The translations under genes and the position numbers were made by a program. Shown piece by piece: positions 1 to 62,691 of a stretch of 62,691 nucleotides of DNA. The DNA is taken from contig MGTD01000009.1 of assembly GCA_001799285.1 (NCBI GenBank), positions 1-62,691 of the forward strand, written 5' to 3'. Numbering within the stretch: position 1 is the stretch's first letter; each line of letters begins with the position of its first letter. This stretch comes from Deltaproteobacteria bacterium RIFOXYD12_FULL_56_24 (GTDB lineage: Bacteria; Desulfobacterota; Desulfobulbia; Desulfobulbales; Desulfurivibrionaceae). Below the pieces are notes generated by a model, which was given only the letters and a program-made list of their open reading frames with translations, ran no database searches and was not told where the DNA came from.

Positions 1-162
1 CTCCCTGCTTTTTTTATCCAACCCTATATCCAACCTTCAAGGGATAATAGAATGAAAAAAGAGGAAAAACAATATCAATAAAGACAAACAGTCAACTGCC
101 TGTAATTACGAGAGAGTTACAGAAAATGTTGGCTTTGCAAACAGTTAACTAGCATAACCATG

Positions 163-213
163 TCCGGCCTTCGAAGCCGGGAGTCGGGGGTTCGAATCCC
201 TCCGGGCGCACCA
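163..213 (+). other. 3' fragment of a tRNA-Arg(TCG) gene, probable attachment-site scar
   Basis: The stretch folds as an anticodon arm (CCGGC/GCCGG closing a CTTCGAA loop, anticodon TCG), a short variable loop, a T arm with the TTCGAAT loop and the 3' acceptor strand CGGGCGC-A-CCA. No matching 5' acceptor strand (GCGCCCG) or D arm lies upstream, where the DNA is AT-rich. It is therefore only the 3' half of a tRNA. Such halves are typically left or copied when an integrative element recombines at a tRNA 3' end. No integrase is present in the window, so the element or the intact tRNA would lie to the left. Confidence 0.75.
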
Positions 214-221
214 ATAAAATC

Positions 222-255
222 AATGGGTTAGCGAGATTTTCGCTAACCCATTTTT
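222..255 (+). terminator. Rho-independent terminator after the tRNA fragment
   Basis: A perfect 13-bp inverted repeat (222-234 with 240-252, 5-nt loop) is followed by a T run. It lies 8 bp after the CCA end of the tRNA fragment, as expected for the terminator of the original tRNA transcript. Confidence 0.8.
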
Positions 256-394
256 CTTGGTAAATTACCTGTTTTTGTCCTATTCATTGTCTCAAGGATT
301 TCATGTTGTCACACTCGGCATTTATTTGAGTGTCGGGGTTGGCCAAAAAAGACATTGACCTCAATAAAATTATAAAAAAATGGAAATTGATGCC

Positions 395-1345
395 ATGAAG
401 CGCATATCTGCAATGTTGTTTGCCCTAACAACTCTCCTGTTACCCCTGCCGGCAACAGCAAGCATCTATCCGCCTCCCGCACCGGTTTCTGTCGAACTGA
501 GACTGATTGAGCCAAACCCGAGGCCTGGGCTGGTGAAGGTGGTTGATCCCGATAACGGCGAGGCCATCTATTTGCACAAAACCGCGATCATCAATACCGC
601 TCAGATCATAAACGCAAAAGTTATCATCGATATCCTCGATGATTTTCAAGTTGAAATCACCCTCAATCCCGAAGCTGCAAAAAAATTACATACCTTTACC
701 AAGGCGAATATCACGAGAAAACTGGCAACGCTGGTTGACGGCAAGGTTGTTGACGTTGCGTCCATCCGCGAGCCGATAACCTCCGGCATCTGCCAGTTCA
801 GGGCAGCCACACGCCAGGAGGCTGATAGAATCGTGCAAGGGATTGCCACGCCGCTGCCGTCAAGGCTGGGCTTGCCACCGGAGGAGATTGCCCGCGCTTA
901 CTTTACGGCGCTCCGGGATCGGGGGATGCCGATTGTTGTGGAATTCATGCACGAAGGCGAGTTGGCGAAATTTAAGGATGTATTCATCGCGTTAATGGAA
1001 AAGGAGGCTGCCAAGGGCAAGCGGGAGTTTGTTTCCGGTCTGTTCGGCGAACAGGCTACCCTGGCGGAAGTCAAGGCACTCTCCCCAAAGGAGTTCATGT
1101 CCTCCTTCATGCAAAAGGCTTCGCTGATGATATCAAACATGGGTTTCACCTTCGAGAAACTTGAGGTGCTCGGCTTTGTTCCCGAAGGGGATATGGCGCA
1201 TGTCGTCGCCAGGATAGAGGTCGGATTGTGGCCGGCGGCGATAAAGAGAATGGACGTCATCAGCATGAAACGGGACGGCGACGAATGGAAGCTGATGCTG
1301 ACCAAGGAGTTTGACGGTTTGCTACTGATGATACAGAGCAAATAG
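395..1345 (+). CDS. Secreted protein with a SecDF P1-head-like domain
   Basis: Predicted 316-residue exported protein. It starts MKR followed by a hydrophobic stretch and ATA-S, a typical signal peptide. An ATG at 380 is in frame, but only the ATG at 395 has a GGA about 10 bp upstream, so 395 is preferred. Residues about 55-145 resemble the P1 'head' subdomain of SecD/SecF: a paired strand-turn pattern, a 'LVDGKVVDVASI' strand and an 'EPITSGICQF' motif, here without any SecD membrane part. The remaining 170 residues are a separate alpha/beta region with no family I can name. It precedes two membrane protein genes on the same strand. A stand-alone P1 head suggests a periplasmic substrate-holding or enzyme-inhibiting role, which is inference. 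Confidence 0.75.
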   Translation: MKRISAMLFALTTLLLPLPATASIYPPPAPVSVELRLIEPNPRPGLVKVVDPDNGEAIYLHKTAIINTAQIINAKVIIDILDDFQVEITLNPEAAKKLHTFTKANITRKLATLVDGKVVDVASIREPITSGICQFRAATRQEADRIVQGIATPLPSRLGLPPEEIARAYFTALRDRGMPIVVEFMHEGELAKFKDVFIALMEKEAAKGKREFVSGLFGEQATLAEVKALSPKEFMSSFMQKASLMISNMGFTFEKLEVLGFVPEGDMAHVVARIEVGLWPAAIKRMDVISMKRDGDEWKLMLTKEFDGLLLMIQSK

Positions 1346-1357
1346 CGTCTACTTGGC

Positions 1358-1981
1358 ATGCTGATCACGCAAGATATATTTTTGACGATGGTGCTGGCCG
1401 CTTTTGTGCTGGTGTTTGGACCGGTGATTGGCGGCATCGTTTGGATAAACCGTCATGCGATCTGGTACCGCAGCCTGAGTGGAATCCGGCAGTTGGCTTT
1501 GCCTCTCGCGCTCGTTGCGTGGATGTTTTTGCTCGGTGTTACCCTACTGAACTATCGCGCTTGGATTGATGTGGCCGATGTCTGGGTGATCCGGGACACG
1601 AAGGGCGGTATCGCAAAAGAGGATATGACGCTGATGGGTTCTGCAAGCTATGTCTTCGCCGATGGTAGACCCGTGAAGATCGTTGCGGATAAAGCGCGTT
1701 ATCGGATGATTATCAACGACTCCAGCCGTCCCCTCAGGAAGATAACCCACATTTACGGGACATGCACATCCGCTTCGCCCTACACGCTGGGCACCATTCT
1801 TGGCATGGAACCCGACTTCGATATTCCCCACGGCACGATCAGCGACAACCCTCCCGGCGGACAGTTCGGGAGCGGCACTCAACCGCCGAAAGAAATTACG
1901 ATCCAACTGCCACGCCCGGATTATTTCCCCCGATGCGAGAGCCTCAACTGGTATTTTCCTGCGGAAGGCAAAACGCCATGA
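1358..1981 (+). CDS. Membrane protein of unknown function
   Basis: 207 residues. Two hydrophobic helices near the N-terminus (about residues 8-28 and 45-65) precede an extracytoplasmic domain containing three cysteines (GTCTS around residue 136 and PRCESL near the C-terminus). No family recognised. It starts 12 bp after the previous stop and its own stop overlaps the next start in an ATGA, so the three genes form one transcription unit. It probably has a surface or periplasmic domain anchored at the N-terminus. Confidence 0.65.
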   Translation: MLITQDIFLTMVLAAFVLVFGPVIGGIVWINRHAIWYRSLSGIRQLALPLALVAWMFLLGVTLLNYRAWIDVADVWVIRDTKGGIAKEDMTLMGSASYVFADGRPVKIVADKARYRMIINDSSRPLRKITHIYGTCTSASPYTLGTILGMEPDFDIPHGTISDNPPGGQFGSGTQPPKEITIQLPRPDYFPRCESLNWYFPAEGKTP

Positions 1982-2664
1982 TCGACAAGACGCTCCGCGC
2001 CAACTTGGCTTTGGGTATTCTCGGTGTCGCTATCGTCGGTTTTAGCGGCGCCGCTTTATTTGAGTTTGGCAGTGAAATCGTTGGTCCGCTTTTTGCCACT
2101 TTGCGGGTGGAATCGGTCGCCGGCCTGGCAGGTGAGAATCGTACCATCGAAGCCGAAGTAACCGGCGTTGTCGATGCCGAACGAATTCTGGTCGAGAAAA
2201 CCACCTCGCGCCTCTATGGCAATGAAGCCGCCTGGCACAAGTATTACTACGCCGTCTTTGACCAAACCAGGATGATCGGTGTTTACGTTTATAGCGATCT
2301 TGTCCCGGACGAATTTGTACGCCACTACGGCAAAGGGGTGGTGGTTTTACATGGCATCTGGGAAGAGATGCCGCGCGATATTCGTCTCCAGGAGCCGATG
2401 AATCGTGTCGGCGAGCAGATGCGCGAGCTCGTGGGGCGCGGGGTGGCAATGGGACAGGCGGAAGAGATCTTGTCGCGCCTGACGTCCTTTGCCCAGCGCA
2501 ATCCTCTGCGTATCGATCGCAGGCTGAACTTGCAACCTGCGCGCTGGAAGCTGGAAAAGGCGGTCACCTTAGCGACGATGGCATTTTTCTTTGTCGTCGG
2601 CATCGCCATGGTTTGGACCGCTGTCAGACGGCAGGTGCGCCGCGATAAGACGTGTCATAACTAA
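1978..2664 (+). CDS. Membrane protein of unknown function, two-helix topology
   Basis: 228 residues. The start is the ATG inside the ATGA overlap with the preceding gene; the longer in-frame extension upstream overlaps that gene and is not credible. One transmembrane helix lies at about residues 8-28 and a second near the C-terminus (about residues 195-216), followed by a short Arg-rich cytoplasmic tail. The central extracytoplasmic part has a beta-rich start ('TIEAEVTGVVDAERILV'). The topology resembles DUF3592-type proteins, but I cannot assign it. Translational coupling implies it works with the 1358-1981 product. Confidence 0.65.
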   Translation: MIDKTLRANLALGILGVAIVGFSGAALFEFGSEIVGPLFATLRVESVAGLAGENRTIEAEVTGVVDAERILVEKTTSRLYGNEAAWHKYYYAVFDQTRMIGVYVYSDLVPDEFVRHYGKGVVVLHGIWEEMPRDIRLQEPMNRVGEQMRELVGRGVAMGQAEEILSRLTSFAQRNPLRIDRRLNLQPARWKLEKAVTLATMAFFFVVGIAMVWTAVRRQVRRDKTCHN

Positions 2665-2756
2665 AAGATTATTGCCGTCAACGGTTAAAATCATACGTGC
2701 ATAAAACGATCGCAATGAATTTACCGCAAAATTTGGACTTGACCGTGCGTGGCCGG

Positions 2757-3680
2757 TCATGCCTGCAATAGTTGGGTGGCCAGGGTGTGGATGTAAGTCC
2801 GTAGCTCAGGGTAGGTGTTGGTGGCGTCGATCTGCCTGCGGATGGCCGGACCAGTGCTTGTGCCGCGAAAGTATTTCCAGGCATGATTTCTGATCTTGGA
2901 GAGACCTGGTTGTGGCCCAAGGTGGGTCTCGGCCAGTTCAAGATGGCGGAGCAGTGCCTTGATTCGGTAAGCCATGGAAGGCTGTTGATTAACCGCTTCG
3001 GAAAAGATCCAGGGTGCGCCCAGAGCGGCTCGACCGATCATCACTCCGGCGCAGCCGAGTTTTTTAAGCAGAGCCTGGCCTTGTTCATGGGAGGTAATGT
3101 CTCCGTTAGCAAAAACCGGGATAGACACGTTTGCCATAGTTTGCTCTATTACCAGATGGTCAATGGGCCCGGTGAAACCGTCGCTTAAGGTGCGGGCATG
3201 GATGGCAATGGCCTGCGCTCCTGCACCTTCTGCGATTCTGGCAATCTTCGGTGCGGTAATGAGGTGCTGGTTCCAGCCCGCGCGGATTTTGACCGTTACC
3301 GGCTTTGCGGAATTTTTGCAAACAGCGGTGATAATTTTTTCAGCCAGGCGCGGGTTTTTCATTAAGGCAGCTCCGGCGCCGGTCTGGACAATTTTTTCCA
3401 TGGGGCAGCCCATGTTGATATCGATACCGGCAACAGGATGTTCGGAAAGGATTGCCGCAGCCTTTCCCATGGTTTCTGGATCGCTGCCGTAAAGCTGCAT
3501 GATTACTGGCTGTTCTGCAGCATTGGTCCGGAGCAGCTCCAGGCAGTCTGGCTTTTGCGCCACCAGGGCATGGCTGTCGATCATCTCGGAATAGCAGAGA
3601 TCTGCGCCATATTCTTTGCAGAGCAGGCGGAAAGGCAGGTCGGTACAACCAGCCATTGGTGCCAGAATAAAAATTTTCAT
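2757..3680 (-). CDS. dus: tRNA-dihydrouridine synthase
   Basis: Flavoenzyme reducing specific uridines of tRNA to dihydrouridine. The 307-residue product opens with ILAPMAGCTDLPFR, the FMN-binding start of the TIM barrel, and carries GIDINMGCP with the catalytic cysteine. It also has KIRAGW, IAIHART, FANGDI and GVMIGRAALGAPWIF, all Dus hallmarks. The start at 3680 is chosen because the Dus fold begins a few residues later; the open frame extends to 3812, but that extension does not look like protein. It is a single gene. Which Dus class (A, B or C) cannot be settled by eye; it looks closest to DusB-like bacterial enzymes. Confidence 0.93.
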   Translation of the reverse strand: MKIFILAPMAGCTDLPFRLLCKEYGADLCYSEMIDSHALVAQKPDCLELLRTNAAEQPVIMQLYGSDPETMGKAAAILSEHPVAGIDINMGCPMEKIVQTGAGAALMKNPRLAEKIITAVCKNSAKPVTVKIRAGWNQHLITAPKIARIAEGAGAQAIAIHARTLSDGFTGPIDHLVIEQTMANVSIPVFANGDITSHEQGQALLKKLGCAGVMIGRAALGAPWIFSEAVNQQPSMAYRIKALLRHLELAETHLGPQPGLSKIRNHAWKYFRGTSTGPAIRRQIDATNTYPELRTYIHTLATQLLQA

Positions 3681-3813
3681 GGGGTGTGCTATAAACCGAA
3701 CCCCCTTGCCGGGTTCGGGGAGGTTGGCTGCGGAGTCTTTATTGGTGGGCAAGGCGCCGACGGCCACAGGGAGCGCAATATATCTGGCTTTGGCGCATAG
3801 TGCAAACAGCAAA

Positions 3814-3853
3814 AAAAAGAAGATCGACTTTCGAAAAAGCCGACCTTCTTTTT
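3814..3853. terminator. Candidate bidirectional hairpin upstream of dus
   Basis: AAAAAGAAG (3814-3822) pairs with CTTCTTTTT (3845-3853), with further partial pairing of GCCGA against TCGAC inside. T runs flank it on both strands, so it could terminate transcription in either direction. No clear gene ends into it, so the role is uncertain. Confidence 0.45.
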
Positions 3854-3856
3854 AAG

Positions 3857-4403
3857 GAGAAAGGAGATAAGAGTTATTTGTATGGTATAGCAATAAGTGT
3901 GCCAAGGCTTACCATTTTTAAGATGGGAGCCTTTCTCAGGAACCATGGGCTTTTTGGGATGGTGTCCAGAAAAGAAAAAACCGGCAGGATACAAAATTTT
4001 GAACAGACATGCCTGGATTGGAGAAGTTATTTTTGGTTTTATGTTTTAATTCCGAAGTGTTAAATGGTTGCAAGTTTGTTTTGTACCGATCAGAGAAGAT
4101 GTTTTTTGTGGTAATAGCATTAAAATGCTTTAAAAACGGCAGGTTGGATGATATTTTGCCGAAGTTGGTACAAAAAATCATACAATCTCGCGGGAAAAAT
4201 CTGGGGCGGGAAGAAGGTCTGCGCCACTGTTTCCCCTGGCGGCGAAATGGGGCGAAACCTTCAGGTTCTTTGGGGCGGTCAATCCTTGCCGTCACCACTG
4301 ATGGCAACCAGCGGTCAGGTGAGAAAATATGTGGTAAAAAAATCAGGAGTAGACGATATAATATAAACCCTGTTGATTTGGATGTTAGATGCTCCGTTTG
4401 AAA
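3857..4403. other. Long non-coding gap, no gene recognised
   Basis: AT-rich sequence without a convincing coding region; the short open frames lack family features and ribosome sites. A GC-rich island at about 4195-4330 contains several complementary G and C runs and could be a structured RNA leader, but it matches no riboswitch or small RNA consensus I know. Confidence 0.4.
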
Positions 4404-4518
4404 ACAATCTTGATGGTCTCGTAATAAGGGAAAAAGGTCACAGGTCCGAGACGCAAAATCAAGTGGTTACGCAGCGACAACCGTTGTAATCGCGGCTTTT
4501 TGCGATTTCAATAATCTT
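4404..4518 (+). repeat. Copy 1 of a ~115-bp dispersed repeat (inverted copy at 15911-16026)
   Basis: The stretch beginning AATCTTGATGGTCTCGTAA and ending GATTTCAATAATCTT is closely matched by the reverse complement of 15911-16026, including CGTTGTAATCG and GGCTTTTT in the middle. This copy lies immediately upstream of the chemoreceptor gene; the other lies upstream of the PilZ gene. Confidence 0.7.
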
Positions 4519-4563
4519 CGTCGTTAACAATGGTTTAATGATGCACACGCATGAGGAACAGCT

Positions 4564-6057
4564 ATGAAAAAATGGTTTGAGAGCCTGAGTCTGCGGGTAA
4601 AGCTTTTTCTGCTCGTTGGTTTTGTCGGACTGTCCATGGTGTCAAGTGTGGTGATCGCCCAGTTCATCATCCATCGGGTGCAGATCGGGGGTGAGATGTA
4701 CGCCGGTATCGAGCGGAAGATGGCCTATACCGACAATCTTGCCCGAACCCGTCTTAACCTCGTCCACCTCAACAGCATGGTCAAGGATCAGCTTGTGGAA
4801 TATGATCCTGATTCCCTGGGCGGCATTAATAACACCGGCAAGAGGTTTGAGGAGGCCATTGCCGAAATGCAGGGGAATCTTGTCAATCCCGGCGGCAATA
4901 AACTGTATTGCGGCTCATGCCACGCGGTGGAGCTTGCCTCGGCGGTGCAGGCTTCCTATGACGATCTGGCTTCCTCCTGGCCGAAGATGGCCGAGCTCAT
5001 CCACAAAACGATCCTGCCCTCCCTGGAAAAAGGGGACAAGGCCGCGGCCCATGAGGTCTTTGACGGAGAATTTTTTGACAGCTATTCCGGCCTGATGACA
5101 AGCAGCAAGGCGGCGGTTGACGAACTGCGGGGAGGGACGGAGGCTGCCAAGGCAGAGGCCATGGACGAGGTGAAGAGGTTCGGGACTTTTTTTATCGTTG
5201 GCGGGAGTATTTCTCTGCTGGCCGTTTTTCTGTTCGCCTTTTTTATCGTGCAGATGCTGGTTAGAGCCATCAAGGCCATTGTCGACGAGCTGGATGAGAG
5301 CGCCGACCGGATCTCCGAAGAGTCACGGGCCACGGCCAGCGTCTCCCATGTAGTGGCGGAAATGGCTTCGGAGATGGCGGCATCGCTGGAGGAGACCAGT
5401 GCTTCCCTGGAAGAGATCACCGCCATGGTCCAGCAGAATGACAGCAATTCCGCCGAGGCCAATTCCGGGATGAAGCATAATGATGCAATTGGCTCCAGGG
5501 CAAACGCCAATGTGGCGGCCATGCAGAGCTCCATGCAGAACATTAAAAAGGACAGTGACGCCATCGCCTCGATCATTCGGGAGATTGAGGCGATCGCCTT
5601 CCAGACCAATCTCCTCGCCTTGAATGCGGCGGTGGAAGCGGCCAGGGCCGGCGTCCAGGGCGCGGGCTTCGCCGTGGTTGCCGATGAGGTGCGCAATCTT
5701 GCCCAACGCACCGCTCAATCGGCAAGAAACTCCAGCGATCTGATTGAACGAGCCATAGGCAATGTCAATGATGGCCTGAGCAAGGTGAATGAGGTTGTGG
5801 CGGAATCCCAGGATGTGGTGGCGGGCTCGCGCAAGGTGGCTGTTCTGGTGGCAGAGATTGCCACCGCCTCCCGGGAGCAGACCCTGGGAGTTCTCCAGAT
5901 CAACAAGGCTGTAACCGAGATGGACACCGGCACCCAGCAGATGGCGGCTAATGCCGAGGAGCTGGCCGCGGCCTCCGAGGCGGTTACCGCCCAGACCATG
6001 ATGCTCCGCGATAATATCGGGCATCTTACCCGGCTGGTTGAGGGGGGAAAAGCATAA
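4564..6057 (+). CDS. Methyl-accepting chemotaxis protein with a haem-binding CxxCH sensor
   Basis: 497 residues. TM1 spans about residues 12-35 and TM2 about 208-233; the periplasmic part between them carries CGSCH at 116-120, the motif for covalent c-type haem. The cytoplasmic part has the conserved MCP tip ([18 protein letters not shown] followed by [15 protein letters not shown]). No clear HAMP domain follows TM2, although a helical linker is present. A haem in the sensor points to sensing redox state, oxygen or nitric oxide, as in c-type haem chemoreceptors of Geobacter; the ligand is inference. Upstream are a long leader and the 4404-4518 repeat; downstream is a good terminator. Confidence 0.93.
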
Positions 6058-6114
6058 CACGGAGGACCGGGCCGGTTTGCCTTGTCTGAAGAACCCTTGG
6101 AATTGCAAGTTTAT

Positions 6115-6147
6115 GAAGAGGCCGCTCCGGCATGGTGCGGCCTCTTC
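6115..6147 (+). terminator. Terminator of the chemoreceptor gene
   Basis: Perfect 11-bp inverted repeat GAAGAGGCCGC / GCGGCCTCTTC followed by TGTGT. Its 3' end overlaps the target duplication of the mobile element inserted at 6151. Confidence 0.75.
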
Positions 6148-6150
6148 TGT

Positions 6151-6330
6151 GTAAGCAATCACAGGGCACCACATGTTGTCGGCACTTCTGCCGACGATTG
6201 ACAGCGGCGATCGGTCCGGCTCACGTACAAAAGTACGCATCGCCGTCCCGCTTGCCGCAACCTGCGGCACCCTGTGACCGCTTATTCCGTGGTTATTTGA
6301 CCTTTGTGGGTTAACCCCGTGATCGGTTAC
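6151..6330 (+). mobile_element. Palindromic IS66-type MITE, copy A
   Basis: 180-bp non-coding element starting GTAAGCAATCACAGG and ending GTGATCGGTTAC. Perfect 8-bp direct repeats TCTTCTGT flank it (6143-6150 and 6331-6338). Internally a long hairpin (left arm from 6151, right arm ending in ACCGCTTA at about 6284) is followed by a ~45-bp spacer and a second inverted end. GTAA termini with an 8-bp target duplication are the signature of IS66-family transposition. No transposase is encoded. It lies between the chemoreceptor terminator and glk. Confidence 0.88.
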
Positions 6331-6395
6331 TCTTCTGTTAGAGCAGAGCAGTTTGGGGCGAAAACTGGTTTTCACCCCCTGTTAGGGAGAGGAAA

Positions 6396-7400
6396 ATGGG
6401 CTGTTTTCTGGCGGGAGATCTGGGGGGGACAAAAGCAATCCTGGCCCTGTATGTCACAACAGGGCATGGTTATGCCTTGGTCAGGGAGCAGCGCTTTGCC
6501 TGCAGCGATTATGACGATTTTTCCGGAGTAATTGCGGAGTTTCTGCGTGGCTCTGAGCCGCATCCCCAAACGGCCGCCTTTGGCGTGGCCGGGCCGGTTG
6601 CGGGCGGGAGGGCCAGGATGACCAACCTGGGCTGGCTCCTTGACCAGGAGGTCTTGCAGGAACAGTTTCAGCTGGCCGAGGTAATCTTGTTGAACGACTT
6701 GGTTGCGGTGGCCCAGGCGGTGTCGATTTTACCGCCGGAAGATCTCCTGGTGGTCAATGCCGGCACGGTGGCGCCCCAAGGGAGCAGGGCGGTTATTGCG
6801 CCGGGGACAGGGCTGGGCGAGGCCTATCTCTGCTGGAATGGCACGGACTACACACCGTTTCCGTCGGAGGGGGGGCATGCCGATTTTGCCCCAACCTCGG
6901 AGTTGGAGCAAGGGCTGCTTTCTTTTTTGCGGGCGGCACACGACCATGTCAGCTACGAGCTGGTCTGTTCTGGAAAAGGAATCCCGAATATCTATCGCTA
7001 CCTGACCCAAGGGGCAGGGATGAGGGTTCCTCCGGCTTTTCAGGAGGCGTTGGCTGCGGCCCCGGATTTTAACCCGGTTCTCCTGGGCCAGGCCCTGGCG
7101 AAAGAAGGCGAAGTCGCCCGCCTGACCCTGGAGATCTTTTTTTCTGTCCTGGCGGCCGAAGCCGGAAACATGGCGCTCAAGTTTCTCTCAACCGGGGGGC
7201 TCTATCTGGGCGGCGGCATGCTGCCTCGCCTTCTTTCCGTCTTTGATGCCAAGAGATTCATGGAGCGCTTTGCAGGCAAAGGGCGCATGGCTGGGATTCT
7301 TTCCTCCATCCCGGTCAGGATCATCACCACCGACAATGCGGGTCTCAATGGTGCGGCCTTGATCGCCTTTCGGGCATTAGAGAAACATCAGACAAGGTAG
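6396..7400 (+). CDS. glk: Glucokinase
   Basis: ATP-dependent phosphorylation of glucose to glucose 6-phosphate in the cytosol. 334 residues, the usual length of proteobacterial glucokinases. The N-terminal phosphate-binding loop reads LAGDLGGTKAILAL; NDLVAVAQAV, APGTGLGEAYL and SEGGHADFAP are the characteristic glucose-binding stretches, and GGLYLGGGMLPRL is the C-terminal adenosine motif. An AGGGAGAGGA ribosome site precedes the ATG. Upstream is the IS66-type element; ackA-pta lie downstream on the opposite strand. Confidence 0.93.
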   Translation: MGCFLAGDLGGTKAILALYVTTGHGYALVREQRFACSDYDDFSGVIAEFLRGSEPHPQTAAFGVAGPVAGGRARMTNLGWLLDQEVLQEQFQLAEVILLNDLVAVAQAVSILPPEDLLVVNAGTVAPQGSRAVIAPGTGLGEAYLCWNGTDYTPFPSEGGHADFAPTSELEQGLLSFLRAAHDHVSYELVCSGKGIPNIYRYLTQGAGMRVPPAFQEALAAAPDFNPVLLGQALAKEGEVARLTLEIFFSVLAAEAGNMALKFLSTGGLYLGGGMLPRLLSVFDAKRFMERFAGKGRMAGILSSIPVRIITTDNAGLNGAALIAFRALEKHQTR

Positions 7401-7414
7401 GCACATGTCATTAG

Positions 7415-7450
7415 GGGCTGTTAATGAATAAAATCATTTACAGCCCTTTA
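7415..7450 (+). terminator. Candidate terminator of glk
   Basis: GGGCTGTTAATGA (7415-7427) pairs with TCATTTACAGCCC (7434-7446) with a single mismatch, followed by TTTA. Confidence 0.6.
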
Positions 7451-7484
7451 TGCCGCTCAGGTCATTTTCAAATCGAGGTTATTT

Positions 7485-7691
7485 ATGAACCACGGCTTAC
7501 GGGATCTGGCACGGGAACTCTATCGGGCGCAGCAGCAGGTGGACCGGCTGGAAAAGCTTCTGCTTTCCGCGACCCCGGAGGAGGAGATGGCGATCCAAAA
7601 CGAGCTGGAGGAGGCGCGGGTTGAACGCCGGCAACTCCAGAAAATTATTGATGGCCGCAAGGATTCTTCTCCGTTGCCAAGGAAATTCTGA
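7485..7691 (+). CDS. Small coiled-coil protein of unknown function
   Basis: 68 residues, almost entirely charged amphipathic helix (leucine/aliphatic heptads from residues 5 to 57, high Glu/Arg/Gln), with a short basic tail. A GAGGT about 8 bp upstream supports the ATG. No family recognised. It lies in the short gap between glk and the convergent ackA; short coiled-coil proteins of this kind are common hypothetical genes in Desulfobacterota. Confidence 0.6.
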   Translation: MNHGLRDLARELYRAQQQVDRLEKLLLSATPEEEMAIQNELEEARVERRQLQKIIDGRKDSSPLPRKF

Positions 7692-7774
7692 TTCGCTTCG
7701 ACCTGCAAATTGTCCCACATTTTGCGCGATTATCAGCCTGAAACCTTCAGCATTCAGCTTTCAGCCTTCAGCCT

Positions 7775-8998
7775 TTAACCTTTCACTTCCCTCAGGCAGG
7801 CGACGGTCTGTTCGGCAATCTCCAGTTCTTCGTTGGTGGGAATAACCAGAATGCCCACCCGGCCAGCCTTGCTCTCCAAGGCGGCCTCGCCTTGCCGGGG
7901 GGCAAGATTTTTCCCTTTGTCCAGTTCCAGCCCTAGATGGGCAAGGCCTTCGCAGCATCCCTCTCTGATAAACGCGGCATTTTCCCCTATGCCGCCGGTG
8001 AAAATCAGCCCGTCCAGCCCTCCCAGCACCGCATGGTAGGCGCCGATGTATTTCCTGATCCGGTAACAGTACATGCTTATGGCAAGCTGCGCTTCCGGAT
8101 TGCCGTCTGCTGCCAGCTCCCCCACCCCGCGCATGTCGTTGACCCCGCAGATCCCCTTGAGGCCGCTTTCCTTGTTGAGGATCGTCTCGATCTCCCCTGG
8201 GGCAAGGCCGGTTTCCCGTTCAAGGTAAAAGATGATTGCCGGGTCAAGGTCGCCGCAGCGGGTGCCCATGATCAATCCCTCCAGCGGGGTGAGGCCCATG
8301 GAGGTGTCGATGCATCTCCCCTGTCGGATGGCGGCGGCGCTGGCCCCGTTGCCCAGATGCAGACTGATCAGGCGAAGGGAGGTCAGGGGTTTGTTCAGAA
8401 ACTCGGCCGCTTTTTTCGCCACATAGCGGTGCGAGGTGCCGTGGAAGCCGAAACGCCGGACCTGGTGCGCCTCGTAGAGGTTTTTGGGGATAGCGTAGCG
8501 GTAGGCGTGGGGGGGCAGGGACTGATGGAAGGCGGTATCGAACACCGCGACCTGAGGTACGGCGGGCGCGTTTTCCATGGCCACCTCCATGCCGAGGAGA
8601 TTGGCCGGATTGTGCAGCGGCGCCAGAGGGATCAAACCCCGGATCGCGGCCAGCACCGCAGGAGTAACCCGGGCGGGCTCCTTGAATTTTTCGCCGCCGT
8701 GCACCACCCGGTGGCCAATGCCGCTGAGTTCGCCGGGGTCGGCCAGGACCCCGGTTTCTCGGAGAGTCGAGGTGATCAGCTGAAAGCCCTGCCGGTGATC
8801 GGCAATCGGCAGGGCCCGCACCGTTTTGCGCATCCCGGGCTGGCCCGTATTGAGAGAATGGCTGAGGTGGCTGCCCTCTTCGCCGATCTGTTCGACGCTG
8901 CCAGCGGCCAGCACCGTTTGCTCCAGCATGTCGAACAGCTGGTACTTGATGGAGGAGCTGCCGGAGTTAAGAACCAGAATCTTCATTAGGTTTTTCAT
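7775..8998 (-). CDS. ackA: Acetate kinase
   Basis: Interconverts acetyl phosphate + ADP and acetate + ATP. The body begins KILVLNSGSSSIKYQLFDM and carries SLHLGNGASAAAI and FTGGIGENAAF, the three signature regions of the acetokinase ASKHA fold, over about 400 residues. The start is set at the ATG at 8998 because GGAATG lies just upstream; the ATG at 8986 (MKILVLN) is an equally good family start. It lies downstream of pta on the same strand, separated by about 330 bp of palindromic repeats, so the two may be cotranscribed through those hairpins. With pta it forms the acetate/acetyl-CoA route. Confidence 0.95.
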   Translation of the reverse strand: MKNLMKILVLNSGSSSIKYQLFDMLEQTVLAAGSVEQIGEEGSHLSHSLNTGQPGMRKTVRALPIADHRQGFQLITSTLRETGVLADPGELSGIGHRVVHGGEKFKEPARVTPAVLAAIRGLIPLAPLHNPANLLGMEVAMENAPAVPQVAVFDTAFHQSLPPHAYRYAIPKNLYEAHQVRRFGFHGTSHRYVAKKAAEFLNKPLTSLRLISLHLGNGASAAAIRQGRCIDTSMGLTPLEGLIMGTRCGDLDPAIIFYLERETGLAPGEIETILNKESGLKGICGVNDMRGVGELAADGNPEAQLAISMYCYRIRKYIGAYHAVLGGLDGLIFTGGIGENAAFIREGCCEGLAHLGLELDKGKNLAPRQGEAALESKAGRVGILVIPTNEELEIAEQTVACLREVKG

Positions 8999-9043
8999 GG
9001 GCATTCCGTGCCGTAAGCGGCATTCATGTATCGGCGGTGAACC

Positions 9044-9176
9044 GTTTTCCGGCCGGGGGAAGCTTGCGCTCATTCTCGGCGGACATCCTGTCCGCCTCCG
9101 AGGCGTCTGCTGTCCTGCCCATCCATGGGCAGGAAAACGCAGCCGAACCCGCGAAAGTTTCCCCCGGCCGGAAAAC
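9044..9176. repeat. Palindromic intergenic element with 22-bp inverted ends
   Basis: Arms at 9044-9065 and 9155-9176 are complementary with one mismatch (GTTTTCCGGCCGGGGGAA core). Inside are two further perfect hairpins, GGCGGACATCCTGTCCGCC and CCTGCCCATCCATGGGCAGG. It lies between pta and ackA. Confidence 0.75.
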
Positions 9177-9213
9177 TCACTTTCGTGAAGATACCTTAAA
9201 GGGGTAATCAGGA

Positions 9214-9323
9214 CAGTAACGGAGCAGCAGTGCCGCAGATGCTAGGAAGAGGTCGGCGAAGTGTGCTGTTGCACACGAGCCGGCCGATGACAACGCAGAT
9301 GTGGTGCTGCTGCTCCGTTACTG
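9214..9323. repeat. Diverged member of the IS66-type palindromic family
   Basis: CAGTAACGGAGCAGCAG at the left pairs with CTGCTGCTCCGTTACTG at the right, with the conserved inner GAGCCGGCCGATGAC arm. No direct repeats flank it. The rightmost GTAAC-type end reaches the pta stop codon: the pta TAA is read from GTAA of the element. Confidence 0.7.
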
Positions 9324-9325
9324 TG

Positions 9326-11410
9326 TTACTGGGCCTGGATGGCGGTAATGGCTACGGTATTGACGATGTCGGCTACGGTGCAGCCCCGGCTCAGGTCGTT
9401 GACCGGCTTGTTCAGCCCCTGGAGTACCGGGCCGATGGCCACGGCGTTGGCCGAGCGCTGCACCGCCTTGTACAGGTTGTTGCCGGTGTTCAGGTCCGGG
9501 AAGATGAACACCGTGGCCTTGCCTGCCACCTGGCTGTCCGGCAGCTTGGTTTTCGCCACCCCGGCGTCCACCGCCGCGTCGTACTGGATCGGTCCCTCGA
9601 TCTTGAGATCGGGCCGGAGTTCCTTGGCGATCCGGGTCGCCTCGCGGACCTTGTCCACGTCGGCGCCCTTGCCCGAGGTGCCGGTGGCATAGGAGCACAT
9701 GGCGACCAGGGGTTCAATGCCGTAGAGCTTGGCGGTTAGGGCCGAGCTGATGGCGATTTCCGCCAGCTGCTGGGCGTTGGGGTCGGGGTTCACCGCGCAG
9801 TCGCCGTAGACCAGAACCCGGTCGGCGAGGCACATCAGAAAGACGCTGGAAACAATGGAAACCCCCGGCTGGGTGCGGATGATCTGGAGGGCCGGGCGGA
9901 TGGTGTCCCCGGTGGTGTGCACCGCCCCGGAAACCATGCCGTCGGCCAAGTCCTTGTGGATCATCATGGTGCCGAAGTAGTTGACGTCGGCCACCGTGTC
10001 AAAGGCGCCCTTTTCGGTAATTCCCTTGTGCCGGCGGAGCTGGAAGTAAATTTCGGCAAACTCCTTGCGCAAGGGAGAGGTAACAGGATCGATAATCTCG
10101 ACGCCGGTAAGATCAAGGCCGAGATTGCTGGCCGTGCCTTTGATCTCCGCAGGGTTGCCCAGCAGGGTGATATCCGCCACGCCGCGCCGGATTAGGATTT
10201 CACTGGCCCGCAGGACTCGCTCTTCCGCTCCCTCGGGCAGGACGATGTGCTGCCGGTGCCTCTGGGCCATCTCCACCAGATTGTATTCGAACATGATCGG
10301 GGTGACCCGCGTCGATCTCACAAGAGAAATGCGGCTTTCCAGTTCGGGCAGATTGACGTGCGTCTCAAAAAGGCCCAGAGCGGTGGCGATCTTGCGGTTA
10401 TTTTCCGGGGTGAGCATGGGGGGCACCGCGCTGGCGTGCATGGCCGTGGTAAAGGTATCGGTCCGCACGCTGACGATGGGCACGGTCACCTTGTAGCTCA
10501 AGCCTTCAAGGAGCAGGGTGATCTGGGCGTCCGGCACAAAACCGCCCGAAAGGAGCAGTCCGGCGATGCTCGGGTAGGTGCTGGAGAAGTTGGCGGCCAG
10601 GCTGCCGAGGATGATATCCGAGCGGTCGCCCGGCGCGATGATCAAATCGCCTTCCACCAGATGGTCGAGAAAATGCGGCAGATTCATGGCCGCCACTTTG
10701 AAATCCGCCACTCCCCGGTTCATCTCCTCCGGGTCTCCCATGATGACCCTGGCATCCAGGGCCCGGGCGATCTCCCCCACCGTGGGCTTGCCCAGAAACG
10801 GTTCCTCCGGCAGGATATAGACCGGCCCGCATTCCGTATTACATTCCGCAAGTTTTTCCCGCACCGTCTCCATGAGAAAGGGATCGACGCGGTTGACCAT
10901 GCTGGCCAGGATGGTGCAGCCCTTCTTGAGAAAGGATTCCTGAGCCACGTGCAGGGCATCGAGGATATCCGCCGGGGATTTGTCGTGGCAGTTTAACAGC
11001 AGCAGGATGGGGCTGCCCAGATTGTTGACCACCTCGGCGTTGAACTCGAACTCGAACGGCAGGGAGAGGCCGCTGAAATCGGTGCCCTCGCAGAGGATGA
11101 AATCGCATTTACTTTCCAGATGCTTGTATTTGTCGAGAATGGTCTTGAGGATCTGATCGGTGCTTCCTTCGGCGGAAAGATGCTGGGCTTCGTCATGGGA
11201 GAGGGCGAACATCTCGTCGTAAGCGAAAGGCAGCCGGTAGCGGGTTTTGATCAGCTGCAGGTTGTTGTCCGCCACATGCTGGGAGGGAATGATGGGACGG
11301 AAATAGCCGACCCTGCGCAGCCGGCGGGAGAGCAGCTCCATAATGCCCAAAGCGACCACCGATTTGCCGCTTTGGGGGCCGATTGCCACGATATACACGC
11401 TTTTAGCCAT
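9326..11410 (-). CDS. pta: Phosphate acetyltransferase (long form with N-terminal P-loop domain)
   Basis: Converts acetyl-CoA + phosphate to acetyl phosphate + CoA. 694 residues in three parts: an N-terminal dethiobiotin-synthetase-like P-loop domain (GPQSGKS at residues 11-17), a middle DRTGG-type regulatory domain, and the C-terminal catalytic PTA/PTB domain (QHIVLPEGAEERVLRA ... GAVHTTGDTIRPALQII ... CSYATGTSGKGADVDKV). The start is the MAKSVYIVAI ATG at 11410; the longer frame to 11491 adds an implausible leader. The stop codon appears to be supplied by the end of an adjacent palindromic element. It pairs functionally with ackA downstream. Confidence 0.95.
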   Translation of the reverse strand: MAKSVYIVAIGPQSGKSVVALGIMELLSRRLRRVGYFRPIIPSQHVADNNLQLIKTRYRLPFAYDEMFALSHDEAQHLSAEGSTDQILKTILDKYKHLESKCDFILCEGTDFSGLSLPFEFEFNAEVVNNLGSPILLLLNCHDKSPADILDALHVAQESFLKKGCTILASMVNRVDPFLMETVREKLAECNTECGPVYILPEEPFLGKPTVGEIARALDARVIMGDPEEMNRGVADFKVAAMNLPHFLDHLVEGDLIIAPGDRSDIILGSLAANFSSTYPSIAGLLLSGGFVPDAQITLLLEGLSYKVTVPIVSVRTDTFTTAMHASAVPPMLTPENNRKIATALGLFETHVNLPELESRISLVRSTRVTPIMFEYNLVEMAQRHRQHIVLPEGAEERVLRASEILIRRGVADITLLGNPAEIKGTASNLGLDLTGVEIIDPVTSPLRKEFAEIYFQLRRHKGITEKGAFDTVADVNYFGTMMIHKDLADGMVSGAVHTTGDTIRPALQIIRTQPGVSIVSSVFLMCLADRVLVYGDCAVNPDPNAQQLAEIAISSALTAKLYGIEPLVAMCSYATGTSGKGADVDKVREATRIAKELRPDLKIEGPIQYDAAVDAGVAKTKLPDSQVAGKATVFIFPDLNTGNNLYKAVQRSANAVAIGPVLQGLNKPVNDLSRGCTVADIVNTVAITAIQAQ

Positions 11411-11447
11411 GGGCTGTTCTTCGCCTGAAATTATGCAGCCTTGAAGG

Positions 11448-11777
11448 TTGATGGACTCGTAACAACTCATTTTTTTAACGCAGAGACGCAAAGTCGCAAA
11501 GTTTTAATCATTCCTGATTAGCGCTAATCTTCCGCAAATCCCCTCTCCCTTGAGGGAGAGGGTTAGGGTGAGGGTGAACAGTCGCCGTTTAACCCCCTCA
11601 CCCCGGCCCTCTCCCCCACTAAAGCGGGGGAGAGGGGGTATTTTGCAACTGGCTCTCCTGGGTACAAATTACGTCTTGCGGAAGATTAGCGCTAATCAGG
11701 TAATCCTTTTATTTAAACATGTTGCCTTTGCGTCTCTGCGTCTTGACGTTACGTTTTTGTTGTTACGAGTCCATCAA
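11448..11777. repeat. Four-layer nested palindrome between pta and the RNA methyltransferase gene
   Basis: Three concentric perfect inverted repeats: 11448-11465 with 11760-11777 (18 bp), 11478-11493 with 11726-11741 (16 bp), and 11513-11537 with 11676-11700 (25 bp). In the centre is a CTCTCCC-type repeat pair (about 11539-11640). The 25-bp layer is flanked by near-identical octamers TAATCATT/TAATCCTT, suggesting it transposed into the others. Confidence 0.85.
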
Positions 11778-11779
11778 GG

Positions 11780-13663
11780 TTACGCCTTTGCTTCCAGTAA
11801 AATCATGATTTCAAGATTGGCCGAGCCGGGAAACATGTCCAGGGGGGCGATGCGCCGCACTTGGTAGCCGCCGGCCTGCCACTCCTTGAGGGAAGGCGGG
11901 ATCTGGTCCACCCCGCAGAAGATATGGAGCGCCTTTTGCGGTCTCCGGCGAGCCAGGGCTGCGATCACCCCCGGCAGCGTACCCTGGCGGGGCGGATCAA
12001 GCAGGATTACCTCGTTGCTCACGGGGGGAGGCAGAGTCTTTTCCAGATAGCCGACGGTGATTCGGTGGGCGAGAAATTTAGGAGCCGTTGCAAGATAATC
12101 TGTACCTTTCTGCCCTTCTTTACGGCTCCTTATGCCGTTCGCGGGTAAGCGATCACAGGGCACCACATCTTGCGGCGATCGGTCCGGCTCACGGGCATAA
12201 GTACGCATCGCCGTCCCGCTTGCCGCAACCTGCGGCACCCTGTGACCGCTTATTCCGTGGTTATTTGACCTTTGTGGGGTTGCCCCGTGATCGGTTACGT
12301 TCGCGGGATCACAACTGTGCAAATTATTTTGCAACGACGGCTTGGCCTGGCCGCCCCGCTTCTGGTTCAGACGGCTGTTGGCCTCGGCGGCCCGGATGGA
12401 AGGGCCTTCGCCGTCAACGGCCAGGACCTGCCGGTAATCGGGGGCGAGGTAATGGCTGAACAGGCCGTAGCCGCAGTACAGGTCGAGGAGGGACTGGTCC
12501 GGGGCCGGGGCCAGCAGTTCCCGCGCCCGCGTCAGCATGGTTTCCACCATGGATTCGTTGATCTGGGAAAACGAGGTCGGATGGAACTGGTAGCGGCAGT
12601 CATGGTAGGTGGCCATCAACTGGTCGGGGCCGAAGAGCTTTTTGAAATTGAGGGTCTCCGCCGGGCGTTTGCTTTCCAGATAGTAATCCGACTGGCTGGG
12701 GTCAAGGTAAACAAAGGCGGCGGTGACGGCAATGGGAAGCTTTTGGAGGTGCGCGCTCAGCAGTTTCAGTTTGCGGACCAGCGGCCCGTTCAGCAGATCC
12801 ACATTGAAGATCACCGCCTGCTCGGTATAGCCGCCGCGGATGATAAGATAATTGAGATGCCCGGCGATCAGCCGGAAGGCCGGCTCACTGAGTTTTTGCT
12901 GGAGAAAGCGGTAGATGATCTCGTGTTCCTTGGGCTCCAGGGGCGAGGCGGTAAAATACTGCCGGTTCTTGGGCAGGGCCGCTTTGTCTCCCAGAAGGAG
13001 ATACAGGGTGGAGCCATAAAGGAAACCCTTGCGCTTTGAGGTGGTGCGGTAGCCCCTGGCTTTGGGGGAGCGGATTACCTGTTCCGGCGAACCGGGCAGC
13101 CGGTGCTGTTTCCAGAAGGCCATCAACCCCTGGTCTTTTATCTGCAGCTCCAGGGAATAATCAAGATGGGCCAAAGGAGAGCTGTAGAGGATGGCCTGGC
13201 CTTCCGGGCCGATGGTTGAGGGAATAAGCGGCTTGAGAAAGCTGGCAAAGGAACGATCAGAGGTCGAGGCCGGTGTCCAGAACAGTTCCTCTTCGGATTT
13301 TTCCGGCTGCGGAGTTCTGCTGCGGGTAAAGCCATGTTCGGGAGGGGAAGCAGCCCCGCGATTGCGGGATTTTCTCGGCGACGGTTTTTCCGGCGGGGAT
13401 TTTCTTTTGGGGCCGGGCTGCCGCTCACTTGGGATGGCGGAGGTGCGAAAGGCTCCCTCTGCGGCTTGCTTCGGGCGTGATCTTCTGTTGCCGGTAAACT
13501 CACGCTCGGCAGCGGCAGCCGTGGCAGGTTGGCGGGCCTTTCTGCTCGAGGGGTTTTCCGGCGAGGGTTTACTCTTGCCTTGCGAGGGGCGACGGTTTTT
13601 TGCGGCAGTGGCCGGGCCTCCAGATGATGGGGTGCGGGTTGGTTTTTTTTTGCTTACGGACAA
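11780..13663 (-). CDS. TrmA/RlmD-type RNA (uracil-C5)-methyltransferase interrupted in frame by a mobile element
   Basis: 627 residues starting at a TTG. Residues 1-145 are a low-complexity Lys/Arg/Pro/Ser-rich extension, probably RNA-binding. The SAM domain has LLDLYCGYGLFSHYLAP (motif I, about 391-408), LAVDGEG (414-420), EVILLDPPRQG (551-561), HIFCGVDQIPPSL with the probable catalytic cysteine at 583, and SANLEI near the C-terminus with the probable base. Between VDGEG and the DPP motif, a 54-residue block bounded by two Pro-Ala-Asn triplets (453-455 and 507-509) is encoded by the IS66-type element at 12145-12298. A further ~30 unusual residues flank it. The frame stays open throughout. 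Substrate and residual activity are unknown. Confidence 0.85.
   Translation of the reverse strand: MSVSKKKPTRTPSSGGPATAAKNRRPSQGKSKPSPENPSSRKARQPATAAAAEREFTGNRRSRPKQAAEGAFRTSAIPSERQPGPKRKSPPEKPSPRKSRNRGAASPPEHGFTRSRTPQPEKSEEELFWTPASTSDRSFASFLKPLIPSTIGPEGQAILYSSPLAHLDYSLELQIKDQGLMAFWKQHRLPGSPEQVIRSPKARGYRTTSKRKGFLYGSTLYLLLGDKAALPKNRQYFTASPLEPKEHEIIYRFLQQKLSEPAFRLIAGHLNYLIIRGGYTEQAVIFNVDLLNGPLVRKLKLLSAHLQKLPIAVTAAFVYLDPSQSDYYLESKRPAETLNFKKLFGPDQLMATYHDCRYQFHPTSFSQINESMVETMLTRARELLAPAPDQSLLDLYCGYGLFSHYLAPDYRQVLAVDGEGPSIRAAEANSRLNQKRGGQAKPSLQNNLHSCDPANVTDHGATPQRSNNHGISGHRVPQVAASGTAMRTYAREPDRSPQDVVPCDRLPANGIRSRKEGQKGTDYLATAPKFLAHRITVGYLEKTLPPPVSNEVILLDPPRQGTLPGVIAALARRRPQKALHIFCGVDQIPPSLKEWQAGGYQVRRIAPLDMFPGSANLEIMILLEAKA
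12086..12336. repeat. Outer imperfect palindrome within the methyltransferase gene
   Basis: Arms 12086-12105 and 12317-12336 are complementary at 17 of 20 positions (CGTTGCAAGATAATCTGTAC type). They surround the IS66-type copy B. They suggest an earlier palindromic insertion, later hit by the second one. Confidence 0.55.
12145..12298 (+). mobile_element. Palindromic IS66-type MITE, copy B, inserted in a coding sequence
   Basis: 154-bp element beginning GTAAGCGATCACAGGG and ending GTGATCGGTTAC, nearly identical over most of its length to copy A. Perfect 8-bp direct repeats GTTCGCGG flank it (12137-12144 and 12299-12306). 154 + 8 = 162 bp = 54 codons, so the host reading frame is preserved; the duplicated octamer encodes the repeated Pro-Ala-Asn. 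Confidence 0.92.
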
Positions 13664-13880
13664 GGGATCACCAAGAAAAAAGAAGGAAAAATCGCAGCTA
13701 TCCAGCCTGGAGCCGGAAAGAATGTAGACTGAACGGTTACGAAAAAAGTATACACGCCCGCCGGTGATGCATAAAGCAAATTCGTCCCCTGTGCCACGGA
13801 GGGTGGTGGACCGGCGGTGGGGAACTTGCTGACAAATTGCGTTTTTTGCGGTATATACGCTGTTCCGTAGGCCAATTTAC

Positions 13881-14061
13881 GTAAGCGTTCAGCAGCACCA
13901 CATCTGCTTTGTCATCGGCCTGGTCCGCATACCGTATGTATAGCGAACAGGCCTCTTGGTCGGACACTTCTGCCGACGACTGACACGCGCATCTGCGGCA
14001 CTGCTGAACGCTTACAGTTCCGTGTTTGCCTGAAATTTGGGTGCCCCTGGTGAACGCTTAC
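13881..14061 (+). mobile_element. Palindromic IS66-type MITE, copy C
   Basis: 181-bp element starting GTAAGCGTTCAGCAG and ending GGTGAACGCTTAC, flanked by perfect 8-bp direct repeats CAATTTAC (13873-13880 and 14062-14069). Same layout as copies A and B, but with a different, matching pair of outer arms (TTCAGCAG/CTGCTGAA instead of ATCACAGGG/CCCTGTGA). Its right end lies 38 bp before the prfC start. Confidence 0.9.
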
Positions 14062-14098
14062 CAATTTACGGCCAGGCAAGAAGAGAGGAAAGGATCAG

Positions 14099-15685
14099 AT
14101 GAGCAGCATACTGGAAAAAGAAATCAACCGTCGCCGCACCTTCGGCATTATCAGCCATCCCGATGCGGGCAAGACTACCCTCACCGAAAAGCTTCTGCTT
14201 TTCGGCGGGGCCATCCAGATGGCCGGGGCGGTCAAGTCGCGCAAGACCGACCACCACGCGGTCAGCGACTGGATGGCCATTGAGAAGGAGCGCGGTATCT
14301 CGGTGACCACCTCGGTGATGCAGTTCGATTACCGGGATTTCGAGGTCAACCTGCTGGATACCCCCGGGCACAAAGATTTTTCCGAGGACACCTACCGGGT
14401 GCTCACTGCGGTGGACAGCGCCCTGATGGTCATCGACAGCGCCAAAGGGGTCGAGGCCCAGACCGAGAAGCTCATGGAGATCTGCCGGATGCGCAACACC
14501 CCGGTGATCACCTTCATCAACAAGCTGGACCGAGAGGGCCTCGAGCCCCTGGATATCTTAAGCGAGATCGAGGAGAAGCTGCAGATCGAATGCACCCCGC
14601 TTTCCTGGCCCATCGGCATGGGCAAGCGTTTCAAGGGGGTCTACAATATCCTGCGCCAGGAGCTGAACCTTTTTACCCCCAGCAAGGACCGGCGACCCCA
14701 GGACTCCATCGTGGTCAAGAACCTCGATGATCCTCTTTTGGATCAGATCCTGGGCAGTCAGGCAGACCGGCTCCGCGAGGATCTCGAACTCCTGGCCGGA
14801 GCCGCCAGCCCCTTTGACCATAAAGAGTATCTCAAGGCCAGCCAGAGCCCGGTCTTTTTCGGCAGCGCCGTCAACAACTTCGGGGTCCGCGAGCTGTTGG
14901 ACGCCTTTGTCGAGCTGGCTCCGCCCCCCGGCCCCCGCGCCACCAAGACCCGCATGGTTTCCCCGGACGAAGAATCCTTTTCCGGCTTCACCTTCAAAAT
15001 CCAGGCCAACATGAACCCGGCCCACCGCGACCGAATCGCCTTTTTTCGCATCTGCTCCGGCAAGTTTACCCGGGGGATGAAGGTCATGCACCATCGGCTC
15101 GGCAAGGAGGTTTCCCTGGCCAACGCCACCATCTTCATGGCCCAGGACCGCACCAACGTGGAGGAGGCCTGGCCCGGCGATATCATCGGCATTCACAACC
15201 ACGGGACGATCAAGATCGGCGACACCTTTTCCGACAAGGAGCCCCTCAAGTTCACCGGCATCCCCAATTTCGCACCCGAGCATTTTCGGAGGGTGCTGAT
15301 CAAAAATCCCCTCAAGATCAAGCAGCTGAACAAGGGGCTGGTGCAGCTGGCCGAAGAGGGAGCGGTACAGCTCTTTCGGCCGACCATGGGTAGCGACTAT
15401 ATTTTGGGCGCGGTGGGGGTGTTGCAGTTTGAGGTGACCATGTCCAGGCTCAAGGCGGAATACGGGGTGGATGCGGTGTATGAGCCGGTCAGCTACGCCA
15501 CCGCCCGCTGGATTGACTGTGAGGACCGCAAGAAGCTCGACGAGTTCAAGAGTAAGAATCAGGCCCATCTGGCCCTGGATGCCGAGGGGCATCTGGCTTA
15601 TCTGGCGGAAAGCGAGTGGCGGCTGGGCCGGGTTCAGGAATTGTTCCCGGAGATCATTTTCCGCAAGACCCGCGAGCACAGCTGA
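14099..15685 (+). CDS. prfC: Peptide chain release factor 3
   Basis: Translational GTPase that recycles RF1/RF2 from the ribosome after termination. 528 residues, the family length. G1 is [13 protein letters not shown] (residues 19-31), switch I contains [13 protein letters not shown]3 is [14 protein letters not shown] and G4 is [15 protein letters not shown] and the C-terminal [21 protein letters not shown] are RF3-specific. A GGAAAGGA ribosome site precedes the ATG. The upstream palindromic element leaves only 38 bp for promoter and ribosome site, so transcription probably starts in or before the element. Confidence 0.96.
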
Positions 15686-15910
15686 CCAAGGAGAATGGGT
15701 GGGCGGGGCGCAAGAACGCCCCGATGAGGCTTCGCCGCTGAAAAGTTGAGGGGAACTTCCTGGGGTGAAAAGCGGCCATCGGAGCGTAGTTGTATTATTG
15801 CTTAAAGCGGGTGGGAAAAGCAAATGAAAAAAACTTTGGTTCGCGCAAAAATAACTTGTGCAAATTGGCATGACCCTTTAGGTTTCTTATACTTTTTTGG
15901 ATATGACCAT
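15686..15910. other. Non-coding spacer after prfC
   Basis: Contains a short GGGGCG...CGCCCC hairpin at about 15706-15722 without a T run. No gene is recognised here. Confidence 0.4.
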
Positions 15911-16026
15911 CAAGATTGTTGAAATCGTAAAAAGCCACGATTACAACGGGTATTAATGTGTAGGTGGTTTATTTTTTTGTGGTGGGCCTGTGAACTTTTC
16001 AGGTTGTTACGAGTTCACCAAGATTG
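15911..16026 (-). repeat. Copy 2 of the ~115-bp dispersed repeat (inverted relative to 4404-4518)
   Basis: On the minus strand this reads AATCTTGGTGAACTCGTAACAA ... CGTTGTAATCGTGGC ... GATTTCAACAATCTTG, matching the copy upstream of the chemoreceptor. It ends about 55 bp before the PilZ gene. Confidence 0.7.
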
Positions 16027-16081
16027 GTATTCTTGAAGCAGCATCCTGATTGTTTCCCCTGCATCATGGAGTCTTGGCAAG

Positions 16082-16807
16082 ATGAAAGAGTCTGATTCTG
16101 TCATTGAAATTGTTCGGGAGCCGGGAGCGGTCAGCCTGATTTTTGAGAAGATGCAGGACCAGCGCAAGCCTCTGAGCATTGTCCAGCACGGGCATAGCAG
16201 TGATGCCTGGGTGGTCAAGGTCTCGCCCTCGCGCCTGATCCTGGCTAAACGGGATAAAGCCTCGAAATTCACCACCGAGACGGTGGAGTTTCAGTTTCGC
16301 TGCGTGCTTGGCCGCAATATCACTGGCAAGAGCCGGATTATTCGGCTCAAGGATGACTTTCTCGAGCTTGCTCTCCCGCCGGAGGTTGCGATCATTCAGC
16401 GGAGAGAGGCATACCGGGTGGTGCCGACCATCGACAGTGTCGCCATCTTTCAGACCGTCAAGAAAAGGATTCTCTCGGGCAGGATCGAAGACTTGAGCAG
16501 CACGGGAATACTGGTCCGGATTCCCCAGGAAATACCGATTGCCGTGCCCTGCGATATTCGGGCGCTTTGTCTTTATCTCAACCATGCGGAGTCGGCCAGC
16601 GACTTTACCCGCCAAGGAACCGTGAAGAATTTTATGGTCACGATTAAAACCGCAATCATGACCATTGTCAGAAAAGCCGACAACGGGGCCACAAAATTCG
16701 CGACCTATGGTATTCACTTTACGCCGTCCGCTCTTGAGGAGCGGCAGTTGTCCCGGATCATTGTCGGCTATGAACGGGCCGCCCGCCAGAAAGGACTCCG
16801 CGCCTGA
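16082..16807 (+). CDS. PilZ-domain c-di-GMP-binding protein (YcgR-like)
   Basis: 241 residues. The C-terminal half is a PilZ domain with both c-di-GMP motifs: RREAYR (Arg108 and Arg112 of RxxxR) and DLSSTG (Asp137, Ser139, Gly142). The N-terminal ~100 residues form a beta-rich domain like the YcgR N-terminal (split-barrel) domain. It probably couples c-di-GMP to motility or surface behaviour. It is a single gene, downstream of a repeat also found before the chemoreceptor gene and convergent with the hybrid kinase gene. Confidence 0.88.
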   Translation: MKESDSVIEIVREPGAVSLIFEKMQDQRKPLSIVQHGHSSDAWVVKVSPSRLILAKRDKASKFTTETVEFQFRCVLGRNITGKSRIIRLKDDFLELALPPEVAIIQRREAYRVVPTIDSVAIFQTVKKRILSGRIEDLSSTGILVRIPQEIPIAVPCDIRALCLYLNHAESASDFTRQGTVKNFMVTIKTAIMTIVRKADNGATKFATYGIHFTPSALEERQLSRIIVGYERAARQKGLRA

Positions 16808-16881
16808 GCTGATTAGCCCGCTTCCCCTTTTTACGGATTTCTAAGCTCGTAACGATCCGGGTTTTTCACCAGGCTGGCTTT

Positions 16882-19800
16882 CTATTTGCTCTCCAGAACT
16901 TCACGCACCTTGGCGGCAAAGGCCTGCATCGAGAAAGGTTTTTGAATGAAATTGACTCCCTCGTCAAGTGCGCCGTGGTGCGCAATGACGTTGCCGCTAT
17001 AGCCGGACATGTACAAACTTTTGAGTTCCGGGTGCAGGGCGCGCAGGTTCTTTGCCAGTTCCTGGCCATTCATCTCGGGCATGATCACGTCGGTTATGAG
17101 CAGGTTGATCTCGCCGGAGTGTTTTTTTGCCATCCGGATGGCTTCTCTCGGAGTAGAAGCGGCCAGTACCCAATATCCGAAGTCCTCAAGTATCTGTTTC
17201 ACCATGTTCAGGATCGCAGCCTCGTCTTCCGCCAGTAGAATGGTTTCGTGCCCTCCAACCGCTGGAGTCGTCGCGCTTTCTTTTGGCATCTCCCCGCTCT
17301 TGCCAGCGTGTCGCGGCAGGTAGATCTTGAAGGTCGATCCCTGGCCTGGCTCACTGTAGACGTTGATGAAGCCCTGGCTCTGTTTGGTAATGCCGTAGAC
17401 CGTGGCCAATCCGAGACCGGTGCCCTTGCCCTGCTCCTTGGTGGTGAAAAACGGTTCAAATATCTTGCCCAGGGTCTGCTTGTCCATGCCGCATCCGTCA
17501 TCGCTCACGGCCAGCAGGAGATATTCTCCGGGGACCGCCTCCGGGTGGTCGGCACAATAGGTCTCATCAATGATCTCATTGCGCGTCTCGATGGTGACTT
17601 TGCCCACCCCCGCGATGGCATCGCGGGCATTGACACAAAGGTTGGCCAGGATTTGATCAATCTGGGAGGGGTCCGCCTTGATCGGCCATATTCCCGCCCC
17701 CGGCAGCCAGGCGAGATCGATGTCCTCGCCGATCAAACGCCGCAGCATCTTGAGCATCATTTCCACGGTTTTGTTTATGTCGACCACCTGGGGGGTGACG
17801 GTCTGCTTGCGGGCAAAGGTAAGCAACTGCCTGGTCAGCTCGGCGGAACGCCCGGCGGCTTTCCGGATTTCCCGCAGATCGGCAAAAAACGGCTGATCAG
17901 GGGCCATCTGTCGTAAGGCTATCTCAGCGTGGCCGATGATCACCATCAGCATGTTGTTGAAGTCATGAGCCACGCCACCGGCCAGGGTGCCGATCGCCTC
18001 CATCTTTTGCGCCTGTTGCAGCTGTTCTTCCAATTTTCTTTTTTCCGTCACATCGGAGATGGTCTCGATTGCTGAAACTACTGTGCCTGAGGCATCAATG
18101 AGCGGGAAGGATTTTAATTCCACGTACTGTTTTACCCCGGCTGCGTTTTCGTGCGTATGGTTGGCGGAATGGGGTATGCCGGTTTCGAAGGTGTGTCTGA
18201 CGGCGCACTCCTCGCCGGAATCGAAGCAGGGGTGGTCAATGCGGTGGGAGACCTCATAACAGAACCGGCCAACCACCTGGTCTGCGGATGACTGCACCAT
18301 ATCGCAGAAAGCCTTGTTGGCGGAGAGGATCCGGTAGTCACGGCCTACGACAATGAATCCTTCATCGACGGTTGCCAGGATATTTCGATTGAATTCCTCG
18401 CTTTTTCTCAGCGCTTCCTCCGTCCGCTTGCGTTCGGTGATGTCTCGCACCATTGCCAGATTATAGCCCTGTCCGGCATACTCAAAATAGTTGGCATTGA
18501 CCTCGACCGGGAAGATATACCCCTCTCTGTTCTTGTGGCGGCCCTCGAAGGTGAGAGAATGCTGGGTCTTAAGTTCCTTCCAGTGGTCGGGCCAGTGCTC
18601 CGCCGGGAAGTCCGCATCAACATCCGACACGCCCAAACCGAGGAGCTCATCCTGACTGTATCCGAGAATGCGGCAGGACTCTTCGTTGACGTACTGGAAG
18701 CGCGCGTTTTCGTCGATGAGAAAGGCGGCCTCGCTCACGCTGTTCAAGGCGAAGCTCAGGAGGGCGATGTTCTGTTCCGCCTGCTTGCGCTCGGTGATGT
18801 CCTGGGCGGTGCCTAGTCCGGTGAGGGCCTTCCCCGCCGGATCAAAGCGGATCTCGGCGCGCTCCCGTATCCAGCGGGTTTCGTTGCCCACGAGAATGCG
18901 GTGCTCAATGTCGTACGGGGCGCCCTGCAAGGCTTCGTCCCAGGCTTTGAGCACCATGGCGCGATCCTCCGGGAGAATGCAGGCGGCAAAAGTTTCCAGG
19001 CTGAGCGGCTGTTCTCGCGGGATTTTGAACATGCGGTGTGTTTCCGCCGACCACGTCAACTTGTTGTGGCGAATGTCAAGATACCAACTGCCGGTCTGGG
19101 CCACTGCCTGGGCGCGATTGAGGTTTTCTTCACTCTGGCGGAGGGCATCCTCCATCAGTTTGCGCGTGGTTATGTCCCGGGCAACGGCATAAATACGCTG
19201 GCCGGTCGGCAAGGCGCGCCACTCGATCCAGCGGTATTCGCCGTTAATGTGCCGGTAACGGTTGACAAAATTCGCCACCTCTTTCTGGTCGGCAAGCAGC
19301 GAAACCGCTTGCCGGGTCGCCTCCAGATCCTCGGGATGGATAAAATCCAGAAAGCGTTGCCCAACGAGTTCCGAAACGGGAAAGCCGAGAGTTGCCTCCC
19401 AGGCCGGGTTCAACCGGCGAAAGTAGCCGTCGGTGTCGGCGATGCATAAAAGATCCAGGGCTTCGGTGAAGTAGTGATCCAGTTCTTCGGTCTTCTCTCG
19501 CAGCTCGGCATCCCGGGTCACGATCACATCCAGCATCTGGTTGAAATCTTGCGCTATTACGGCTGCCTCGTCGGTACCGGTCAGTGAAGCGCGGGCCAGG
19601 CGGTTTCCGGAACGAACCGCGGCAATGGTTTTCTGCACGGCATAAAGCCTTCTGGTGATCCGGTGTCCCATGAACCAGGCGATGAGCGAGCCGATAATAA
19701 TCGCCGCCAGGGCATAGAAGACCCCATTCCTGGTGATTGCCGCCAGCTTTTTTCCGGCCTTCTTCTGTCCTATGCCGACCCGGACCCACCCCGCCTGGTG

Positions 19801-20223
19801 TCCGCCGAGCATGGCCGGGGCTACGACATCAACCAGTTCAGGAGTGCTGGTCAGCACCGTCTGGCGCGCTTCGCCGGGCAGGTCGAGCATGTAGAGTTCC
19901 TGCCTGGATTTGTCGGTGTCGGCCAGCACCCTCCCTTCCTGGTCCGCGAGAATGGCGAAGAGAAGCTCCGGATAGCGGCGCTGGGCCTCCACCAGTTCCT
20001 GCAGGCCCGCGAGGTCGTTGGCGGCGATCCAGCCCGCCGCGGAGGTGGCGAGGGTTTGGGACAAAGCGGTCGCCTCCTCGATCTGGCGGTCCAGAAGCAT
20101 GGCGCGCTGCCGTGTGGTCAGATCGGTGATGAAAAGGGCCATCATGACGGCATGCACCACGGCCACGCCTACAATGAGACGGCCGCGGAGGGTGCCGAAC
20201 AGGAAATGAGACAAGCTCTTCAT
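16882..20223 (-). CDS. Hybrid histidine kinase with four PAS domains and a receiver
   Basis: 1113 residues. TM1 at about 15-34, periplasmic sensor to ~165, TM2 about 168-187, HAMP about 187-240, PAS domains at about 250-360, 370-480, 486-600 and 606-728. The HisKA box is GGVAHDFNNML (His753), HATPase motifs are NLCVNARDAI, DDGCGMD and GTGLGLATVYG, and the C-terminal receiver has LLITDVIMPEMNG (Asp1045). The last PAS has a Cys-rich stretch (FCYEVSH..DHPC...GEECAV), possibly redox- or metal-sensitive. Its start overlaps the stop of the PhnD-like lipoprotein gene (ATGA), so the periplasmic protein is its likely sensor partner. No separate response regulator is adjacent. Confidence 0.93.
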   Translation of the reverse strand: MKSLSHFLFGTLRGRLIVGVAVVHAVMMALFITDLTTRQRAMLLDRQIEEATALSQTLATSAAGWIAANDLAGLQELVEAQRRYPELLFAILADQEGRVLADTDKSRQELYMLDLPGEARQTVLTSTPELVDVVAPAMLGGHQAGWVRVGIGQKKAGKKLAAITRNGVFYALAAIIIGSLIAWFMGHRITRRLYAVQKTIAAVRSGNRLARASLTGTDEAAVIAQDFNQMLDVIVTRDAELREKTEELDHYFTEALDLLCIADTDGYFRRLNPAWEATLGFPVSELVGQRFLDFIHPEDLEATRQAVSLLADQKEVANFVNRYRHINGEYRWIEWRALPTGQRIYAVARDITTRKLMEDALRQSEENLNRAQAVAQTGSWYLDIRHNKLTWSAETHRMFKIPREQPLSLETFAACILPEDRAMVLKAWDEALQGAPYDIEHRILVGNETRWIRERAEIRFDPAGKALTGLGTAQDITERKQAEQNIALLSFALNSVSEAAFLIDENARFQYVNEESCRILGYSQDELLGLGVSDVDADFPAEHWPDHWKELKTQHSLTFEGRHKNREGYIFPVEVNANYFEYAGQGYNLAMVRDITERKRTEEALRKSEEFNRNILATVDEGFIVVGRDYRILSANKAFCDMVQSSADQVVGRFCYEVSHRIDHPCFDSGEECAVRHTFETGIPHSANHTHENAAGVKQYVELKSFPLIDASGTVVSAIETISDVTEKRKLEEQLQQAQKMEAIGTLAGGVAHDFNNMLMVIIGHAEIALRQMAPDQPFFADLREIRKAAGRSAELTRQLLTFARKQTVTPQVVDINKTVEMMLKMLRRLIGEDIDLAWLPGAGIWPIKADPSQIDQILANLCVNARDAIAGVGKVTIETRNEIIDETYCADHPEAVPGEYLLLAVSDDGCGMDKQTLGKIFEPFFTTKEQGKGTGLGLATVYGITKQSQGFINVYSEPGQGSTFKIYLPRHAGKSGEMPKESATTPAVGGHETILLAEDEAAILNMVKQILEDFGYWVLAASTPREAIRMAKKHSGEINLLITDVIMPEMNGQELAKNLRALHPELKSLYMSGYSGNVIAHHGALDEGVNFIQKPFSMQAFAAKVREVLESK

Positions 20224-21140
20224 TTTCGCTCCTCCACCGGCCGGACCTCGCTTTCGAAGCGGGAAACGTATTGACGCACCACATCGTAGTCCTCATCCGT
20301 TGCAGGAAGGAAGCGAGCCGTTTCTATCCCGGCGAGGATCGATTTGCCTGCCGTGGTTTCCTTAAGCCCGAGCAGGAGTGTGCGCACCTGTTCCTGCACC
20401 TGGACGGGGATGTCTCTGCGCACCATGACGGAGTTGTTGACCAGCGATTCCGTTTCCCAGAGGACTTTCAGCTCCGCCGCTTCCTGCGGATGCTCCTTTT
20501 GGAATGCCCGCCAGGGCGGTGGCCAGGTCGCGCCCGCCGCAGTCTGCCCCATAAAAACATTCATGATGGAAGACTCCTGGGAGCCGACATAACGGTTTTT
20601 GAGATCGGCATTGACATTGAGGCCGTGCCGGTGGAGAAAGTATTGGGGCATGATGCAGGCCGCCAGGGCCGTGGGGGAGGGATAGCTCACCGGTTTTCCC
20701 TTCAGATCGGCGGGGCGGATCAGGGTGCTGTCCCGCCGCACGACAAACAGCCCTTTAAAATCCCGCGGTTCTCCGGCCATGGCGATGACGCGGTACCCGG
20801 CTTGCATGGCCTGCAGGGTCTGCCAGGGATTGGGCAGGAGAAATTCGGGCTTGCGCGCCTGGTACTTTTCCTCGAAGCCGGCATAGTCCCGTGATGCTTC
20901 CAGAACCAGGCGCGCTCCCGGCAACCGGCCATTCAGGTAGGCCATGAGCGGCTGATATGCCTGCGTGAGTTTGCCCGGATTATGAAGGGGGTGAACGGCA
21001 AAGTGATAGACGGGCACATCGGCGGCAAGGGGCCGTGTTCCCATGCGCGGCCCCTTGCTCTCGGGTTTACTCCCCTCGCAGCCGAGGAAGGTTCCGAAAA
21101 GAAGAGCCAATATGCAAAATATTATAACCTTTCGGCCCAT
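20220..21140 (-). CDS. PhnD-like periplasmic binding lipoprotein (sensor partner of the hybrid kinase)
   Basis: 306 residues. The lipobox FGTFLGC gives a lipid-anchored protein; the rest is a type-2 periplasmic binding fold of the PhnD/phosphonate-binding class (VYHFAVHPLHNPGKLTQAYQPL ... GKPVSYPSPTALAACIMPQ). Two adjacent ATGs (21143 and 21140) are possible; AGGAGA spacing favours the second. No transporter genes accompany it, and its stop overlaps the start of the hybrid kinase gene. A role as ligand-binding receptor for the kinase is therefore more likely than uptake. The ligand is unknown. It lacks the ICTG cysteine seen in the second PhnD-like protein at 24942. Confidence 0.88.
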   Translation of the reverse strand: MGRKVIIFCILALLFGTFLGCEGSKPESKGPRMGTRPLAADVPVYHFAVHPLHNPGKLTQAYQPLMAYLNGRLPGARLVLEASRDYAGFEEKYQARKPEFLLPNPWQTLQAMQAGYRVIAMAGEPRDFKGLFVVRRDSTLIRPADLKGKPVSYPSPTALAACIMPQYFLHRHGLNVNADLKNRYVGSQESSIMNVFMGQTAAGATWPPPWRAFQKEHPQEAAELKVLWETESLVNNSVMVRRDIPVQVQEQVRTLLLGLKETTAGKSILAGIETARFLPATDEDYDVVRQYVSRFESEVRPVEERK

Positions 21141-21247
21141 CATCTTCTCCTGTTATCCGTCCTCTTCCGCTATCATTGTCTGTCAAAACGGGAGCAACAA
21201 GCAACACAAAAAAACAGGGCGGAATAAGCGCGGCGCAGGGGCTCCTC

Positions 21248-22873
21248 CTATGCCTGATAGCCGGCCTTTCGCAGGTAGTATTCGTAATCGCCCCCGTAGG
21301 ACCGCATCTCCCCGTGATCCACCTCCATGACCCGATTCACCAGCGAACGGAGAAAATGGCGGTCGTGGCTGACCAAGACCACGGTGCCGGTGAATTTCTG
21401 CAGGGCGCCCAGCAGGATCTCCCTTGATTGGATGTCGAGATGGTTGGTTGGCTCGTCTAAAATCAGAAAGTTGAGCGGCCGGGCCAGCAGGGTGGCCAGC
21501 ACCACCCGGCTTTTTTCCCCGCCGGAAAGGAGCTTGATCTGCTTGTCCACCGTGTCGCCCATAAAGAGAAAGGCGGCGCAGAGGTTGCGGATCGTGCCGA
21601 TGTTGGCCTGGGGCAGGGCGTCCTGCACGGTTTCAAAAACGGTTCTTTCCGGCAACAGAACATCCATTGCGTGCTGGGAAAAATAGCCGAGGCTGACGTT
21701 CGCCCCGATGGTGGCGCAGCCGTTGGTCGGCTCGGTCTGACCGGCCAGGACTTTAAGAAAGGTGGATTTACCGGCGCCGTTTACCCCGACCACCGCCACC
21801 TTTTCCCCCCGCCGGATTACCCCGGAGATCCCCGAAAACACCGGCTTTTCCCCGCCCCCCTCCATGGGCCAGACCTTGGCCAGACCGTCGAGGCGCACCA
21901 CGTCGTCGCCGCTGCGGGGCGGCTCGGCAAACTCAAAGCTGATCAGCCGCTGTTCTACGGGCAGCTCGATGCGCTCGATCTTCTCCAGCTTCTTGACTCG
22001 GGACTGCACCTGGGAGGCATGGGAGGCGCGGGCCGCGAAGCGGGCGATGAAATCCTCCTCCTTGGCCAGCATCTCCTGCTGACGGCGGAAGCTGGCGGCC
22101 AATTGTTCCCGCCGAATCTCCCGCTCGCGCAGATAAAAATCGTAATTGCCGCTGTAGGTGGTGATCGTCCCGCCCGCCACTTCGATGATCCGGGAGACCA
22201 ACCGGTTCATGAAATCGCGGTCATGGCAGGTCATGAGCACCGCGCCCTTGAAATCCTTGGCCAGCCATTCCTCCAGCCAGACGATGGATTCCACATCGAG
22301 ATGGTTGGTGGGCTCGTCCAGCAGCAGGACATCTGGGTTCATGGTCAGGATCCGGGCCAGGGCGATGCGCATCTTCCAGCCGCCGCTGAACGATTCCACC
22401 GGCCGGTGGAAATCCTCCGGCCCGATGCCCAGGCCGGTAAGCACCGCCTGGGCGCGCGATTCCAGGTCGTAGCCGCCGCGATGCTCGAACTCCTCCATGG
22501 CGTCGCCGTATTTTTCAAGCAGCGCGGCCATGGCCTCGTCCGCCATGGGCAGGGCCATGGCTCCCTCCATCTCCTTAAGCTCCTCGCCCAACCGGATCAC
22601 CTCGCCCACCGCGGCCATGGTCTCCGCCAGGGCCGAGCGGCCGGACATCTCGCCAACCTCCTGGGAAAAATAGCCGATCACCGTTTTCTTGGCGCAGGAG
22701 ATCTCGCCCTTGTCCGGTTCTTCCTCGCCGGTGATCAAGCGGAAGATGGTGGATTTTCCCGCGCCGTTGGGGCCGACCAGGCCGGTGCGCAGGCCGGGGA
22801 GGATCTGCATGGCGGCATTGGCGAAAAGAATCTGGGCGCCGTGCTGTTTGCTGAGGTTGCTGAGGTGGATCAT
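21248..22873 (-). CDS. ABC-F family ATPase (ribosome-associated)
   Basis: 541 residues with two ABC cassettes and no membrane segments. Walker A motifs are GPNGAGKST and GVNGAGKST, signature motifs are SFSGGWKMR and LSGGEKSR, and both Walker B regions read LLLDEPTNHLD/LILDEPTNHLD. A charged helical linker (about 230-300) separates the cassettes, typical of EttA/YbiT/Uup-type translation factors. It probably acts on stalled or initiating ribosomes. It is a single gene. The particular subfamily cannot be fixed by eye; the short linker and absence of a C-terminal coiled-coil resemble YbiT. Confidence 0.92.
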   Translation of the reverse strand: MIHLSNLSKQHGAQILFANAAMQILPGLRTGLVGPNGAGKSTIFRLITGEEEPDKGEISCAKKTVIGYFSQEVGEMSGRSALAETMAAVGEVIRLGEELKEMEGAMALPMADEAMAALLEKYGDAMEEFEHRGGYDLESRAQAVLTGLGIGPEDFHRPVESFSGGWKMRIALARILTMNPDVLLLDEPTNHLDVESIVWLEEWLAKDFKGAVLMTCHDRDFMNRLVSRIIEVAGGTITTYSGNYDFYLREREIRREQLAASFRRQQEMLAKEEDFIARFAARASHASQVQSRVKKLEKIERIELPVEQRLISFEFAEPPRSGDDVVRLDGLAKVWPMEGGGEKPVFSGISGVIRRGEKVAVVGVNGAGKSTFLKVLAGQTEPTNGCATIGANVSLGYFSQHAMDVLLPERTVFETVQDALPQANIGTIRNLCAAFLFMGDTVDKQIKLLSGGEKSRVVLATLLARPLNFLILDEPTNHLDIQSREILLGALQKFTGTVVLVSHDRHFLRSLVNRVMEVDHGEMRSYGGDYEYYLRKAGYQA

Positions 22874-23082
22874 CGTTTAACTCTCAAGAAGGGAAAAAGG
22901 AAGCAGGTCCGTAACATAGACTCGAAGAGTTGCAGCAGCGAAGCGGCAACGTAACTATCCAGCTCAAGGCCGGAAACGAACAAAAGCAACAATCATGATG
23001 GAGGTATCTCCACGAAAAAACGGCATTTATAGCATGATGGGCGTGGGGGCGCAACTCTTCTCTTGCCTCTTTGGTGTGTCGC
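22874..23082. repeat. Spacer with a short dispersed repeat
   Basis: GTAACTATCCAGCTCAAGGC at about 22951-22970 recurs in reverse complement at about 56645-56664, next to the tetR start. A related piece lies at about 13700. No gene is seen here. Confidence 0.45.
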
Positions 23083-23111
23083 TTGTATGACGGATTGAGC
23101 AATGCTATAAT
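23083..23111 (+). promoter_or_regulatory. Candidate sigma-70 promoter of mntA-hepT
   Basis: TTGTAT, 17-bp spacer, TATAAT at 23106-23111. It lies about 80 bp upstream of the mntA start. Confidence 0.5.
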
Positions 23112-23190
23112 CGTGGAATTATCCAGCAGTAAAACAGCTGCCTCCTGGTGACAAGCGTCAGGCAAGGTCGATTTTAAGTGGAGAAGAATA

Positions 23191-23481
23191 ATGGGACAAA
23201 AGGAAATTATTCAGGTGTTGCGTGATTATAAGCGCGAATATGCTGAGCAATATGGCATTCTTGAGCTCGGTATTTTCGGGTCCGTTGCGCGGGATGAAGC
23301 AGTTGAGAACAGTGATGTGGATGTAGTGGTCCGTATTGCGAAGCCCGATCTTTTTTTGCTTGCCGGGCTTAAATATGAATTGGAAGAAAGGCTGCATCGG
23401 CAGGTTGATATTGTTGCCTATCGGAAAAATATGAATCAGTTCCTTAAAAAGAGGATCGATGGCGAGGCGGTATATGTGTGA
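23191..23481 (+). CDS. mntA: MntA-type nucleotidyltransferase antitoxin
   Basis: 96-residue minimal nucleotidyltransferase. GSVARDEAVENSDVDVVV gives the GSx10DxD active site (Gly30-Ser31, Asp42, Asp44). In the MntA-HepT systems, this enzyme attaches AMP groups to a tyrosine of the HEPN toxin and silences it. An AGAAG-type ribosome site lies upstream. Its stop overlaps the hepT start by 8 bp (ATGTGTGA), so the two are translationally coupled, antitoxin first. Confidence 0.88.
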   Translation: MGQKEIIQVLRDYKREYAEQYGILELGIFGSVARDEAVENSDVDVVVRIAKPDLFLLAGLKYELEERLHRQVDIVAYRKNMNQFLKKRIDGEAVYV

Positions 23482-23839
23482 CTTTGTTTCGGAAGTTTTG
23501 CGGCAAATAGAAGAAGCTGCTGATAAAATCGTTACCCGTTTTGAGACAGTTCATCAGGTGTCCGACCTTTCCGACAGCTCTGCCGGGATTGATAAGCTGG
23601 ATGCCATATGTATGATGCTGATTGTCATCGGGGAATCGCTGAAAAACCTGGACAAGATCACCGGCGGGACGCTTCTGCCGCAGTATCCTGAAGTGAATTG
23701 GAAAAATGCCAAAGGGATGAGGGATATTATCAGCCATCATTATGCCGATATAAATGCCGAAGCGGTTTTTTATACCTGCCAGGATAAAATCCCTCAACTC
23801 TTGGCAACGATTAAAAAAATACGCCAAGAGCTGAAATAA
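23474..23839 (+). CDS. hepT: HepT-type HEPN ribonuclease toxin
   Basis: 121 residues starting at the ATG that overlaps the mntA stop; an alternative in-frame start lies at 23459. The RX4HXY motif of HEPN RNases is present as RDIISHHY (Arg83, His88, Tyr90). The tyrosine is the residue AMPylated by MntA in characterised pairs. The fold is all-helical (DUF86 family). It is the toxin half of the module. The next gene starts inside its TAATG stop. Confidence 0.9.
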   Translation: MCDFVSEVLRQIEEAADKIVTRFETVHQVSDLSDSSAGIDKLDAICMMLIVIGESLKNLDKITGGTLLPQYPEVNWKNAKGMRDIISHHYADINAEAVFYTCQDKIPQLLATIKKIRQELK

Positions 23840-24438
23840 TGGCCTTGCCGCGAAGCACAGCCCGGTTGGCCGGGGGAATTTTTTTCTTTGTCCTGCTGGT
23901 TTTCGTAAGCGTCAGTCACGAATCCCTGGCCGATCAAGCCCCTTTGCCGGAGGACTTCGCCGCCGTCCTGGTCGGGCGCGGCCATGCCACGGCGGAGTGC
24001 TTTCAGTTGCACCCGGGGAGCGCGGGGGGTAAAAAGGGTGGACGCTGCGAGCCCCAGAGCCTGCCCTTTGCCCGTTGCCGGAGTGGGATCGCCACTTGCC
24101 GTCTTGGTCATGAAAACGGCCCCCTGACCTGGTTTGCCTGCGAAAAAGAGCGGGGCAACACCGCTGTCGTCCCCCGGCCCGGCAGCATTCTCATCCTTGC
24201 CGCCAATGGGAGGCGGGGCATGCCCACCGGCCATGTCGCCTATGTCGAGGAGGTTGTTGCCCAAAGCGGGACAACCTACCGGCTCGTTTTCAGCCACACC
24301 AACTATGACCGCAAGTGCAGCCTGGAAACCAACATCGAGGCCACCTACGACAGCGTCGCCCGAACCCTGGATATCCACGGCGGCGCCTGGCAGGCCTGGG
24401 GCAAGGGGTTGGCGGTGGCCGGGTTTATTATGGAGTGA
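23839..24438 (+). CDS. Secreted CHAP-like (NlpC/P60-type) amidase-like protein
   Basis: 199 residues. An N-terminal hydrophobic signal (about residues 10-31) is followed by a domain with CFQLHPGS (Cys54), VPRPGSILIL and GHVAYVEEV (His132), the Cys...PGDxxxF...GHVAxV pattern of CHAP cysteine amidohydrolases. Seven further cysteines suggest disulfides. The start codon overlaps the hepT stop (TAATG), so it is probably cotranscribed with the toxin-antitoxin pair, an unusual neighbour. A role in cell-wall cleavage is inferred from the fold only. Confidence 0.65.
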   Translation: MALPRSTARLAGGIFFFVLLVFVSVSHESLADQAPLPEDFAAVLVGRGHATAECFQLHPGSAGGKKGGRCEPQSLPFARCRSGIATCRLGHENGPLTWFACEKERGNTAVVPRPGSILILAANGRRGMPTGHVAYVEEVVAQSGTTYRLVFSHTNYDRKCSLETNIEATYDSVARTLDIHGGAWQAWGKGLAVAGFIME

Positions 24439-24471
24439 CCAGCCCGCCGGGCAGGTATTGGGATCAGGATG

Positions 24472-24720
24472 GAATGGCGCTAGTTTAAGGACGGAGGCCA
24501 GCAAAACCGGGACTGTACCCGGCCCCATCGGGGGCTGTCCCAGGCTTTTGCGAGTTGAAGCCACAGCAGTTGCAAGAAGCCTAAAGCTGAGACTTTTGCG
24601 GCGCTGGCCACATGTTTGTTGCATCAAACCCGTAAACTTCCGGGACAGCCCCCGATAAGGACGGGTACAGTCCCAAGTTTACTCCCTGCGGTTGCAAAAA
24701 AGCTTAAACTAGCGCCATTC
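24472..24720. mobile_element. 249-bp MITE with perfect 18-bp inverted ends and 11-bp direct repeats
   Basis: The 18-bp ends (24472-24489, GAATGGCGCTAGTTTAAG, and its exact complement at 24703-24720) enclose nested palindromes: GGGACTGTACCC with GGGTACAGTCCC and ATCGGGGGCTGTCCC with GGGACAGCCCCCGAT. Perfect 11-bp direct repeats GGATCAGGATG flank it (24461-24471 and 24721-24731). No coding region is present. The intact ends and duplications point to a recent insertion. Confidence 0.9.
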
Positions 24721-24761
24721 GGATCAGGATGTTGTTTGGGAAGACAAATACCGGAAAATCA

Positions 24762-24916
24762 GTAACCGTTCAGCAGCACCACATCTTCGGACGATCGGCC
24801 CGGCTTACGTACAAGAGGTACGCAGCGCCAGTCCGCTTGTCCAAATCTGCACCACTGTTGAATGGTTACAGTTCGGTGGTTTTAGTACTTTGACGACCGC
24901 CCCGGTGAACGGTTAC
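24762..24916 (+). mobile_element. Palindromic IS66-type MITE, copy E
   Basis: 155-bp element from GTAACCGTTCAGCAG to GGTGAACGGTTAC, with perfect 8-bp direct repeats GAAAATCA (24754-24761 and 24917-24924). It lies 26 bp upstream of the PhnD-like sensor gene of the arr region and so occupies that gene's promoter region. Confidence 0.9.
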
Positions 24917-24941
24917 GAAAATCAAGAGGACAGGTGCCGAG

Positions 24942-25856
24942 ATGACTATGCGGACGAAAAAACGGCTCGACTCCGGCTGGATCAGGTTCATCTGCCTGGG
25001 ATTTTTTTTGCTTCTGCTGGCAGGCTGCGAGGCCGGTCAGCAAGAAAAGCAGGGGCAGAAACAGCAGATTCGTCTCGACCAGCTTAAACAGCTGCCGGTC
25101 GAGCAAATTGAGCCTGACTCGCAAACTCTCCGGGTCGGGGTGGGAGCCGTCCTCTCCCCCCAGGGAACCGCGCTCTCCTACCAGCCGCTCATCAGCTATC
25201 TGGGCCGCAAGATGGGTAAACCGGCAGTCCTGGTTCAGCGCAGAACCTATCAGGAATTGAACGATCTGTTGATCAGAAACGTGGTGGATATTGGCATCAT
25301 CTGCACCGGGGCCTACAGGAAGGAGACGATGTCGCTGCTGGTTGTCCCGCAGATCAACGGCAAAACCACCTACCAGGCCTTCATTATTGTGCCGGCTTCC
25401 TCGCCGGTTCGAGAATTTTCCGGCCTCCGCGGCAAGGTCTTCGCCTTCACCGATCCTCTTTCCAACACCGGCTATCTCTCCCCCATCGCCCTGTTGCGGA
25501 GCATGGGTCAGCAGCCGGAAACCTTTTTTGCCCGAACAATTTTCACTCACGGCCACGACCGTTCCGTGGCTGCGGTAATGGAGGGCATCGCGGACGGCGC
25601 TTCGGTGGACAATCTGGTCTACGAATTTATCGGAAAACGCAATGAGGAAATAGGTCGAAAGACTAAAGTGATCTGGAAATCAGCTAAGTTCGGGATTCCG
25701 CCGGTGGTGGTGCCGCGCACGCTTTCCCCGGCGATTAAAACTCAGCTTAAGGAGCTGCTCCTAGGCCTCCATCAGGACCCGGAGGGGATAAAAGCCCTGG
25801 AAGTTATCGGAGTGGAGCGCTTTGTTGAACCAGAACCAAGTATGTACGAATTGTAG
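24942..25856 (+). CDS. PhnD-like lipoprotein, predicted arsenic-oxyanion sensor (AioX/ArxX-like)
   Basis: 304 residues. The lipobox LLLAGC places the lipidated cysteine at 29; the rest is a PhnD-class periplasmic binding fold (LSYQPLISYLGRKMG ... AFTDPLSNTGYLSP). Cys121, in DIGIICTGAY, lies in the ligand-cleft strand where arsenite-sensing AioX proteins carry a functional cysteine; that correspondence is inference. There are no transporter genes; it is followed at 12 bp by a histidine kinase and a response regulator, then by arrAB. This matches the AioXSR/ArxXSR three-component layout. The role is therefore likely sensing arsenite/arsenate to control the reductase. Confidence 0.85.
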   Translation: MTMRTKKRLDSGWIRFICLGFFLLLLAGCEAGQQEKQGQKQQIRLDQLKQLPVEQIEPDSQTLRVGVGAVLSPQGTALSYQPLISYLGRKMGKPAVLVQRRTYQELNDLLIRNVVDIGIICTGAYRKETMSLLVVPQINGKTTYQAFIIVPASSPVREFSGLRGKVFAFTDPLSNTGYLSPIALLRSMGQQPETFFARTIFTHGHDRSVAAVMEGIADGASVDNLVYEFIGKRNEEIGRKTKVIWKSAKFGIPPVVVPRTLSPAIKTQLKELLLGLHQDPEGIKALEVIGVERFVEPEPSMYEL

Positions 25857-25868
25857 GGGGAAACGACT

Positions 25869-27332
25869 GTGGCACCCGCAGCGTCATTTATAAAAGCGCT
25901 TTTTAAGCAGACCATCGACAAGGGGAAATCCTTCCTGCTCAGTGTCCCCTTGAAGCTGAAGATTCTCGGCCTGGCCCTTGGTCTGATCCTGTTCTTCGGC
26001 GCGGTGACCATTTACAATGTTCAGAAAGCGCTCAAGGAGAACATGGATGATTTTCTCAAGGAAGAAAGTCGTTTTATCGCAGCAGGACTATCCTATCAGG
26101 TCTATGACTATCTGCTGATCAACGACCTGTACGGTCTTACTCAGATGCTCAGGGACATGGTCCAGAGTCGTCCTGACCTGCGCTACATTTTTGTCCGCAA
26201 TTCCACAGGTCAGGTAATCGCCCACACCTTTGAAGGCGGTTTTCCGGCGGATTTGCTTATGAGTCCTGCCGGTATCCCTTCGTCATCGTCCGAGCTGCGA
26301 CTGCTCCACACCAACGAGGGAAAGATCTGGGAGGCCAGCGCCGGGATCAGTAACGGCAGCGAAGGCGTGGTGCTGGTCGCCGTGAGGGGCGACCGGCTGC
26401 AACGCCAGATCGAGGGGATCACCGGAGCCCTTGCCCGAACCACTTTGCTGGTCGCCGCATTCGGGATGCTGCTTTCCCTGGGCCTGACCTGGCTTATTAC
26501 CAGACCGGTGGGCAGACTCCTTAAGGCAACCAGGGCGGTGCAGGACGGGGATTATTCGGTGCGCCTGATCCCTGCTGAAACCAAAGATGAACTGGGGAAG
26601 CTCATGGAAGGCTTCAACGCCATGGTACTTTCTCTTGCCAGTGCAGATAATGCCCGGCTGGAAAAGGAGTATCTGCAGAGGGATTTTCTGCACCGGGTCA
26701 TGGCCGGACAGGAAGGCGAAAGAAAACGCATCGCCCGCGAGCTTCATGACCAGACCGGGCAGGCCTTGGCCTCGGTCATGGTTGATCTCAAGATGCTGGA
26801 GAATGCGAAAAACGAAAGCGATACCAGCCAGAGTATCGGTCGGTTGAGAAAGGCCATAACCGAGGAGATGGCGGCCATTCATGATTTGGCGGTGGCATTG
26901 CGGCCCAGCGTTCTGGACGATCTTGGGTTGGTCCCGGCGGTGGAGATGCTGGTTCGAAGTTTTATCGGTCGGCAGGGAATCATGGTGGAGCTGACGGTCA
27001 TCGGTTTTGCCGAGAAAAGGGCGGATGCTTGCACGGAAACCTGCATTTACCGGGTTGTTCAGGAAGCCCTTGCCAATGTGGCGCGGCATGCCCAAGCCAC
27101 AGAGGTTAGCGTGCTTCTGGAATGGCGCGGGGATAAAATCAGGGGCGTCATCGAGGACAACGGCATCGGTTTCGACCCTGATATGGTCGATGCCAAGACC
27201 AGTCTTGGGGTGCTGGGCATGCAGGAACGAACCCAGCTGCTGAACGGGACTTTCCGGATTGAGAGCAGCCCGGGCGAGGGAGCCATGCTGGTTTTTGAAA
27301 TGTCTGCCAGAGCGGGGATTTGCCATGAATAA
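25869..27332 (+). CDS. NarL-family sensor histidine kinase of the arr locus
   Basis: 487 residues from a GTG start with GGGGGA upstream. TM1 about 31-50, periplasmic sensor domain, TM2 about 190-211, HAMP about 209-262. The HisKA_3 box is RKRIARELHDQTGQAL (His293), and the HATPase has VQEALANVARHA, DNGIGFDPDM and GVLGMQERTQLL. This is the kinase class that partners LuxR-type regulators, which follows: its stop overlaps the regulator start by 8 bp. The likely input is the neighbouring lipoprotein. Confidence 0.93.
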   Translation: MAPAASFIKALFKQTIDKGKSFLLSVPLKLKILGLALGLILFFGAVTIYNVQKALKENMDDFLKEESRFIAAGLSYQVYDYLLINDLYGLTQMLRDMVQSRPDLRYIFVRNSTGQVIAHTFEGGFPADLLMSPAGIPSSSSELRLLHTNEGKIWEASAGISNGSEGVVLVAVRGDRLQRQIEGITGALARTTLLVAAFGMLLSLGLTWLITRPVGRLLKATRAVQDGDYSVRLIPAETKDELGKLMEGFNAMVLSLASADNARLEKEYLQRDFLHRVMAGQEGERKRIARELHDQTGQALASVMVDLKMLENAKNESDTSQSIGRLRKAITEEMAAIHDLAVALRPSVLDDLGLVPAVEMLVRSFIGRQGIMVELTVIGFAEKRADACTETCIYRVVQEALANVARHAQATEVSVLLEWRGDKIRGVIEDNGIGFDPDMVDAKTSLGVLGMQERTQLLNGTFRIESSPGEGAMLVFEMSARAGICHE

Positions 27333-27981
27333 GGGGAAGATTCGCATCCTGGTAGTCGATGATCATCCGGTGCTCCTCTCCGGTCTGAGCCTGCTGCTCA
27401 ATGCCGAACCGGACATGGTGGTGGCGGGCACGGCGGATTCGGGGCCCAAGGCTCTGGCCCAAGCCAGGGAGCTGCAGCCGGACATCGTGCTCCTCGATAT
27501 CTCCCTGCCGGAAACCAGCGGGCTGCTGCTTTTGCCGGAGATTTTGAATCAAGCGCCGAAGACCAGCGTTATCATGCTGACCATGCACGAGGACCACCAG
27601 TATCTCAAGGAAGCCGTGGCCAAGGGGGCCAAGGGCTTTATGCTCAAGAAATGCCTGGATGTAGATCTGCTTTATGCCATCCGTTCGGTGATGCGGGGGC
27701 AGATTTATATTCATCCGGCCATGATGCCGGATCTTCTGGCCGGGCAGGACAAGAGTGTCGCCTCCCCCGAGGAGAGGCTCTGGCTCTCGCTCAGCCACCG
27801 GGAGCAGCAGGTCATGCTCGCGGTGGTCATGGGCTTCACGAGCAGGGAGATTGCCGAGCAGCTGTTTCTCAGTGAAAAAACCGTGGCTACCTACCGTTCC
27901 AGGTCCATGGCCAAGCTTGGCCTGGAGACCAGGTCCGAGCTGGTAGAGCTGGTGGCCAGACAGAAAAAAACCGGCCGGTGA
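27325..27981 (+). CDS. NarL/FixJ-family response regulator of the arr locus
   Basis: 218 residues. Receiver with VVDDHPVLLSG (acidic pocket Asp12/Asp13), phosphoacceptor Asp58 in IVLLDISLP and a conserved lysine in KGAKGFMLKK. The C-terminal LuxR helix-turn-helix reads LSHREQQVMLAVVMGFTSRE and LFLSEKTVATYRSR. The start at 27325 lies inside the kinase 3' end (ATGAATAA); the longer upstream frame belongs to the kinase region. It probably activates the arrAB transcription unit starting just downstream. Confidence 0.94.
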   Translation: MNKGKIRILVVDDHPVLLSGLSLLLNAEPDMVVAGTADSGPKALAQARELQPDIVLLDISLPETSGLLLLPEILNQAPKTSVIMLTMHEDHQYLKEAVAKGAKGFMLKKCLDVDLLYAIRSVMRGQIYIHPAMMPDLLAGQDKSVASPEERLWLSLSHREQQVMLAVVMGFTSREIAEQLFLSEKTVATYRSRSMAKLGLETRSELVELVARQKKTGR

Positions 27982-28156
27982 GTTTTTCGCCGCTTGTCGG
28001 GAAAATCCCTACAAAGAAATCAAAAAACCCCGCTTGTTTTCTATTTGCGCTTCCCTTATTCTCATTCACATTTAGAAGTGTTTAAGGCTGGTTTGTGCTT
28101 CCGGTCTTCTGGCAAATGGTACGGCGGCGGGGACAACAATCAGGAGAGAGTGACTT

Positions 28157-28618
28157 ATGAGCGTGGTCGAAGCGGTCTGCATCAGCGAAAAAAAAGGCAT
28201 GGTTAAAAAAGAGGTGCCGGAGATTAACCTGGAGGAAAACTGGGGGATCACCGGGGACGCCCATGCCGGAATCTGGCACCGGCAGGTGTCGCTTCTGGCC
28301 GGGGAAAGCATCGATACGGTAAAAAAGAAGCTGCCCCACTTGAAGCACGGGGTGTTTGCCGAAAACATCGTCACCCGGGGCCTTGACCTGATGACGCTTG
28401 CCGTCGGCGACCGGCTGGTGATCAACGATCAGGTGGAACTCGAAGTCACCCAGATCGGCAAGAAATGCCACAACGACGGCTGCGCCATCAAAAAGGCCAC
28501 CGGCGACTGCATCATGCCCAAGGAAGGAATATTTACCAAGGTTATCCGGGGGGGAGTTGTCAAGGCGGACCTCCCGATTAAAATAGAGCGAAATGCGGAC
28601 GTGACAAAGGTAGTATAG
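28157..28618 (+). CDS. MOSC-domain protein (molybdenum cofactor related)
   Basis: 153 residues with the MOSC pattern: GDAHAGIWHRQVSLLAGESI, GVFAENIVTRG, LAVGDRLVI and CHNDGCAIKKATGDCIMPKEG. MOSC domains handle sulfur transfer to, or carriage of, the molybdenum cofactor. An AGGAGAGAG ribosome site precedes the ATG. It lies 28 bp before the molybdoenzyme ArrA, so it probably helps mature its bis-pyranopterin cofactor. Confidence 0.88.
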   Translation: MSVVEAVCISEKKGMVKKEVPEINLEENWGITGDAHAGIWHRQVSLLAGESIDTVKKKLPHLKHGVFAENIVTRGLDLMTLAVGDRLVINDQVELEVTQIGKKCHNDGCAIKKATGDCIMPKEGIFTKVIRGGVVKADLPIKIERNADVTKVV

Positions 28619-28646
28619 CCTGAAGCAAAAAAAGGAGAAGAAAAGC

Positions 28647-31181
28647 ATGAAGATCAAAAGAAGGGATTTTCTCAAACTGAGTGCGGCAACCGGTGTGGCG
28701 GCCGCCGCCTTCAAGGGTTCCACCCTCAACGCTCTGGCCGACGCCTATCGCCCCGGTATCGGCGGCGAGGCCCCAGGGAACTGGGTTGCCTCCACCTGTC
28801 AGGGCTGCACCACCTGGTGTCCGGTTGAGGTTTTCGTCCAGGACGGCCGGGCAGTCAAGGTGCGCGGCAACCGCTACTCCAAGCAGAACGAGGGCACGGT
28901 CTGCCCCCGCGGCCATCTCTCCCTTCAGCAGGTCTATGATCCGGACCGGATCAAGGTGCCGATGAAACGGACCAACCCGGTCAAGGGCCGCGGCGTTGAT
29001 CCCAAATTCGTGCCCATCTCCTGGGACGAGGCCTACAACACCATCGCCGATAAGATGATGGAGCTGCGCAAGAGCGACGAGAGCGAAAAATACGCCCTGA
29101 TGCGCGGTCGCTACACCTATCTGCGCGATGTCCTTTACGAGGTCATGACCAAGGTTTACGGCTCGCCAAACAGCATCTCCCACAGCGCCATGTGCGCCGA
29201 GGCCGAGAACTTCGGCGCCTACTACACCCAAGGCCTTTGGGGCTACCGCGACTACGATCTCGACCACACCAAGTATCTTCTGATCTGGGGCTGCGATCCG
29301 GTCGCCAGCAACCGGATGATCCCGGCCACCATCAAGCGCCTCGGCGATGTCATGGACAAGGCCACCGTGGTTGCCGTTGATCCGCGTTTCACCACCTCGG
29401 CGGCCAAGGCCAACGAGTGGGTACCCCTTGATCCCGGCACCGACGCGGCGGTGGCTGGCGCCATCGCCCATGTGATGCTGACCGAGGGGCTCTGGTACAA
29501 GCCCTTTGTCGGCGACTTCAAGGACGGCAAGAACCTCTTCAAGGCCGGAGCCACGGTGGACGAAGCCTCCTTTGCCGAGAAGGAAACCCACGGTATCGTC
29601 AAGTGGTGGAACCTGTATCTCAAGGACATGACCCCCAAGAAGGCCGCTGAACTGGCCAAGATTGATGCCGACCAGATCGTCCGCATCGCCCGGGGCATGG
29701 GCAAGGCCGCCCCCAATGTCTGTGTATGGATGGGACCGGGGGCGGCGATGCAGCCGCGCGGCGGCTACAACGCCATGGCGGTCAACGCCCTGGCCGGCCT
29801 CACCGGCGGGGTGGACAACGAGGGCGGCACCCTGTCCTCTGCCAAGATCCCGGTCAACAAGGTGCCCAAGTACGACAAGTTCATGGACGAGGTCGCCAAG
29901 AAGAAGACCAAAATGAAGAAGATTGACCAGCGCGGCTATCTCAATGTCCCGGCCCTCAGCAAGGGCAAGTCCGGCGGCGGCGTTTCCACCAATAACTGCG
30001 CCACCGGCATGTTGGCCAAGGACCCGTACGAGCTGAAAATGATCGTCGGCTACATGAACAACTATGTCTTCGCCAATCAGGGCGCGGAGCGCTGGGAAAA
30101 GGCCTTGGAGGAGGTGCCCTTCATCGTCCACCTCACCACCCATGCCTCGGAGTTCTCCATGTACTCCGACATCGTCCTGCCCTGCCGGATCAACCAGTAT
30201 GAGCGGATCGGCTTTATCAAGCAGAAGGCCAACCGCTATGCCGACTGCGCCCTGCTGCAGAATGCAGTGGACCCGATCTTCCCGGCAATCAACGAAGAGA
30301 CCGAGTTCCCCTGGCACATCGGCATGAAACTCAAAGAGCGCGGCTTCCCGAATCTGATCGACTGCCTGCAAGACATCTTCAAGGATCCGGAAACCGGCAA
30401 CAAGGCGACCAACTCCATGGAGTTCACCGAGTTCGCCCTCAAGTACTACACCGCTCCCCTCTGGGACGGCAAGAAGGATGTGGGCGGCGACAAGATCGCG
30501 GGCTGGAAGGAGATGAAGCGCCGCGGCATGTGGAACTCCGACCCCTACAAGCCAAGGTCCGAGTGGGGCAAGTTCCATACCGTGACCAAGAAGTTCGAGT
30601 TCTACTCCGAAACCCTGAAGAAGGCGCTCAAGGGCCATGCCGAGAAGCACAAGGTGGATGTGGACAAGGTCATGGAGGCCTGCAACTACACCGCCCGCGG
30701 CGAGATGGCTTTCGTGCCCCACTACGAGGCACCCAGGCTGCATGGCGACCCCAAGCAGTATCCCTTCGCCTTCATTGACTACAAGTCCCGCCTCAACCGC
30801 GAGGGCCGCAGTCAGAACAACCCCTGGTACTACGAGTTCAAGCATGTCGATCCGGGCGATGTCGGCCTGCAGGACACGGTCCGCCTCAACCCGGCCGACG
30901 GCAAGCAGCTGGGGATCAAGGACGGCGACACGGTGAAGCTCACCTCGGTCAGCGGCAGCATCCAGTGCGTGGCCAGGCTGTGGGAAGGGGTCAAGCCCGG
31001 CACTGTTTCCAAGTCCTACGGCCAAGGCCACTGGGCTTACGGCCGTACCGCGGCCAAGGTTTTCGGCAAGGAAGCCCGCGGCGGCAACAACAACAACCTG
31101 ATCCCCTTCGATCTGGAACGGCTTTCCGGCGCCAACGCCCGGAACGGCGGTTTTGCCATGATCAAGATCGAAAAGGCTTAA
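28647..31181 (+). CDS. arrA: Predicted respiratory arsenate reductase, catalytic subunit
   Basis: Periplasmic molybdopterin enzyme of the DMSO-reductase family, predicted to reduce As(V) to As(III) with electrons from ArrB. 844 residues, close to known ArrA (about 850). The Tat signal is RRDFLKLSAATG. The 4Fe-4S motif is Cys51-x2-Cys54-x3-Cys58-x27-Cys86. ArrA-type active-site segments RGRYT (Arg155, Tyr156) and HSAMC (His179, Ser180, Mo-ligand Cys183) are present, and Tyr200 is in WGYRDYD. FVGDFKDGKN, QPRGGYNAMA and YGQGHWAYGR also match ArrA as I recall it. One active-site position differs: Asn188 where Shewanella ANA-3 ArrA has Lys198. ArxA-type GRGWG is absent. An alternative substrate in the ArrA/SrdA-like group cannot be excluded. 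Confidence 0.87.
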   Translation: MKIKRRDFLKLSAATGVAAAAFKGSTLNALADAYRPGIGGEAPGNWVASTCQGCTTWCPVEVFVQDGRAVKVRGNRYSKQNEGTVCPRGHLSLQQVYDPDRIKVPMKRTNPVKGRGVDPKFVPISWDEAYNTIADKMMELRKSDESEKYALMRGRYTYLRDVLYEVMTKVYGSPNSISHSAMCAEAENFGAYYTQGLWGYRDYDLDHTKYLLIWGCDPVASNRMIPATIKRLGDVMDKATVVAVDPRFTTSAAKANEWVPLDPGTDAAVAGAIAHVMLTEGLWYKPFVGDFKDGKNLFKAGATVDEASFAEKETHGIVKWWNLYLKDMTPKKAAELAKIDADQIVRIARGMGKAAPNVCVWMGPGAAMQPRGGYNAMAVNALAGLTGGVDNEGGTLSSAKIPVNKVPKYDKFMDEVAKKKTKMKKIDQRGYLNVPALSKGKSGGGVSTNNCATGMLAKDPYELKMIVGYMNNYVFANQGAERWEKALEEVPFIVHLTTHASEFSMYSDIVLPCRINQYERIGFIKQKANRYADCALLQNAVDPIFPAINEETEFPWHIGMKLKERGFPNLIDCLQDIFKDPETGNKATNSMEFTEFALKYYTAPLWDGKKDVGGDKIAGWKEMKRRGMWNSDPYKPRSEWGKFHTVTKKFEFYSETLKKALKGHAEKHKVDVDKVMEACNYTARGEMAFVPHYEAPRLHGDPKQYPFAFIDYKSRLNREGRSQNNPWYYEFKHVDPGDVGLQDTVRLNPADGKQLGIKDGDTVKLTSVSGSIQCVARLWEGVKPGTVSKSYGQGHWAYGRTAAKVFGKEARGGNNNNLIPFDLERLSGANARNGGFAMIKIEKA

Positions 31182-31214
31182 GTTTCTGACTCATTAAGAC
31201 GGAGGATATAGATA

Positions 31215-31976
31215 ATGACGCAATATGCGATGGTAATTGACTTGCAGAAATGCATGGGCTGCGGCGCCTGCGCCCTGGCCTGCAAAACCGAGAACAACAC
31301 GGCCAACCGGCATGACGGCCAGGCCCACAACTTTGCCGACTACCAGCACGAGACCACCGGGAAGTTTCCCAAGGTGAAGTATCAGACCCGACCGGTCCTC
31401 TGCAACCACTGCTCCAATGCTCCATGTGTTAAGGCCTGCCCGGTTACTCCCAAGGCGATGTATAAGACCAAGGACGGCATTACCATGCACAACGACGAGC
31501 GCTGCATCGGCTGCCGTGCCTGCCAGGAAGCATGCCCCTACTCCAAGATGGAAGTCAAGGGCACCGACACCAGTGTCATCAGCTACACCGGTGATGAGGG
31601 CAAGCCGCATGACCCGTTCTACACCGACAAAACCGAGGTGATCCCCGGCCTCACCTCTTCCGGGGCCGAGATTGCGGCCAAGAGCGCCATGCCGCCGACC
31701 AAGACCAACTTCAGCCATCCGGACTACCAGGATGTCCGCCGCAGCAACATCACCGAAAAGTGCATCTTCTGCGAGCACCGGGTGAAGAAGGGCCTGGAGC
31801 CCAACTGCGTGGTTGCTTGCCCGGCCCGGGCCCGGATCTTCGGCGACATCAATGACAAGAACAGCGAGGTCGCCATGCTGGTCAAGAAGTACAAGGGCAA
31901 GGGGTTGAAGCCGGAAAAGGGCACCAAGCCCAATGTGTATTACATCCGGAGCTACAGCAACACCGCTAAGAAGTAG
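31215..31976 (+). CDS. arrB: Predicted respiratory arsenate reductase, four-cluster iron-sulfur subunit
   Basis: 253 residues without a signal peptide, so probably exported together with the Tat-targeted ArrA. Four cysteine groups: CMGCGACALAC, CNHCSNAPCVKAC, CIGCRACQEAC and CIFCEHRVKK...CVVAC. This is the DmsB/PsrB/ArrB arrangement of four [4Fe-4S] clusters. An ACGGAGGA ribosome site lies upstream, 33 bp after arrA. No NrfD-type membrane anchor gene follows; electrons would have to come from a quinol dehydrogenase elsewhere, such as CymA in Shewanella. Confidence 0.92.
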   Translation: MTQYAMVIDLQKCMGCGACALACKTENNTANRHDGQAHNFADYQHETTGKFPKVKYQTRPVLCNHCSNAPCVKACPVTPKAMYKTKDGITMHNDERCIGCRACQEACPYSKMEVKGTDTSVISYTGDEGKPHDPFYTDKTEVIPGLTSSGAEIAAKSAMPPTKTNFSHPDYQDVRRSNITEKCIFCEHRVKKGLEPNCVVACPARARIFGDINDKNSEVAMLVKKYKGKGLKPEKGTKPNVYYIRSYSNTAKK

Positions 31977-32010
31977 GGTTGCCTTAAAGTTCCAAGCATT
32001 ACCCAGACAT

Positions 32011-32046
32011 CGGGGGGCGGACGCAATCGTGTCCGCCCCCCGATTT
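32011..32046 (+). terminator. Strong hairpin after arrB
   Basis: CGGGGGGCGGACGC pairs with GTGTCCGCCCCCCG, followed by ATTT. It could end or attenuate the arrAB transcript before the chaperone gene. Confidence 0.65.
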
Positions 32047-32056
32047 ACATGAAAGA

Positions 32057-32160
32057 CCCTCATCCCCGCCTCTCCTCCCCTAGGGAGAAGGGAGTCTTCT
32101 GCCTCCTCCGCTCATGGAGGCGCCATCCCTCTCCCTAAGGGAGAGGGCCAGGGTGAGGGC
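32057..32160. repeat. CTCTCCC-type intergenic repeat
   Basis: Ends in CCCTCTCCCTAAGGGAGAGGG followed by CAGGGTGAGGG, with an imperfect inverted partner at the left (CCCTCATCCCCGCCTCTCC). The same kind of sequence occurs at about 11539-11640 and 57888-57990. Confidence 0.7.
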
Positions 32161-32209
32161 ATCACGTTCCTGCAACCAACCGCATTCAGCATAGAGAGGC
32201 TCATAACCC

Positions 32210-32863
32210 ATGTCCAACGACCTTACTCAGACCGCCCTCAAGCGCAGCGACGCCTACCGTCTTCTTGCCGCCTGCTTTTACGAGCCGGAACGGGAGATGT
32301 TCATCGAAGAAAACCTCTGCGCCAACCTGGCCGGACTGATGGAGGCGCTGGCGCTTCCGGCCTCGGCCGCTTCCTGTCGGTGGATGGGTGAAGGGCTGCA
32401 GAAAAACAGCCAGGAAGAGCTTCTCCAGGAGTACAGCGCCCTGTTTCTCGGCCCCTTCGTCATCCCGGCCCAGCCTTTCGGCTCGGTGTATCTTGAGAAA
32501 GATAAGGTGCTGATGGGCGACTCCACCATGGAGGTCAAGAAGATTTACGGCCAAAACGGGGTGCAGCACGATGTTCCCGGGCCGCCGGACCACATCGCCA
32601 TCGAGCTCGAGTTCATGAGCCTGCTCGAAAGCCGGATCGCCCAGGCCCTGTCCGAGACAAAGCAGGAGGAGCTGGCCGGGCTTTTCGCCACCCGCGCCTA
32701 CTTTTTCAATAAATTCCTGGCGTCTTGGGCGCCGCAGCTGGGCAAGGCGATCATCGGCCACGCCGCGCTTCCTTTTTACTTTGGCTTGGGCGAATGCCTG
32801 AACGACTTCATTGACTCTGAGAAACAGCGCCTCGCCGCAACCGAGCCTCTGCCGGCCCCATGA
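32210..32863 (+). CDS. arrD: TorD/DmsD-family chaperone for the molybdoenzyme (ArrD-like)
   Basis: 217 residues, all-helical TorD fold. EYSALFLGPF and PGPPDHIAIELEFM are the family signature, followed by FNKFLASWAPQLGKAI. Such proteins bind the twin-arginine leader of a partner molybdoenzyme and hold it for cofactor loading before export; the partner here is ArrA. A GAGAGG ribosome site precedes the ATG. Its stop overlaps the next start in ATGA. Confidence 0.9.
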   Translation: MSNDLTQTALKRSDAYRLLAACFYEPEREMFIEENLCANLAGLMEALALPASAASCRWMGEGLQKNSQEELLQEYSALFLGPFVIPAQPFGSVYLEKDKVLMGDSTMEVKKIYGQNGVQHDVPGPPDHIAIELEFMSLLESRIAQALSETKQEELAGLFATRAYFFNKFLASWAPQLGKAIIGHAALPFYFGLGECLNDFIDSEKQRLAATEPLPAP

Positions 32864-33873
32864 GCCTCGCCGACCGCTTAGCCGCGCGGTTCAAGAACAG
32901 CGAGCCGCCACCCCTTGATTTTATCTCCCGCCGTTGTCTGCGCAGCCGTTTTAAGGATAACGACTGCGGGCGCTGCGTTGAGGAGTGCCCGGCCAAGGCC
33001 ATCAGCTCGGAAGTAGGCGGGGTGCGTCTTGACCCGAAACGCTGTGTGGGCTGTTTGGCCTGCACCGCGGTCTGTCCGGCTGAGGCGCTGGTGGGTAAGG
33101 ACCAGCGCTTGACCACCTGGCCGGGCAAGGCTGCCAGCCGGGAGGCTTTGCGCCTTTGCTGCGAAAAGGCGATTGTCAGCGGCGAGGAGATAGTCCTTCC
33201 TTGTCTTGGCGCCCTGGCCGAGGAGCAGCTTGCCGCCCTGGCTGCGGGGGCGGGCAAAGGGGTGCGCTTGAGTCTGATCAAATGCGGAGATTGCCGGGCC
33301 GTTTCGGTCCGGGAGATTATGGCCCGGCGGCTCGCTAACCTTGAAAGCAGGCTGGGCAGCGGCGGGATTACCGGCGCGCTGAGGCTGCTGCTTGAGGAGG
33401 AAGAAGGGGGCGAGCTGGCCGAGTCCGCAAGCCGCCGCGCCTTTTTCAAGGCCTTCCGTGAAATTTCTTTCCACGCCGCCACCGAGACCATGGCCACCTT
33501 GCAGGCAGACCTCGCGCCAAAGCAGCAGCACGCCCACAAACACCAGCCCGCTCGGCTGGTCCAACTCCGGCAGGCGATTACCGGCACCGGCGAGCAAAGC
33601 ACCCAGCAGGCCCTGCTCCGGCTCTTCTTTACCCTTACCGCCAGCGATGAATGCAATTTCTGCGGCGCCTGCGCCGGGATGTGCCCCACCGGGGCGTTGA
33701 AAAACATCAGGGAAGACGAGGTGAAACAGCTCAAGTTCGACTGGGGCAAATGCAGCGGCTGCAGGCTTTGTCTGGAATTTTGCCGGAAAAAAGCGCTGGT
33801 CCTGACCGATGGCCGGGGCCTTGATTCGCTTAGCGCCGAGCTTGAGGTGCTGCGGGAAATGGCGGTGGAGTAG
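32860..33873 (+). CDS. Four-cluster ferredoxin-type protein linked to arrD
   Basis: 337 residues, no signal peptide. Two 4Fe-4S motifs near the N-terminus (CGRCVEECP, CVGCLACTAVCP) and two near the C-terminus (CNFCGACAGMCP, CSGCRLCLEFC) flank a middle domain with CCEK, LPCLGAL and KCGDCRAV. It is translationally coupled to the chaperone gene. Similar cytoplasmic ferredoxins accompany complex molybdoenzymes and may donate electrons during maturation or link to cytoplasmic pools. Its exact role is unknown. Confidence 0.8.
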   Translation: MSLADRLAARFKNSEPPPLDFISRRCLRSRFKDNDCGRCVEECPAKAISSEVGGVRLDPKRCVGCLACTAVCPAEALVGKDQRLTTWPGKAASREALRLCCEKAIVSGEEIVLPCLGALAEEQLAALAAGAGKGVRLSLIKCGDCRAVSVREIMARRLANLESRLGSGGITGALRLLLEEEEGGELAESASRRAFFKAFREISFHAATETMATLQADLAPKQQHAHKHQPARLVQLRQAITGTGEQSTQQALLRLFFTLTASDECNFCGACAGMCPTGALKNIREDEVKQLKFDWGKCSGCRLCLEFCRKKALVLTDGRGLDSLSAELEVLREMAVE

Positions 33874-33896
33874 GGTGCGTCAGCATCAATGGCAAG

Positions 33897-33927
33897 GGTA
33901 GGAGCGAGCTTGCTCGCGAGAGCTACC
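33897..33927. repeat. REP-like hairpin
   Basis: GGTAGGAGCGAGCTTGCTCGCGAG followed by AGCTACC folds as a hairpin and resembles REP sequences of the GTAGGAGC type. Confidence 0.55.
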
Positions 33928-33981
33928 GTGTCAGACGCAGCATCGTCACAACGTGCAACTCGGCACGATCCGGCTTCCGCA

Positions 33982-34010
33982 TTTACCTTTTTTCCGTAAC
34001 CATGTATAAT
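33982..34010 (+). promoter_or_regulatory. Candidate sigma-70 promoter of the ParE-type module
   Basis: TTTACC, 17-bp spacer, perfect TATAAT at 34005-34010, about 50 bp upstream of the antitoxin ATG. Confidence 0.6.
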
Positions 34011-34061
34011 AGCGTCTATCCAGACTGCCCTTCGTTCCCTCCGTAATAAGGAAGGTGCCAC

Positions 34062-34283
34062 ATGAACCCGCAAGTGCTTGAAACGATCAAAACCCTTCCC
34101 GTGGCGGAACGCATCCAGCTCATCGAAGACCTTTGGGATTCCATCGCTCTTCCCCAGGCTGATTTCGCCTTGTCCGAGGCTCAGGAGGTCGAGCTCGACC
34201 ATCGGCTCACCGCCCTCGAGCAGAACCGGAGCTGCCTCCGCCCCTGGTCTGAAGTAGCCGCGAAAATTCTTTCCGGCCGATGA
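34062..34283 (+). CDS. Addiction-module antitoxin (unstable antitoxin family)
   Basis: 73 residues. The stretch LPVAERIQLIEDLWDSIA is diagnostic of the TIGR02574 / Unstab_antitox family, with ALSEAQEVELDHRL next and the expected W-S-E-V near the C-terminus. It neutralises the ParE/RelE-type toxin encoded next; its stop overlaps that start (ATGA). A good promoter lies upstream. Confidence 0.88.
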   Translation: MNPQVLETIKTLPVAERIQLIEDLWDSIALPQADFALSEAQEVELDHRLTALEQNRSCLRPWSEVAAKILSGR

Positions 34284-34573
34284 ACCAGTTTTTTTTCACC
34301 CCGGAGGCGGAGGCTGAGCTCGCCGAATCCTTTGCCTGGTACGAATCCCGTTCTCCCGGTCTTGGCGCGGAATTCATTCGGGCTGTCGAGGCCGCGGTGA
34401 CCTCAGCCGCCCATTCTCCCTCGCAGTACCAGGCCTGGAGACGGAGCGCACGCCGGGTTCTGCTGAGAAAATTCCCCTTCGCCTTGTTTTATACCGTTTC
34501 AGATAGCGGCATCGTTGTTTTTGCCTGCTTTCACGGCAGACGAGACCCCACGATCCTTATCAACCGACAGTGA
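34280..34573 (+). CDS. ParE/RelE-superfamily toxin
   Basis: 97 residues. FTPEAEAELAESFAWYESRSPGL, FIRAVEAAV and RRVLLRKFPFALFY, followed by VFACFHGRRDP, are the ParE-type beta-alpha fold pattern. It is coupled to the antitoxin by a 4-bp overlap. ParE members poison gyrase and RelE members cut mRNA; the target here is unknown. The module lies between the arr cluster and the convergent ars operon. Confidence 0.88.
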   Translation: MNQFFFTPEAEAELAESFAWYESRSPGLGAEFIRAVEAAVTSAAHSPSQYQAWRRSARRVLLRKFPFALFYTVSDSGIVVFACFHGRRDPTILINRQ

Positions 34574-34743
34574 TTTCCTGTAAACAGCTTCCTGGAAAAA
34601 TTTTGGCATTTCCTTGAGCGAATCAAGTTATGCAAAAAACCTAATATTTTTCATAGTCAGCTTGTAAAAATATGAGGTTTTTTTATGGATTACCGTGAAA
34701 TTTTCTCGGAATCGCCGCTGCTGTCAAGCTGGGCTGGTGAAGC

Positions 34744-35441
34744 TCAATAAAACGGGCTGATGATGAAATACAGTCCCAACCCGCCGATCATTAGCCCGGC
34801 CCCCTTACGGAACCAAAGGCTTGCCCGACTGAAGGAAGAGCTGGCCAGCAGCCGTTTCACCGTGGCGGTGGAGCTGCCGGCTACGGCGATGGGCAGGCAG
34901 TGGCCGGCGGCAAAAAGCAGGATCAGCAACACCCCGGTAAATATCTGCCCCTGAACGGTGATGATCGCCAGAATCGGGGCAATGAAGCCAAAGGTGCAAG
35001 AGCCGGAGAGTACCCGTAGGCCAGGCCCAGCACAAAAGCGCCCCACGCCCCCCTGATCTTTAATCTTGTCATGAGCCCTCCGGGCATGGAGCACTTGGCC
35101 AGCCCCAGCATGTCCGCCGCCACCCAGAGCAGAATCAACCCCACGGCCATGGTCCAGTAAGGCCCCACATCGCCCAGCATCCGGCCGAGCAGGGCGCAGA
35201 TCACCCCCACCAGAACGATGGTCAGAAAAAGACCGGCGCTGAAAAGTCCCGCGTACTTTACGGCCTGTCGGCCCTTGACGATTTGTTCCTGCCCGCCCAC
35301 ATAGGCGACCACCAGAGGGATGGAGGCCAGGTGGCAGGGGCTGAGCAAAACGCTGATCATCCCCCAGAGAAAACAGCCCAGGGCGGCCAGGGCGAGGCCG
35401 GCGCTCATCCATTCATTGACCAGAAGAAAAAGAGAATCCAT
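34744..35441 (-). pseudogene. ccdA: CcdA/DsbD-type membrane protein with a frameshift
   Basis: The first frame (from 35441) encodes the CcdA start: LSPCHLASIPLVVAYVGG with the redox cysteine, then LGLAKCSMPG with its partner. At about 35013-35015 the frame breaks; the family-like continuation (VLSGSCTFGFIAPILAIITV, followed by helices to GLYFIISPFY) is in the next frame down to 34744. Restoring one G in a GGG run (CCC on the plus strand) would give a single ~232-residue protein of five to six helices. It is either a recent inactivation or a sequencing error in a G run. It overlaps the thioredoxin gene start, which fits an electron-transfer pair passing reducing equivalents across the membrane. 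Confidence 0.8.
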
Positions 35442-35839
35442 TACTTGCCGCTCCCGCCGGCGGGCGGGGCAACCCCCATTTTGGCCAGCTGGGCTGTAAT
35501 GCTCTTCTTGTCCATGAAGCCGCTGTGGCGGTAGACCTCCTTGCCGCTTTGGTCGAAAAATATCTGGGTGGGGATCAGGCTAACCTTGAATCTCTTGCCC
35601 TCCTCCGGATTCTTCCAGACATCGATAAAGATGATCGCCGCCTTGCCTCGATACTCCCCCGCCAGCTCCTCCAAAATGGGCGCCATCATCTTGCAGGGGA
35701 TGCAGGCCGTGGCGCCGAGATCGACCATGGTCACCATGTTGGGAGCCGGCACGGGCGGCGGGCCGGCAGCCAGGCCGACAGAGGCGGGCAGAATTGCCAG
35801 GACGACCAGCAGCAACGTGAAGCAGATCATTGTTTTCAT
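35441..35839 (-). CDS. Exported thioredoxin-like protein
   Basis: 132 residues from the ATG at 35839 (AGGAAA upstream; the frame to 35863 adds 8 implausible residues). A signal peptide runs to about residue 25, then a thioredoxin fold with CIPC at 46-49, IPTQIFFDQSGKEV and cis-Pro. It is probably a periplasmic reductant fed by the adjacent CcdA protein. Genes on both sides overlap it by 1-4 bp, within the minus-strand ars operon. Confidence 0.9.
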   Translation of the reverse strand: MKTMICFTLLLVVLAILPASVGLAAGPPPVPAPNMVTMVDLGATACIPCKMMAPILEELAGEYRGKAAIIFIDVWKNPEEGKRFKVSLIPTQIFFDQSGKEVYRHSGFMDKKSITAQLAKMGVAPPAGGSGK

Positions 35840-36783
35840 GAGTTTCCTTTGCCTGGCCAGCATAACCCCTGATCTATGTTGTTGATATGGCAGACATCCC
35901 CTCCATCCTCCACCTCGATTTGCAGGGTGGTGTGGTGGATATTAAAATCGTGGTGCAGATGTTCGGCGGTGGCATGCAGGAAATCATCATCGCCGCCCCC
36001 CGGCATGACCAGATGAGCGGTGAGCACGTTTTCGGTGGTGCTGGCCGCCCAGATATGCAGGTCGTGGACGCACTCTACCCCCGGCAGCCCGGTTAAATAG
36101 TCAAGAACCTCTTCCGCGTTGATATCACGCGGGACACCAACCATGGTGAGGTGAAGCGATTCCTTCAAGAGGCCCCAGCCGGCAATGATGATTGCCAGGG
36201 CAATGGCCATGGAGAGCAGAGGATCGAGCCAGTTCCAGCCGGTAGCCATGATCCCGAACCCGGCTGCCACCACCCCGGCCGAGACCGCGGCGTCGGCGGC
36301 CATGTGCAGGAAAGCGCCCTTGATATTGAGATCACCCTTGCGGCCAGCCATGAAGAGCAGGGCAGTGGCGGTATTGATTGCCACCCCGATGGCGGCCACC
36401 ACCATGATCGCCAGGCCGTTGACCTCGACAGGATGCCGGAAACGTTCCAGAGCCTCCCAGAGGATCACCCCGATGGCGGCATAGAGAAACAGGGCGCTGC
36501 CGAGCGACACCAGAATGGTGCCCTTTTTGAAGCCATAGGTATGCCGGGCCGTGGCCCCGCGCCGAGCCAGAACCATGCCTCCCCAAGCCAGGGCCAGGGT
36601 CATGACGTCGCTTAAGTTATGCCCGGCATCGGCAACCAGGGCCAGGGAGTTGGCCATAAAGCCGTAGCCGCCCTCAACCAGGACAAAGGCCAGATTCAGG
36701 GTAATGCCGATGGCAAAGGCCCGGCTGAAGTCGGCGGGGGCGTGGTCGTGATGGTTATCCGCCATTGTCGGCTTATCCATCAA
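35836..36783 (-). CDS. Cation diffusion facilitator (CzcD/ZitB-type metal exporter)
   Basis: 315 residues, six transmembrane helices. Metal-site motifs are LVADAGHNLSDVM in helix 2 and HMAADAAVSAG in helix 5; a His/Asp-rich N-terminus (HHDHAP) and a cytoplasmic C-terminal domain (VHDLHIWAASTTENVLTAHLV) are present. It exports Zn2+/Cd2+/Co2+-type cations in exchange for protons. It overlaps its neighbours on both sides within the ars operon, so metal cation export appears co-regulated with arsenite resistance. Confidence 0.92.
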   Translation of the reverse strand: MMDKPTMADNHHDHAPADFSRAFAIGITLNLAFVLVEGGYGFMANSLALVADAGHNLSDVMTLALAWGGMVLARRGATARHTYGFKKGTILVSLGSALFLYAAIGVILWEALERFRHPVEVNGLAIMVVAAIGVAINTATALLFMAGRKGDLNIKGAFLHMAADAAVSAGVVAAGFGIMATGWNWLDPLLSMAIALAIIIAGWGLLKESLHLTMVGVPRDINAEEVLDYLTGLPGVECVHDLHIWAASTTENVLTAHLVMPGGGDDDFLHATAEHLHHDFNIHHTTLQIEVEDGGDVCHINNIDQGLCWPGKGNS

Positions 36784-37297
36784 AATGAAAACGGGTCAGG
36801 TAGGCGGCGAGCTGTTCTTTTGCCGTGGGAGACAGGGCGGGGCAATGTTCCGCCCTGTTGTGTCCTTTCATGGCCAGGGCGGCAAAGGCCGTGCAGGTGG
36901 GTTGGCCGCATTGGCCGCAATTGGTTTTGGGCAGCAGGCGGAGAATCTCGATGACCTGCGGCTGCGGGGTCGCCTGGAAACTGGGGGTGATTTCCGCCCT
37001 TCTTTCCCAGGCCTCATTGATCTCCCGTTGCAGCCATTTGAGGATTTTTTCCGCCTCCCCGGCGTCCCGCAAGGCGTTGATGGCGATATGGTCTCCATGG
37101 ACGGAGATAAGTTTGCCCTGGTTGCGGAAGGTCATCGAAGGCGGCTCCTTAACATAGGTGTAACCGCCCAGCACTGCGTTCAGGTAGGGAATAACCTCGC
37201 CGATATTTTGCGCCAGCCGGGCAACACAATGCACGGTCCGGGCCTCGGGTCGGCAGGCGGCCTTGGTTATTTCCGTGCTCCAGCTCTTCAGCAGCAT
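36773..37297 (-). CDS. Fe-S (Fes-domain) protein of the ars operon
   Basis: 174 residues. The C-terminal part has LPKTNCGQCGQPTCTAFA and, 15 residues on, EHCP: the four-cysteine 'Fes' [4Fe-4S] motif found in ACDS/CO-dehydrogenase gamma-type and RnfB-like proteins. The N-terminal 100 residues have no named domain. The gene overlaps the preceding AhpD-like gene by 10 bp and the CDF gene by 11 bp. It probably acts in electron transfer or redox sensing; its link to arsenic is by position only. Confidence 0.8.
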   Translation of the reverse strand: MLLKSWSTEITKAACRPEARTVHCVARLAQNIGEVIPYLNAVLGGYTYVKEPPSMTFRNQGKLISVHGDHIAINALRDAGEAEKILKWLQREINEAWERRAEITPSFQATPQPQVIEILRLLPKTNCGQCGQPTCTAFAALAMKGHNRAEHCPALSPTAKEQLAAYLTRFHFDG

Positions 37298-37608
37298 GCA
37301 TTGCCTTTAGCGGTGGTGGAGCAGCCGCAGGCCCCGGCGGAAATCGTGTCCAGGCTTGCCGGAGCGACTATCGCCGGAGCTGTTTCCTCGACCTGCGCCT
37401 CCCGGTCGAACTCGGCGTCGAGCATTTCGCCGGCCTCGTTTCTCAGATGTCGGGCGATATCGACCACCATGGCGATTTTATCCTCGCTGACCCCGTAGCT
37501 CCGCAGCCGTTCGAGCTGACAGAGCCCTTTTTTGGGATGATTGGCGGCGATGTTGGCGGCGAGCGAGACCAGCGCCAGGGTGATTCGATCCAAGGTGCAG
37601 ACGGCCAT
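37288..37608 (-). CDS. AhpD/carboxymuconolactone-decarboxylase-like protein with Cys-rich tail
   Basis: 106 residues, mostly helical. Residues 10-70 have an AhpD-like helical pattern but no CxxC active site. The last 15 residues are GACGCSTTAKGNACC, four cysteines in two close pairs, a plausible soft-metal or As(III)-binding tail. It is in the ars operon between the small disulfide protein and the Fes protein. The family assignment is tentative. Confidence 0.6.
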   Translation of the reverse strand: MAVCTLDRITLALVSLAANIAANHPKKGLCQLERLRSYGVSEDKIAMVVDIARHLRNEAGEMLDAEFDREAQVEETAPAIVAPASLDTISAGACGCSTTAKGNACC

Positions 37609-37642
37609 GCTAAACTCCTTTATGTAGAGATATTCCGCGTGT

Positions 37643-37876
37643 CTACCTGCCGAGCCAGGCCAGGGCTTCGGCCTTGGACGGCACCTTGCCCACGCATTTC
37701 ACCACGCCGTCGATGACCACCGCCGGGGTGGAAAACACCCCTAATTTGGCGATCTGCTGAAAGTCGCTGATTTTTTCGATGGTGGCGGCAACCCCGCTTT
37801 CCGCCACGGCTGCCTGCATGATCTTTTCGGCCTCGCCGCATTTCGCGCAACCAGGTCCCAGTATCTTGATCTCCAT
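37643..37876 (-). CDS. Small redox-active disulfide protein (thioredoxin-like)
   Basis: 77 residues, a compact thioredoxin/glutaredoxin-like fold without signal peptide. The active site is GCAKC (Cys-x2-Cys, residues 10-13), and FSTPAVVIDG supplies the cis-Pro. This is the 'redox-active disulfide protein 2' family, commonly encoded beside ArsP-type permeases. A GGAGGA ribosome site precedes the ATG. Confidence 0.9.
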   Translation of the reverse strand: MEIKILGPGCAKCGEAEKIMQAAVAESGVAATIEKISDFQQIAKLGVFSTPAVVIDGVVKCVGKVPSKAEALAWLGR

Positions 37877-37891
37877 GAAAAAATCCTCCTG

Positions 37892-38968
37892 TTATATGAT
37901 GAAATTGAACAAATAACCCACCAGCATGATGCCGGAGCCGACCACGCCGATGAACACCGCGATGAGGGCCGGCTTTAAGACCTTCCGGAGAATAACCATC
38001 TCCGGAAGGGAGAGGGCGATGACGCTCATCATGAAGGCGAGTACCGTGCCCAGGGCTGCCCCCTTGCCGAGCAGGGCTTCCACCACCGGCACGATGCCGG
38101 CGGCATTGGAATACATGGGAATGCCGACCAGTACCGCCACCGGCACCGACCACCATGCGCCCTTGCCCATGATCGAGGCCATGAAGCCCTCGGGCACATA
38201 ACCGTGGATTCCGGCCCCCACCGCGATCCCCAGAACCACAAAGATCCAGACCCTGCCCACGATGTCCCGCACCGCCGTGCGGCCCTGCGCAAACCGTTCG
38301 GGCCAGGTCAGTCTTTGCTCCGGGATATCGGAGGCATTAATGTGCATCTCCCGCACCCAGTCTTCAATATGGCGTTCCATTTTCAGGCGGCCGATGGTCC
38401 AACCGGCAACCATGGCGATCAGGAGGCCGGTCCCCAGATAGAGGGCGGCAACCTTCCAGCCCAGCAGCCCGTAAAGAAGCACCAGGGCGATTTCGTTGAC
38501 CATTGGGGCGGAGATCAGAAAGGAGAAGGTCACCCCCAGGGGAACGCCGGCGGTGACAAAACCGATGAACAGCGGTACCGCCGAGCAGGAGCAGAATGGG
38601 GTAACGATGCCAAGCCCGGCGGCCAGCACATTGCCCACGGATTCGCGCTTGCCGGCGAGGATTTTCCGGGTGCGCTCCGGGGTGAAGAAGGAGCGCAGCA
38701 CCCCGACCCCATAGACAATCAGGGTGAGCAGCATCATTACTTTGGGAGTGTCGTAGAGAAAAAAGAGTACCGCTTCGCCCAGGCGGCTGCCCGGTTCAAG
38801 GGTGAGCAGGGAAAAGGCAAGATATTCGGCGATGCTGTGCAGCTGCCGGTACAGGGCAAACCAGAGGCCAAGTCCGGCAACAGCGGCCAGCAGATAAGCC
38901 GCAAGTGAGGGAGCGGACTGCGGGGTTGCGACCGGATTAGGCATATTGTCTAGGGTGTCGGGTTGCAT
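37892..38968 (-). CDS. arsP: ArsP-type permease (DUF318 family)
   Basis: 358 residues, about eight to nine transmembrane helices in two repeats. The signature TPFCSCSAVPLFIGF lies in the first half and IPMYSNAAGIVPVVEALL in the second. ArsP members export trivalent methyl- or aromatic arsenicals; other members of the family are uncharacterised. Its position between acr3 and the small disulfide protein gene supports an arsenic role. The substrate is inferred. Confidence 0.88.
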   Translation of the reverse strand: MQPDTLDNMPNPVATPQSAPSLAAYLLAAVAGLGLWFALYRQLHSIAEYLAFSLLTLEPGSRLGEAVLFFLYDTPKVMMLLTLIVYGVGVLRSFFTPERTRKILAGKRESVGNVLAAGLGIVTPFCSCSAVPLFIGFVTAGVPLGVTFSFLISAPMVNEIALVLLYGLLGWKVAALYLGTGLLIAMVAGWTIGRLKMERHIEDWVREMHINASDIPEQRLTWPERFAQGRTAVRDIVGRVWIFVVLGIAVGAGIHGYVPEGFMASIMGKGAWWSVPVAVLVGIPMYSNAAGIVPVVEALLGKGAALGTVLAFMMSVIALSLPEMVILRKVLKPALIAVFIGVVGSGIMLVGYLFNFII

Positions 38969-38988
38969 GGGATCTTTACCTTATGGTC

Positions 38989-40077
38989 TCACAATTCGCA
39001 GGAAACATGACAGATCCCGGCCGGGGTTTCCCTGGTAAAGGGGAAATACCTTTTCTTGACCCAGAGCGCCACGCCGACCAGGCCGATCAAAACCGGCACC
39101 TCGACCAGCGGCCCGATCACCGCGGCAAAGGCGACCCCGGAGTTGATCCCGAACACGGCAATGGCCACGGCAATGGCCAGCTCGAAGTTGTTGGAGGCGG
39201 CGGTAAAGGAGAGGGTGGCTGACTGCTCATAGGTGGCCCCCACCTTGAGGGACATGAAAAAGGAGACCAGGAACATCACCAGAAAATAGATGGTGAGCGG
39301 GATGGCGATGCGGATCACATCAAAGGGCAGCTGGACGATGTATTCGCCTTTAAGGGAAAACATTACCAGGATGGTGAAGAGCAGGAAGACCAGGGTGAAG
39401 GGGCTGATCCGGGGGATCAGCCTTTCCTGGTACCATTTTTCGCCTTTGAGCTTCAGCCCGAGAAAGCGGGTCAGCATCCCGGCGAGAAAGGGGATGCCGA
39501 GATAGATGAAGACCGACTCGGCGATCTGGCCCATGGAGATGTTTACCACCGCGCCGGTCAGCCCCAGCCATCCCGGCAGCACGGAAATAAAAAACCAGGC
39601 GTAGACCGAGAAGAAGAGCACCTGGAAGATGGAGTTGAAGGCCACCAACCCGGCGCAGTACTCGGTGTCGCCGCCGGCCAGATCGTTCCAGACGATGACC
39701 ATGGCGATGCAGCGGGCCAGGCCGATGAGGATGAGCCCCACCATGTATTCGTGGTGACCGGCAAGAAAGGTGATAGCCAGGAGAAACATCAGCGCCGGGC
39801 CGATCAGCCAGTTCTGCACCAGGGAAAGGGCGAGCACCCTGAAATTGCCGAAAACCTCGTGCAGCTTTTCATAGCGCACCTTGGCCAGCGGCGGGTACAT
39901 CATCAAAATCAGGCCGATGGCGATGGGGAGATTGGTGGTGCCGACCTGAAAGGAGTTGATGATCTCGGTGACCGGTGGATAGAGCCAGCCGGTCATCACC
40001 CCGATGAACATGGCCAGGAAGATCCAGAGGGTGAGGTACCGGTCAAGGAAACTCAATTGTTTTTCACTGCCAGGCAT
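38989..40077 (-). CDS. acr3: ACR3-family arsenite exporter
   Basis: 362 residues, ten predicted helices. [21 protein letters not shown] carries the conserved cysteine required for arsenite transport; [15 protein letters not shown] and [13 protein letters not shown] are the second-half signatures. It exports As(OH)3 using the membrane potential. It follows arsR by about 100 bp and precedes arsP by about 20 bp. It is the expected outlet for arsenite made by ArrAB or entering from outside. Confidence 0.95.
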
Positions 40078-40179
40078 GGTGCTCCTCCTGTAATCTGTCT
40101 CTGTATCCGTTGTCGGTGTTTGCTGCTGGGTGTGCTGTTGTTTTTAAATCTGCGAAAACGGATGAAGGGGGCAAAAAAA

Positions 40180-40527
40180 TCAAGCGCATTTTTTCTTGGT
40201 GCGCTGGAACTCCTCCAGGGTTTTGTAGTCCTGCAGGGTGTCCGGCAACTCGGTCAATCTCCTGGCCAGCAGCTCGAGCAGTTCCCTGCCGAGCGGGGTC
40301 GGCATCTCGGCCAGCCGGTAATACATCCATACCCCGAGCCGCCTGTCCTTTACCCAGCCGGTGTTGCGCAGATAGGCAAGGTGCCGGGAGATCGTGGATT
40401 GGGGCAGCTGGAGTACGGCCATCAGGTCACAGACACAGAGTTCGCCGAGCAGCAAAAGAGCCAGAATCCGCAAGCGGGGTTCCTCGGATAAGGCTTTGAA
40501 GAATTGGGCTGTAGTTCGCATATGCAT
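40180..40527 (-). CDS. arsR: ArsR-family arsenite-responsive repressor
   Basis: 115 residues with a winged helix (QFFKALSEEPRLRILALLL ... LPQSTISRHLAYLRNTG). The classical As(III) site is present as ELCVCDLM (Cys31 and Cys33). The start may be at 40527 or the in-frame ATG at 40521. It leads the minus-strand ars operon, and its predicted operator lies about 60-80 bp upstream in the promoter. Confidence 0.95.
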   Translation of the reverse strand: MHMRTTAQFFKALSEEPRLRILALLLLGELCVCDLMAVLQLPQSTISRHLAYLRNTGWVKDRRLGVWMYYRLAEMPTPLGRELLELLARRLTELPDTLQDYKTLEEFQRTKKKCA

Positions 40528-40583
40528 CCTGGCCGCGTTTTGGAAGAGGTGTCTGGCGGTGAAAAATTTCCGCCTTGAAATTG

Positions 40584-40612
40584 TTTATATCCGCATATGC
40601 GGATGAATGCAA
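40584..40612 (-). promoter_or_regulatory. ars promoter with ArsR operator in the spacer
   Basis: On the minus strand, TTGCAT (40607-40612), a 17-bp spacer and TATAAA (40584-40589) form a sigma-70-like promoter. The spacer holds a perfect 16-bp palindrome ATCCGCATATGCGGAT (40589-40604), matching the ATATGC-type operators of ArsR proteins. A half-site GCATATGC recurs over the arsR start codon. Confidence 0.75.
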
Positions 40613-40759
40613 GTCCGATGTTGCAGCCTGCTGCCGCCGCAGTTCTGAAAGCAGGGATGCCATTTACCGCATATACTTTTCCCGGTTTCTGGAATACAAT
40701 AATTGCCGGGGTGAGGGGTGCAGGCAGAAATCCTAAGATAGAGGCGACAGGACCCAGCA

Positions 40760-41575
40760 ATGGCTACATTTTTTATGGGATTGAATCCGGTTCTTCAGGC
40801 TCTACTGGCCACCCTGTTTACCTGGGGCGTGACTGCCGCCGGCGCGGCCCTGGTTTTTGTGAGCAGGAGTGTGAATCAGAAGCTTATGGATTCCATGCTC
40901 GGCTTTGCCGCCGGGGTGATGATCGCCGCGAGTTTCTGGTCGCTGCTCGCCCCCGGCATCGCCATGGCCGGGCAGATGGGCTTTGTCCCCTGGCGCACCG
41001 CCGCCGTGGGTTTTCTGGCCGGCGGCTTGTTCATGCGGCTCATCGATCGTTTTTTGCCCCATCTCCATCCCGGCCTGGACATCAGCAAGAGTGAGGGGGT
41101 CAAAACCTCCTGGCAGCGCAGCACCCTGCTGGTCCTGGCCATCACCCTGCACAACATCCCGGAAGGGCTGGCGGTGGGGGTGGCCTTCGGCGCGGTGGCC
41201 GCCGGGATTCCTTCGGCCACCATGGGCGGCGCCATTGCCCTGGCCATCGGCATCGGCCTGCAGAATTTCCCCGAGGGCACCGCGGTGTCCATGCCCCTGC
41301 GGCGGGAAGGGATGAGCCGGGGGAAAAGTTTCCTGCTGGGCCAGGCCTCCGGGCTGGTGGAGCCGGTGGCCGGGGTGCTGGGCGCCTTTTTTGTCCTCAG
41401 CATGCAGTCTGTCCTCCCCTATGCCCTTTGTTTTGCCGCCGGGGCCATGATCTTTGTCGTGGTGGAAGAGCTGATCCCGGAATCGCAGCAGAATCCGCAG
41501 CATATTGATCTGGTCACCATCGCGACCATGGTGGGTTTTGCGGTGATGATGGTTCTTGACGTTGCCCTCGGGTAG
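40760..41575 (+). CDS. ZIP-family metal transporter (GufA/ZupT-like)
   Basis: 271 residues, eight helices. The metal-binding motifs of ZIP transporters are [11 protein letters not shown] in TM4 and [11 protein letters not shown] in TM5, with HLHPGLD in the loop between TM3 and TM4. It imports Zn2+ or related divalent cations. It is divergent from the ars operon, across about 230 bp that contain the ars promoter. Confidence 0.93.
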
Positions 41576-41722
41576 AAAAGCAATGCAGAATGAAAAATGC
41601 AAAATTAAGAACGAAGGACAGAAAATAATGACAGGTCAAAATAAGCAAGGTGGTCTTGGAAGTATAATCAGGAATTTTTCTCCATTTTTCACTCTTCATT
41701 TTTCACTTTTCATTGCCTTGCA

Positions 41723-42730
41723 ATGAATATCATTGTAAAGCCCGCCCATTCCGCCTTCCACCACCTTACTCCGGAGATTGTTCTCGGCCTGGTGGAAAAG
41801 GCACTGGATATCCGCTGCACCAATCTCTGCCGGCCCCTGGCCAGCTATATTAACCGGGTTTACGAGCTGGAAGGCGAGGACGGCGAAGGGCTGGTGGTCA
41901 AGTTCTACCGGCCCGGGCGCTGGAGCCGGGGTGCGCTCGAAGATGAGCATGAGTTTCTCCTTGAGCTTGCCGGTCGGGAGATCCCGGTCATCGCCCCTCT
42001 GATTTTGCAGGGCAACAGCAGCCTGGGCGAGCATGAGGGTATGTATTTTACCGTATTTCCCAAATGCGGCGGCCGCAGTTCGGATGAATTCAACGATGAG
42101 CAGTGGCTGGAAATCGGCCGGTTACTTGGCCGTACCCATGCCGTGGGCGCGGGCCGGATTCCGGAGGGGCGAATCACCATGACCCCGGAAAGCTCAACCA
42201 GGCAGCAGGCGGACTATCTTCTGGCCGGCAAGTTCCTGCCCGCGGACCTGGCCGACCAGTTTGCCGAGCTGACCAAGAGCCTGATCGGTGAGATCGGCCC
42301 GCTGTTTAAGGGCACCGAGCTGATCCGCATCCACGGCGACTGCCATTTCTCCAATCTCATTTACCGGCCCGGCGAATCCTTTTATCTCATCGATTTCGAC
42401 GATATGGCCTTGGGCCCACCGGTGCAGGATTTCTGGATGCTGCTGCCCGGCTACCGGGAAGAGACCTTTGTCGAGATCGACCTTTTTCTTGAAGGCTACG
42501 AGACCTTCCGGGATTTTGATCGGCGGAGCCTGCGGCTGATCGAGCCGCTCAGGGCCATGCGCTTTATTCACTACATGGCCTGGTGCGGTTATCAGGTGGC
42601 CGAGGAGGGGTTGAGCCGGGTGGCTCCGGATTTCGGCAGCCGCGAGTACTGGCAGCGGGAGCTGCGCGATCTTGCCGAGCAATTGGAACGGATCAGGACC
42701 GCGATCGAGCCTCAGGGGAACTCGCTTTGA
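41723..42730 (+). CDS. srkA: SrkA-like serine/threonine kinase (RdoA/YihE family)
   Basis: 335 residues, the family length. Aminoglycoside-phosphotransferase-like kinase fold: VVKFYRPGRWS supplies the ATP-binding lysine, IHGDCHFSNLIY is the catalytic loop and LIDFDDMALGPP the Mg-binding DFD. In E. coli this kinase protects against stress-induced death and acts with the Cpx response. The preceding spacer contains AT-rich repeats of the type TTTTTCACTCTTCATTTTTC. The next gene, LpxR-like, begins 80 bp later. Confidence 0.92.
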   Translation: MNIIVKPAHSAFHHLTPEIVLGLVEKALDIRCTNLCRPLASYINRVYELEGEDGEGLVVKFYRPGRWSRGALEDEHEFLLELAGREIPVIAPLILQGNSSLGEHEGMYFTVFPKCGGRSSDEFNDEQWLEIGRLLGRTHAVGAGRIPEGRITMTPESSTRQQADYLLAGKFLPADLADQFAELTKSLIGEIGPLFKGTELIRIHGDCHFSNLIYRPGESFYLIDFDDMALGPPVQDFWMLLPGYREETFVEIDLFLEGYETFRDFDRRSLRLIEPLRAMRFIHYMAWCGYQVAEEGLSRVAPDFGSREYWQRELRDLAEQLERIRTAIEPQGNSL

Positions 42731-42810
42731 GGCTTGGCGAGGAAATCGAGATGTTGTCTGGGGATAAGCGGCAACCTTACGGCCGGAAACAGAATGGTGG
42801 AGTAAAATAT

Positions 42811-43860
42811 ATGATATCCCCTGGTCTTGCTCGTCCCGCCCCCCTGCTCTTCTTTTGCAGGCTTTTTCTTGGTTTTTTTTGTCTCGCCTCGCCTGTACCT
42901 GCCATGGCCGCGGAAGAACCGGCACTGCCGTGGACCGTGCATGTCCACTTTGAAAACGACTTGTTTACCGGCACGGATCGGGATTACACCAGCGGCTTAA
43001 AGGTCTCTCTCATTTCCCCGGACCTGGTCAGCTTTGTCGAGAGCGGCAAGCTGCCGGAATGGAGCCTTGAATACATTTACCGGCTGCCCTTTATCAACGA
43101 CCCCGATCCGGCTTTGAAACGCAAGGTGGAATTTTCCCTTGGCCAGAACATGTACACCCCTGCCGATACCGACCGCCATGATCTGATTGTCGATGACCGT
43201 CCCTATGCCGGCTGGACCTACTTTGCCGCGGCATTCCACACCAAAAGCAACAAACGGATGGACACCATCGAGCTGCAGCTGGGCATGGTCGGGCCGGGTT
43301 CCTTTGCCGAGGAGACGCAGAATCTGGTGCATGATCTCCTTGACCAGCAACGAGCAAACGGCTGGGAGCATCAGTTGAAAAACGAGCCGGGGATGGCGGC
43401 GATTTACGAGCGCAAGTGGCATCTGGCCCCCTTCTTCAGCCGGGGCTCCTTCGCCATTGATGCCATCACCCACCTGGGCGGCGCCCTGGGCAATGTCGTC
43501 ACCTATGCCAATACCGGCTTTGAGACCCGGCTGGGCTGGAACCTGCCCGATGATTTCGGCGTCAGCCTGATCCGGCCGGCTGGCAATACCAGTTTTTCCG
43601 TAAGGCAGCAGCAGGGCGGCTACCTTTTTGCTGCGGTGGACAGCCGCGCCGTTCTCCGGAGCATCTTTCTGGACGGCAACACCTTTGCTCACAGCCACAG
43701 CGTCAGCAAGAAACCGTTTGTTGCCGACCTGGCAGTTGGGGCGGCCGTTTATTTCCAGCAGTTCAAACTGACCTTGACCCAGGCGTTGCGCACCAGGCAA
43801 TTCGATGGCCAAGCCGATAATCACGCCTTCGGCTCCCTTACCCTCTCCTTCTTTTTTTAG
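42811..43860 (+). CDS. lpxR: LpxR-family outer membrane protein (lipid A 3'-O-deacylase-like)
   Basis: 349 residues from the ATG at 42811 (GGTGGAG upstream; the longer frame runs into srkA). A signal peptide ends at about AMA-AEE. The mature part shows the DUF2219/LpxR start HFENDLFTGTDRDYTSGLK and VDDRPYAGWTYFAAAF, then repeated amphipathic strands ending in a C-terminal Phe-rich strand (LTLSFFF), as in beta-barrels. Members remove 3'-linked acyl chains from lipid A. The activity is inferred from the family. Confidence 0.85.
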   Translation: MISPGLARPAPLLFFCRLFLGFFCLASPVPAMAAEEPALPWTVHVHFENDLFTGTDRDYTSGLKVSLISPDLVSFVESGKLPEWSLEYIYRLPFINDPDPALKRKVEFSLGQNMYTPADTDRHDLIVDDRPYAGWTYFAAAFHTKSNKRMDTIELQLGMVGPGSFAEETQNLVHDLLDQQRANGWEHQLKNEPGMAAIYERKWHLAPFFSRGSFAIDAITHLGGALGNVVTYANTGFETRLGWNLPDDFGVSLIRPAGNTSFSVRQQQGGYLFAAVDSRAVLRSIFLDGNTFAHSHSVSKKPFVADLAVGAAVYFQQFKLTLTQALRTRQFDGQADNHAFGSLTLSFFF

Positions 43861-43919
43861 CCTCTCCCCTGCGGGTTATTAGCCCTGGTGAATGGTTACC
43901 CTAGAAGAAGGCCGTGTTT

Positions 43920-44459
43920 TTAGCCTGAGACTCCGCCGGAGACGATAAATTTCATGACCTCTTTCGGGTCGGCGGATAAATGGGAAACCCGGCTCCGGTC
44001 AACGATGATGAGGTTGGCGGCAAAATTGTATGACTGCGGGATGTAAACGGCGACCCGGTCGTCCATGCCGAGGGTATTGAGATCTTCCCTGGTAATGAAG
44101 CCCAGGACGCTGACCAGATTGTCCGCATCCAGGGCAACCTGGACCGGCTTGTTGAATCTTTTTTTGTCTCCGACAAAACCATCAATCAGATCCTTGATGG
44201 AGGTATAGAGCATGGTAACCATCGGCGTCTTGGCAAAAAGCCGATCCACGTGGAGCATAATGTTGTTGGCAAGCAGAGTGGAACTCACGAACCCCACGGC
44301 GATGATGAGCGCGATGGTAAGGAGAAACCCAAGCCCCGGGATACTAAAAGTGAAGAAGCTGTCGATTTTGGCAAAAACGATATAAACTACATAGATCGTG
44401 GCCACCACCGGCACGAGAAAGAGAAGGCCCTGCAAAAAATACTGGCTGATTTTATTCAT
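43920..44459 (-). CDS. DUF502 family membrane protein
   Basis: 179 residues. Two hydrophobic segments (about 10-30 and 42-64) precede a cytoplasmic domain with TPMVTMLYTSIKDLIDGF and VAVYIPQSYNFAANLIIV, the DUF502 signature. The function is unknown. It is a single gene. Confidence 0.88.
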   Translation of the reverse strand: MNKISQYFLQGLLFLVPVVATIYVVYIVFAKIDSFFTFSIPGLGFLLTIALIIAVGFVSSTLLANNIMLHVDRLFAKTPMVTMLYTSIKDLIDGFVGDKKRFNKPVQVALDADNLVSVLGFITREDLNTLGMDDRVAVYIPQSYNFAANLIIVDRSRVSHLSADPKEVMKFIVSGGVSG

Positions 44460-44548
44460 GATTTGGTCCCGGATGTTTTTAGGCTGTCAGACTGTCAGGT
44501 TTCTTATACTAGACAATACGCGGCTGAGGCGTCCAAGGTCAAGGGATC

Positions 44549-45400
44549 TTAGCGGCGCAGACTCCGCAGCAGCGCCAGATTATCCCGATCTTCGTGGAGA
44601 TCATCCGACTTGGGGGTTTCCAGGACCATGGGGTGATCGGCGAAGCGGGGGTCGTTGACCAGGTTGCGGAATCCCTCGACGGTGATCTCGCCTCGGCCGA
44701 TATGGGTGTGGCGATCGATTCGGCTGCCCAACCCCTTGCTGGCGTCATTGAGGTGGAAGAACCTGAGCCGCTCCAGGCCGAGCAGCCGGTCGAAGCCGGC
44801 CATGGTCTCGGCATAGGCCTGCGGGGTGCGGATATCATAGCCCGCCGCAAAGGTGTGGCAGGTGTCGTAACAGACGCCCAGTTGCTTCGCGTGGGCGGAG
44901 GCGGCGATGATCGCGGCCAGCTCCTCGAAGCTGGCCCCCAGGTTGGTGCCTTGTCCGGCGGTGGTTTCCAGAAGCACCATGACCTGGTTGCCGGTGTCGG
45001 CCTCGCTGATGGCCCGGTCGAGGTTGGCGGTGAAGCGCCGCAGCCCGGCCTCTATTCCCTCGCCGAGATGGGAGCCGGGATGGATGATCAGATAGTCGAT
45101 GCCCAGGGAGGCACAGCGGTGCAACTCCCCAACAAAGGCGGCGAGCGACTTGCCCGCCGTCTCCGGATTAGGGGAGGCGAGGTTGATCAGGTAGGAGTCG
45201 TGGGAGGCGACCGGAATCCCCGGTGCTTGCCGCCGCCGGGCCTTGAAGGCCTCGATCTCCGCCGGAGCCGGTGTCTTGGCCTGCCATTGCCGCTGGTTGG
45301 CGGTGAAAATCTGCAACGCCTCGCCGTCTACCTCGGCCAGGCGGTCAAAGGCCAGGGCGATGCCGCCGCTGACCGACATGTGGGCTCCGAATCTGGGCAT
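44549..45400 (-). CDS. nfo: Endonuclease IV (AP endonuclease)
   Basis: Cleaves DNA 5' to abasic sites in base-excision repair. 283 residues. It starts FGAHMSVSGGIALAFDRLAEV; motif GVCYDTCHTFAAGYD, FHLNDASKGLGSRIDRHTHIG and VLETPK supply the metal-binding His/Asp/Glu residues of the TIM barrel. A GGAGTAAG ribosome site lies upstream. It is a single gene. Confidence 0.95.
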   Translation of the reverse strand: MPRFGAHMSVSGGIALAFDRLAEVDGEALQIFTANQRQWQAKTPAPAEIEAFKARRRQAPGIPVASHDSYLINLASPNPETAGKSLAAFVGELHRCASLGIDYLIIHPGSHLGEGIEAGLRRFTANLDRAISEADTGNQVMVLLETTAGQGTNLGASFEELAAIIAASAHAKQLGVCYDTCHTFAAGYDIRTPQAYAETMAGFDRLLGLERLRFFHLNDASKGLGSRIDRHTHIGRGEITVEGFRNLVNDPRFADHPMVLETPKSDDLHEDRDNLALLRSLRR

Positions 45401-45576
45401 GTCTTACTCCTTCAGTTCTGGAAAAGAGGGCAACTCTTTGTCTAACCTCTCCTCAAGCAAATTATTCCTCTTCTTCCCTTCATTTTGCAAGAAACGATTA
45501 TAATCTTGTGATTATAATGGATTTGTAATTAGTGTGAGAGGATGAATAAAAATATCCTCAGCAGAAGGAGCTTGCC

Positions 45577-46596
45577 ATGCGCTGCGTCTCAGGAAATCTG
45601 TCCCTGTCTCAGCCCTTTTTGGGCCGGACCACGCTGCTGCTGGCTGTTCTGTTTAGCCAGTTCGTCTTTGCTCCCCTTGCCAGTCATGCCGCCGACCGGG
45701 TAAGCGTTTGCTACGGCTCGGCGTCCTCGGCCCTGCTGCCCATTGCCAGGGACCAGGGATTTTTCAAGGCCGAGGGGATAGAGATCGACCTGCGCCCCTA
45801 TACCAGCGGCAAAAATTCCATCCAGGCGATGCTTGACGGTAAATGCGATCTGGCTACGGGGGCGCAGGCCCCGGTGGTGCATCACAGCCTGAGCCGCAAG
45901 GATTTTCTCATCGTGGCCAACCTGTCGATTTCCGATGATTTTGAAAAGATTGTCGTCCGGAGCGACCGGGGCATTAATGGTCCCGCCGATCTGCGTGGCC
46001 GTAAAATTGCCCTGCCGGAATTTACCACCCAGCATTATCTGCTCGATACCTATCTGCAGACCAACGGCTTAAAGGTGCAGGATGTGCAACGGGTGTATCT
46101 GCACCATAACGAAGTGCTGAAGGCCTTTCAGCGTGGCGAGGTCGATGGGATAGTCCACCGCGAACCAGAGGTCCGGCAGCTGCTTGAAGAGTTCGGCAAC
46201 AAGGCCAAGGTCTTGCCCAGCCGCAGCCTGTGCATTTCGGCATACCTGCTGGCAGGCAAACGAGATTTTGTCCAGAAAAATCCAGCCGTGCTCAAGCGCG
46301 TCTTGCGCGCCCTGCTGCGGGCCGAGGACTACGCGAAAAAAGAGCCTGACAAGGCTCGGGATATCGCCGCCCGCACCTACGGCGCCGACCGGGAAGAGAT
46401 TAAGAAAATCTGGACCCTCCACAACTATCGGGTCAGCCTCGATCAGTCTTTGTTCTTGCTTTTAGAAAACATGGCGCGCTGGGAGATCGGCCTGCAAACA
46501 TCGACGCCGCGGTCTGTGATGCCGAACTATCTTGATTTCATCTATCTCGATGGGTTAAAAGCGAGCCGGCCCGAAGCGGTCACCATCATCCATTAA
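45577..46596 (+). CDS. NMT1/SsuA-type periplasmic binding protein (probable kinase sensor partner)
   Basis: 339 residues. A signal peptide ends near SHA-ADR; SASSALLPIARDQGFFKAEGIEI and GKCDLATGAQAPVV are the type-2 binding fold of the NMT1/THI5-like and nitrate/sulfonate-binding group. No permease or ATPase genes follow. Only 11 bp downstream a histidine kinase starts, so a sensory role is likely. Upstream, two copies of GATTATAAT about 14 bp apart may be promoter or operator. The ligand is unknown. Confidence 0.87.
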   Translation: MRCVSGNLSLSQPFLGRTTLLLAVLFSQFVFAPLASHAADRVSVCYGSASSALLPIARDQGFFKAEGIEIDLRPYTSGKNSIQAMLDGKCDLATGAQAPVVHHSLSRKDFLIVANLSISDDFEKIVVRSDRGINGPADLRGRKIALPEFTTQHYLLDTYLQTNGLKVQDVQRVYLHHNEVLKAFQRGEVDGIVHREPEVRQLLEEFGNKAKVLPSRSLCISAYLLAGKRDFVQKNPAVLKRVLRALLRAEDYAKKEPDKARDIAARTYGADREEIKKIWTLHNYRVSLDQSLFLLLENMARWEIGLQTSTPRSVMPNYLDFIYLDGLKASRPEAVTIIH

Positions 46597-46607
46597 GGAT
46601 TCTCCCC

Positions 46608-48386
46608 TTGCAGATCAAAACCAGACTCGCTCTTATTGCCTCACTTGTCGGCCTGGCTCTGTTGTTGACCGGTGTTGTCCTGTGGGTTGGCTCTTCCCTG
46701 GAAGCAAGGCTGCAACAGGAGGACAACCAGATAGACAAGGTGCGCAGCGACAATTTCGAGATGAATGTTCTGGCCCAGGAATATCTGCTCTATGGCGCCC
46801 CGCGGATTAAAAAGCAGCTCCAGATCCGTTTAGCATCCATGGAGAATAATCTGGCTGACCTGGTAAGCAGGTGTGCTCCGGACGATGAGAGCTGCATGGT
46901 TCGGTCGATTCAGGAAGACTACCGCTCTCTGGGGGCAATTGTCAGCCTGCTGTTAAGCGAGCAGAATGATAAGAACAATTATATTGCCGGCACCATGCTG
47001 GTGAAGTTTCAGGATATAGCCGCGAAAATCCGAGAGCATGACGATCTGCATGCACAGGAGATGGCGCAGCTCCAAAAGAATCTTGATCGTACCGTCGTGG
47101 TGTTGCTGTTTTTTTTGGCCTTAACCTGCGCTGTTCTGCTTCGGTTCTTGTCCCGGCGGCTTATCGCGGGCTTTGGCCTGCTTAGTTCCGGGGTGAAGCG
47201 GATCGCCGCAGGGGAACTTGAGTATCGCCTCCCCGAAAGCGGGACTGATGAACTTGGTGCTCTGACCCAGGCCTTTAATCAGATGAATGTCAGGTTGCAG
47301 GAAGTTAGCAACGAACAAAAAATCATCCTCGGTAACATCGGGGTAGGCGTGTTGTTTTTGCAAAACAGGGTAATCATCTGGGCCAACCCTGCCATGGGCA
47401 GAATTTTTGGCTATGCAACCGACGAGTTGCTGGGCGGGACCACCGAGATTTTGTACCCGGACCGGGAAAGTTATCTCAAGGCCGGGGAGGAGGCCTATCT
47501 GGCGCTTGCCCAGAGGGCGCCGCATAACTTCCAGACACAAATGAAGCGAAAAGACGGCGAACTGCGCTGGATCAATCTGGTGGGGCAGGGGGTTAGCCCT
47601 GGTTATTTAGAGGGAGGATCGATCTGGATGCTGGAGGATGTCACTGCCCGCAAGCAGATGGAAGCCGAGCTCAGCAAGGCCAGAAACCTGGAAGCCATCG
47701 GGGTGCTGGCGGGGGGGATCGCCCATGATTTCAACAATCTGTTTCAGGTCTTGTTGGGAAACATCTCCCTTGCCAAGATGCATATTCCGGAATCAAGCGA
47801 GGCCTTCGGCTTTTTGGCCAGCGCTGAAAAGGCCTACCAACAGGGGGCCAAGCTGACCAGCCGTCTCATCGCCTTTTCTTCCGGCGGCTTAGGCGACCAG
47901 AGGGAGAGTATCCAGCCGGCCGAGCTCATCAAGAAGGCGGTACTTGCTCAAGCGGACGGGGCGACTGAGTTGGAAATAGAATTCGACCTGGCCGACGATC
48001 TTGCAAAGGTTACGGTCGATGTGGGACAACTGGAGCAGGTTATGCAACATCTGACCATGAATGCCATCGAGGCCATGCCCACCGGGGGCAGGTTGCGGGT
48101 GTCGGCAGTTTGTGAAACCGTTGCTTCTGTGGCAAATACCTCTCTTGGCGCCGGAAAATACCTGAAAATTTCCTTCCAGGATCAGGGGCATGGCATCAGC
48201 AAGAAGATCCTGCCCCGGATATTTGACCCCTATTTTTCCACCAAGTCCCTCGGCGCCAAGAAGGGACTGGGTCTTGGTCTCTCTCTTTGCGACACGATCA
48301 TCAAAAAGCACGGGGGAGCAATTGCGGTGGAAAGCCACCCCGGCGCCGGCGCCACCTTTCAGGTCTATCTTCCCGTTACTGACTGA
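46608..48386 (+). CDS. PAS-containing sensor histidine kinase
   Basis: 592 residues starting at a TTG with AAGGAT upstream. TM1 about 8-28, periplasmic region to ~160, TM2 about 161-179, HAMP about 180-233, PAS about 236-350. The HisKA box is GGIAHDFNNLF (His373); HATPase motifs are HLTMNAIEAM, DQGHGISKKI and GLGLGLSLCDTI. There is no receiver domain and no adjacent response regulator. It pairs with the binding protein encoded immediately upstream. Confidence 0.92.
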   Translation: MQIKTRLALIASLVGLALLLTGVVLWVGSSLEARLQQEDNQIDKVRSDNFEMNVLAQEYLLYGAPRIKKQLQIRLASMENNLADLVSRCAPDDESCMVRSIQEDYRSLGAIVSLLLSEQNDKNNYIAGTMLVKFQDIAAKIREHDDLHAQEMAQLQKNLDRTVVVLLFFLALTCAVLLRFLSRRLIAGFGLLSSGVKRIAAGELEYRLPESGTDELGALTQAFNQMNVRLQEVSNEQKIILGNIGVGVLFLQNRVIIWANPAMGRIFGYATDELLGGTTEILYPDRESYLKAGEEAYLALAQRAPHNFQTQMKRKDGELRWINLVGQGVSPGYLEGGSIWMLEDVTARKQMEAELSKARNLEAIGVLAGGIAHDFNNLFQVLLGNISLAKMHIPESSEAFGFLASAEKAYQQGAKLTSRLIAFSSGGLGDQRESIQPAELIKKAVLAQADGATELEIEFDLADDLAKVTVDVGQLEQVMQHLTMNAIEAMPTGGRLRVSAVCETVASVANTSLGAGKYLKISFQDQGHGISKKILPRIFDPYFSTKSLGAKKGLGLGLSLCDTIIKKHGGAIAVESHPGAGATFQVYLPVTD

Positions 48387-48429
48387 TCCCTGCAGAGCGA
48401 TAAACTGCGCCTCTGTGGCGCTTTGGCCG

Positions 48430-48655
48430 GTAACTGATCACAGGGGGGAGCCCCGGAAGGGAGTATGTCCCCGAACCCCGATAATCGGGATAAGTGTCTT
48501 ATCAGAAAAATTTCTTTGGAAAAGCAAGAAATTTTTCTGTAAGTCATTAAATAAGCGGTCTCAGGGTGCTGCAGGTTGCGGTAAGCGGCACGGCGATGCG
48601 TACGTACGTGAGCCGGCCCGATCGCCGCAAGATGCGGGGCCCTGTGATCGCTTAC
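48430..48655 (-). mobile_element. Palindromic IS66-type MITE, copy F
   Basis: 226-bp element with GTAACTGATCACAGG at one end and CCTGTGATCGCTTAC at the other. Flanking octamers TTTGGCCG (48422-48429) and ATTGGCCG (48656-48663) match at 7 of 8. The inner arm (GCGATGCGTACGTACGTGAGCC) is inverted relative to copies A and B. It is longer than other copies because of an extra AT-rich hairpin at 48504-48538. Confidence 0.8.
48504..48538. terminator. AT-rich hairpin within the spacer after the kinase
   Basis: Perfect 13-bp inverted repeat AGAAAAATTTCTT / AAGAAATTTTTCT with a 9-nt loop. It could act as a bidirectional terminator between the kinase and the convergent PilZ-type gene. Confidence 0.5.
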
Positions 48656-48664
48656 ATTGGCCGG

Positions 48665-49405
48665 TTACTCGTTTTCCTGCTTGTCGAGCAGGCGAAACGC
48701 AGCGCTCAGCTGTTTCTTCCCCTCGTCGGGGATCGTGATATACCGGCAAGCCAGCCGGATGGTTTTCGGGCTGTAGTCGGGGTTGGTGTCAACCACCTGC
48801 AGGCGCCTGATCACCGAATATAGGCCAACCACCTGTTTCGGCGCCTTGGGGATTTCCAAGGCCAGACTGATCATCAGCGGCATGGCCCAGTTGAGCTGGG
48901 CCGGCGCCGCCAGCTCGCAGAGCAGGCCACCTTCGCTGAAATTGAGAATCTCGGCGGGATAACTGCCCGCCCCCTGGGCGAGCAGAGCGGTGGAGCCCGG
49001 GGCGCTGTAGCGCTTGGCCACCCGCATGGCAAAGGGGGCGCAGACCTTGGCGATCAAGGCGCCCAATTCGTTTGGCGGGCAAGGGATGACGATATGCTCC
49101 TCAATCCCGTAGTGTTTGATCTCTTCAAAAAAAGCCTCGTTCTGGCGCGAGGTGAAAAGAATGAAGTTGGTTCGTTGTTCTTCGGGAAGACAAAGGCGGT
49201 TCTGCGCGAATTCGAGCCATTTTTCGCTGGAAGATTCCTTCGAGAAAAGGACCAGATGGTAGCGGGCATCCTCAATCAGCTCCATGGCCTCCTTGGCGTC
49301 AACGGCCTCGGAGATCACGGCGTCACTAACCGTGACCTGGATTCTGGTCCGGATGATCCGCCGCATGCTGGCAGAACTGTCCATGATGATGATATTTCTC
49401 GCCAT
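48665..49405 (-). CDS. Pseudo-receiver plus PilZ domain protein
   Basis: 246 residues. Residues 1-120 resemble a response-regulator receiver (IIIMDSSASMRRIIR), but the phosphoacceptor position in YHLVLFSKE has no aspartate, so it is probably not phosphorylated. The C-terminal part is a PilZ domain with RVAKR (RxxxR) and NFSEGG ([D/N]xSxxG), so c-di-GMP binding is plausible. It could link chemosensory signalling to surface motility. It is a single gene between two IS66-type elements. Confidence 0.8.
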   Translation of the reverse strand: MARNIIIMDSSASMRRIIRTRIQVTVSDAVISEAVDAKEAMELIEDARYHLVLFSKESSSEKWLEFAQNRLCLPEEQRTNFILFTSRQNEAFFEEIKHYGIEEHIVIPCPPNELGALIAKVCAPFAMRVAKRYSAPGSTALLAQGAGSYPAEILNFSEGGLLCELAAPAQLNWAMPLMISLALEIPKAPKQVVGLYSVIRRLQVVDTNPDYSPKTIRLACRYITIPDEGKKQLSAAFRLLDKQENE

Positions 49406-49550
49406 CCTCTAGCTCCTTTTTTTGGATTCTGTGATCAGTTGTTGGGGAAATCAGGGGGGCCGACTCCGGTTTTTAATGGGTGATCCCACCTCATGCGATC
49501 CTGTTTGACAGGATATTGAATATCAAAAGAAAAGTAAATCTAAATTACCC

Positions 49551-49706
49551 GTAACCGTTCACCGGGGCGGTCACCAAAGCACCAATAACCGCCGGACTGT
49601 AACCGTTCAGCAGTGCCGCAGATTTGGATAAGCGGATCGGCGCTGCGTACCTCGTGTACGTAAGCTGGGCCGATCGTCCGAAGATGTGGTGCTGCTGAAC
49701 GGTTAC
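49551..49706 (-). mobile_element. Palindromic IS66-type MITE, copy G
   Basis: 156-bp element with GTAACCGTTCACCGG and GCTGCTGAACGGTTAC as ends, flanked by perfect 8-bp direct repeats AATTACCC (49543-49550 and 49707-49714). It is in inverted orientation relative to copy E, with the same TTCAGCAG/CTGCTGAA arms. It lies in the 350-bp gap between the PilZ-type gene and the pseudouridine synthase gene, which otherwise holds nothing recognisable. Confidence 0.9.
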
Positions 49707-49755
49707 AATTACCCTGCGAATTCCGGCCGCAACCAGTTGAGCAATTTTTAGGGCA

Positions 49756-50727
49756 TCAGACCTGTCTTCCTGCCAGCAAGTCCTGAAGTTCGGGAGGCAA
49801 GGGGGCGGAAAACGTCATCTCCTCTCCGCTGGCCGGGTGATTCAGGCGCAGGCCGGTTGCGTGCAGGGCCTGGCGGGGAAGGCGGAGGATGGTGTGATCG
49901 GCACCGCTCAGGCGATCTTCCTTGAAACGGAGAAAAAGTTGCTCGTCCACGCCGTAGAGTTTGTCCCCCACCACTGGAAACCCCAGGTGCAACAGGGTGG
50001 CCCTGATCTGATGGCAGCGACCGGTGTGCGGTCTCGCTTCCAGCAGGCTCAGGCCGGGATTGCCGGGTCCGGCGAGGCGCCGGAAGGTAGTGCCAGCCTC
50101 CACCGCTCCGGGCGGGGCATCTTTTTGCGCTGGGGAGAAGCGGATTTTCTTGCGGATCGCGCTGTCCGGGTCCGGCCCCAGCCAGCCCGTGGCTTCAACC
50201 GTAACGGGCGTGTCCGGGAAATCCCCTTCCACCACCACCAGATAGACTTTTTCCACCCGCCGCCGGGCGAACTGTTCCTGGCACAGGCGGGCCGCCGCCT
50301 TGTTCTTGGCCACCAGCACGAGGCCGGAGGTCTCCCGGTCCAGCCGGTTGACGAGGCGCGGCTCGTCAAGCCCGTGTTTTTCCTTGAGCAGGGCCCAGAG
50401 GGTGTGGGCGAAGAAGCGGCCGCCGGGATGGCAGGGCAGGGGGGCGGGCTTGTTGATCACCAGCAGGTCGTCATCCTCGTGAATGACGGTATAGTTGCGG
50501 TCGACTTCGGGTTCCGCCAGAGCGGGCATCAGGTAGACGAGCAGGTCGCCATGGGCCAGGAGGTCTTCACCCCGCGCCGCGATATGGTTTAGAAGGAAGC
50601 GGTCGGCGGCCAGCTCCGCCTGCCATTCAGTCCGGCTTCGGTAGGTGAAGCGGTGGCTGATAAAATCAAGCAGATGTTGTCCTGCCTGCTGGGAGCCGAT
50701 AAGTACCGAGTTTTTCCTGTGCATCAT
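49756..50727 (-). CDS. RluA-family RNA pseudouridine synthase
   Basis: 323 residues. An S4-like N-terminal part is followed by the catalytic domain with VNRLDRETSGLVLVAK (catalytic Asp), EKVYLVVVEG, LLEARPHTGRCHQIRATLLHLGFPVVGD and QALHATGLRLNHP. It isomerises uridine to pseudouridine in rRNA or tRNA. The exact target is unknown. It is a single gene. Confidence 0.92.
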   Translation of the reverse strand: MMHRKNSVLIGSQQAGQHLLDFISHRFTYRSRTEWQAELAADRFLLNHIAARGEDLLAHGDLLVYLMPALAEPEVDRNYTVIHEDDDLLVINKPAPLPCHPGGRFFAHTLWALLKEKHGLDEPRLVNRLDRETSGLVLVAKNKAAARLCQEQFARRRVEKVYLVVVEGDFPDTPVTVEATGWLGPDPDSAIRKKIRFSPAQKDAPPGAVEAGTTFRRLAGPGNPGLSLLEARPHTGRCHQIRATLLHLGFPVVGDKLYGVDEQLFLRFKEDRLSGADHTILRLPRQALHATGLRLNHPASGEEMTFSAPLPPELQDLLAGRQV

Positions 50728-50774
50728 TGCCTGATCATCCGCAGCAATCCAGGGGCTGAGCGACGAAGCCCAAA

Positions 50775-52226
50775 CTACGAGCCTGAGCCATTGCGGGGTG
50801 CATCTTTTTCCGTCGGCCAGCCCCCGCCCAACGCCTTGAACAGGGCGACCAGATTGCTGGAAACGGTGCGGCTGGACTGGGCCAGGGCATCCTCGGAAGC
50901 ATACAGGGAGCGCTGGGCGTCCAGCACGGCGAGAAAGTCATTCTGGCCCGCGGTATAGAGAGAGGTGGCCAGCTCCACCGCGGTGTGGTTGGCCGCCACG
51001 GCCCGGATCATGGCCTGGCGATGCTCCTCCTCCTTGGTTGAGGCGATCAGGGCGCTTTCCACCTCCCGCAGGGCATTGAGCACCGTTTGTTCGTAGGCCA
51101 GAAGCTCCTCCTCCTGGACGGCCTTTTTTAGTTCGAGATTGGCGCGGCTGCGACCCATGTCAAAGAGCGGCCAGTTGAGCGAGGGGCCGAGGGACCAAGC
51201 GGTGCTGGCCCGGTTGAGGGTGGAAGACAAGGTGGTGTTCTGGAGGCCCAAGGCGCCTGCGATGGTGAATTTAGGAAAGAGATCGGCCTTGGCCACCCCA
51301 ATCCGGGCGGTGGCGGCATGGATCTGCGCTTCCGCCCGGCGGATGTCCGGCCTCCTAAGGAGCAGCTCCGAAGGCAGACCCGGAGGCACCGTGGCCAGGG
51401 CCACGGGAAGGGGGGCGTCCGGGGTCAGCTCGGCCAGCAGGGTGGCTGGTTCACTGCCCAGTAGCAGGCCCAGGCTGTAGATCGTTTGCCGGATTTGCGC
51501 CTCAAAAAGCGGGATCTGCCCGGCCGTGGTGGCGGCCAGCGCTTCCGCCCGCACCACATCGAGTTTGCTGGCAAAGCCTACTTTAAAGCGTTGGTTGGTC
51601 AGTTCGGCGGTGTGTTCTTGGGCTCTTAGGTTTTCGCGGGCAATGGCGAGCCGTTGCTGGAGGGAACGCAGATTGAGGTAGTTGGCGGCCACCTCGGCGC
51701 TCAGGCTCACCAGCAGATCGCTCCGGCTTTCCTCGGCTGCATCAAGATCTGCGCCTGCTGCCTCGACCCCGCGCCGGATTCCGCCGAAGAGATCAATCTC
51801 CCAGCCGGCATCGAATCCCATTCTGTAGAAATTACCGGTTACACTCTCGCCGCCGGTCCCGGACGATGGGGTTCGACTGCGCCGGTATGAAGCAGCGGTA
51901 TCCACGGTCGGGCCGAGGTCCGCCCCGGCGATGCCCAGGGCGGCGCGGGCCTGGCGGATGCGGTTTTGGGCAAGGCGCAGGTCCAGATTGGCTTCTATGC
52001 TCCGCTCAACCAGGGAGGTGAGCTGGGGATCGTTGAAAGCCGTCCACCACTGAGCCAGGTTATGCGCCGTCGTGGGCGCGGCTTCAGGCGCGGTTGGGGC
52101 TTGTCCCAGCCATTGGGCGGAAACCTTGGCCTCCGGGCGCTGGAAATCAGGGCCCAGCATGCAGCTGGTCAGCAGGGTCAGGCAGAGGCAGAGAGCCAGG
52201 GAGGTTCGGGATGGTGTCGGAATCAT
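50775..52226 (-). CDS. Outer-membrane efflux lipoprotein (NodT/OprM family)
   Basis: 483 residues. The lipobox LTLLTSC sets the lipidated cysteine near residue 22. LRLAQNRIRQARAALGIAGADLGPTVDTAASY, LPSELLLRRPDIRRAEAQIHAA, LGPSLNWPLFDMGR and LYTAGQNDFLAVLDAQRSLYASEDALAQS are the paired coiled-coil/beta repeats of TolC-type factors. It would complete a tripartite pump with the MacAB-type genes upstream on the same strand. About 320 bp of repeats separate it from the permease gene. Confidence 0.93.
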   Translation of the reverse strand: MIPTPSRTSLALCLCLTLLTSCMLGPDFQRPEAKVSAQWLGQAPTAPEAAPTTAHNLAQWWTAFNDPQLTSLVERSIEANLDLRLAQNRIRQARAALGIAGADLGPTVDTAASYRRSRTPSSGTGGESVTGNFYRMGFDAGWEIDLFGGIRRGVEAAGADLDAAEESRSDLLVSLSAEVAANYLNLRSLQQRLAIARENLRAQEHTAELTNQRFKVGFASKLDVVRAEALAATTAGQIPLFEAQIRQTIYSLGLLLGSEPATLLAELTPDAPLPVALATVPPGLPSELLLRRPDIRRAEAQIHAATARIGVAKADLFPKFTIAGALGLQNTTLSSTLNRASTAWSLGPSLNWPLFDMGRSRANLELKKAVQEEELLAYEQTVLNALREVESALIASTKEEEHRQAMIRAVAANHTAVELATSLYTAGQNDFLAVLDAQRSLYASEDALAQSSRTVSSNLVALFKALGGGWPTEKDAPRNGSGS

Positions 52227-52330
52227 GGGATTACTCCTTAAATATATGGGCCAGGTGTTTCATTGTACTATTGTTTCTCTGATTCAATATGCAAATCATG
52301 TGGCCTATTGCCCCGACGTTAGATACCGAA

Positions 52331-52462
52331 AGATTATCGCGGCTGAAGCCGCTCCTACCGGGTTGGGGCGTATCGATTGTTTGTAGATTATCGCGGCTGA
52401 AGCCGCTCCTGCCGGGTTGGGACGTATCGGTTGTTTGTAGGAGCGGCTTCAACCGCGATAAC
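52331..52462. repeat. REP-like cluster: tandem 54-bp units plus an inverted copy
   Basis: Two direct 54-bp units (52331-52384 and 52385-52438) each contain ATCGCGGCTGAAGCCGCTCCT; an inverted copy AGGAGCGGCTTCAACCGCGAT follows. The core matches the REP type well known from Pseudomonas. A second site is at 61469-61524. No RAYT-type transposase is in the window. At 52478-52543, next to the macB stop, is a remnant of the IS66-type family (GAGCCGGCCGATGAC, GTGGTGCTGCTGC). Confidence 0.8.
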
Positions 52463-52544
52463 TACTGCCAGGCAGAGGCCGGCGATGTTGCACATGAGCC
52501 GGCCGATGACACCGCAGCTGTGGTGCTGCTGCTGGGCAATTACC

Positions 52545-53909
52545 TTATTCATAGCGCAGCGCTTCGATTGGATCAAGTCGGGAGGCCTTCCAGGCCGGGT
52601 AAAAGCCGAAGATTATCCCCACCCCGGCCGAGACCAGCACCGCCGCGGCGATGGCGGCAGGCGAGGTCTCCACCGGCCACTTGAGCAGGAGCTGGACCAG
52701 CAGAGAGCCGCCGTGGCCTAAAACAATGCCCATGGCCCCGCCGGTGAGGCAGAGGACCACCGCCTCCACGAGAAATTGGCGGAGAATGTCGCGGCCCCGG
52801 GCGCCCACCGCCATGCGCAGGCCGATCTCCCTGGTTCGTTCGGTAACCGAAACCAGCATGATGTTCATGATCCCCACCCCGCCCACCAGCAGGGAGATCA
52901 TGGCCACGGCCAGCAGCAGGTTGGTCATCAGCCTGGTGGTGGTGGAAAGGGTGTTAGTGAGCTCGGCCATATCGCGGATGTTGAAGTCATCCGGCTCCCC
53001 GGCCCGGAGCCGGTGCCGTTCCCGGAGAACCGCGCCGATCTCCTCGATGGCCGGGGAAATCTCCGCCGAACTGTTGGCGGCGGCCATGATCTGGTCGATA
53101 TTGGCGAAGCGCACCGGCATGGGATTGTCGGCCTGCTGGACGTTGGATTGTTCGGGGTAGAGGGCGAGCTGCTCCGTGGGGTACAGATTGGAGAGGGTAT
53201 TCACCGAGTCGGTTGCAGCGGGACTCTGGTTGGTGGTGGCGAGGCTGGTGCCGCTGACCCGGTATTTGATGGTGGTCCAGGGCGCCAGGATGACGTCGTC
53301 CTGGTCAAAGCCCATCATGTTGGCCCCCTTGGCGGAGAGCACTCCGACCACCCTGAAGGAGATGTTCTTGATCCGGATATTCTTACCCAGCGGCGACTCG
53401 TCGTCGAAGAGTTCCCGGACCAGGGTCTGGCCCAGGATGCAGACCCGGTTGCCGTTTAAGACGTCCCGGTCGCTGAAGGGCTCGCCCTCGGCCAGGCTGC
53501 CCCAGTCCTGCACGTCAAGGTAGGCCGGGGTGGTGCCGTAGATGGTATTGGGGATCCAGTTGCGGTTGCCGTAAACCACCTGGGCCCGGGCCCGGACCAT
53601 GGGCGCGGCGTTGCGCAAGGACGGGCATTCCCGCAGGATGGCCTGACAGTCTGCCGGGGTCAGGGTGGTGGTGGTCCCAGCCCCGAAGGAGATTCCGCCG
53701 CTCGAGGCAGTTCCGGGCCGGATCACCAGAACGTTGGCCCCCATGCTGGCAATGGTTTTCTTGAGGGCCGCCGAAGCGCCTGCGCCGATCTCCATCATGG
53801 CGATGACCGCGCCCACCCCGATGACGATTCCTAAAGTGGTGAGCATGGCCCGCATGGGATTGCGGCGCAGGGCCTTGAAGGCGGTGCGGGCGGTGGCGTA
53901 GACTTTCAT
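52545..53909 (-). CDS. MacB-type ABC transporter permease
   Basis: 454 residues. TM1 near residue 25 with RRNPMRAMLTTLGIVIGVGAVIAMM, a large periplasmic MacB_PCD domain (about 45-300), then three C-terminal helices with GGVGIMNIMLVSVTERTREIGLRMAVGAR, the FtsX-like signature. It is the mechanotransmission permease of a tripartite efflux pump for macrolides, lipids or peptides. It overlaps the ATPase gene by 4 bp (ATGA). Confidence 0.94.
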   Translation of the reverse strand: MKVYATARTAFKALRRNPMRAMLTTLGIVIGVGAVIAMMEIGAGASAALKKTIASMGANVLVIRPGTASSGGISFGAGTTTTLTPADCQAILRECPSLRNAAPMVRARAQVVYGNRNWIPNTIYGTTPAYLDVQDWGSLAEGEPFSDRDVLNGNRVCILGQTLVRELFDDESPLGKNIRIKNISFRVVGVLSAKGANMMGFDQDDVILAPWTTIKYRVSGTSLATTNQSPAATDSVNTLSNLYPTEQLALYPEQSNVQQADNPMPVRFANIDQIMAAANSSAEISPAIEEIGAVLRERHRLRAGEPDDFNIRDMAELTNTLSTTTRLMTNLLLAVAMISLLVGGVGIMNIMLVSVTERTREIGLRMAVGARGRDILRQFLVEAVVLCLTGGAMGIVLGHGGSLLVQLLLKWPVETSPAAIAAAVLVSAGVGIIFGFYPAWKASRLDPIEALRYE

Positions 53910-54631
53910 GCCGCGCCCCCCGAGGTTTCTCGGCGTTGGTCGGCGGCGGGGAGGGTATCAAGGATCAACCCGTCTTCCATCCGGATCACCCGTTTGGCGT
54001 GTCCTGCTACCTTGGGGTCGTGGGTCACCATAATGATGGTGATGCCGTCCTCGGCATTGAGCTGCTCGAACATCTGGAGCACCTCTTCGCTGGTTTTGGA
54101 ATCCAGGTTGCCGGTGGGCTCGTCGGCAAAAAGTACCGGCGGCCGGTTGATCAGGGCCCGGGCGATGGCCACCCGTTGCTGCTGGCCGCCGGAAAGTTGG
54201 GCGGGGTGGTGATTCAGCCGGTCGGCCAAGCCAACCCGGGCAAGCATCTCGGCGGCCCGTTTTCTGGTCTCGGCATCGCTTAAGTTCTCGGTGGAGTAGG
54301 TGAGCGGCATGGCCACGTTTTCGAGGGCGCTGGTTCTGGCCAGGAGGTTGAAACTCTGAAAAACGAAGCCCAGTTTGCGGTTACGGAGCAGGGCTCGCGC
54401 GTCGGCGGAGAGTTGAGAGGTTTCCTGGCCCTCCAGCCAGTATTCGCCGGCGGTCGGGCGGTCCAGGCAGCCCAGGATGTTCATCAGGGTGGACTTGCCG
54501 GAGCCGGACGAGCCGGTGAGCGCGATCAGCTCCCCTTGATTGATGGCCAGGGAGATGCCTTTTAGTACAGGCACGGCGATATCGCCCATCTGGTAGGTCT
54601 TTTCGATTCCGTGTAAGGTGATGAGTTCCAT
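53906..54631 (-). CDS. MacB/LolD-type ABC ATPase
   Basis: 241 residues. Walker A is GSSGSGKST, signature is LSGGQQQRVAIARAL, Walker B is VLFADEPTGNLDSKT, H-loop VTHD. It powers the permease encoded next. In classical MacB the ATPase and permease are fused; here they are separate genes. It starts 6 bp after the stop of the adaptor gene. Confidence 0.95.
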   Translation of the reverse strand: MELITLHGIEKTYQMGDIAVPVLKGISLAINQGELIALTGSSGSGKSTLMNILGCLDRPTAGEYWLEGQETSQLSADARALLRNRKLGFVFQSFNLLARTSALENVAMPLTYSTENLSDAETRKRAAEMLARVGLADRLNHHPAQLSGGQQQRVAIARALINRPPVLFADEPTGNLDSKTSEEVLQMFEQLNAEDGITIIMVTHDPKVAGHAKRVIRMEDGLILDTLPAADQRRETSGGAA

Positions 54632-54637
54632 GGCCGT

Positions 54638-55954
54638 CTACTTGGAGTCGGAGCTGCTTTTTTTGCGGCGCAGGTTCGGGAGGAAGGGGTTGCCGCCTTC
54701 ATTCTTGCCGTTGCCGGGGCTTGGTGCCTGCAGCCCGGTGATCACTTCCATTCCCTCGCGCAATTCCGCGCCCTCCACCACGGTATTGACTCCATCGCTG
54801 GCCCCGGTTTTAACCTCGATCCGGCGGGGCTTTTGTTTCTCCGCCAGCACCCAGAGGATGCCGGTGTTATTTAGGTCGGCGGGAGCCTTGTCCGGATTCT
54901 GGCCGGAGGCTTCTTTTTTGTCTCGGCCTTTCCTGTCTTTTTTCGGGCCATTTTCTGTCGCACCATCAGCCGCAGACGGGCTCCAGTGCAGGGCCGCGTT
55001 GGGCGCCTGCAAAATATCGCTGAACTTTTGCAGCTGAAACTCGACATTGGCGGTGAGATAGGGCAAAAGCCGGCCGTCCGCGTTATCGGTGGTGATCTCC
55101 ACCGTGTAGGTTACCACGTTCTGGGTCATGGAGGCGTTGAGTCTGATCTTGCCCACCTCGCCCTTAAAGGTTTGGCCGGGGAAGGCGTCCACCGTGAAGC
55201 TCACTGGCTGGCCGGGGTGGATTCTGCCGATATCCGCCTCATTCACCGCCACCCAGACTTGGATGCGGGTGAGATCCTTGGCCAGCAGAAAGAGGCTCGG
55301 CGCGTTTAAACTAGCCACCACGGTCTGGCCGATGTTGACCCGCCGGTCGATGATGATGCCCTTGACCGGCGAGGTGATGGTGCAGTAGCCGAGGTTGCGC
55401 CGGCTACGGGCCAGCGCCGCTTCGGCCTGGCTGATTGCGGCCTTGCTTACCGCTACCTGGGCCAGCGCTGATTTGTAGGCCGATTCGTACCCTTCGTAGC
55501 TTGATTGGGCCAGGGCCTGGGAGGGGCCGAGCAGCTGGGCTCGCTGCCAGTTCTGCTGCGCCTGGCTGAGGTCCGCCTGGGCTCGTTGCAAGCCGGCTTT
55601 GTTTGCGAGGAGCTGGGCCTCGGCCTGGGCCACGTCCGCGGCGTAGAGCGAGTCGTCGATCCGGGCCAGGACCGTGCCCGCCTCAACCAGCGAGCCGTAG
55701 TCCACGGTTTTGCCCTTGGCATCCTTGCCGAAGGAAAGGATCCTCCCGGCCACCTGGGCACCGACGTTGATCACTTCTTCCGGCTCCACGGTGCCGGTAG
55801 CGTTGATGGTAACCGAGAGATTCCCCCGCTTGAGCTTGGCAGTCCGGTAGGCAAGGTCGTCCCCCTGGCGACGGATAAGCTGCCAGGCTGCCAGGCTGCC
55901 GAAGAGCAGGACAACAATCAGGGCGATAAGGGATTTTTTGCCTGGGTGTTTCAT
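54638..55954 (-). CDS. MacA/HlyD-type periplasmic adaptor protein
   Basis: 438 residues. An N-terminal membrane anchor (about 7-26), a barrel-sandwich half (INATGTVEPEEVINVGAQVAGRIL), a long alpha-hairpin (about 105-180, Ala/Gln-rich), the return half (GYCTITSPVKGIIIDRRVNIGQTV) and beta-barrel. A charged Lys/Asp-rich insert lies at about residues 327-350. It links the inner-membrane ABC pump to the TolC-type factor. Its start overlaps the TetR gene stop (ATGA). Confidence 0.94.
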   Translation of the reverse strand: MKHPGKKSLIALIVVLLFGSLAAWQLIRRQGDDLAYRTAKLKRGNLSVTINATGTVEPEEVINVGAQVAGRILSFGKDAKGKTVDYGSLVEAGTVLARIDDSLYAADVAQAEAQLLANKAGLQRAQADLSQAQQNWQRAQLLGPSQALAQSSYEGYESAYKSALAQVAVSKAAISQAEAALARSRRNLGYCTITSPVKGIIIDRRVNIGQTVVASLNAPSLFLLAKDLTRIQVWVAVNEADIGRIHPGQPVSFTVDAFPGQTFKGEVGKIRLNASMTQNVVTYTVEITTDNADGRLLPYLTANVEFQLQKFSDILQAPNAALHWSPSAADGATENGPKKDRKGRDKKEASGQNPDKAPADLNNTGILWVLAEKQKPRRIEVKTGASDGVNTVVEGAELREGMEVITGLQAPSPGNGKNEGGNPFLPNLRRKKSSSDSK

Positions 55955-56628
55955 GGGTCAACCTCGTTGTCTGATGGTTGCGAATCTCGGTCGCGCAGGG
56001 CGCGGACCCCGGCTAGACTGAAGCGGGTGACATGGTCCGCCAGCTGCTCCACATTCTCAAGCAGGGGTTCAAGGTCGCAGATGGGAATACCCTGCGCGCT
56101 TTTGCGGCGACGGGCATGGAGCAGCGGGCCAAAACACTGGGCTCGGATACTCATGGCGCAGAGCCGTACCTCGTCCGCCCCGGGCACTTTGTCCAGCAAT
56201 TCGCAGACCAGGATGGTGAGGCCCGTAAAGATCTGCTCTACCGATTCCTGCATGGTTGTAGCGAGGAGACCGGTGGGGTTTGCCATCTCCTTGTGGAAGA
56301 TGTCGAAATCATGGCTTTGCGGATCGATGATCCGCCGCATGATCGCCAGGATCCGCCCGTGCAGCCGCTCTTCCGCCGGGGCTTCGGCGGGAACGCCGCC
56401 ATCCGGGGGATAGATGCTTAACGATTTGGTGAAGGCATGGCGCCAGCTCTCCACATAGAGGGCTTCCTTGCTGCCGAAATGGTAGCTGACCGCAGCGGTG
56501 TTGGCCGCGGCCTGCCGACAGATCTCGGCGATGGTTGTCTCCCGGAAGCCCTTGGCGGCGAAGATTTCCCCGGCGGCGGTCAGCAGATTTTGTCGGGTTT
56601 CCTGGCCATCGCTTCGTTGTTTACGCAC
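55951..56628 (-). CDS. TetR-family repressor of the efflux operon
   Basis: 225 residues. The N-terminal HTH reads RQNLLTAAGEIFAAKGFRETTIAEICRQAAANTAAVSYHFGSKEALYVESW; the C-terminal part resembles the CerR (DUF1956) ligand domain. As first gene of the operon it probably represses it until an inducer binds. A short dispersed repeat lies just upstream at about 56645. Confidence 0.92.
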   Translation of the reverse strand: MRKQRSDGQETRQNLLTAAGEIFAAKGFRETTIAEICRQAAANTAAVSYHFGSKEALYVESWRHAFTKSLSIYPPDGGVPAEAPAEERLHGRILAIMRRIIDPQSHDFDIFHKEMANPTGLLATTMQESVEQIFTGLTILVCELLDKVPGADEVRLCAMSIRAQCFGPLLHARRRKSAQGIPICDLEPLLENVEQLADHVTRFSLAGVRALRDRDSQPSDNEVDP

Positions 56629-56745
56629 GGATTGATCCCTTTCCAGCCTTGAGCTGGATAGTTACGGTTAATTAAGTTAAATATCTATTTGAGTTATTTG
56701 TCCTGCCGCGTCAAGCGGTTTTTGGGGTTGGCTTTCCTATGAAAC

Positions 56746-57864
56746 ATGGGGAAAATGTGTTACATAGTCTGCATGAATAGAGAGCAAAAAGAACAAGCGC
56801 CGCTTGGCGGGCAACCAGATCTGCGTGATCTTGCCTTGGCTGCGCTGCGCGCCTTTGTCGTCTCCCTTGGGCTGCCCGCCAAGCGGGGTGGGCAGATTTT
56901 TGCCCGGCTGCATCGGCCTGGCGTCCTCGATTTTTCCCAGCTCGGGATCGGCCGGGAGGTGACCTCCCTGCTGGCCGGCCATGCCACCATGAGCAGCCTT
57001 GCCCCTGCCAAGGTGGAAAGGTCAACGGACAGCACCGAGAAATTCGCCTTTCGGCTTGCAGACGGCGCCATGATCGAGAGCGTGCTCATCCCTGAAGATG
57101 GCCGCCATACCTTGTGCATCTCCTCCCAGGCGGGCTGCGCCATGGGCTGCCGCTTCTGTCTCACCGGGGGCCAGGGGTTTGTCCGCAACCTGCGGCCGGC
57201 CGAGATCGTGGGCCAGGTGCTGGCGGTGATGAACCACATGCTTGCTTCCGGCCTTGTCCGGGCCACGCCGCGGGAGTTGCTCAACAACCTGGTTTTCATG
57301 GGCATGGGCGAGCCCTTGGCCAATTACGATAATCTGCTGGTCGCGCTGAGGATCCTCATGGACGATCAAGGCCTCGGCTTTTCCGAGCGGCGGATCACCG
57401 TCTCCACCTGCGGGATCGTGCCGCGCATGGACGATCTGGGCCGGGATATCCGGGTCAATCTGGCCGTCTCGCTGCACGCCGCCGATGACGCGGTCCGCAG
57501 CCGCCTGATGCCGGTGAACAAAACTTACGGGCTGGCAGAGCTGCTCGCCGCCTGCCGCCGGTATCCACTGGGGAAAAAGAAGGTGATTCTTTTTGAGTAT
57601 ATCATGCTCAAGGGGATTAATGATTCATTGGCGGATGCGGGTCTGCTGGCGGAAAAACTGCAAGGCATCCCCAGCCGGATCAACCTGCTGCCCTATAACG
57701 GTGCCGGGGAGACGGAGTTCGCCTGCTCCGAGGAGACGCAGACCCTGGCCTTTCAAAAGGTGTTGCGCGAGGCGGGGTTTAATACCTTTATCCGGCAGAG
57801 CCGGGGTGCGGATATCTCCGCGGCCTGCGGCCAGCTGGCTGGTAATCACGCACCAGCACCGTGA
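56746..57864 (+). CDS. rlmN: Dual-specificity RNA methyltransferase RlmN
   Basis: Radical SAM enzyme methylating C2 of adenine 2503 in 23S rRNA and of adenine 37 in tRNA. 372 residues. The radical SAM motif is CAMGCRFC (Cys-x3-Cys-x2-Cys); NNLVFMGMGEPLANYDN, STCGIVPRMDDL, NLAVSLHAADDAVRSRLMPVN and FEYIMLKGINDS are RlmN-specific. The start could instead be at 56755 or 56773. The last codons and stop come from a short palindrome (GTAATCACG ... GTGATCGCTTAC, 57842-57871) that resembles a remnant of the IS66-type family. Confidence 0.95.
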   Translation: MGKMCYIVCMNREQKEQAPLGGQPDLRDLALAALRAFVVSLGLPAKRGGQIFARLHRPGVLDFSQLGIGREVTSLLAGHATMSSLAPAKVERSTDSTEKFAFRLADGAMIESVLIPEDGRHTLCISSQAGCAMGCRFCLTGGQGFVRNLRPAEIVGQVLAVMNHMLASGLVRATPRELLNNLVFMGMGEPLANYDNLLVALRILMDDQGLGFSERRITVSTCGIVPRMDDLGRDIRVNLAVSLHAADDAVRSRLMPVNKTYGLAELLAACRRYPLGKKKVILFEYIMLKGINDSLADAGLLAEKLQGIPSRINLLPYNGAGETEFACSEETQTLAFQKVLREAGFNTFIRQSRGADISAACGQLAGNHAPAP

Positions 57865-57887
57865 TCGCTTACGATATTTCTAAAAAG

Positions 57888-57990
57888 CTCCCCTCCCCTT
57901 GCGGGAGGGGCTGGGGGTGGGGGAAGCTGCAACAGTCGAGATAATGGCAACTTCCCCCTCTCCCTAACCCTCCCCCGCAAGGGGGGAGGG
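57888..57990. repeat. CTCCC-type palindromic repeat
   Basis: CTCCCCTCCCCTTGCGGGAGGGG and, inverted at the right, CCCTCCCCCGCAAGGGGGGAGGG. Long pyrimidine/purine arms also pair around a central CAACAGTCG loop. It is the same type as at 32057-32160 and in the centre of 11448-11777. It separates rlmN from a convergent gene. Confidence 0.75.
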
Positions 57991-58023
57991 AATTAATGTG
58001 CTGTCGATTAAAAAGTTACAAGG

Positions 58024-58896
58024 CTAAAACGATTGCCGAAAGGTGCAGCGGCGGCAGAGGGGCTCACAGAGCCGCCGTTGGGTAAAGCCGGTGCGGATGG
58101 CGGTGGCGCGGGGGCTGTTGATGATCTCCTCGAATGATTGGCTGTGGATGTTGCCCAGGGGGATATCCGCTTCGGCATCGAGACAGCAGGGGACCACGGT
58201 GCCGTCCACCAGGATGGCGACATGATCCCGCAATCCCCGGCAGGTGCCCTGGTCGCCCAGGTCGGGGGCAGGAGCATGGGGCCAGGTGAAGCGGGCGTTC
58301 TGGCTTAAAAAAACCCTGGGGGCCAGGGTGAGGCCGTGGCCGGGGGTGAGCCGGGTGACAAGCGGCTCGGGCAGGGCGAAAAAGTCTGCCAGCGCCTTCA
58401 GAATGGGGTCGTTGGGGCTGCCGTCTGCCGCGGCTGGTAGATTCCAGAAGCGCAGGCTGATCAGCAGCCCGGTGGCGGCGGCCTCTTGGAGAAAGGCGAA
58501 AATCCCGGTCAGGTAGCCGGCCAGGGGTGGGTTGGCTCCCTGCTCGCTGAAGCTGTGCAGGGAGATGTTGACCTGGCGCAGGGCCGGGCTGGCCAGCAAA
58601 AGGGGCTGGCGCTGGGGGAGCAGTGTGCCGTTGGTGGTCAGGTTGACCTTGAGGCTGTGCTCTTGACAGAGGGCAAGGATTTCGTCAAGCTCCGGATGCA
58701 GCAGGGGCTCGCCCAGCACATGCAGGGCAAGATGCTCGGTATGCCCCGCGAGCTTACCAAGGATGGCGCGGAAGGCCGCCGGGGACATGCAGGCTTTGGC
58801 CCGGCCGCTTTGGGGGCAGAAGCTGCAGGAAAGATTGCAGCGGTTGGTGATCTCGAGGTATATTTTCTTGAATTTCTGCAAGGACTGCGGGATCAA
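58024..58896 (-). CDS. Radical SAM/SPASM-domain protein
   Basis: 290 residues from a TTG start. KIYLEITNRCNLSCSFCPQS holds the radical SAM CxxxCxxC, ALHVLGEPLLHPEL and NLTTNGTLL are core strands, and the C-terminal SPASM-like part has GTCRGLRDHVAILVDGTVVPCCLDAE and LCEPLCRRC cysteines for extra clusters. The TTG overlaps the TGA of a small upstream gene (TTGA), so they are coupled. No peptide precursor is obvious, so it is not clearly a peptide-modifying system. Confidence 0.88.
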   Translation of the reverse strand: MIPQSLQKFKKIYLEITNRCNLSCSFCPQSGRAKACMSPAAFRAILGKLAGHTEHLALHVLGEPLLHPELDEILALCQEHSLKVNLTTNGTLLPQRQPLLLASPALRQVNISLHSFSEQGANPPLAGYLTGIFAFLQEAAATGLLISLRFWNLPAAADGSPNDPILKALADFFALPEPLVTRLTPGHGLTLAPRVFLSQNARFTWPHAPAPDLGDQGTCRGLRDHVAILVDGTVVPCCLDAEADIPLGNIHSQSFEEIINSPRATAIRTGFTQRRLCEPLCRRCTFRQSF

Positions 58897-59060
58897 TCAA
58901 AAATTTCGATGTCGCCATGTTTGCATTCGGCACAGCGGAGCATGGGGTCGATTTTTGTAAAGGCAATCCGCCAGCCTTGTTCGCGGATGACCTCGGCGAG
59001 ATCTTCTTCACATGCGGAGCAGAGCCAGCGGTCGCCTTTTGGCGTAACAAAAAGTTTCAT
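58893..59060 (-). CDS. Small zinc-ribbon-like protein coupled to the radical SAM gene
   Basis: 55 residues starting MKLFVTPKGDRWLCSACEED and ending HGDIEIFD. Two pairs of cysteines (CSAC and CAEC, 28 residues apart) form a plausible zinc ribbon. AGGTGA lies 6 bp before the ATG, and the stop overlaps the TTG start of the radical SAM gene. Position and ribosome site make it a credible gene although it is short. Its function is unknown. Confidence 0.75.
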   Translation of the reverse strand: MKLFVTPKGDRWLCSACEEDLAEVIREQGWRIAFTKIDPMLRCAECKHGDIEIFD

Positions 59061-59177
59061 TTTTTTCACCTGGATGGGTAATGGGGTATCGCCGGTTGCG
59101 GCTGCGGGGCGATGGGGTATTCTTGCTTGGGCAACATAGTTTAAATTGGGGAATGCGGCAAGAAGTGTGTTTGTTCA

Positions 59178-59549
59178 TTTCTTTGCTTGCCCAAAGAAAC
59201 GAACCAAAGAAAGGGCACCCGTGTCCCTTGTCCCGCCGGAGGCGGGATGCCCTGTGCTCCTCGATGCTGCCGGGGCTTTGCAAACTCGCTGCGCTCAAAC
59301 AGTGCAAATCCCCTTTTCGGCAGCCTCTCCGGTGCTCGGCTGCGTGCCAATGGGGATTTTTCTTCCCCCATTTGTCCTGCCGCGCCTCGCAGACGGGGGC
59401 GGGAAAAGACGCGGGAACTGTTTGAGGGCGAAGCCCGAGTTTTTCCGCGTCCCGCTCCCGGCGAGAAGTAAGGGAAGCCCGCAGGGCCAGGACTGGCTGG
59501 GGTGCCTTTTTCTTGTTTCTTCTTTTGGGCACGCAAAAGAAGAAAGAAA
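59178..59549. repeat. ~370-bp element with imperfect inverted ends
   Basis: The left end TTTCTTTGCTTGCCCAAAG and GAAAGGGCACC are mirrored by GGTGCCTTTTTC and CTTTTGGGCACGCAAAAGA at the right. Open frames run through it in several phases on both strands, but they look like composition effects. Similar repeats are familiar in proteobacterial genomes and are often misannotated as short proteins. Confidence 0.65.
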
Positions 59550-59616
59550 AATAAATTGAAGGCTATCGCCACTTTCTCCATAACTTTTGGATGAATCAAA
59601 AAGGGACAATACAGAC

Positions 59617-60321
59617 ATGGCGGCAAAGAAATTCTACGCAATCCTGTCCGGGCGGGTGCCCGGCATCTACGATAACTGGCCCCAGGCCCAGGCCCAGGTG
59701 AGCGGCTTTCAGGGCGCCAGATTCAAGGGGTTCGCCACCCAGGCTGAGGCCGAGGCCTGGCTGCAGAACCCCACCTCCGGTCAGGGCCGGCCGGGCAGCG
59801 GGAAATGCCCGAGTAAATCCGGGCCGCAGGCAGACTCGGACACCTCCCCTAAGGAGGGCGTGGTCTGCATCTACACCGACGGCGGGGCCCGCTACAATCC
59901 GGGGCCGGGCGGCTACGGCATCGTCCAGATTTACAACGGCCAGCTTAAGGAGCTGTGCGGCGGCTTCCGTCTGACCACCAATAACCGGATGGAGCTGATG
60001 GGCTGCATCGTGGCCCTGCGCGCCCTGGAGCACAGGGACCGGCCGGTGGCCCTCTATTCCGATTCGAGCTATGTGGTGAACGGGATCAGCAAGGGCTGGG
60101 CCAAGGGCTGGCGGAAACGGGGCTGGATCAAGGCGGACCGGCAGCCCGCGGTCAATCCCGATCTCTGGGGCCAGCTGCTCGACCTCATCGAGGGGCTGGA
60201 GATCACCTTTAACTGGGTCAAGGGCCACAATGGCCATCCCTTTAACGAGCGCTGCGATGAGCTGGCCGTGGCCTCGGCCCGCCAGCCGGATCTGCCGGTG
60301 GATGAAGGGTATAAGGGCTGA
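59617..60321 (+). CDS. rnhA: Ribonuclease HI with N-terminal hybrid-binding domain
   Basis: 234 residues from the ATG at 59617. Residues 1-50 are a caulimovirus-type RNA/DNA-hybrid-binding domain (KKFYAILSGRVPGIYDNWPQAQAQVSGFQGARFKGF pattern), as in eukaryotic RNase H1. A low-complexity linker precedes the RNase H domain with IYTDGGARYNPGPGGYG, NNRMELMGCI, YSDSSYVVNGI and VKGHNGHPFNERCDELA, which supply the D-E-D-D catalytic set. It removes RNA from RNA:DNA hybrids. The SprT-like gene follows 18 bp downstream. Confidence 0.94.
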   Translation: MAAKKFYAILSGRVPGIYDNWPQAQAQVSGFQGARFKGFATQAEAEAWLQNPTSGQGRPGSGKCPSKSGPQADSDTSPKEGVVCIYTDGGARYNPGPGGYGIVQIYNGQLKELCGGFRLTTNNRMELMGCIVALRALEHRDRPVALYSDSSYVVNGISKGWAKGWRKRGWIKADRQPAVNPDLWGQLLDLIEGLEITFNWVKGHNGHPFNERCDELAVASARQPDLPVDEGYKG

Positions 60322-60339
60322 GGGATAAGGGACTTGCCG

Positions 60340-61437
60340 ATGAACGAAAAAGAAAACCGCCTCCTGGAGGCCTGGCGCAGGCAGCTGGCCCAGGAATACC
60401 GCCAGCTTTGTTGGCTGTACCGGGTCCGCTTGCGGCTGCCGCTCTTTGAGATCCGCGAGGGGCAGAGCCGGGCCGGCACCTGGTCGCCGGGGCTGGACAC
60501 CCTCAGCCTCGCCTCCTGGCTGATCCGGGATCATTCCTGGGATGTGGTCCTGGAGGTGCTGAAGCACGAGATGAGCCACCAGTATGTCCAACAGGTTCTG
60601 GGCCGGGGGGGCGAGATGCCGCACGGCCCGGCCTTTCAGGAGGCCTGCGACCGGCTGGGGGTGCATCCTGAATTTCGCGCCGCCCAGGGGGCAATCCCGC
60701 GGCTGCTTGCCGGGAAGGGGGGGAGGTCCGGGGGGATGCTGGCCAAGGTGGAAAAGCTGTTCGCCCTGGCCGAGAGCGCCAACGAACACGAGGCCGCTCT
60801 GGCCATGCAGAAAGCCAACGCCATTCTCCGCCGGTACAATCTGGAACGGCTCGATCGGCAGGCCGCTGACTACGATTACCTGATCATCCACCCCGGCACC
60901 AAGCGGATCGCTGCCCACCAGCGGGCCATGGCCGCGCTGCTTAAGGATTTCTTCTATGTCAACGTGGTCATCGCCCGGCAGTTTGAGGCGCAAAGCGGCG
61001 AAACCCTGCGGGTGATCGAGCTGACCGGGGCCAGGGAGAACCTGGCCGTGGCCGAGCATGTCTATCATTTTCTCAGCCACCGGCTGGAGTATCTCTGGCG
61101 GGAATTTCGGAAAAGCAGGGGGGCGATGGGGCGGGAGAAGAATTCCTATTGGCTCGGGGTGCTCAACGGTTTTCGGGGAAAGCTCACTTCCCAGGATCGG
61201 GAGGCCAGGCGCGCCGACGGCGACCTGACCGAAAGCAGTCTGGTCTGCGCCTCCGATCCGGGGCTGATCCGCTACTACCGGGCCCGCTATCCCCGCCTTC
61301 GCACCGTGCAGCACAGCGGACCCCAGGTTTATGCCGACACCTATCAGGCCGGGCAGCAAGAGGGCAAACAGCTGATCATCCACAAGGGGGTCGGGACTTC
61401 TGACGGCAACACCGGCTTGTTGCTGGCTGACGGCTAA
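60340..61437 (+). CDS. SprT-like zinc metalloprotease fused to a DUF2786 domain
   Basis: 365 residues from the ATG at 60340 (a TTG at 60334 is also possible). The N-terminal part has LEVLKHEMSHQYV, the HExxH zinc-protease motif, in an SprT/DUF45-like setting with PHGPAFQEACDRLG. The middle contains the DUF2786 pattern (MLAKVEKLFALAESANEHEAALAMQKANAILRRYNL). The combination is seen in uncharacterised bacterial proteins. Its substrate is unknown. Confidence 0.85.
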   Translation: MNEKENRLLEAWRRQLAQEYRQLCWLYRVRLRLPLFEIREGQSRAGTWSPGLDTLSLASWLIRDHSWDVVLEVLKHEMSHQYVQQVLGRGGEMPHGPAFQEACDRLGVHPEFRAAQGAIPRLLAGKGGRSGGMLAKVEKLFALAESANEHEAALAMQKANAILRRYNLERLDRQAADYDYLIIHPGTKRIAAHQRAMAALLKDFFYVNVVIARQFEAQSGETLRVIELTGARENLAVAEHVYHFLSHRLEYLWREFRKSRGAMGREKNSYWLGVLNGFRGKLTSQDREARRADGDLTESSLVCASDPGLIRYYRARYPRLRTVQHSGPQVYADTYQAGQQEGKQLIIHKGVGTSDGNTGLLLADG

Positions 61438-61468
61438 TTCCGATTCTATTTCAGAACGACATTATTTG

Positions 61469-61524
61469 GTAGGAGCGGCTTCAGCCGCGATGTCTTGCGG
61501 TTTCGCGGCTGAAGCCGCTCCTAC
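61469..61524. repeat. REP-like inverted pair
   Basis: GTAGGAGCGGCTTCAGCCGCGA and its inverted partner TCGCGGCTGAAGCCGCTCCTAC are separated by 12 bp, a classical REP doublet. The same core occurs at 52331-52462. Confidence 0.8.
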
Positions 61525-61535
61525 ATTTCGCATAA

Positions 61536-62024
61536 TTATTGTCGCTTTGGCATAGAACTCTCTCGATAGCGAAGCGCCAACCCTTTGAGAAAATTGCGGA
61601 GAAATTGGTCGCCGCATTCCTTGTAGTTTTTATGCCCGGCCTTGCGGAACAAGGCGGAGAGTTCGGGTTTCGAGACCGGATTGCCGCTCTGCTGCATAAT
61701 GGCGAGCAGGTCGTCTTCTTTAAGTTCCAGGGCGATGCGGAGTTTTTTCAGGATGGCGTTGTTGCTGAGTACCCCGGCCGCTTGCGGCGGGGGTGTCGGC
61801 TTGCCCTCCTGCCTGCCGCGCCGGGAAACAATGAGGCCGCTCAAAAAACCCTCCATCAGCGCATCCGGGCAGGCGACAAAGCCTTCTTCCTCTTCTTTTT
61901 TCAGGAGATTATTAATCTTGTCCTGGGCAACCGTCTGCCCGGAGATGCTGAAGATCTCGGCCATGGCGGCAGTGGGGAGAGCCAGGGCATACCGCACCCC
62001 GCGTAACACATCATTGTTCGTCAT
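61536..62024 (-). CDS. DUF1456 (YehS-like) protein
   Basis: 162 residues made of two copies of a ~70-residue helical repeat (NNDVLRGVRYALAL ... and NNAILKKLRIALEL ...), the DUF1456 pattern. The function is unknown. Its start overlaps the stop of the HNH gene (ATGA), so the two form an operon. Confidence 0.9.
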   Translation of the reverse strand: MTNNDVLRGVRYALALPTAAMAEIFSISGQTVAQDKINNLLKKEEEEGFVACPDALMEGFLSGLIVSRRGRQEGKPTPPPQAAGVLSNNAILKKLRIALELKEDDLLAIMQQSGNPVSKPELSALFRKAGHKNYKECGDQFLRNFLKGLALRYRESSMPKRQ

Positions 62025-62383
62025 TTTTTGTCCTTTAATAAAGTCCCAAGAGCGGCAAATGGATTTGAGGTGGCGATTCCTTTCTGATTCTCGCCCGGTT
62101 TAATCGCCCCATAGGCATCGGCCACGCTCTGGCGGTCATGTTCATTGTCATGGCAGTAGATGCACAATAATTCCCAGTTGCTGCCGTCGGGCGGATTGTT
62201 TTCGTGGTTGTGGTCCTTGTGGTGGACCGTGAGTTCGCTCAATTTTTTGCCGCTGAATTCGCGCCCGCACCTGCCGCAAAGCCAGGGATACATCTTGAGC
62301 GCTTTCTCCCGATAGGTCTGGGCCCGTTGCTCTTGCGCCCGCTGGGCCTCGGAAAGCATATTGGGTTTGGTCGGTGGGGTCAT
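62021..62383 (-). CDS. yajD: YajD-like HNH nuclease
   Basis: 120 residues. CGRCGREFSG, LTVHHKDHNHENNPPDGSNWELLCIYCHDNEH give the HNH fold with two zinc-binding CxxC pairs. It matches the YajD family in length and order. Its target is unknown. It is coupled to the DUF1456 gene downstream. Confidence 0.93.
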   Translation of the reverse strand: MTPPTKPNMLSEAQRAQEQRAQTYREKALKMYPWLCGRCGREFSGKKLSELTVHHKDHNHENNPPDGSNWELLCIYCHDNEHDRQSVADAYGAIKPGENQKGIATSNPFAALGTLLKDKK

Positions 62384-62419
62384 GGGTGGATTGGTTCCTT
62401 TATCGGGTAAGGTCTCATC

Positions 62420-62691
62420 TCAGGCTGTCCCGGCGTGCAGCTTCAGGCCCAGGGCCTTGACCACCTTCAGGATTGTGCCGAATTCCGGATTGCCGTCGGC
62501 GGAAAGCGCCTTGTACAGGTTTTCCCGCGCCAGGCCCGTGTCCCGCGCCAGTTGGGTCATGCCACGGGCGCGGGCAATCACTCCCAAGGCGTGGGCGATG
62601 AAGGCCGGATCGTCTCCCGCTTCCTGGAGACAGGCATCAAGATAGGCGGCCATGTCCGCATCGGTTTTCAGGTATTCCGCAGTGTCGTACC
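62420..62691 (-). CDS. HTH addiction-module antitoxin (HigA-like), cut by the window edge
   Basis: The visible 90 codons run from the window edge (YDTAEYLKTDADMAAYLD...) to LHAGTA and are open to the right edge, so the start is outside. IAHALGVIARARGMTQLARDTGLARENLYKAL is a Cro-type helix-turn-helix of the TIGR02684 antidote family. Its toxin partner, usually a small RelE-like 'phage-related' protein upstream, would lie beyond the window. Confidence 0.85.
   Translation of the reverse strand, partial: YDTAEYLKTDADMAAYLDACLQEAGDDPAFIAHALGVIARARGMTQLARDTGLARENLYKALSADGNPEFGTILKVVKALGLKLHAGTA

Follow-up and report, generated by a model that had tools for sequence, protein, structure and literature searches.

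Miniature elements inserted in bacterial genes

Rickettsia palindromic elements (RPE) are presented, in the accessible parts of two accounts, as small mobile sequences that lie in frame within unrelated genes and are translated with them (PMC10969869, PMC2229807). According to the available sections of the second account, RPE measure 105-146 bp, their target duplication is listed as unknown, and a Gmk protein bearing an RPE was reported to be still active (PMC2229807). The same sections describe ERIC, Yersinia YPAL (RU-2) and the Neisseria Correia element as MITEs with open frames that are fused in frame to genes; ERIC and Correia have 5'-TA-3' termini, and Correia occurs in forms of 107 and 155 bp, the short form being the intragenic one (PMC2229807). 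In Coxiella, the elements QMITE1 and QMITE2 sometimes extend open reading frames or enter them in frame, QMITE2 being found mostly between genes or in 3' untranslated stretches and the in-frame mid-ORF cases being hypothetical proteins, as stated in the available part of the source (PMC5896051). The Chunjie MITE of Geobacter uraniireducens is multicopy, carries inverted and direct repeats and measures 178-235 bp; one copy is located in an operon and the others are intergenic, and the available excerpt mentions no in-frame gene insertion (PMC10969869). In this excerpt of a 2024 review of prokaryotic MITEs, protein change of the Rickettsia mode elsewhere in prokaryotes is called "conceivable" (PMC10969869). 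A sequence-only reading of the present locus had stated that protein-coding palindromic insertions are described in Rickettsia and are rare elsewhere; the first part stands, and the second has to be widened, since the excerpts cited also place such insertions, less often than in Rickettsia, in enterobacteria and Neisseria (PMC2229807) and in Coxiella.

The element analysed here is a 154-bp MITE nested in an older, in-frame 102-bp repeat of an RNA methyltransferase gene, and we consider it, with a probability of roughly 0.9, to be selfish DNA resembling the Rickettsia palindromic elements and tolerated by its host protein as a translated linker. Three points go beyond the sequence-only reading: the MITE is nested in an older insertion, it recurs in other genes, and it bears an IS66-type signature. 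The likeness to RPE consists of in-frame insertion in unrelated genes and of a single peptide frame, here with nine interior cases; the differences are the organism, the length of 154 bp, the clear 8-bp duplications, the IS66-type ends and the nesting in a second in-frame repeat. By organism the element stands outside RPE, the named relatives of the host genus being Deltaproteobacteria/Desulfobulbaceae. By analogy, the tie to RPE is a likeness in behaviour and not membership, the comparison having been made with the description of RPE. IS66-family elements and IS-derived MITEs are alike in the GTAAGCG terminus and the 8-bp duplications, as far as the available excerpt describes them, and the MITE here is without a transposase gene. 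Correia, in the excerpt available, has two size forms, as is the case here, but its intragenic form is the short one (107 bp), whereas the frame-preserving form here is the one of 154 bp. Geobacter, the host of Chunjie, is a deltaproteobacterium.

The interrupted gene and the inserted element

The window, i.e. the whole stretch of 62,691 nucleotides of DNA that was analysed, holds the following features at this locus:

11780..13663, minus strand: RlmD/TrmA-like RNA methyltransferase ORF with both insertions inside (627 aa counted from a TTG codon; the true start is uncertain)
12078..12136, minus strand: older 102-bp repeat, 3' part in gene sense, with the hairpin AGGAGCCGT...ACGGCTCCT
12137..12144: target site duplication, copy 1, GTTCGCGG, perfect 8 bp
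12145..12298, plus strand: IS66-type MITE of 154 bp, of which the host reads the minus strand in frame 0
12145..12252: hairpin part of the MITE, about 108 nt (inverted repeat I1; RNA fold of the whole element; in other genera only positions 1-108 are matched)
12253..12298: tail of the MITE, 46 bp, with a further copy of the terminus, GTGATCGGTTAC, at its end
12299..12306: target site duplication, copy 2, GTTCGCGG, perfect 8 bp
12299..12341, minus strand: older 102-bp repeat, 5' part in gene sense, one octamer copy included (by comparison with genomes G011 and G013 and 11 empty congeners)

The methyltransferase ORF matches PF05958 with an E value of 4e-16 over residues 339-434 (59.4 bits against a Pfam cut-off of 23), and the RlmD equivalog TIGR00479 (NCBIfam) gives 90.3 bits, below its cut-off of 183.55. 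RumA (PDB 1uwv) aligns with residues 355-434 and 551-623 of the query, i.e. on both sides of the insert, and in this alignment the SAM-binding half and the LDPPR/Cys half are both present; the motif FCGVDQ is presumably the catalytic Cys region. The protein has 88 residues more than most congeners, placed between the two RumA-aligned halves, and its ORF is free of nonsense or frameshift. An AlphaFold2 run on the methyltransferase with six sequences reached a mean pLDDT of 32 only, too low for use. The earlier identification of the host as an RNA methyltransferase gene entered in frame by a mobile element is borne out by the PF05958 match over cut-off and by the empty site in relatives. Between this ORF and a phosphotransacetylase-like ORF (named by eye), an inverted pair aacgcagagacgcaaagtcgcaaag / tttgcgtctctgcgtct flanks ccctctccc-type sequence at 11480-11740 of the window and resembles another dispersed repeat.

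The MITE at 12145-12298 runs from GTAAGCGATCAC to GTGATCGGTTAC, with GTAAGCG at its left end, GTAACCG at its right end and a terminal inverted repeat of 18 nt (89% complementary). It is short, transposase-free and dispersed in multiple copies, with terminal inverted repeats, target duplications and empty sites, and these properties place it among the MITEs. Element and duplication together make 154+8 = 162 nt, or 54 codons, through which the host frame is open, so that the protein reads ...DPAN-VTDHG...PCDRL-PANG... at the insert. On re-measurement, the coordinates and letters of the 154-bp element and of its perfect 8-bp repeats were all as first described, and the stop-free passage of 162 bp or 54 codons was found again in the minus-strand ORF. 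The description as a mobile "palindromic" element holds in its first word; in place of a single palindrome there are two parts, a hairpin of about 108 nt and, behind it, a tail of 46 nt.

In frame (-,0), i.e. the one in which the methyltransferase gene reads it, the MITE encodes the hydrophilic peptide VTDHG..SNNHG..REPDRSPQDVVPCDRL (GRAVY -0.83 vs -0.30 for (+,0)), which includes the segments SNNHGISGHR and EPDRSPQDVVPCDR. As minus-strand RNA, the whole MITE is predicted to fold with -83.2 kcal/mol (z -8.0), and the predicted folding is stronger for the coding strand than for the opposite one. An Rfam search gave zero matches over threshold in the window and two sub-threshold matches in four loci. 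Through the duplication, identical codons come to flank the mRNA hairpin, which is very stable (-83 kcal/mol, z -8.0), an arrangement that would suit translational bypassing between the duplicated codons; by this route, or by excision of the peptide, a normal mature enzyme would result. An open frame would then be unnecessary, yet interior insertions are open in 9/9 cases (see below), and inspection of the 54 residues by eye brought up no intein-like motifs; we regard skipping of the insert, at either the RNA or the peptide level, as highly improbable.

Empty sites in related genomes

Two relatives, G011 (Deltaproteobacteria bacterium RIFOXYD12_FULL_55_16) and G013 (UBA11700), align without a gap across the single octamer of the methyltransferase junction. 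Both lack exactly the 54 residues in question (2/2), in agreement with the gap that the sequence-only reading had proposed to look for in close homologues, and these residues are absent from every homologue examined. Junctions are equally gap-free in the orthologues of three other interrupted genes, coding for a helicase (5/5), a Ppx/GppA protein (4/4) and a metallophosphoesterase (5/5), some of these alignments having gaps elsewhere. Among the 16 congeners, the two helicase halves are adjacent and the block is absent in 16/16; Ppx/GppA is matched in 15 congeners, with both halves listed and adjacent in 10; and the metallophosphoesterase matches of 13 congeners all end at the junction. Compared with PDB chains, Ppx has an excess of 54 residues, the part of a DegT aminotransferase beyond its insert matches too weakly to be counted, and the alignment of a PBP4 protein is smeared across the insert. 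Exact empty sites are demonstrated, by alignment, for four genes (methyltransferase, helicase, Ppx/GppA and metallophosphoesterase), and each insertion that was tested occurs in a single species.

These alignments also bear on the possibility that a repeat copy was stitched into the gene by short-read assembly, as might happen in a draft genome of 67 contigs with many repeat copies. In the four genes tested, however, both flanks belong to the same gene, with the octamer exact or matching in 7 of 8 positions on each side; the duplications vary between copies; and the empty-site alignments contradict an assembly artefact, which therefore seems to us next to negligible as an explanation.

Putative affinity with IS66 elements

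The signature of IS66, as given in the available part of the source, is a GTAAGCG terminus together with 8-bp duplications (PMC11946415). The label IS66-type, as applied here to the MITE, is drawn from its ends only and denotes a putative affinity. In two genomes (G002 and G004) of another genus of the family, IS66 elements have the ends GTAAGCGCTCA, alike in 10/11 positions to GTAAGCGATCA, the ends paired by script in these genomes being GTAAGCGCTCAGCAAACCCC and GTAAGCGCTCAATGAACCCC; no 8-bp duplication was seen around the IS66 elements of these two genomes. The IS66 transposase (PF03050) was found neither in the source genome nor in its 16 congeners (0/17 of the genus), and it is encoded in 3/27 genomes of the family, all three in one other genus. 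Because PF03050 was not found in the genus and no duplications were seen at the sister-genus IS66 elements, we only infer the mobiliser, an IS66-family transposase that would act in trans on the MITE, and the IS66 partner would be lost, unassembled or elsewhere. The genus of G002, G004 and G005 is a possible source lineage of this putative mobiliser.

Copies of the element

Further copies are present in the window:

6151..6330, plus strand: second MITE copy, 180-bp variant
24776..24916, plus strand: diverged subfamily copy (70% over 143 nt)
48550..48655, minus strand: hairpin-only MITE copy of about 108 bp
49551..49692, minus strand: diverged subfamily copy with a GTAACCGTTCAGCAG end (72% over 145 nt)

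The source genome (3.04 Mb in 67 contigs) contains at least about 40 strong copies, the best 40 of 291 first-look candidates having been scored, and its terminus pattern has 252 matches against 8 for a reversed control, with up to two matches per copy; the source species probably carries more than a hundred copies. From this genome, 88 unique near-full copies were examined, in stretches that either resemble the element or match its terminus; some few (e.g. L181-L183) were picked via a match to the element's peptide, so that part of this sample leans to open frames. The length is exactly 154 bp in 54/88 copies, and the 8-bp duplication is perfect in 52/88 and matches in at least 7 of 8 positions in 74/88. 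When the left flank of one copy was paired with the right flank of another as a control, the rates of matching were 0.0001 for 8 of 8 positions and 0.0011 for 7 of 8, and the 52 exact duplications are therefore far beyond chance. Length plus duplication is a multiple of three in 67/88 copies (variants of 154, 208, 211 and 226 bp); the 108-bp form with its duplication makes 116 nt and would break the frame.

Close copies are almost confined to the source species, two congeners having one 95% copy each. The hairpin core was found in 38/193 genomes and 17/62 genera sampled in the order. First-look candidates for the MITE core number 172-329 in G002, G004 and G005.

Insertions in other genes

The 88 sites were classified by a six-frame scan and then by a gene-call census; the coding scores of either were trained on the window and are homology-free, and the two results agree. 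Sites were counted as interior when at least 24 codons separated them from either end of the called gene. All nine interior sites are open and none is closed, while 4 sites near a gene end are open and 22 closed, and 53 sites have no called gene across them. If position were irrelevant, nine open interior sites out of nine would be expected about once in 100,000 (13 open of 35). Every closed site in this census either has a gene end within fewer than 24 codons or falls where no gene was called. Since ORFs of at least 250 aa cover 47.6 of the 62.7 kb of the window, 9 interior sites among 88 are also far fewer than random landing would give. Probably the MITE lands widely and selection purges the insertions that break genes. 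Sequence comparison demonstrates that the MITE is mobile, that it inserts with a target duplication, that the frame is preserved and that interior sites differ from terminal ones.

The nine interior hosts are the methyltransferase, a ResIII/DEAD helicase (72-codon variant), PBP4, Ppx/GppA, the metallophosphoesterase, the DegT aminotransferase, an HD-domain protein, a multihaem cytochrome and a doubtful YkuD-like ORF (id 20). Three of these, the cytochrome, the HD protein and id 20, have the insert in their N-terminal region, 26-38 codons after the called start. Seven of the eight genes outside the window pass their Pfam cut-off. In the eighth, id 20 (L018), the insertion is likewise interior and open by gene call, yet the YkuD match is under the cut-off, and this gene was not retained as a ninth well-supported case; eight interior cases are well supported.

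Several other sites were set aside. The first scan had given 15 sites with a broken spanning ORF. Five candidates for broken interior genes (ids 29, 70, 50, 28 and 83) were rejected, the site lying at most 23 codons from the end of the likelier gene, and three more (ids 62, 26 and 77) also belong to the closed sites near a gene end or outside called genes, their long ORFs being judged, by score and not by homology, to be antisense or upstream. An apparent insertion after codon 5 of MutS (L005) was left out, as congener N-termini differ and the start codon is uncertain; id 44 was left out of the count, as were an EnvC-like (L012), an LptA-like (L238) and a PP2C-like (L163) gene, all in frame, near-terminal and named from translation alone. 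In the LptA-like gene (L238, G000:C7:29300-32600), the MITE sits in frame straight after MKPFLRFF, ahead of the signal peptide core, and the EnvC-like gene (L012) is similar.

Reading frame and strand

Among the 154-bp copies, two frames are mostly open, (+,0) in 45/54 and (-,0) in 48/54, and the other four of the six are usually closed: frame 1 because the GTAA end supplies TAA, and frame 2 because its consensus has inner stops. Over all 88 copies, read-through was found for 52 in (+,0) and 59 in (-,0). Under a stricter test, coding on both sides of the insert, zero (+,0) copies and seven (-,0) copies were retained, one of the latter upstream of a hemH-like start; ids 11 and 66 fail this test. 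In all nine interior insertions the host gene reads the minus strand of the element in frame (-,0), which has a p of about 0.004 at equal chances and of about 0.04 on the near-end baseline.

Of the 26 copies near gene ends, 18 have the element minus strand in gene sense, a preference that the reading frame does not explain. A simple scan for terminators inside the MITE, tried as a cause of the strand preference, found none. The strand preference is real in the data; given the lean of the near-end copies, its interpretation as an effect of the peptide is only moderately supported.

One may go further and propose that the MITE itself has been shaped for life inside genes, the 46-bp tail having turned the 108-bp hairpin into a frame-preserving 154-bp unit whose (-,0) frame would supply a soft hydrophilic linker. 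The same-strand lean of copies near gene ends (18/26) lowers the odds of such an adaptation, which we judge rather unlikely. If it were true, this would be selfish DNA that is harmless at the protein level and therefore free to spread to probably more than a hundred copies.

Selection on interrupted genes

In eight neutral host ORFs, about 14.9 nonsense mutations would be expected since insertion and 0 were observed, with a P of about 3e-7 when the copy-to-consensus divergence of 3-8% is taken as post-insertion, or of about 6e-4 if half of the copy divergence predates insertion, the ORFs having been preselected as open, which flatters the result. The dN/dS values of four interrupted genes (0.15-0.31) compare with those of uninterrupted pairs (0.12-0.34), a comparison with little power for recent insertions.

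The sequence-only reading had left the host enzyme as either tolerating the insertion or being neutralised. Under the second option, the gene would be dispensable, recently hit, open by mere luck and on its way to a pseudogene, and this agrees with the addition of 88 residues within the catalytic domain and with homology scores under the NCBIfam cut-offs. Neutralisation is nevertheless unlikely in our view: interior insertions are open in 9/9 cases, the methyltransferase ORF is without nonsense or frameshift, dN/dS is like that of the controls, both halves still align with RumA, and a relative carries three tandem copies of the older repeat at this place, in frame too. As all nine interior insertions are open and dN/dS is as in uninterrupted orthologues, tolerance is the better supported of the two options, as judged from the sequences. 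Under tolerance, the surviving interior inserts would be translated as a linker that the protein accepts, and the methyltransferase would still be made, probably as a working enzyme whose SAM-binding and DPPR halves are set apart by 88 additional residues.

An older repeat beneath the element

The older repeat measures 102 bp (34 codons), is palindromic and lies in frame in the methyltransferase gene, with the MITE nested inside it. In 11/16 congeners and in 2 other genomes of the family, residue 440-441 of the methyltransferase is joined directly to residue 527-529; as to the remaining congeners, two are without a match for the gene and one ends at a contig edge. G011 carries three tandem in-frame copies of the 102-bp unit at the same site of the methyltransferase gene (G011:C36:12943-13252; L022, L051, L068), and in G013 the contigs break within the 102-bp unit of this gene. 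The unit is itself dispersed, with matches in 17/17 genomes of the genus, and its target duplication is at most AA. No further intragenic insertion with coding on both sides was found among 23 near-full copies of the unit in the loci retrieved, by a scan that is insensitive and missed the known G011 copies.

Repeats were also noted at other places. Three copies of the 102-bp repeat with a spacing of about 101 bp adjoin a gene in G014 (G014:C9:81110-81418; L059, L071), and G010 (L078) has a tandem of this repeat at a place apparently orthologous to the triple of G014. In the window, two tandem 54-bp units, AGATTATCGCGGCTGAAGCCGCTCCTACCGGGT..., lie at 52331-52440. The methyltransferase gene of G013 (L023, about 1345-1505) holds another MITE-type insert, in frame and near the N-terminus, whose peptide ends with VVPCDRLPGREF.

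Such recurrence could be taken to mean that the inserted peptide was adopted as a useful linker or regulatory segment of its host proteins: the peptide frame is identical in every interior case, and the methyltransferase gene was hit in three related species, including the second MITE-type insert of G013. The insertions tested are, however, private to one species, the host proteins have no evident common function, and tolerance explains the data with benefit being unnecessary, so that exaptation appears quite unlikely.

Significance

In the literature searched, most subscription journals being outside its coverage, no report of in-frame MITE insertion in Deltaproteobacteria or Desulfobacterota was recognised. 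As far as these searches show, four things are new here: the lineage; the exact duplications together with an IS66-type identity; the rule, seen within one genome, that interior insertions are open; and an in-frame insert nested in an in-frame repeat. The analysis provides a concrete desulfobacterial case from an uncultured bacterium, in whose genome eight genes or more are interrupted, with sister-species empty sites for the four that were tested. The methyltransferase gene has been hit repeatedly, by the older repeat, by its tandem triplication in a relative, by the MITE described here and by a MITE-type insert in a third species. Nature has, in this way, set up an experiment in which enzymes take in 34-88 new residues, and it offers a clean test of whether this tolerance depends on the peptide.
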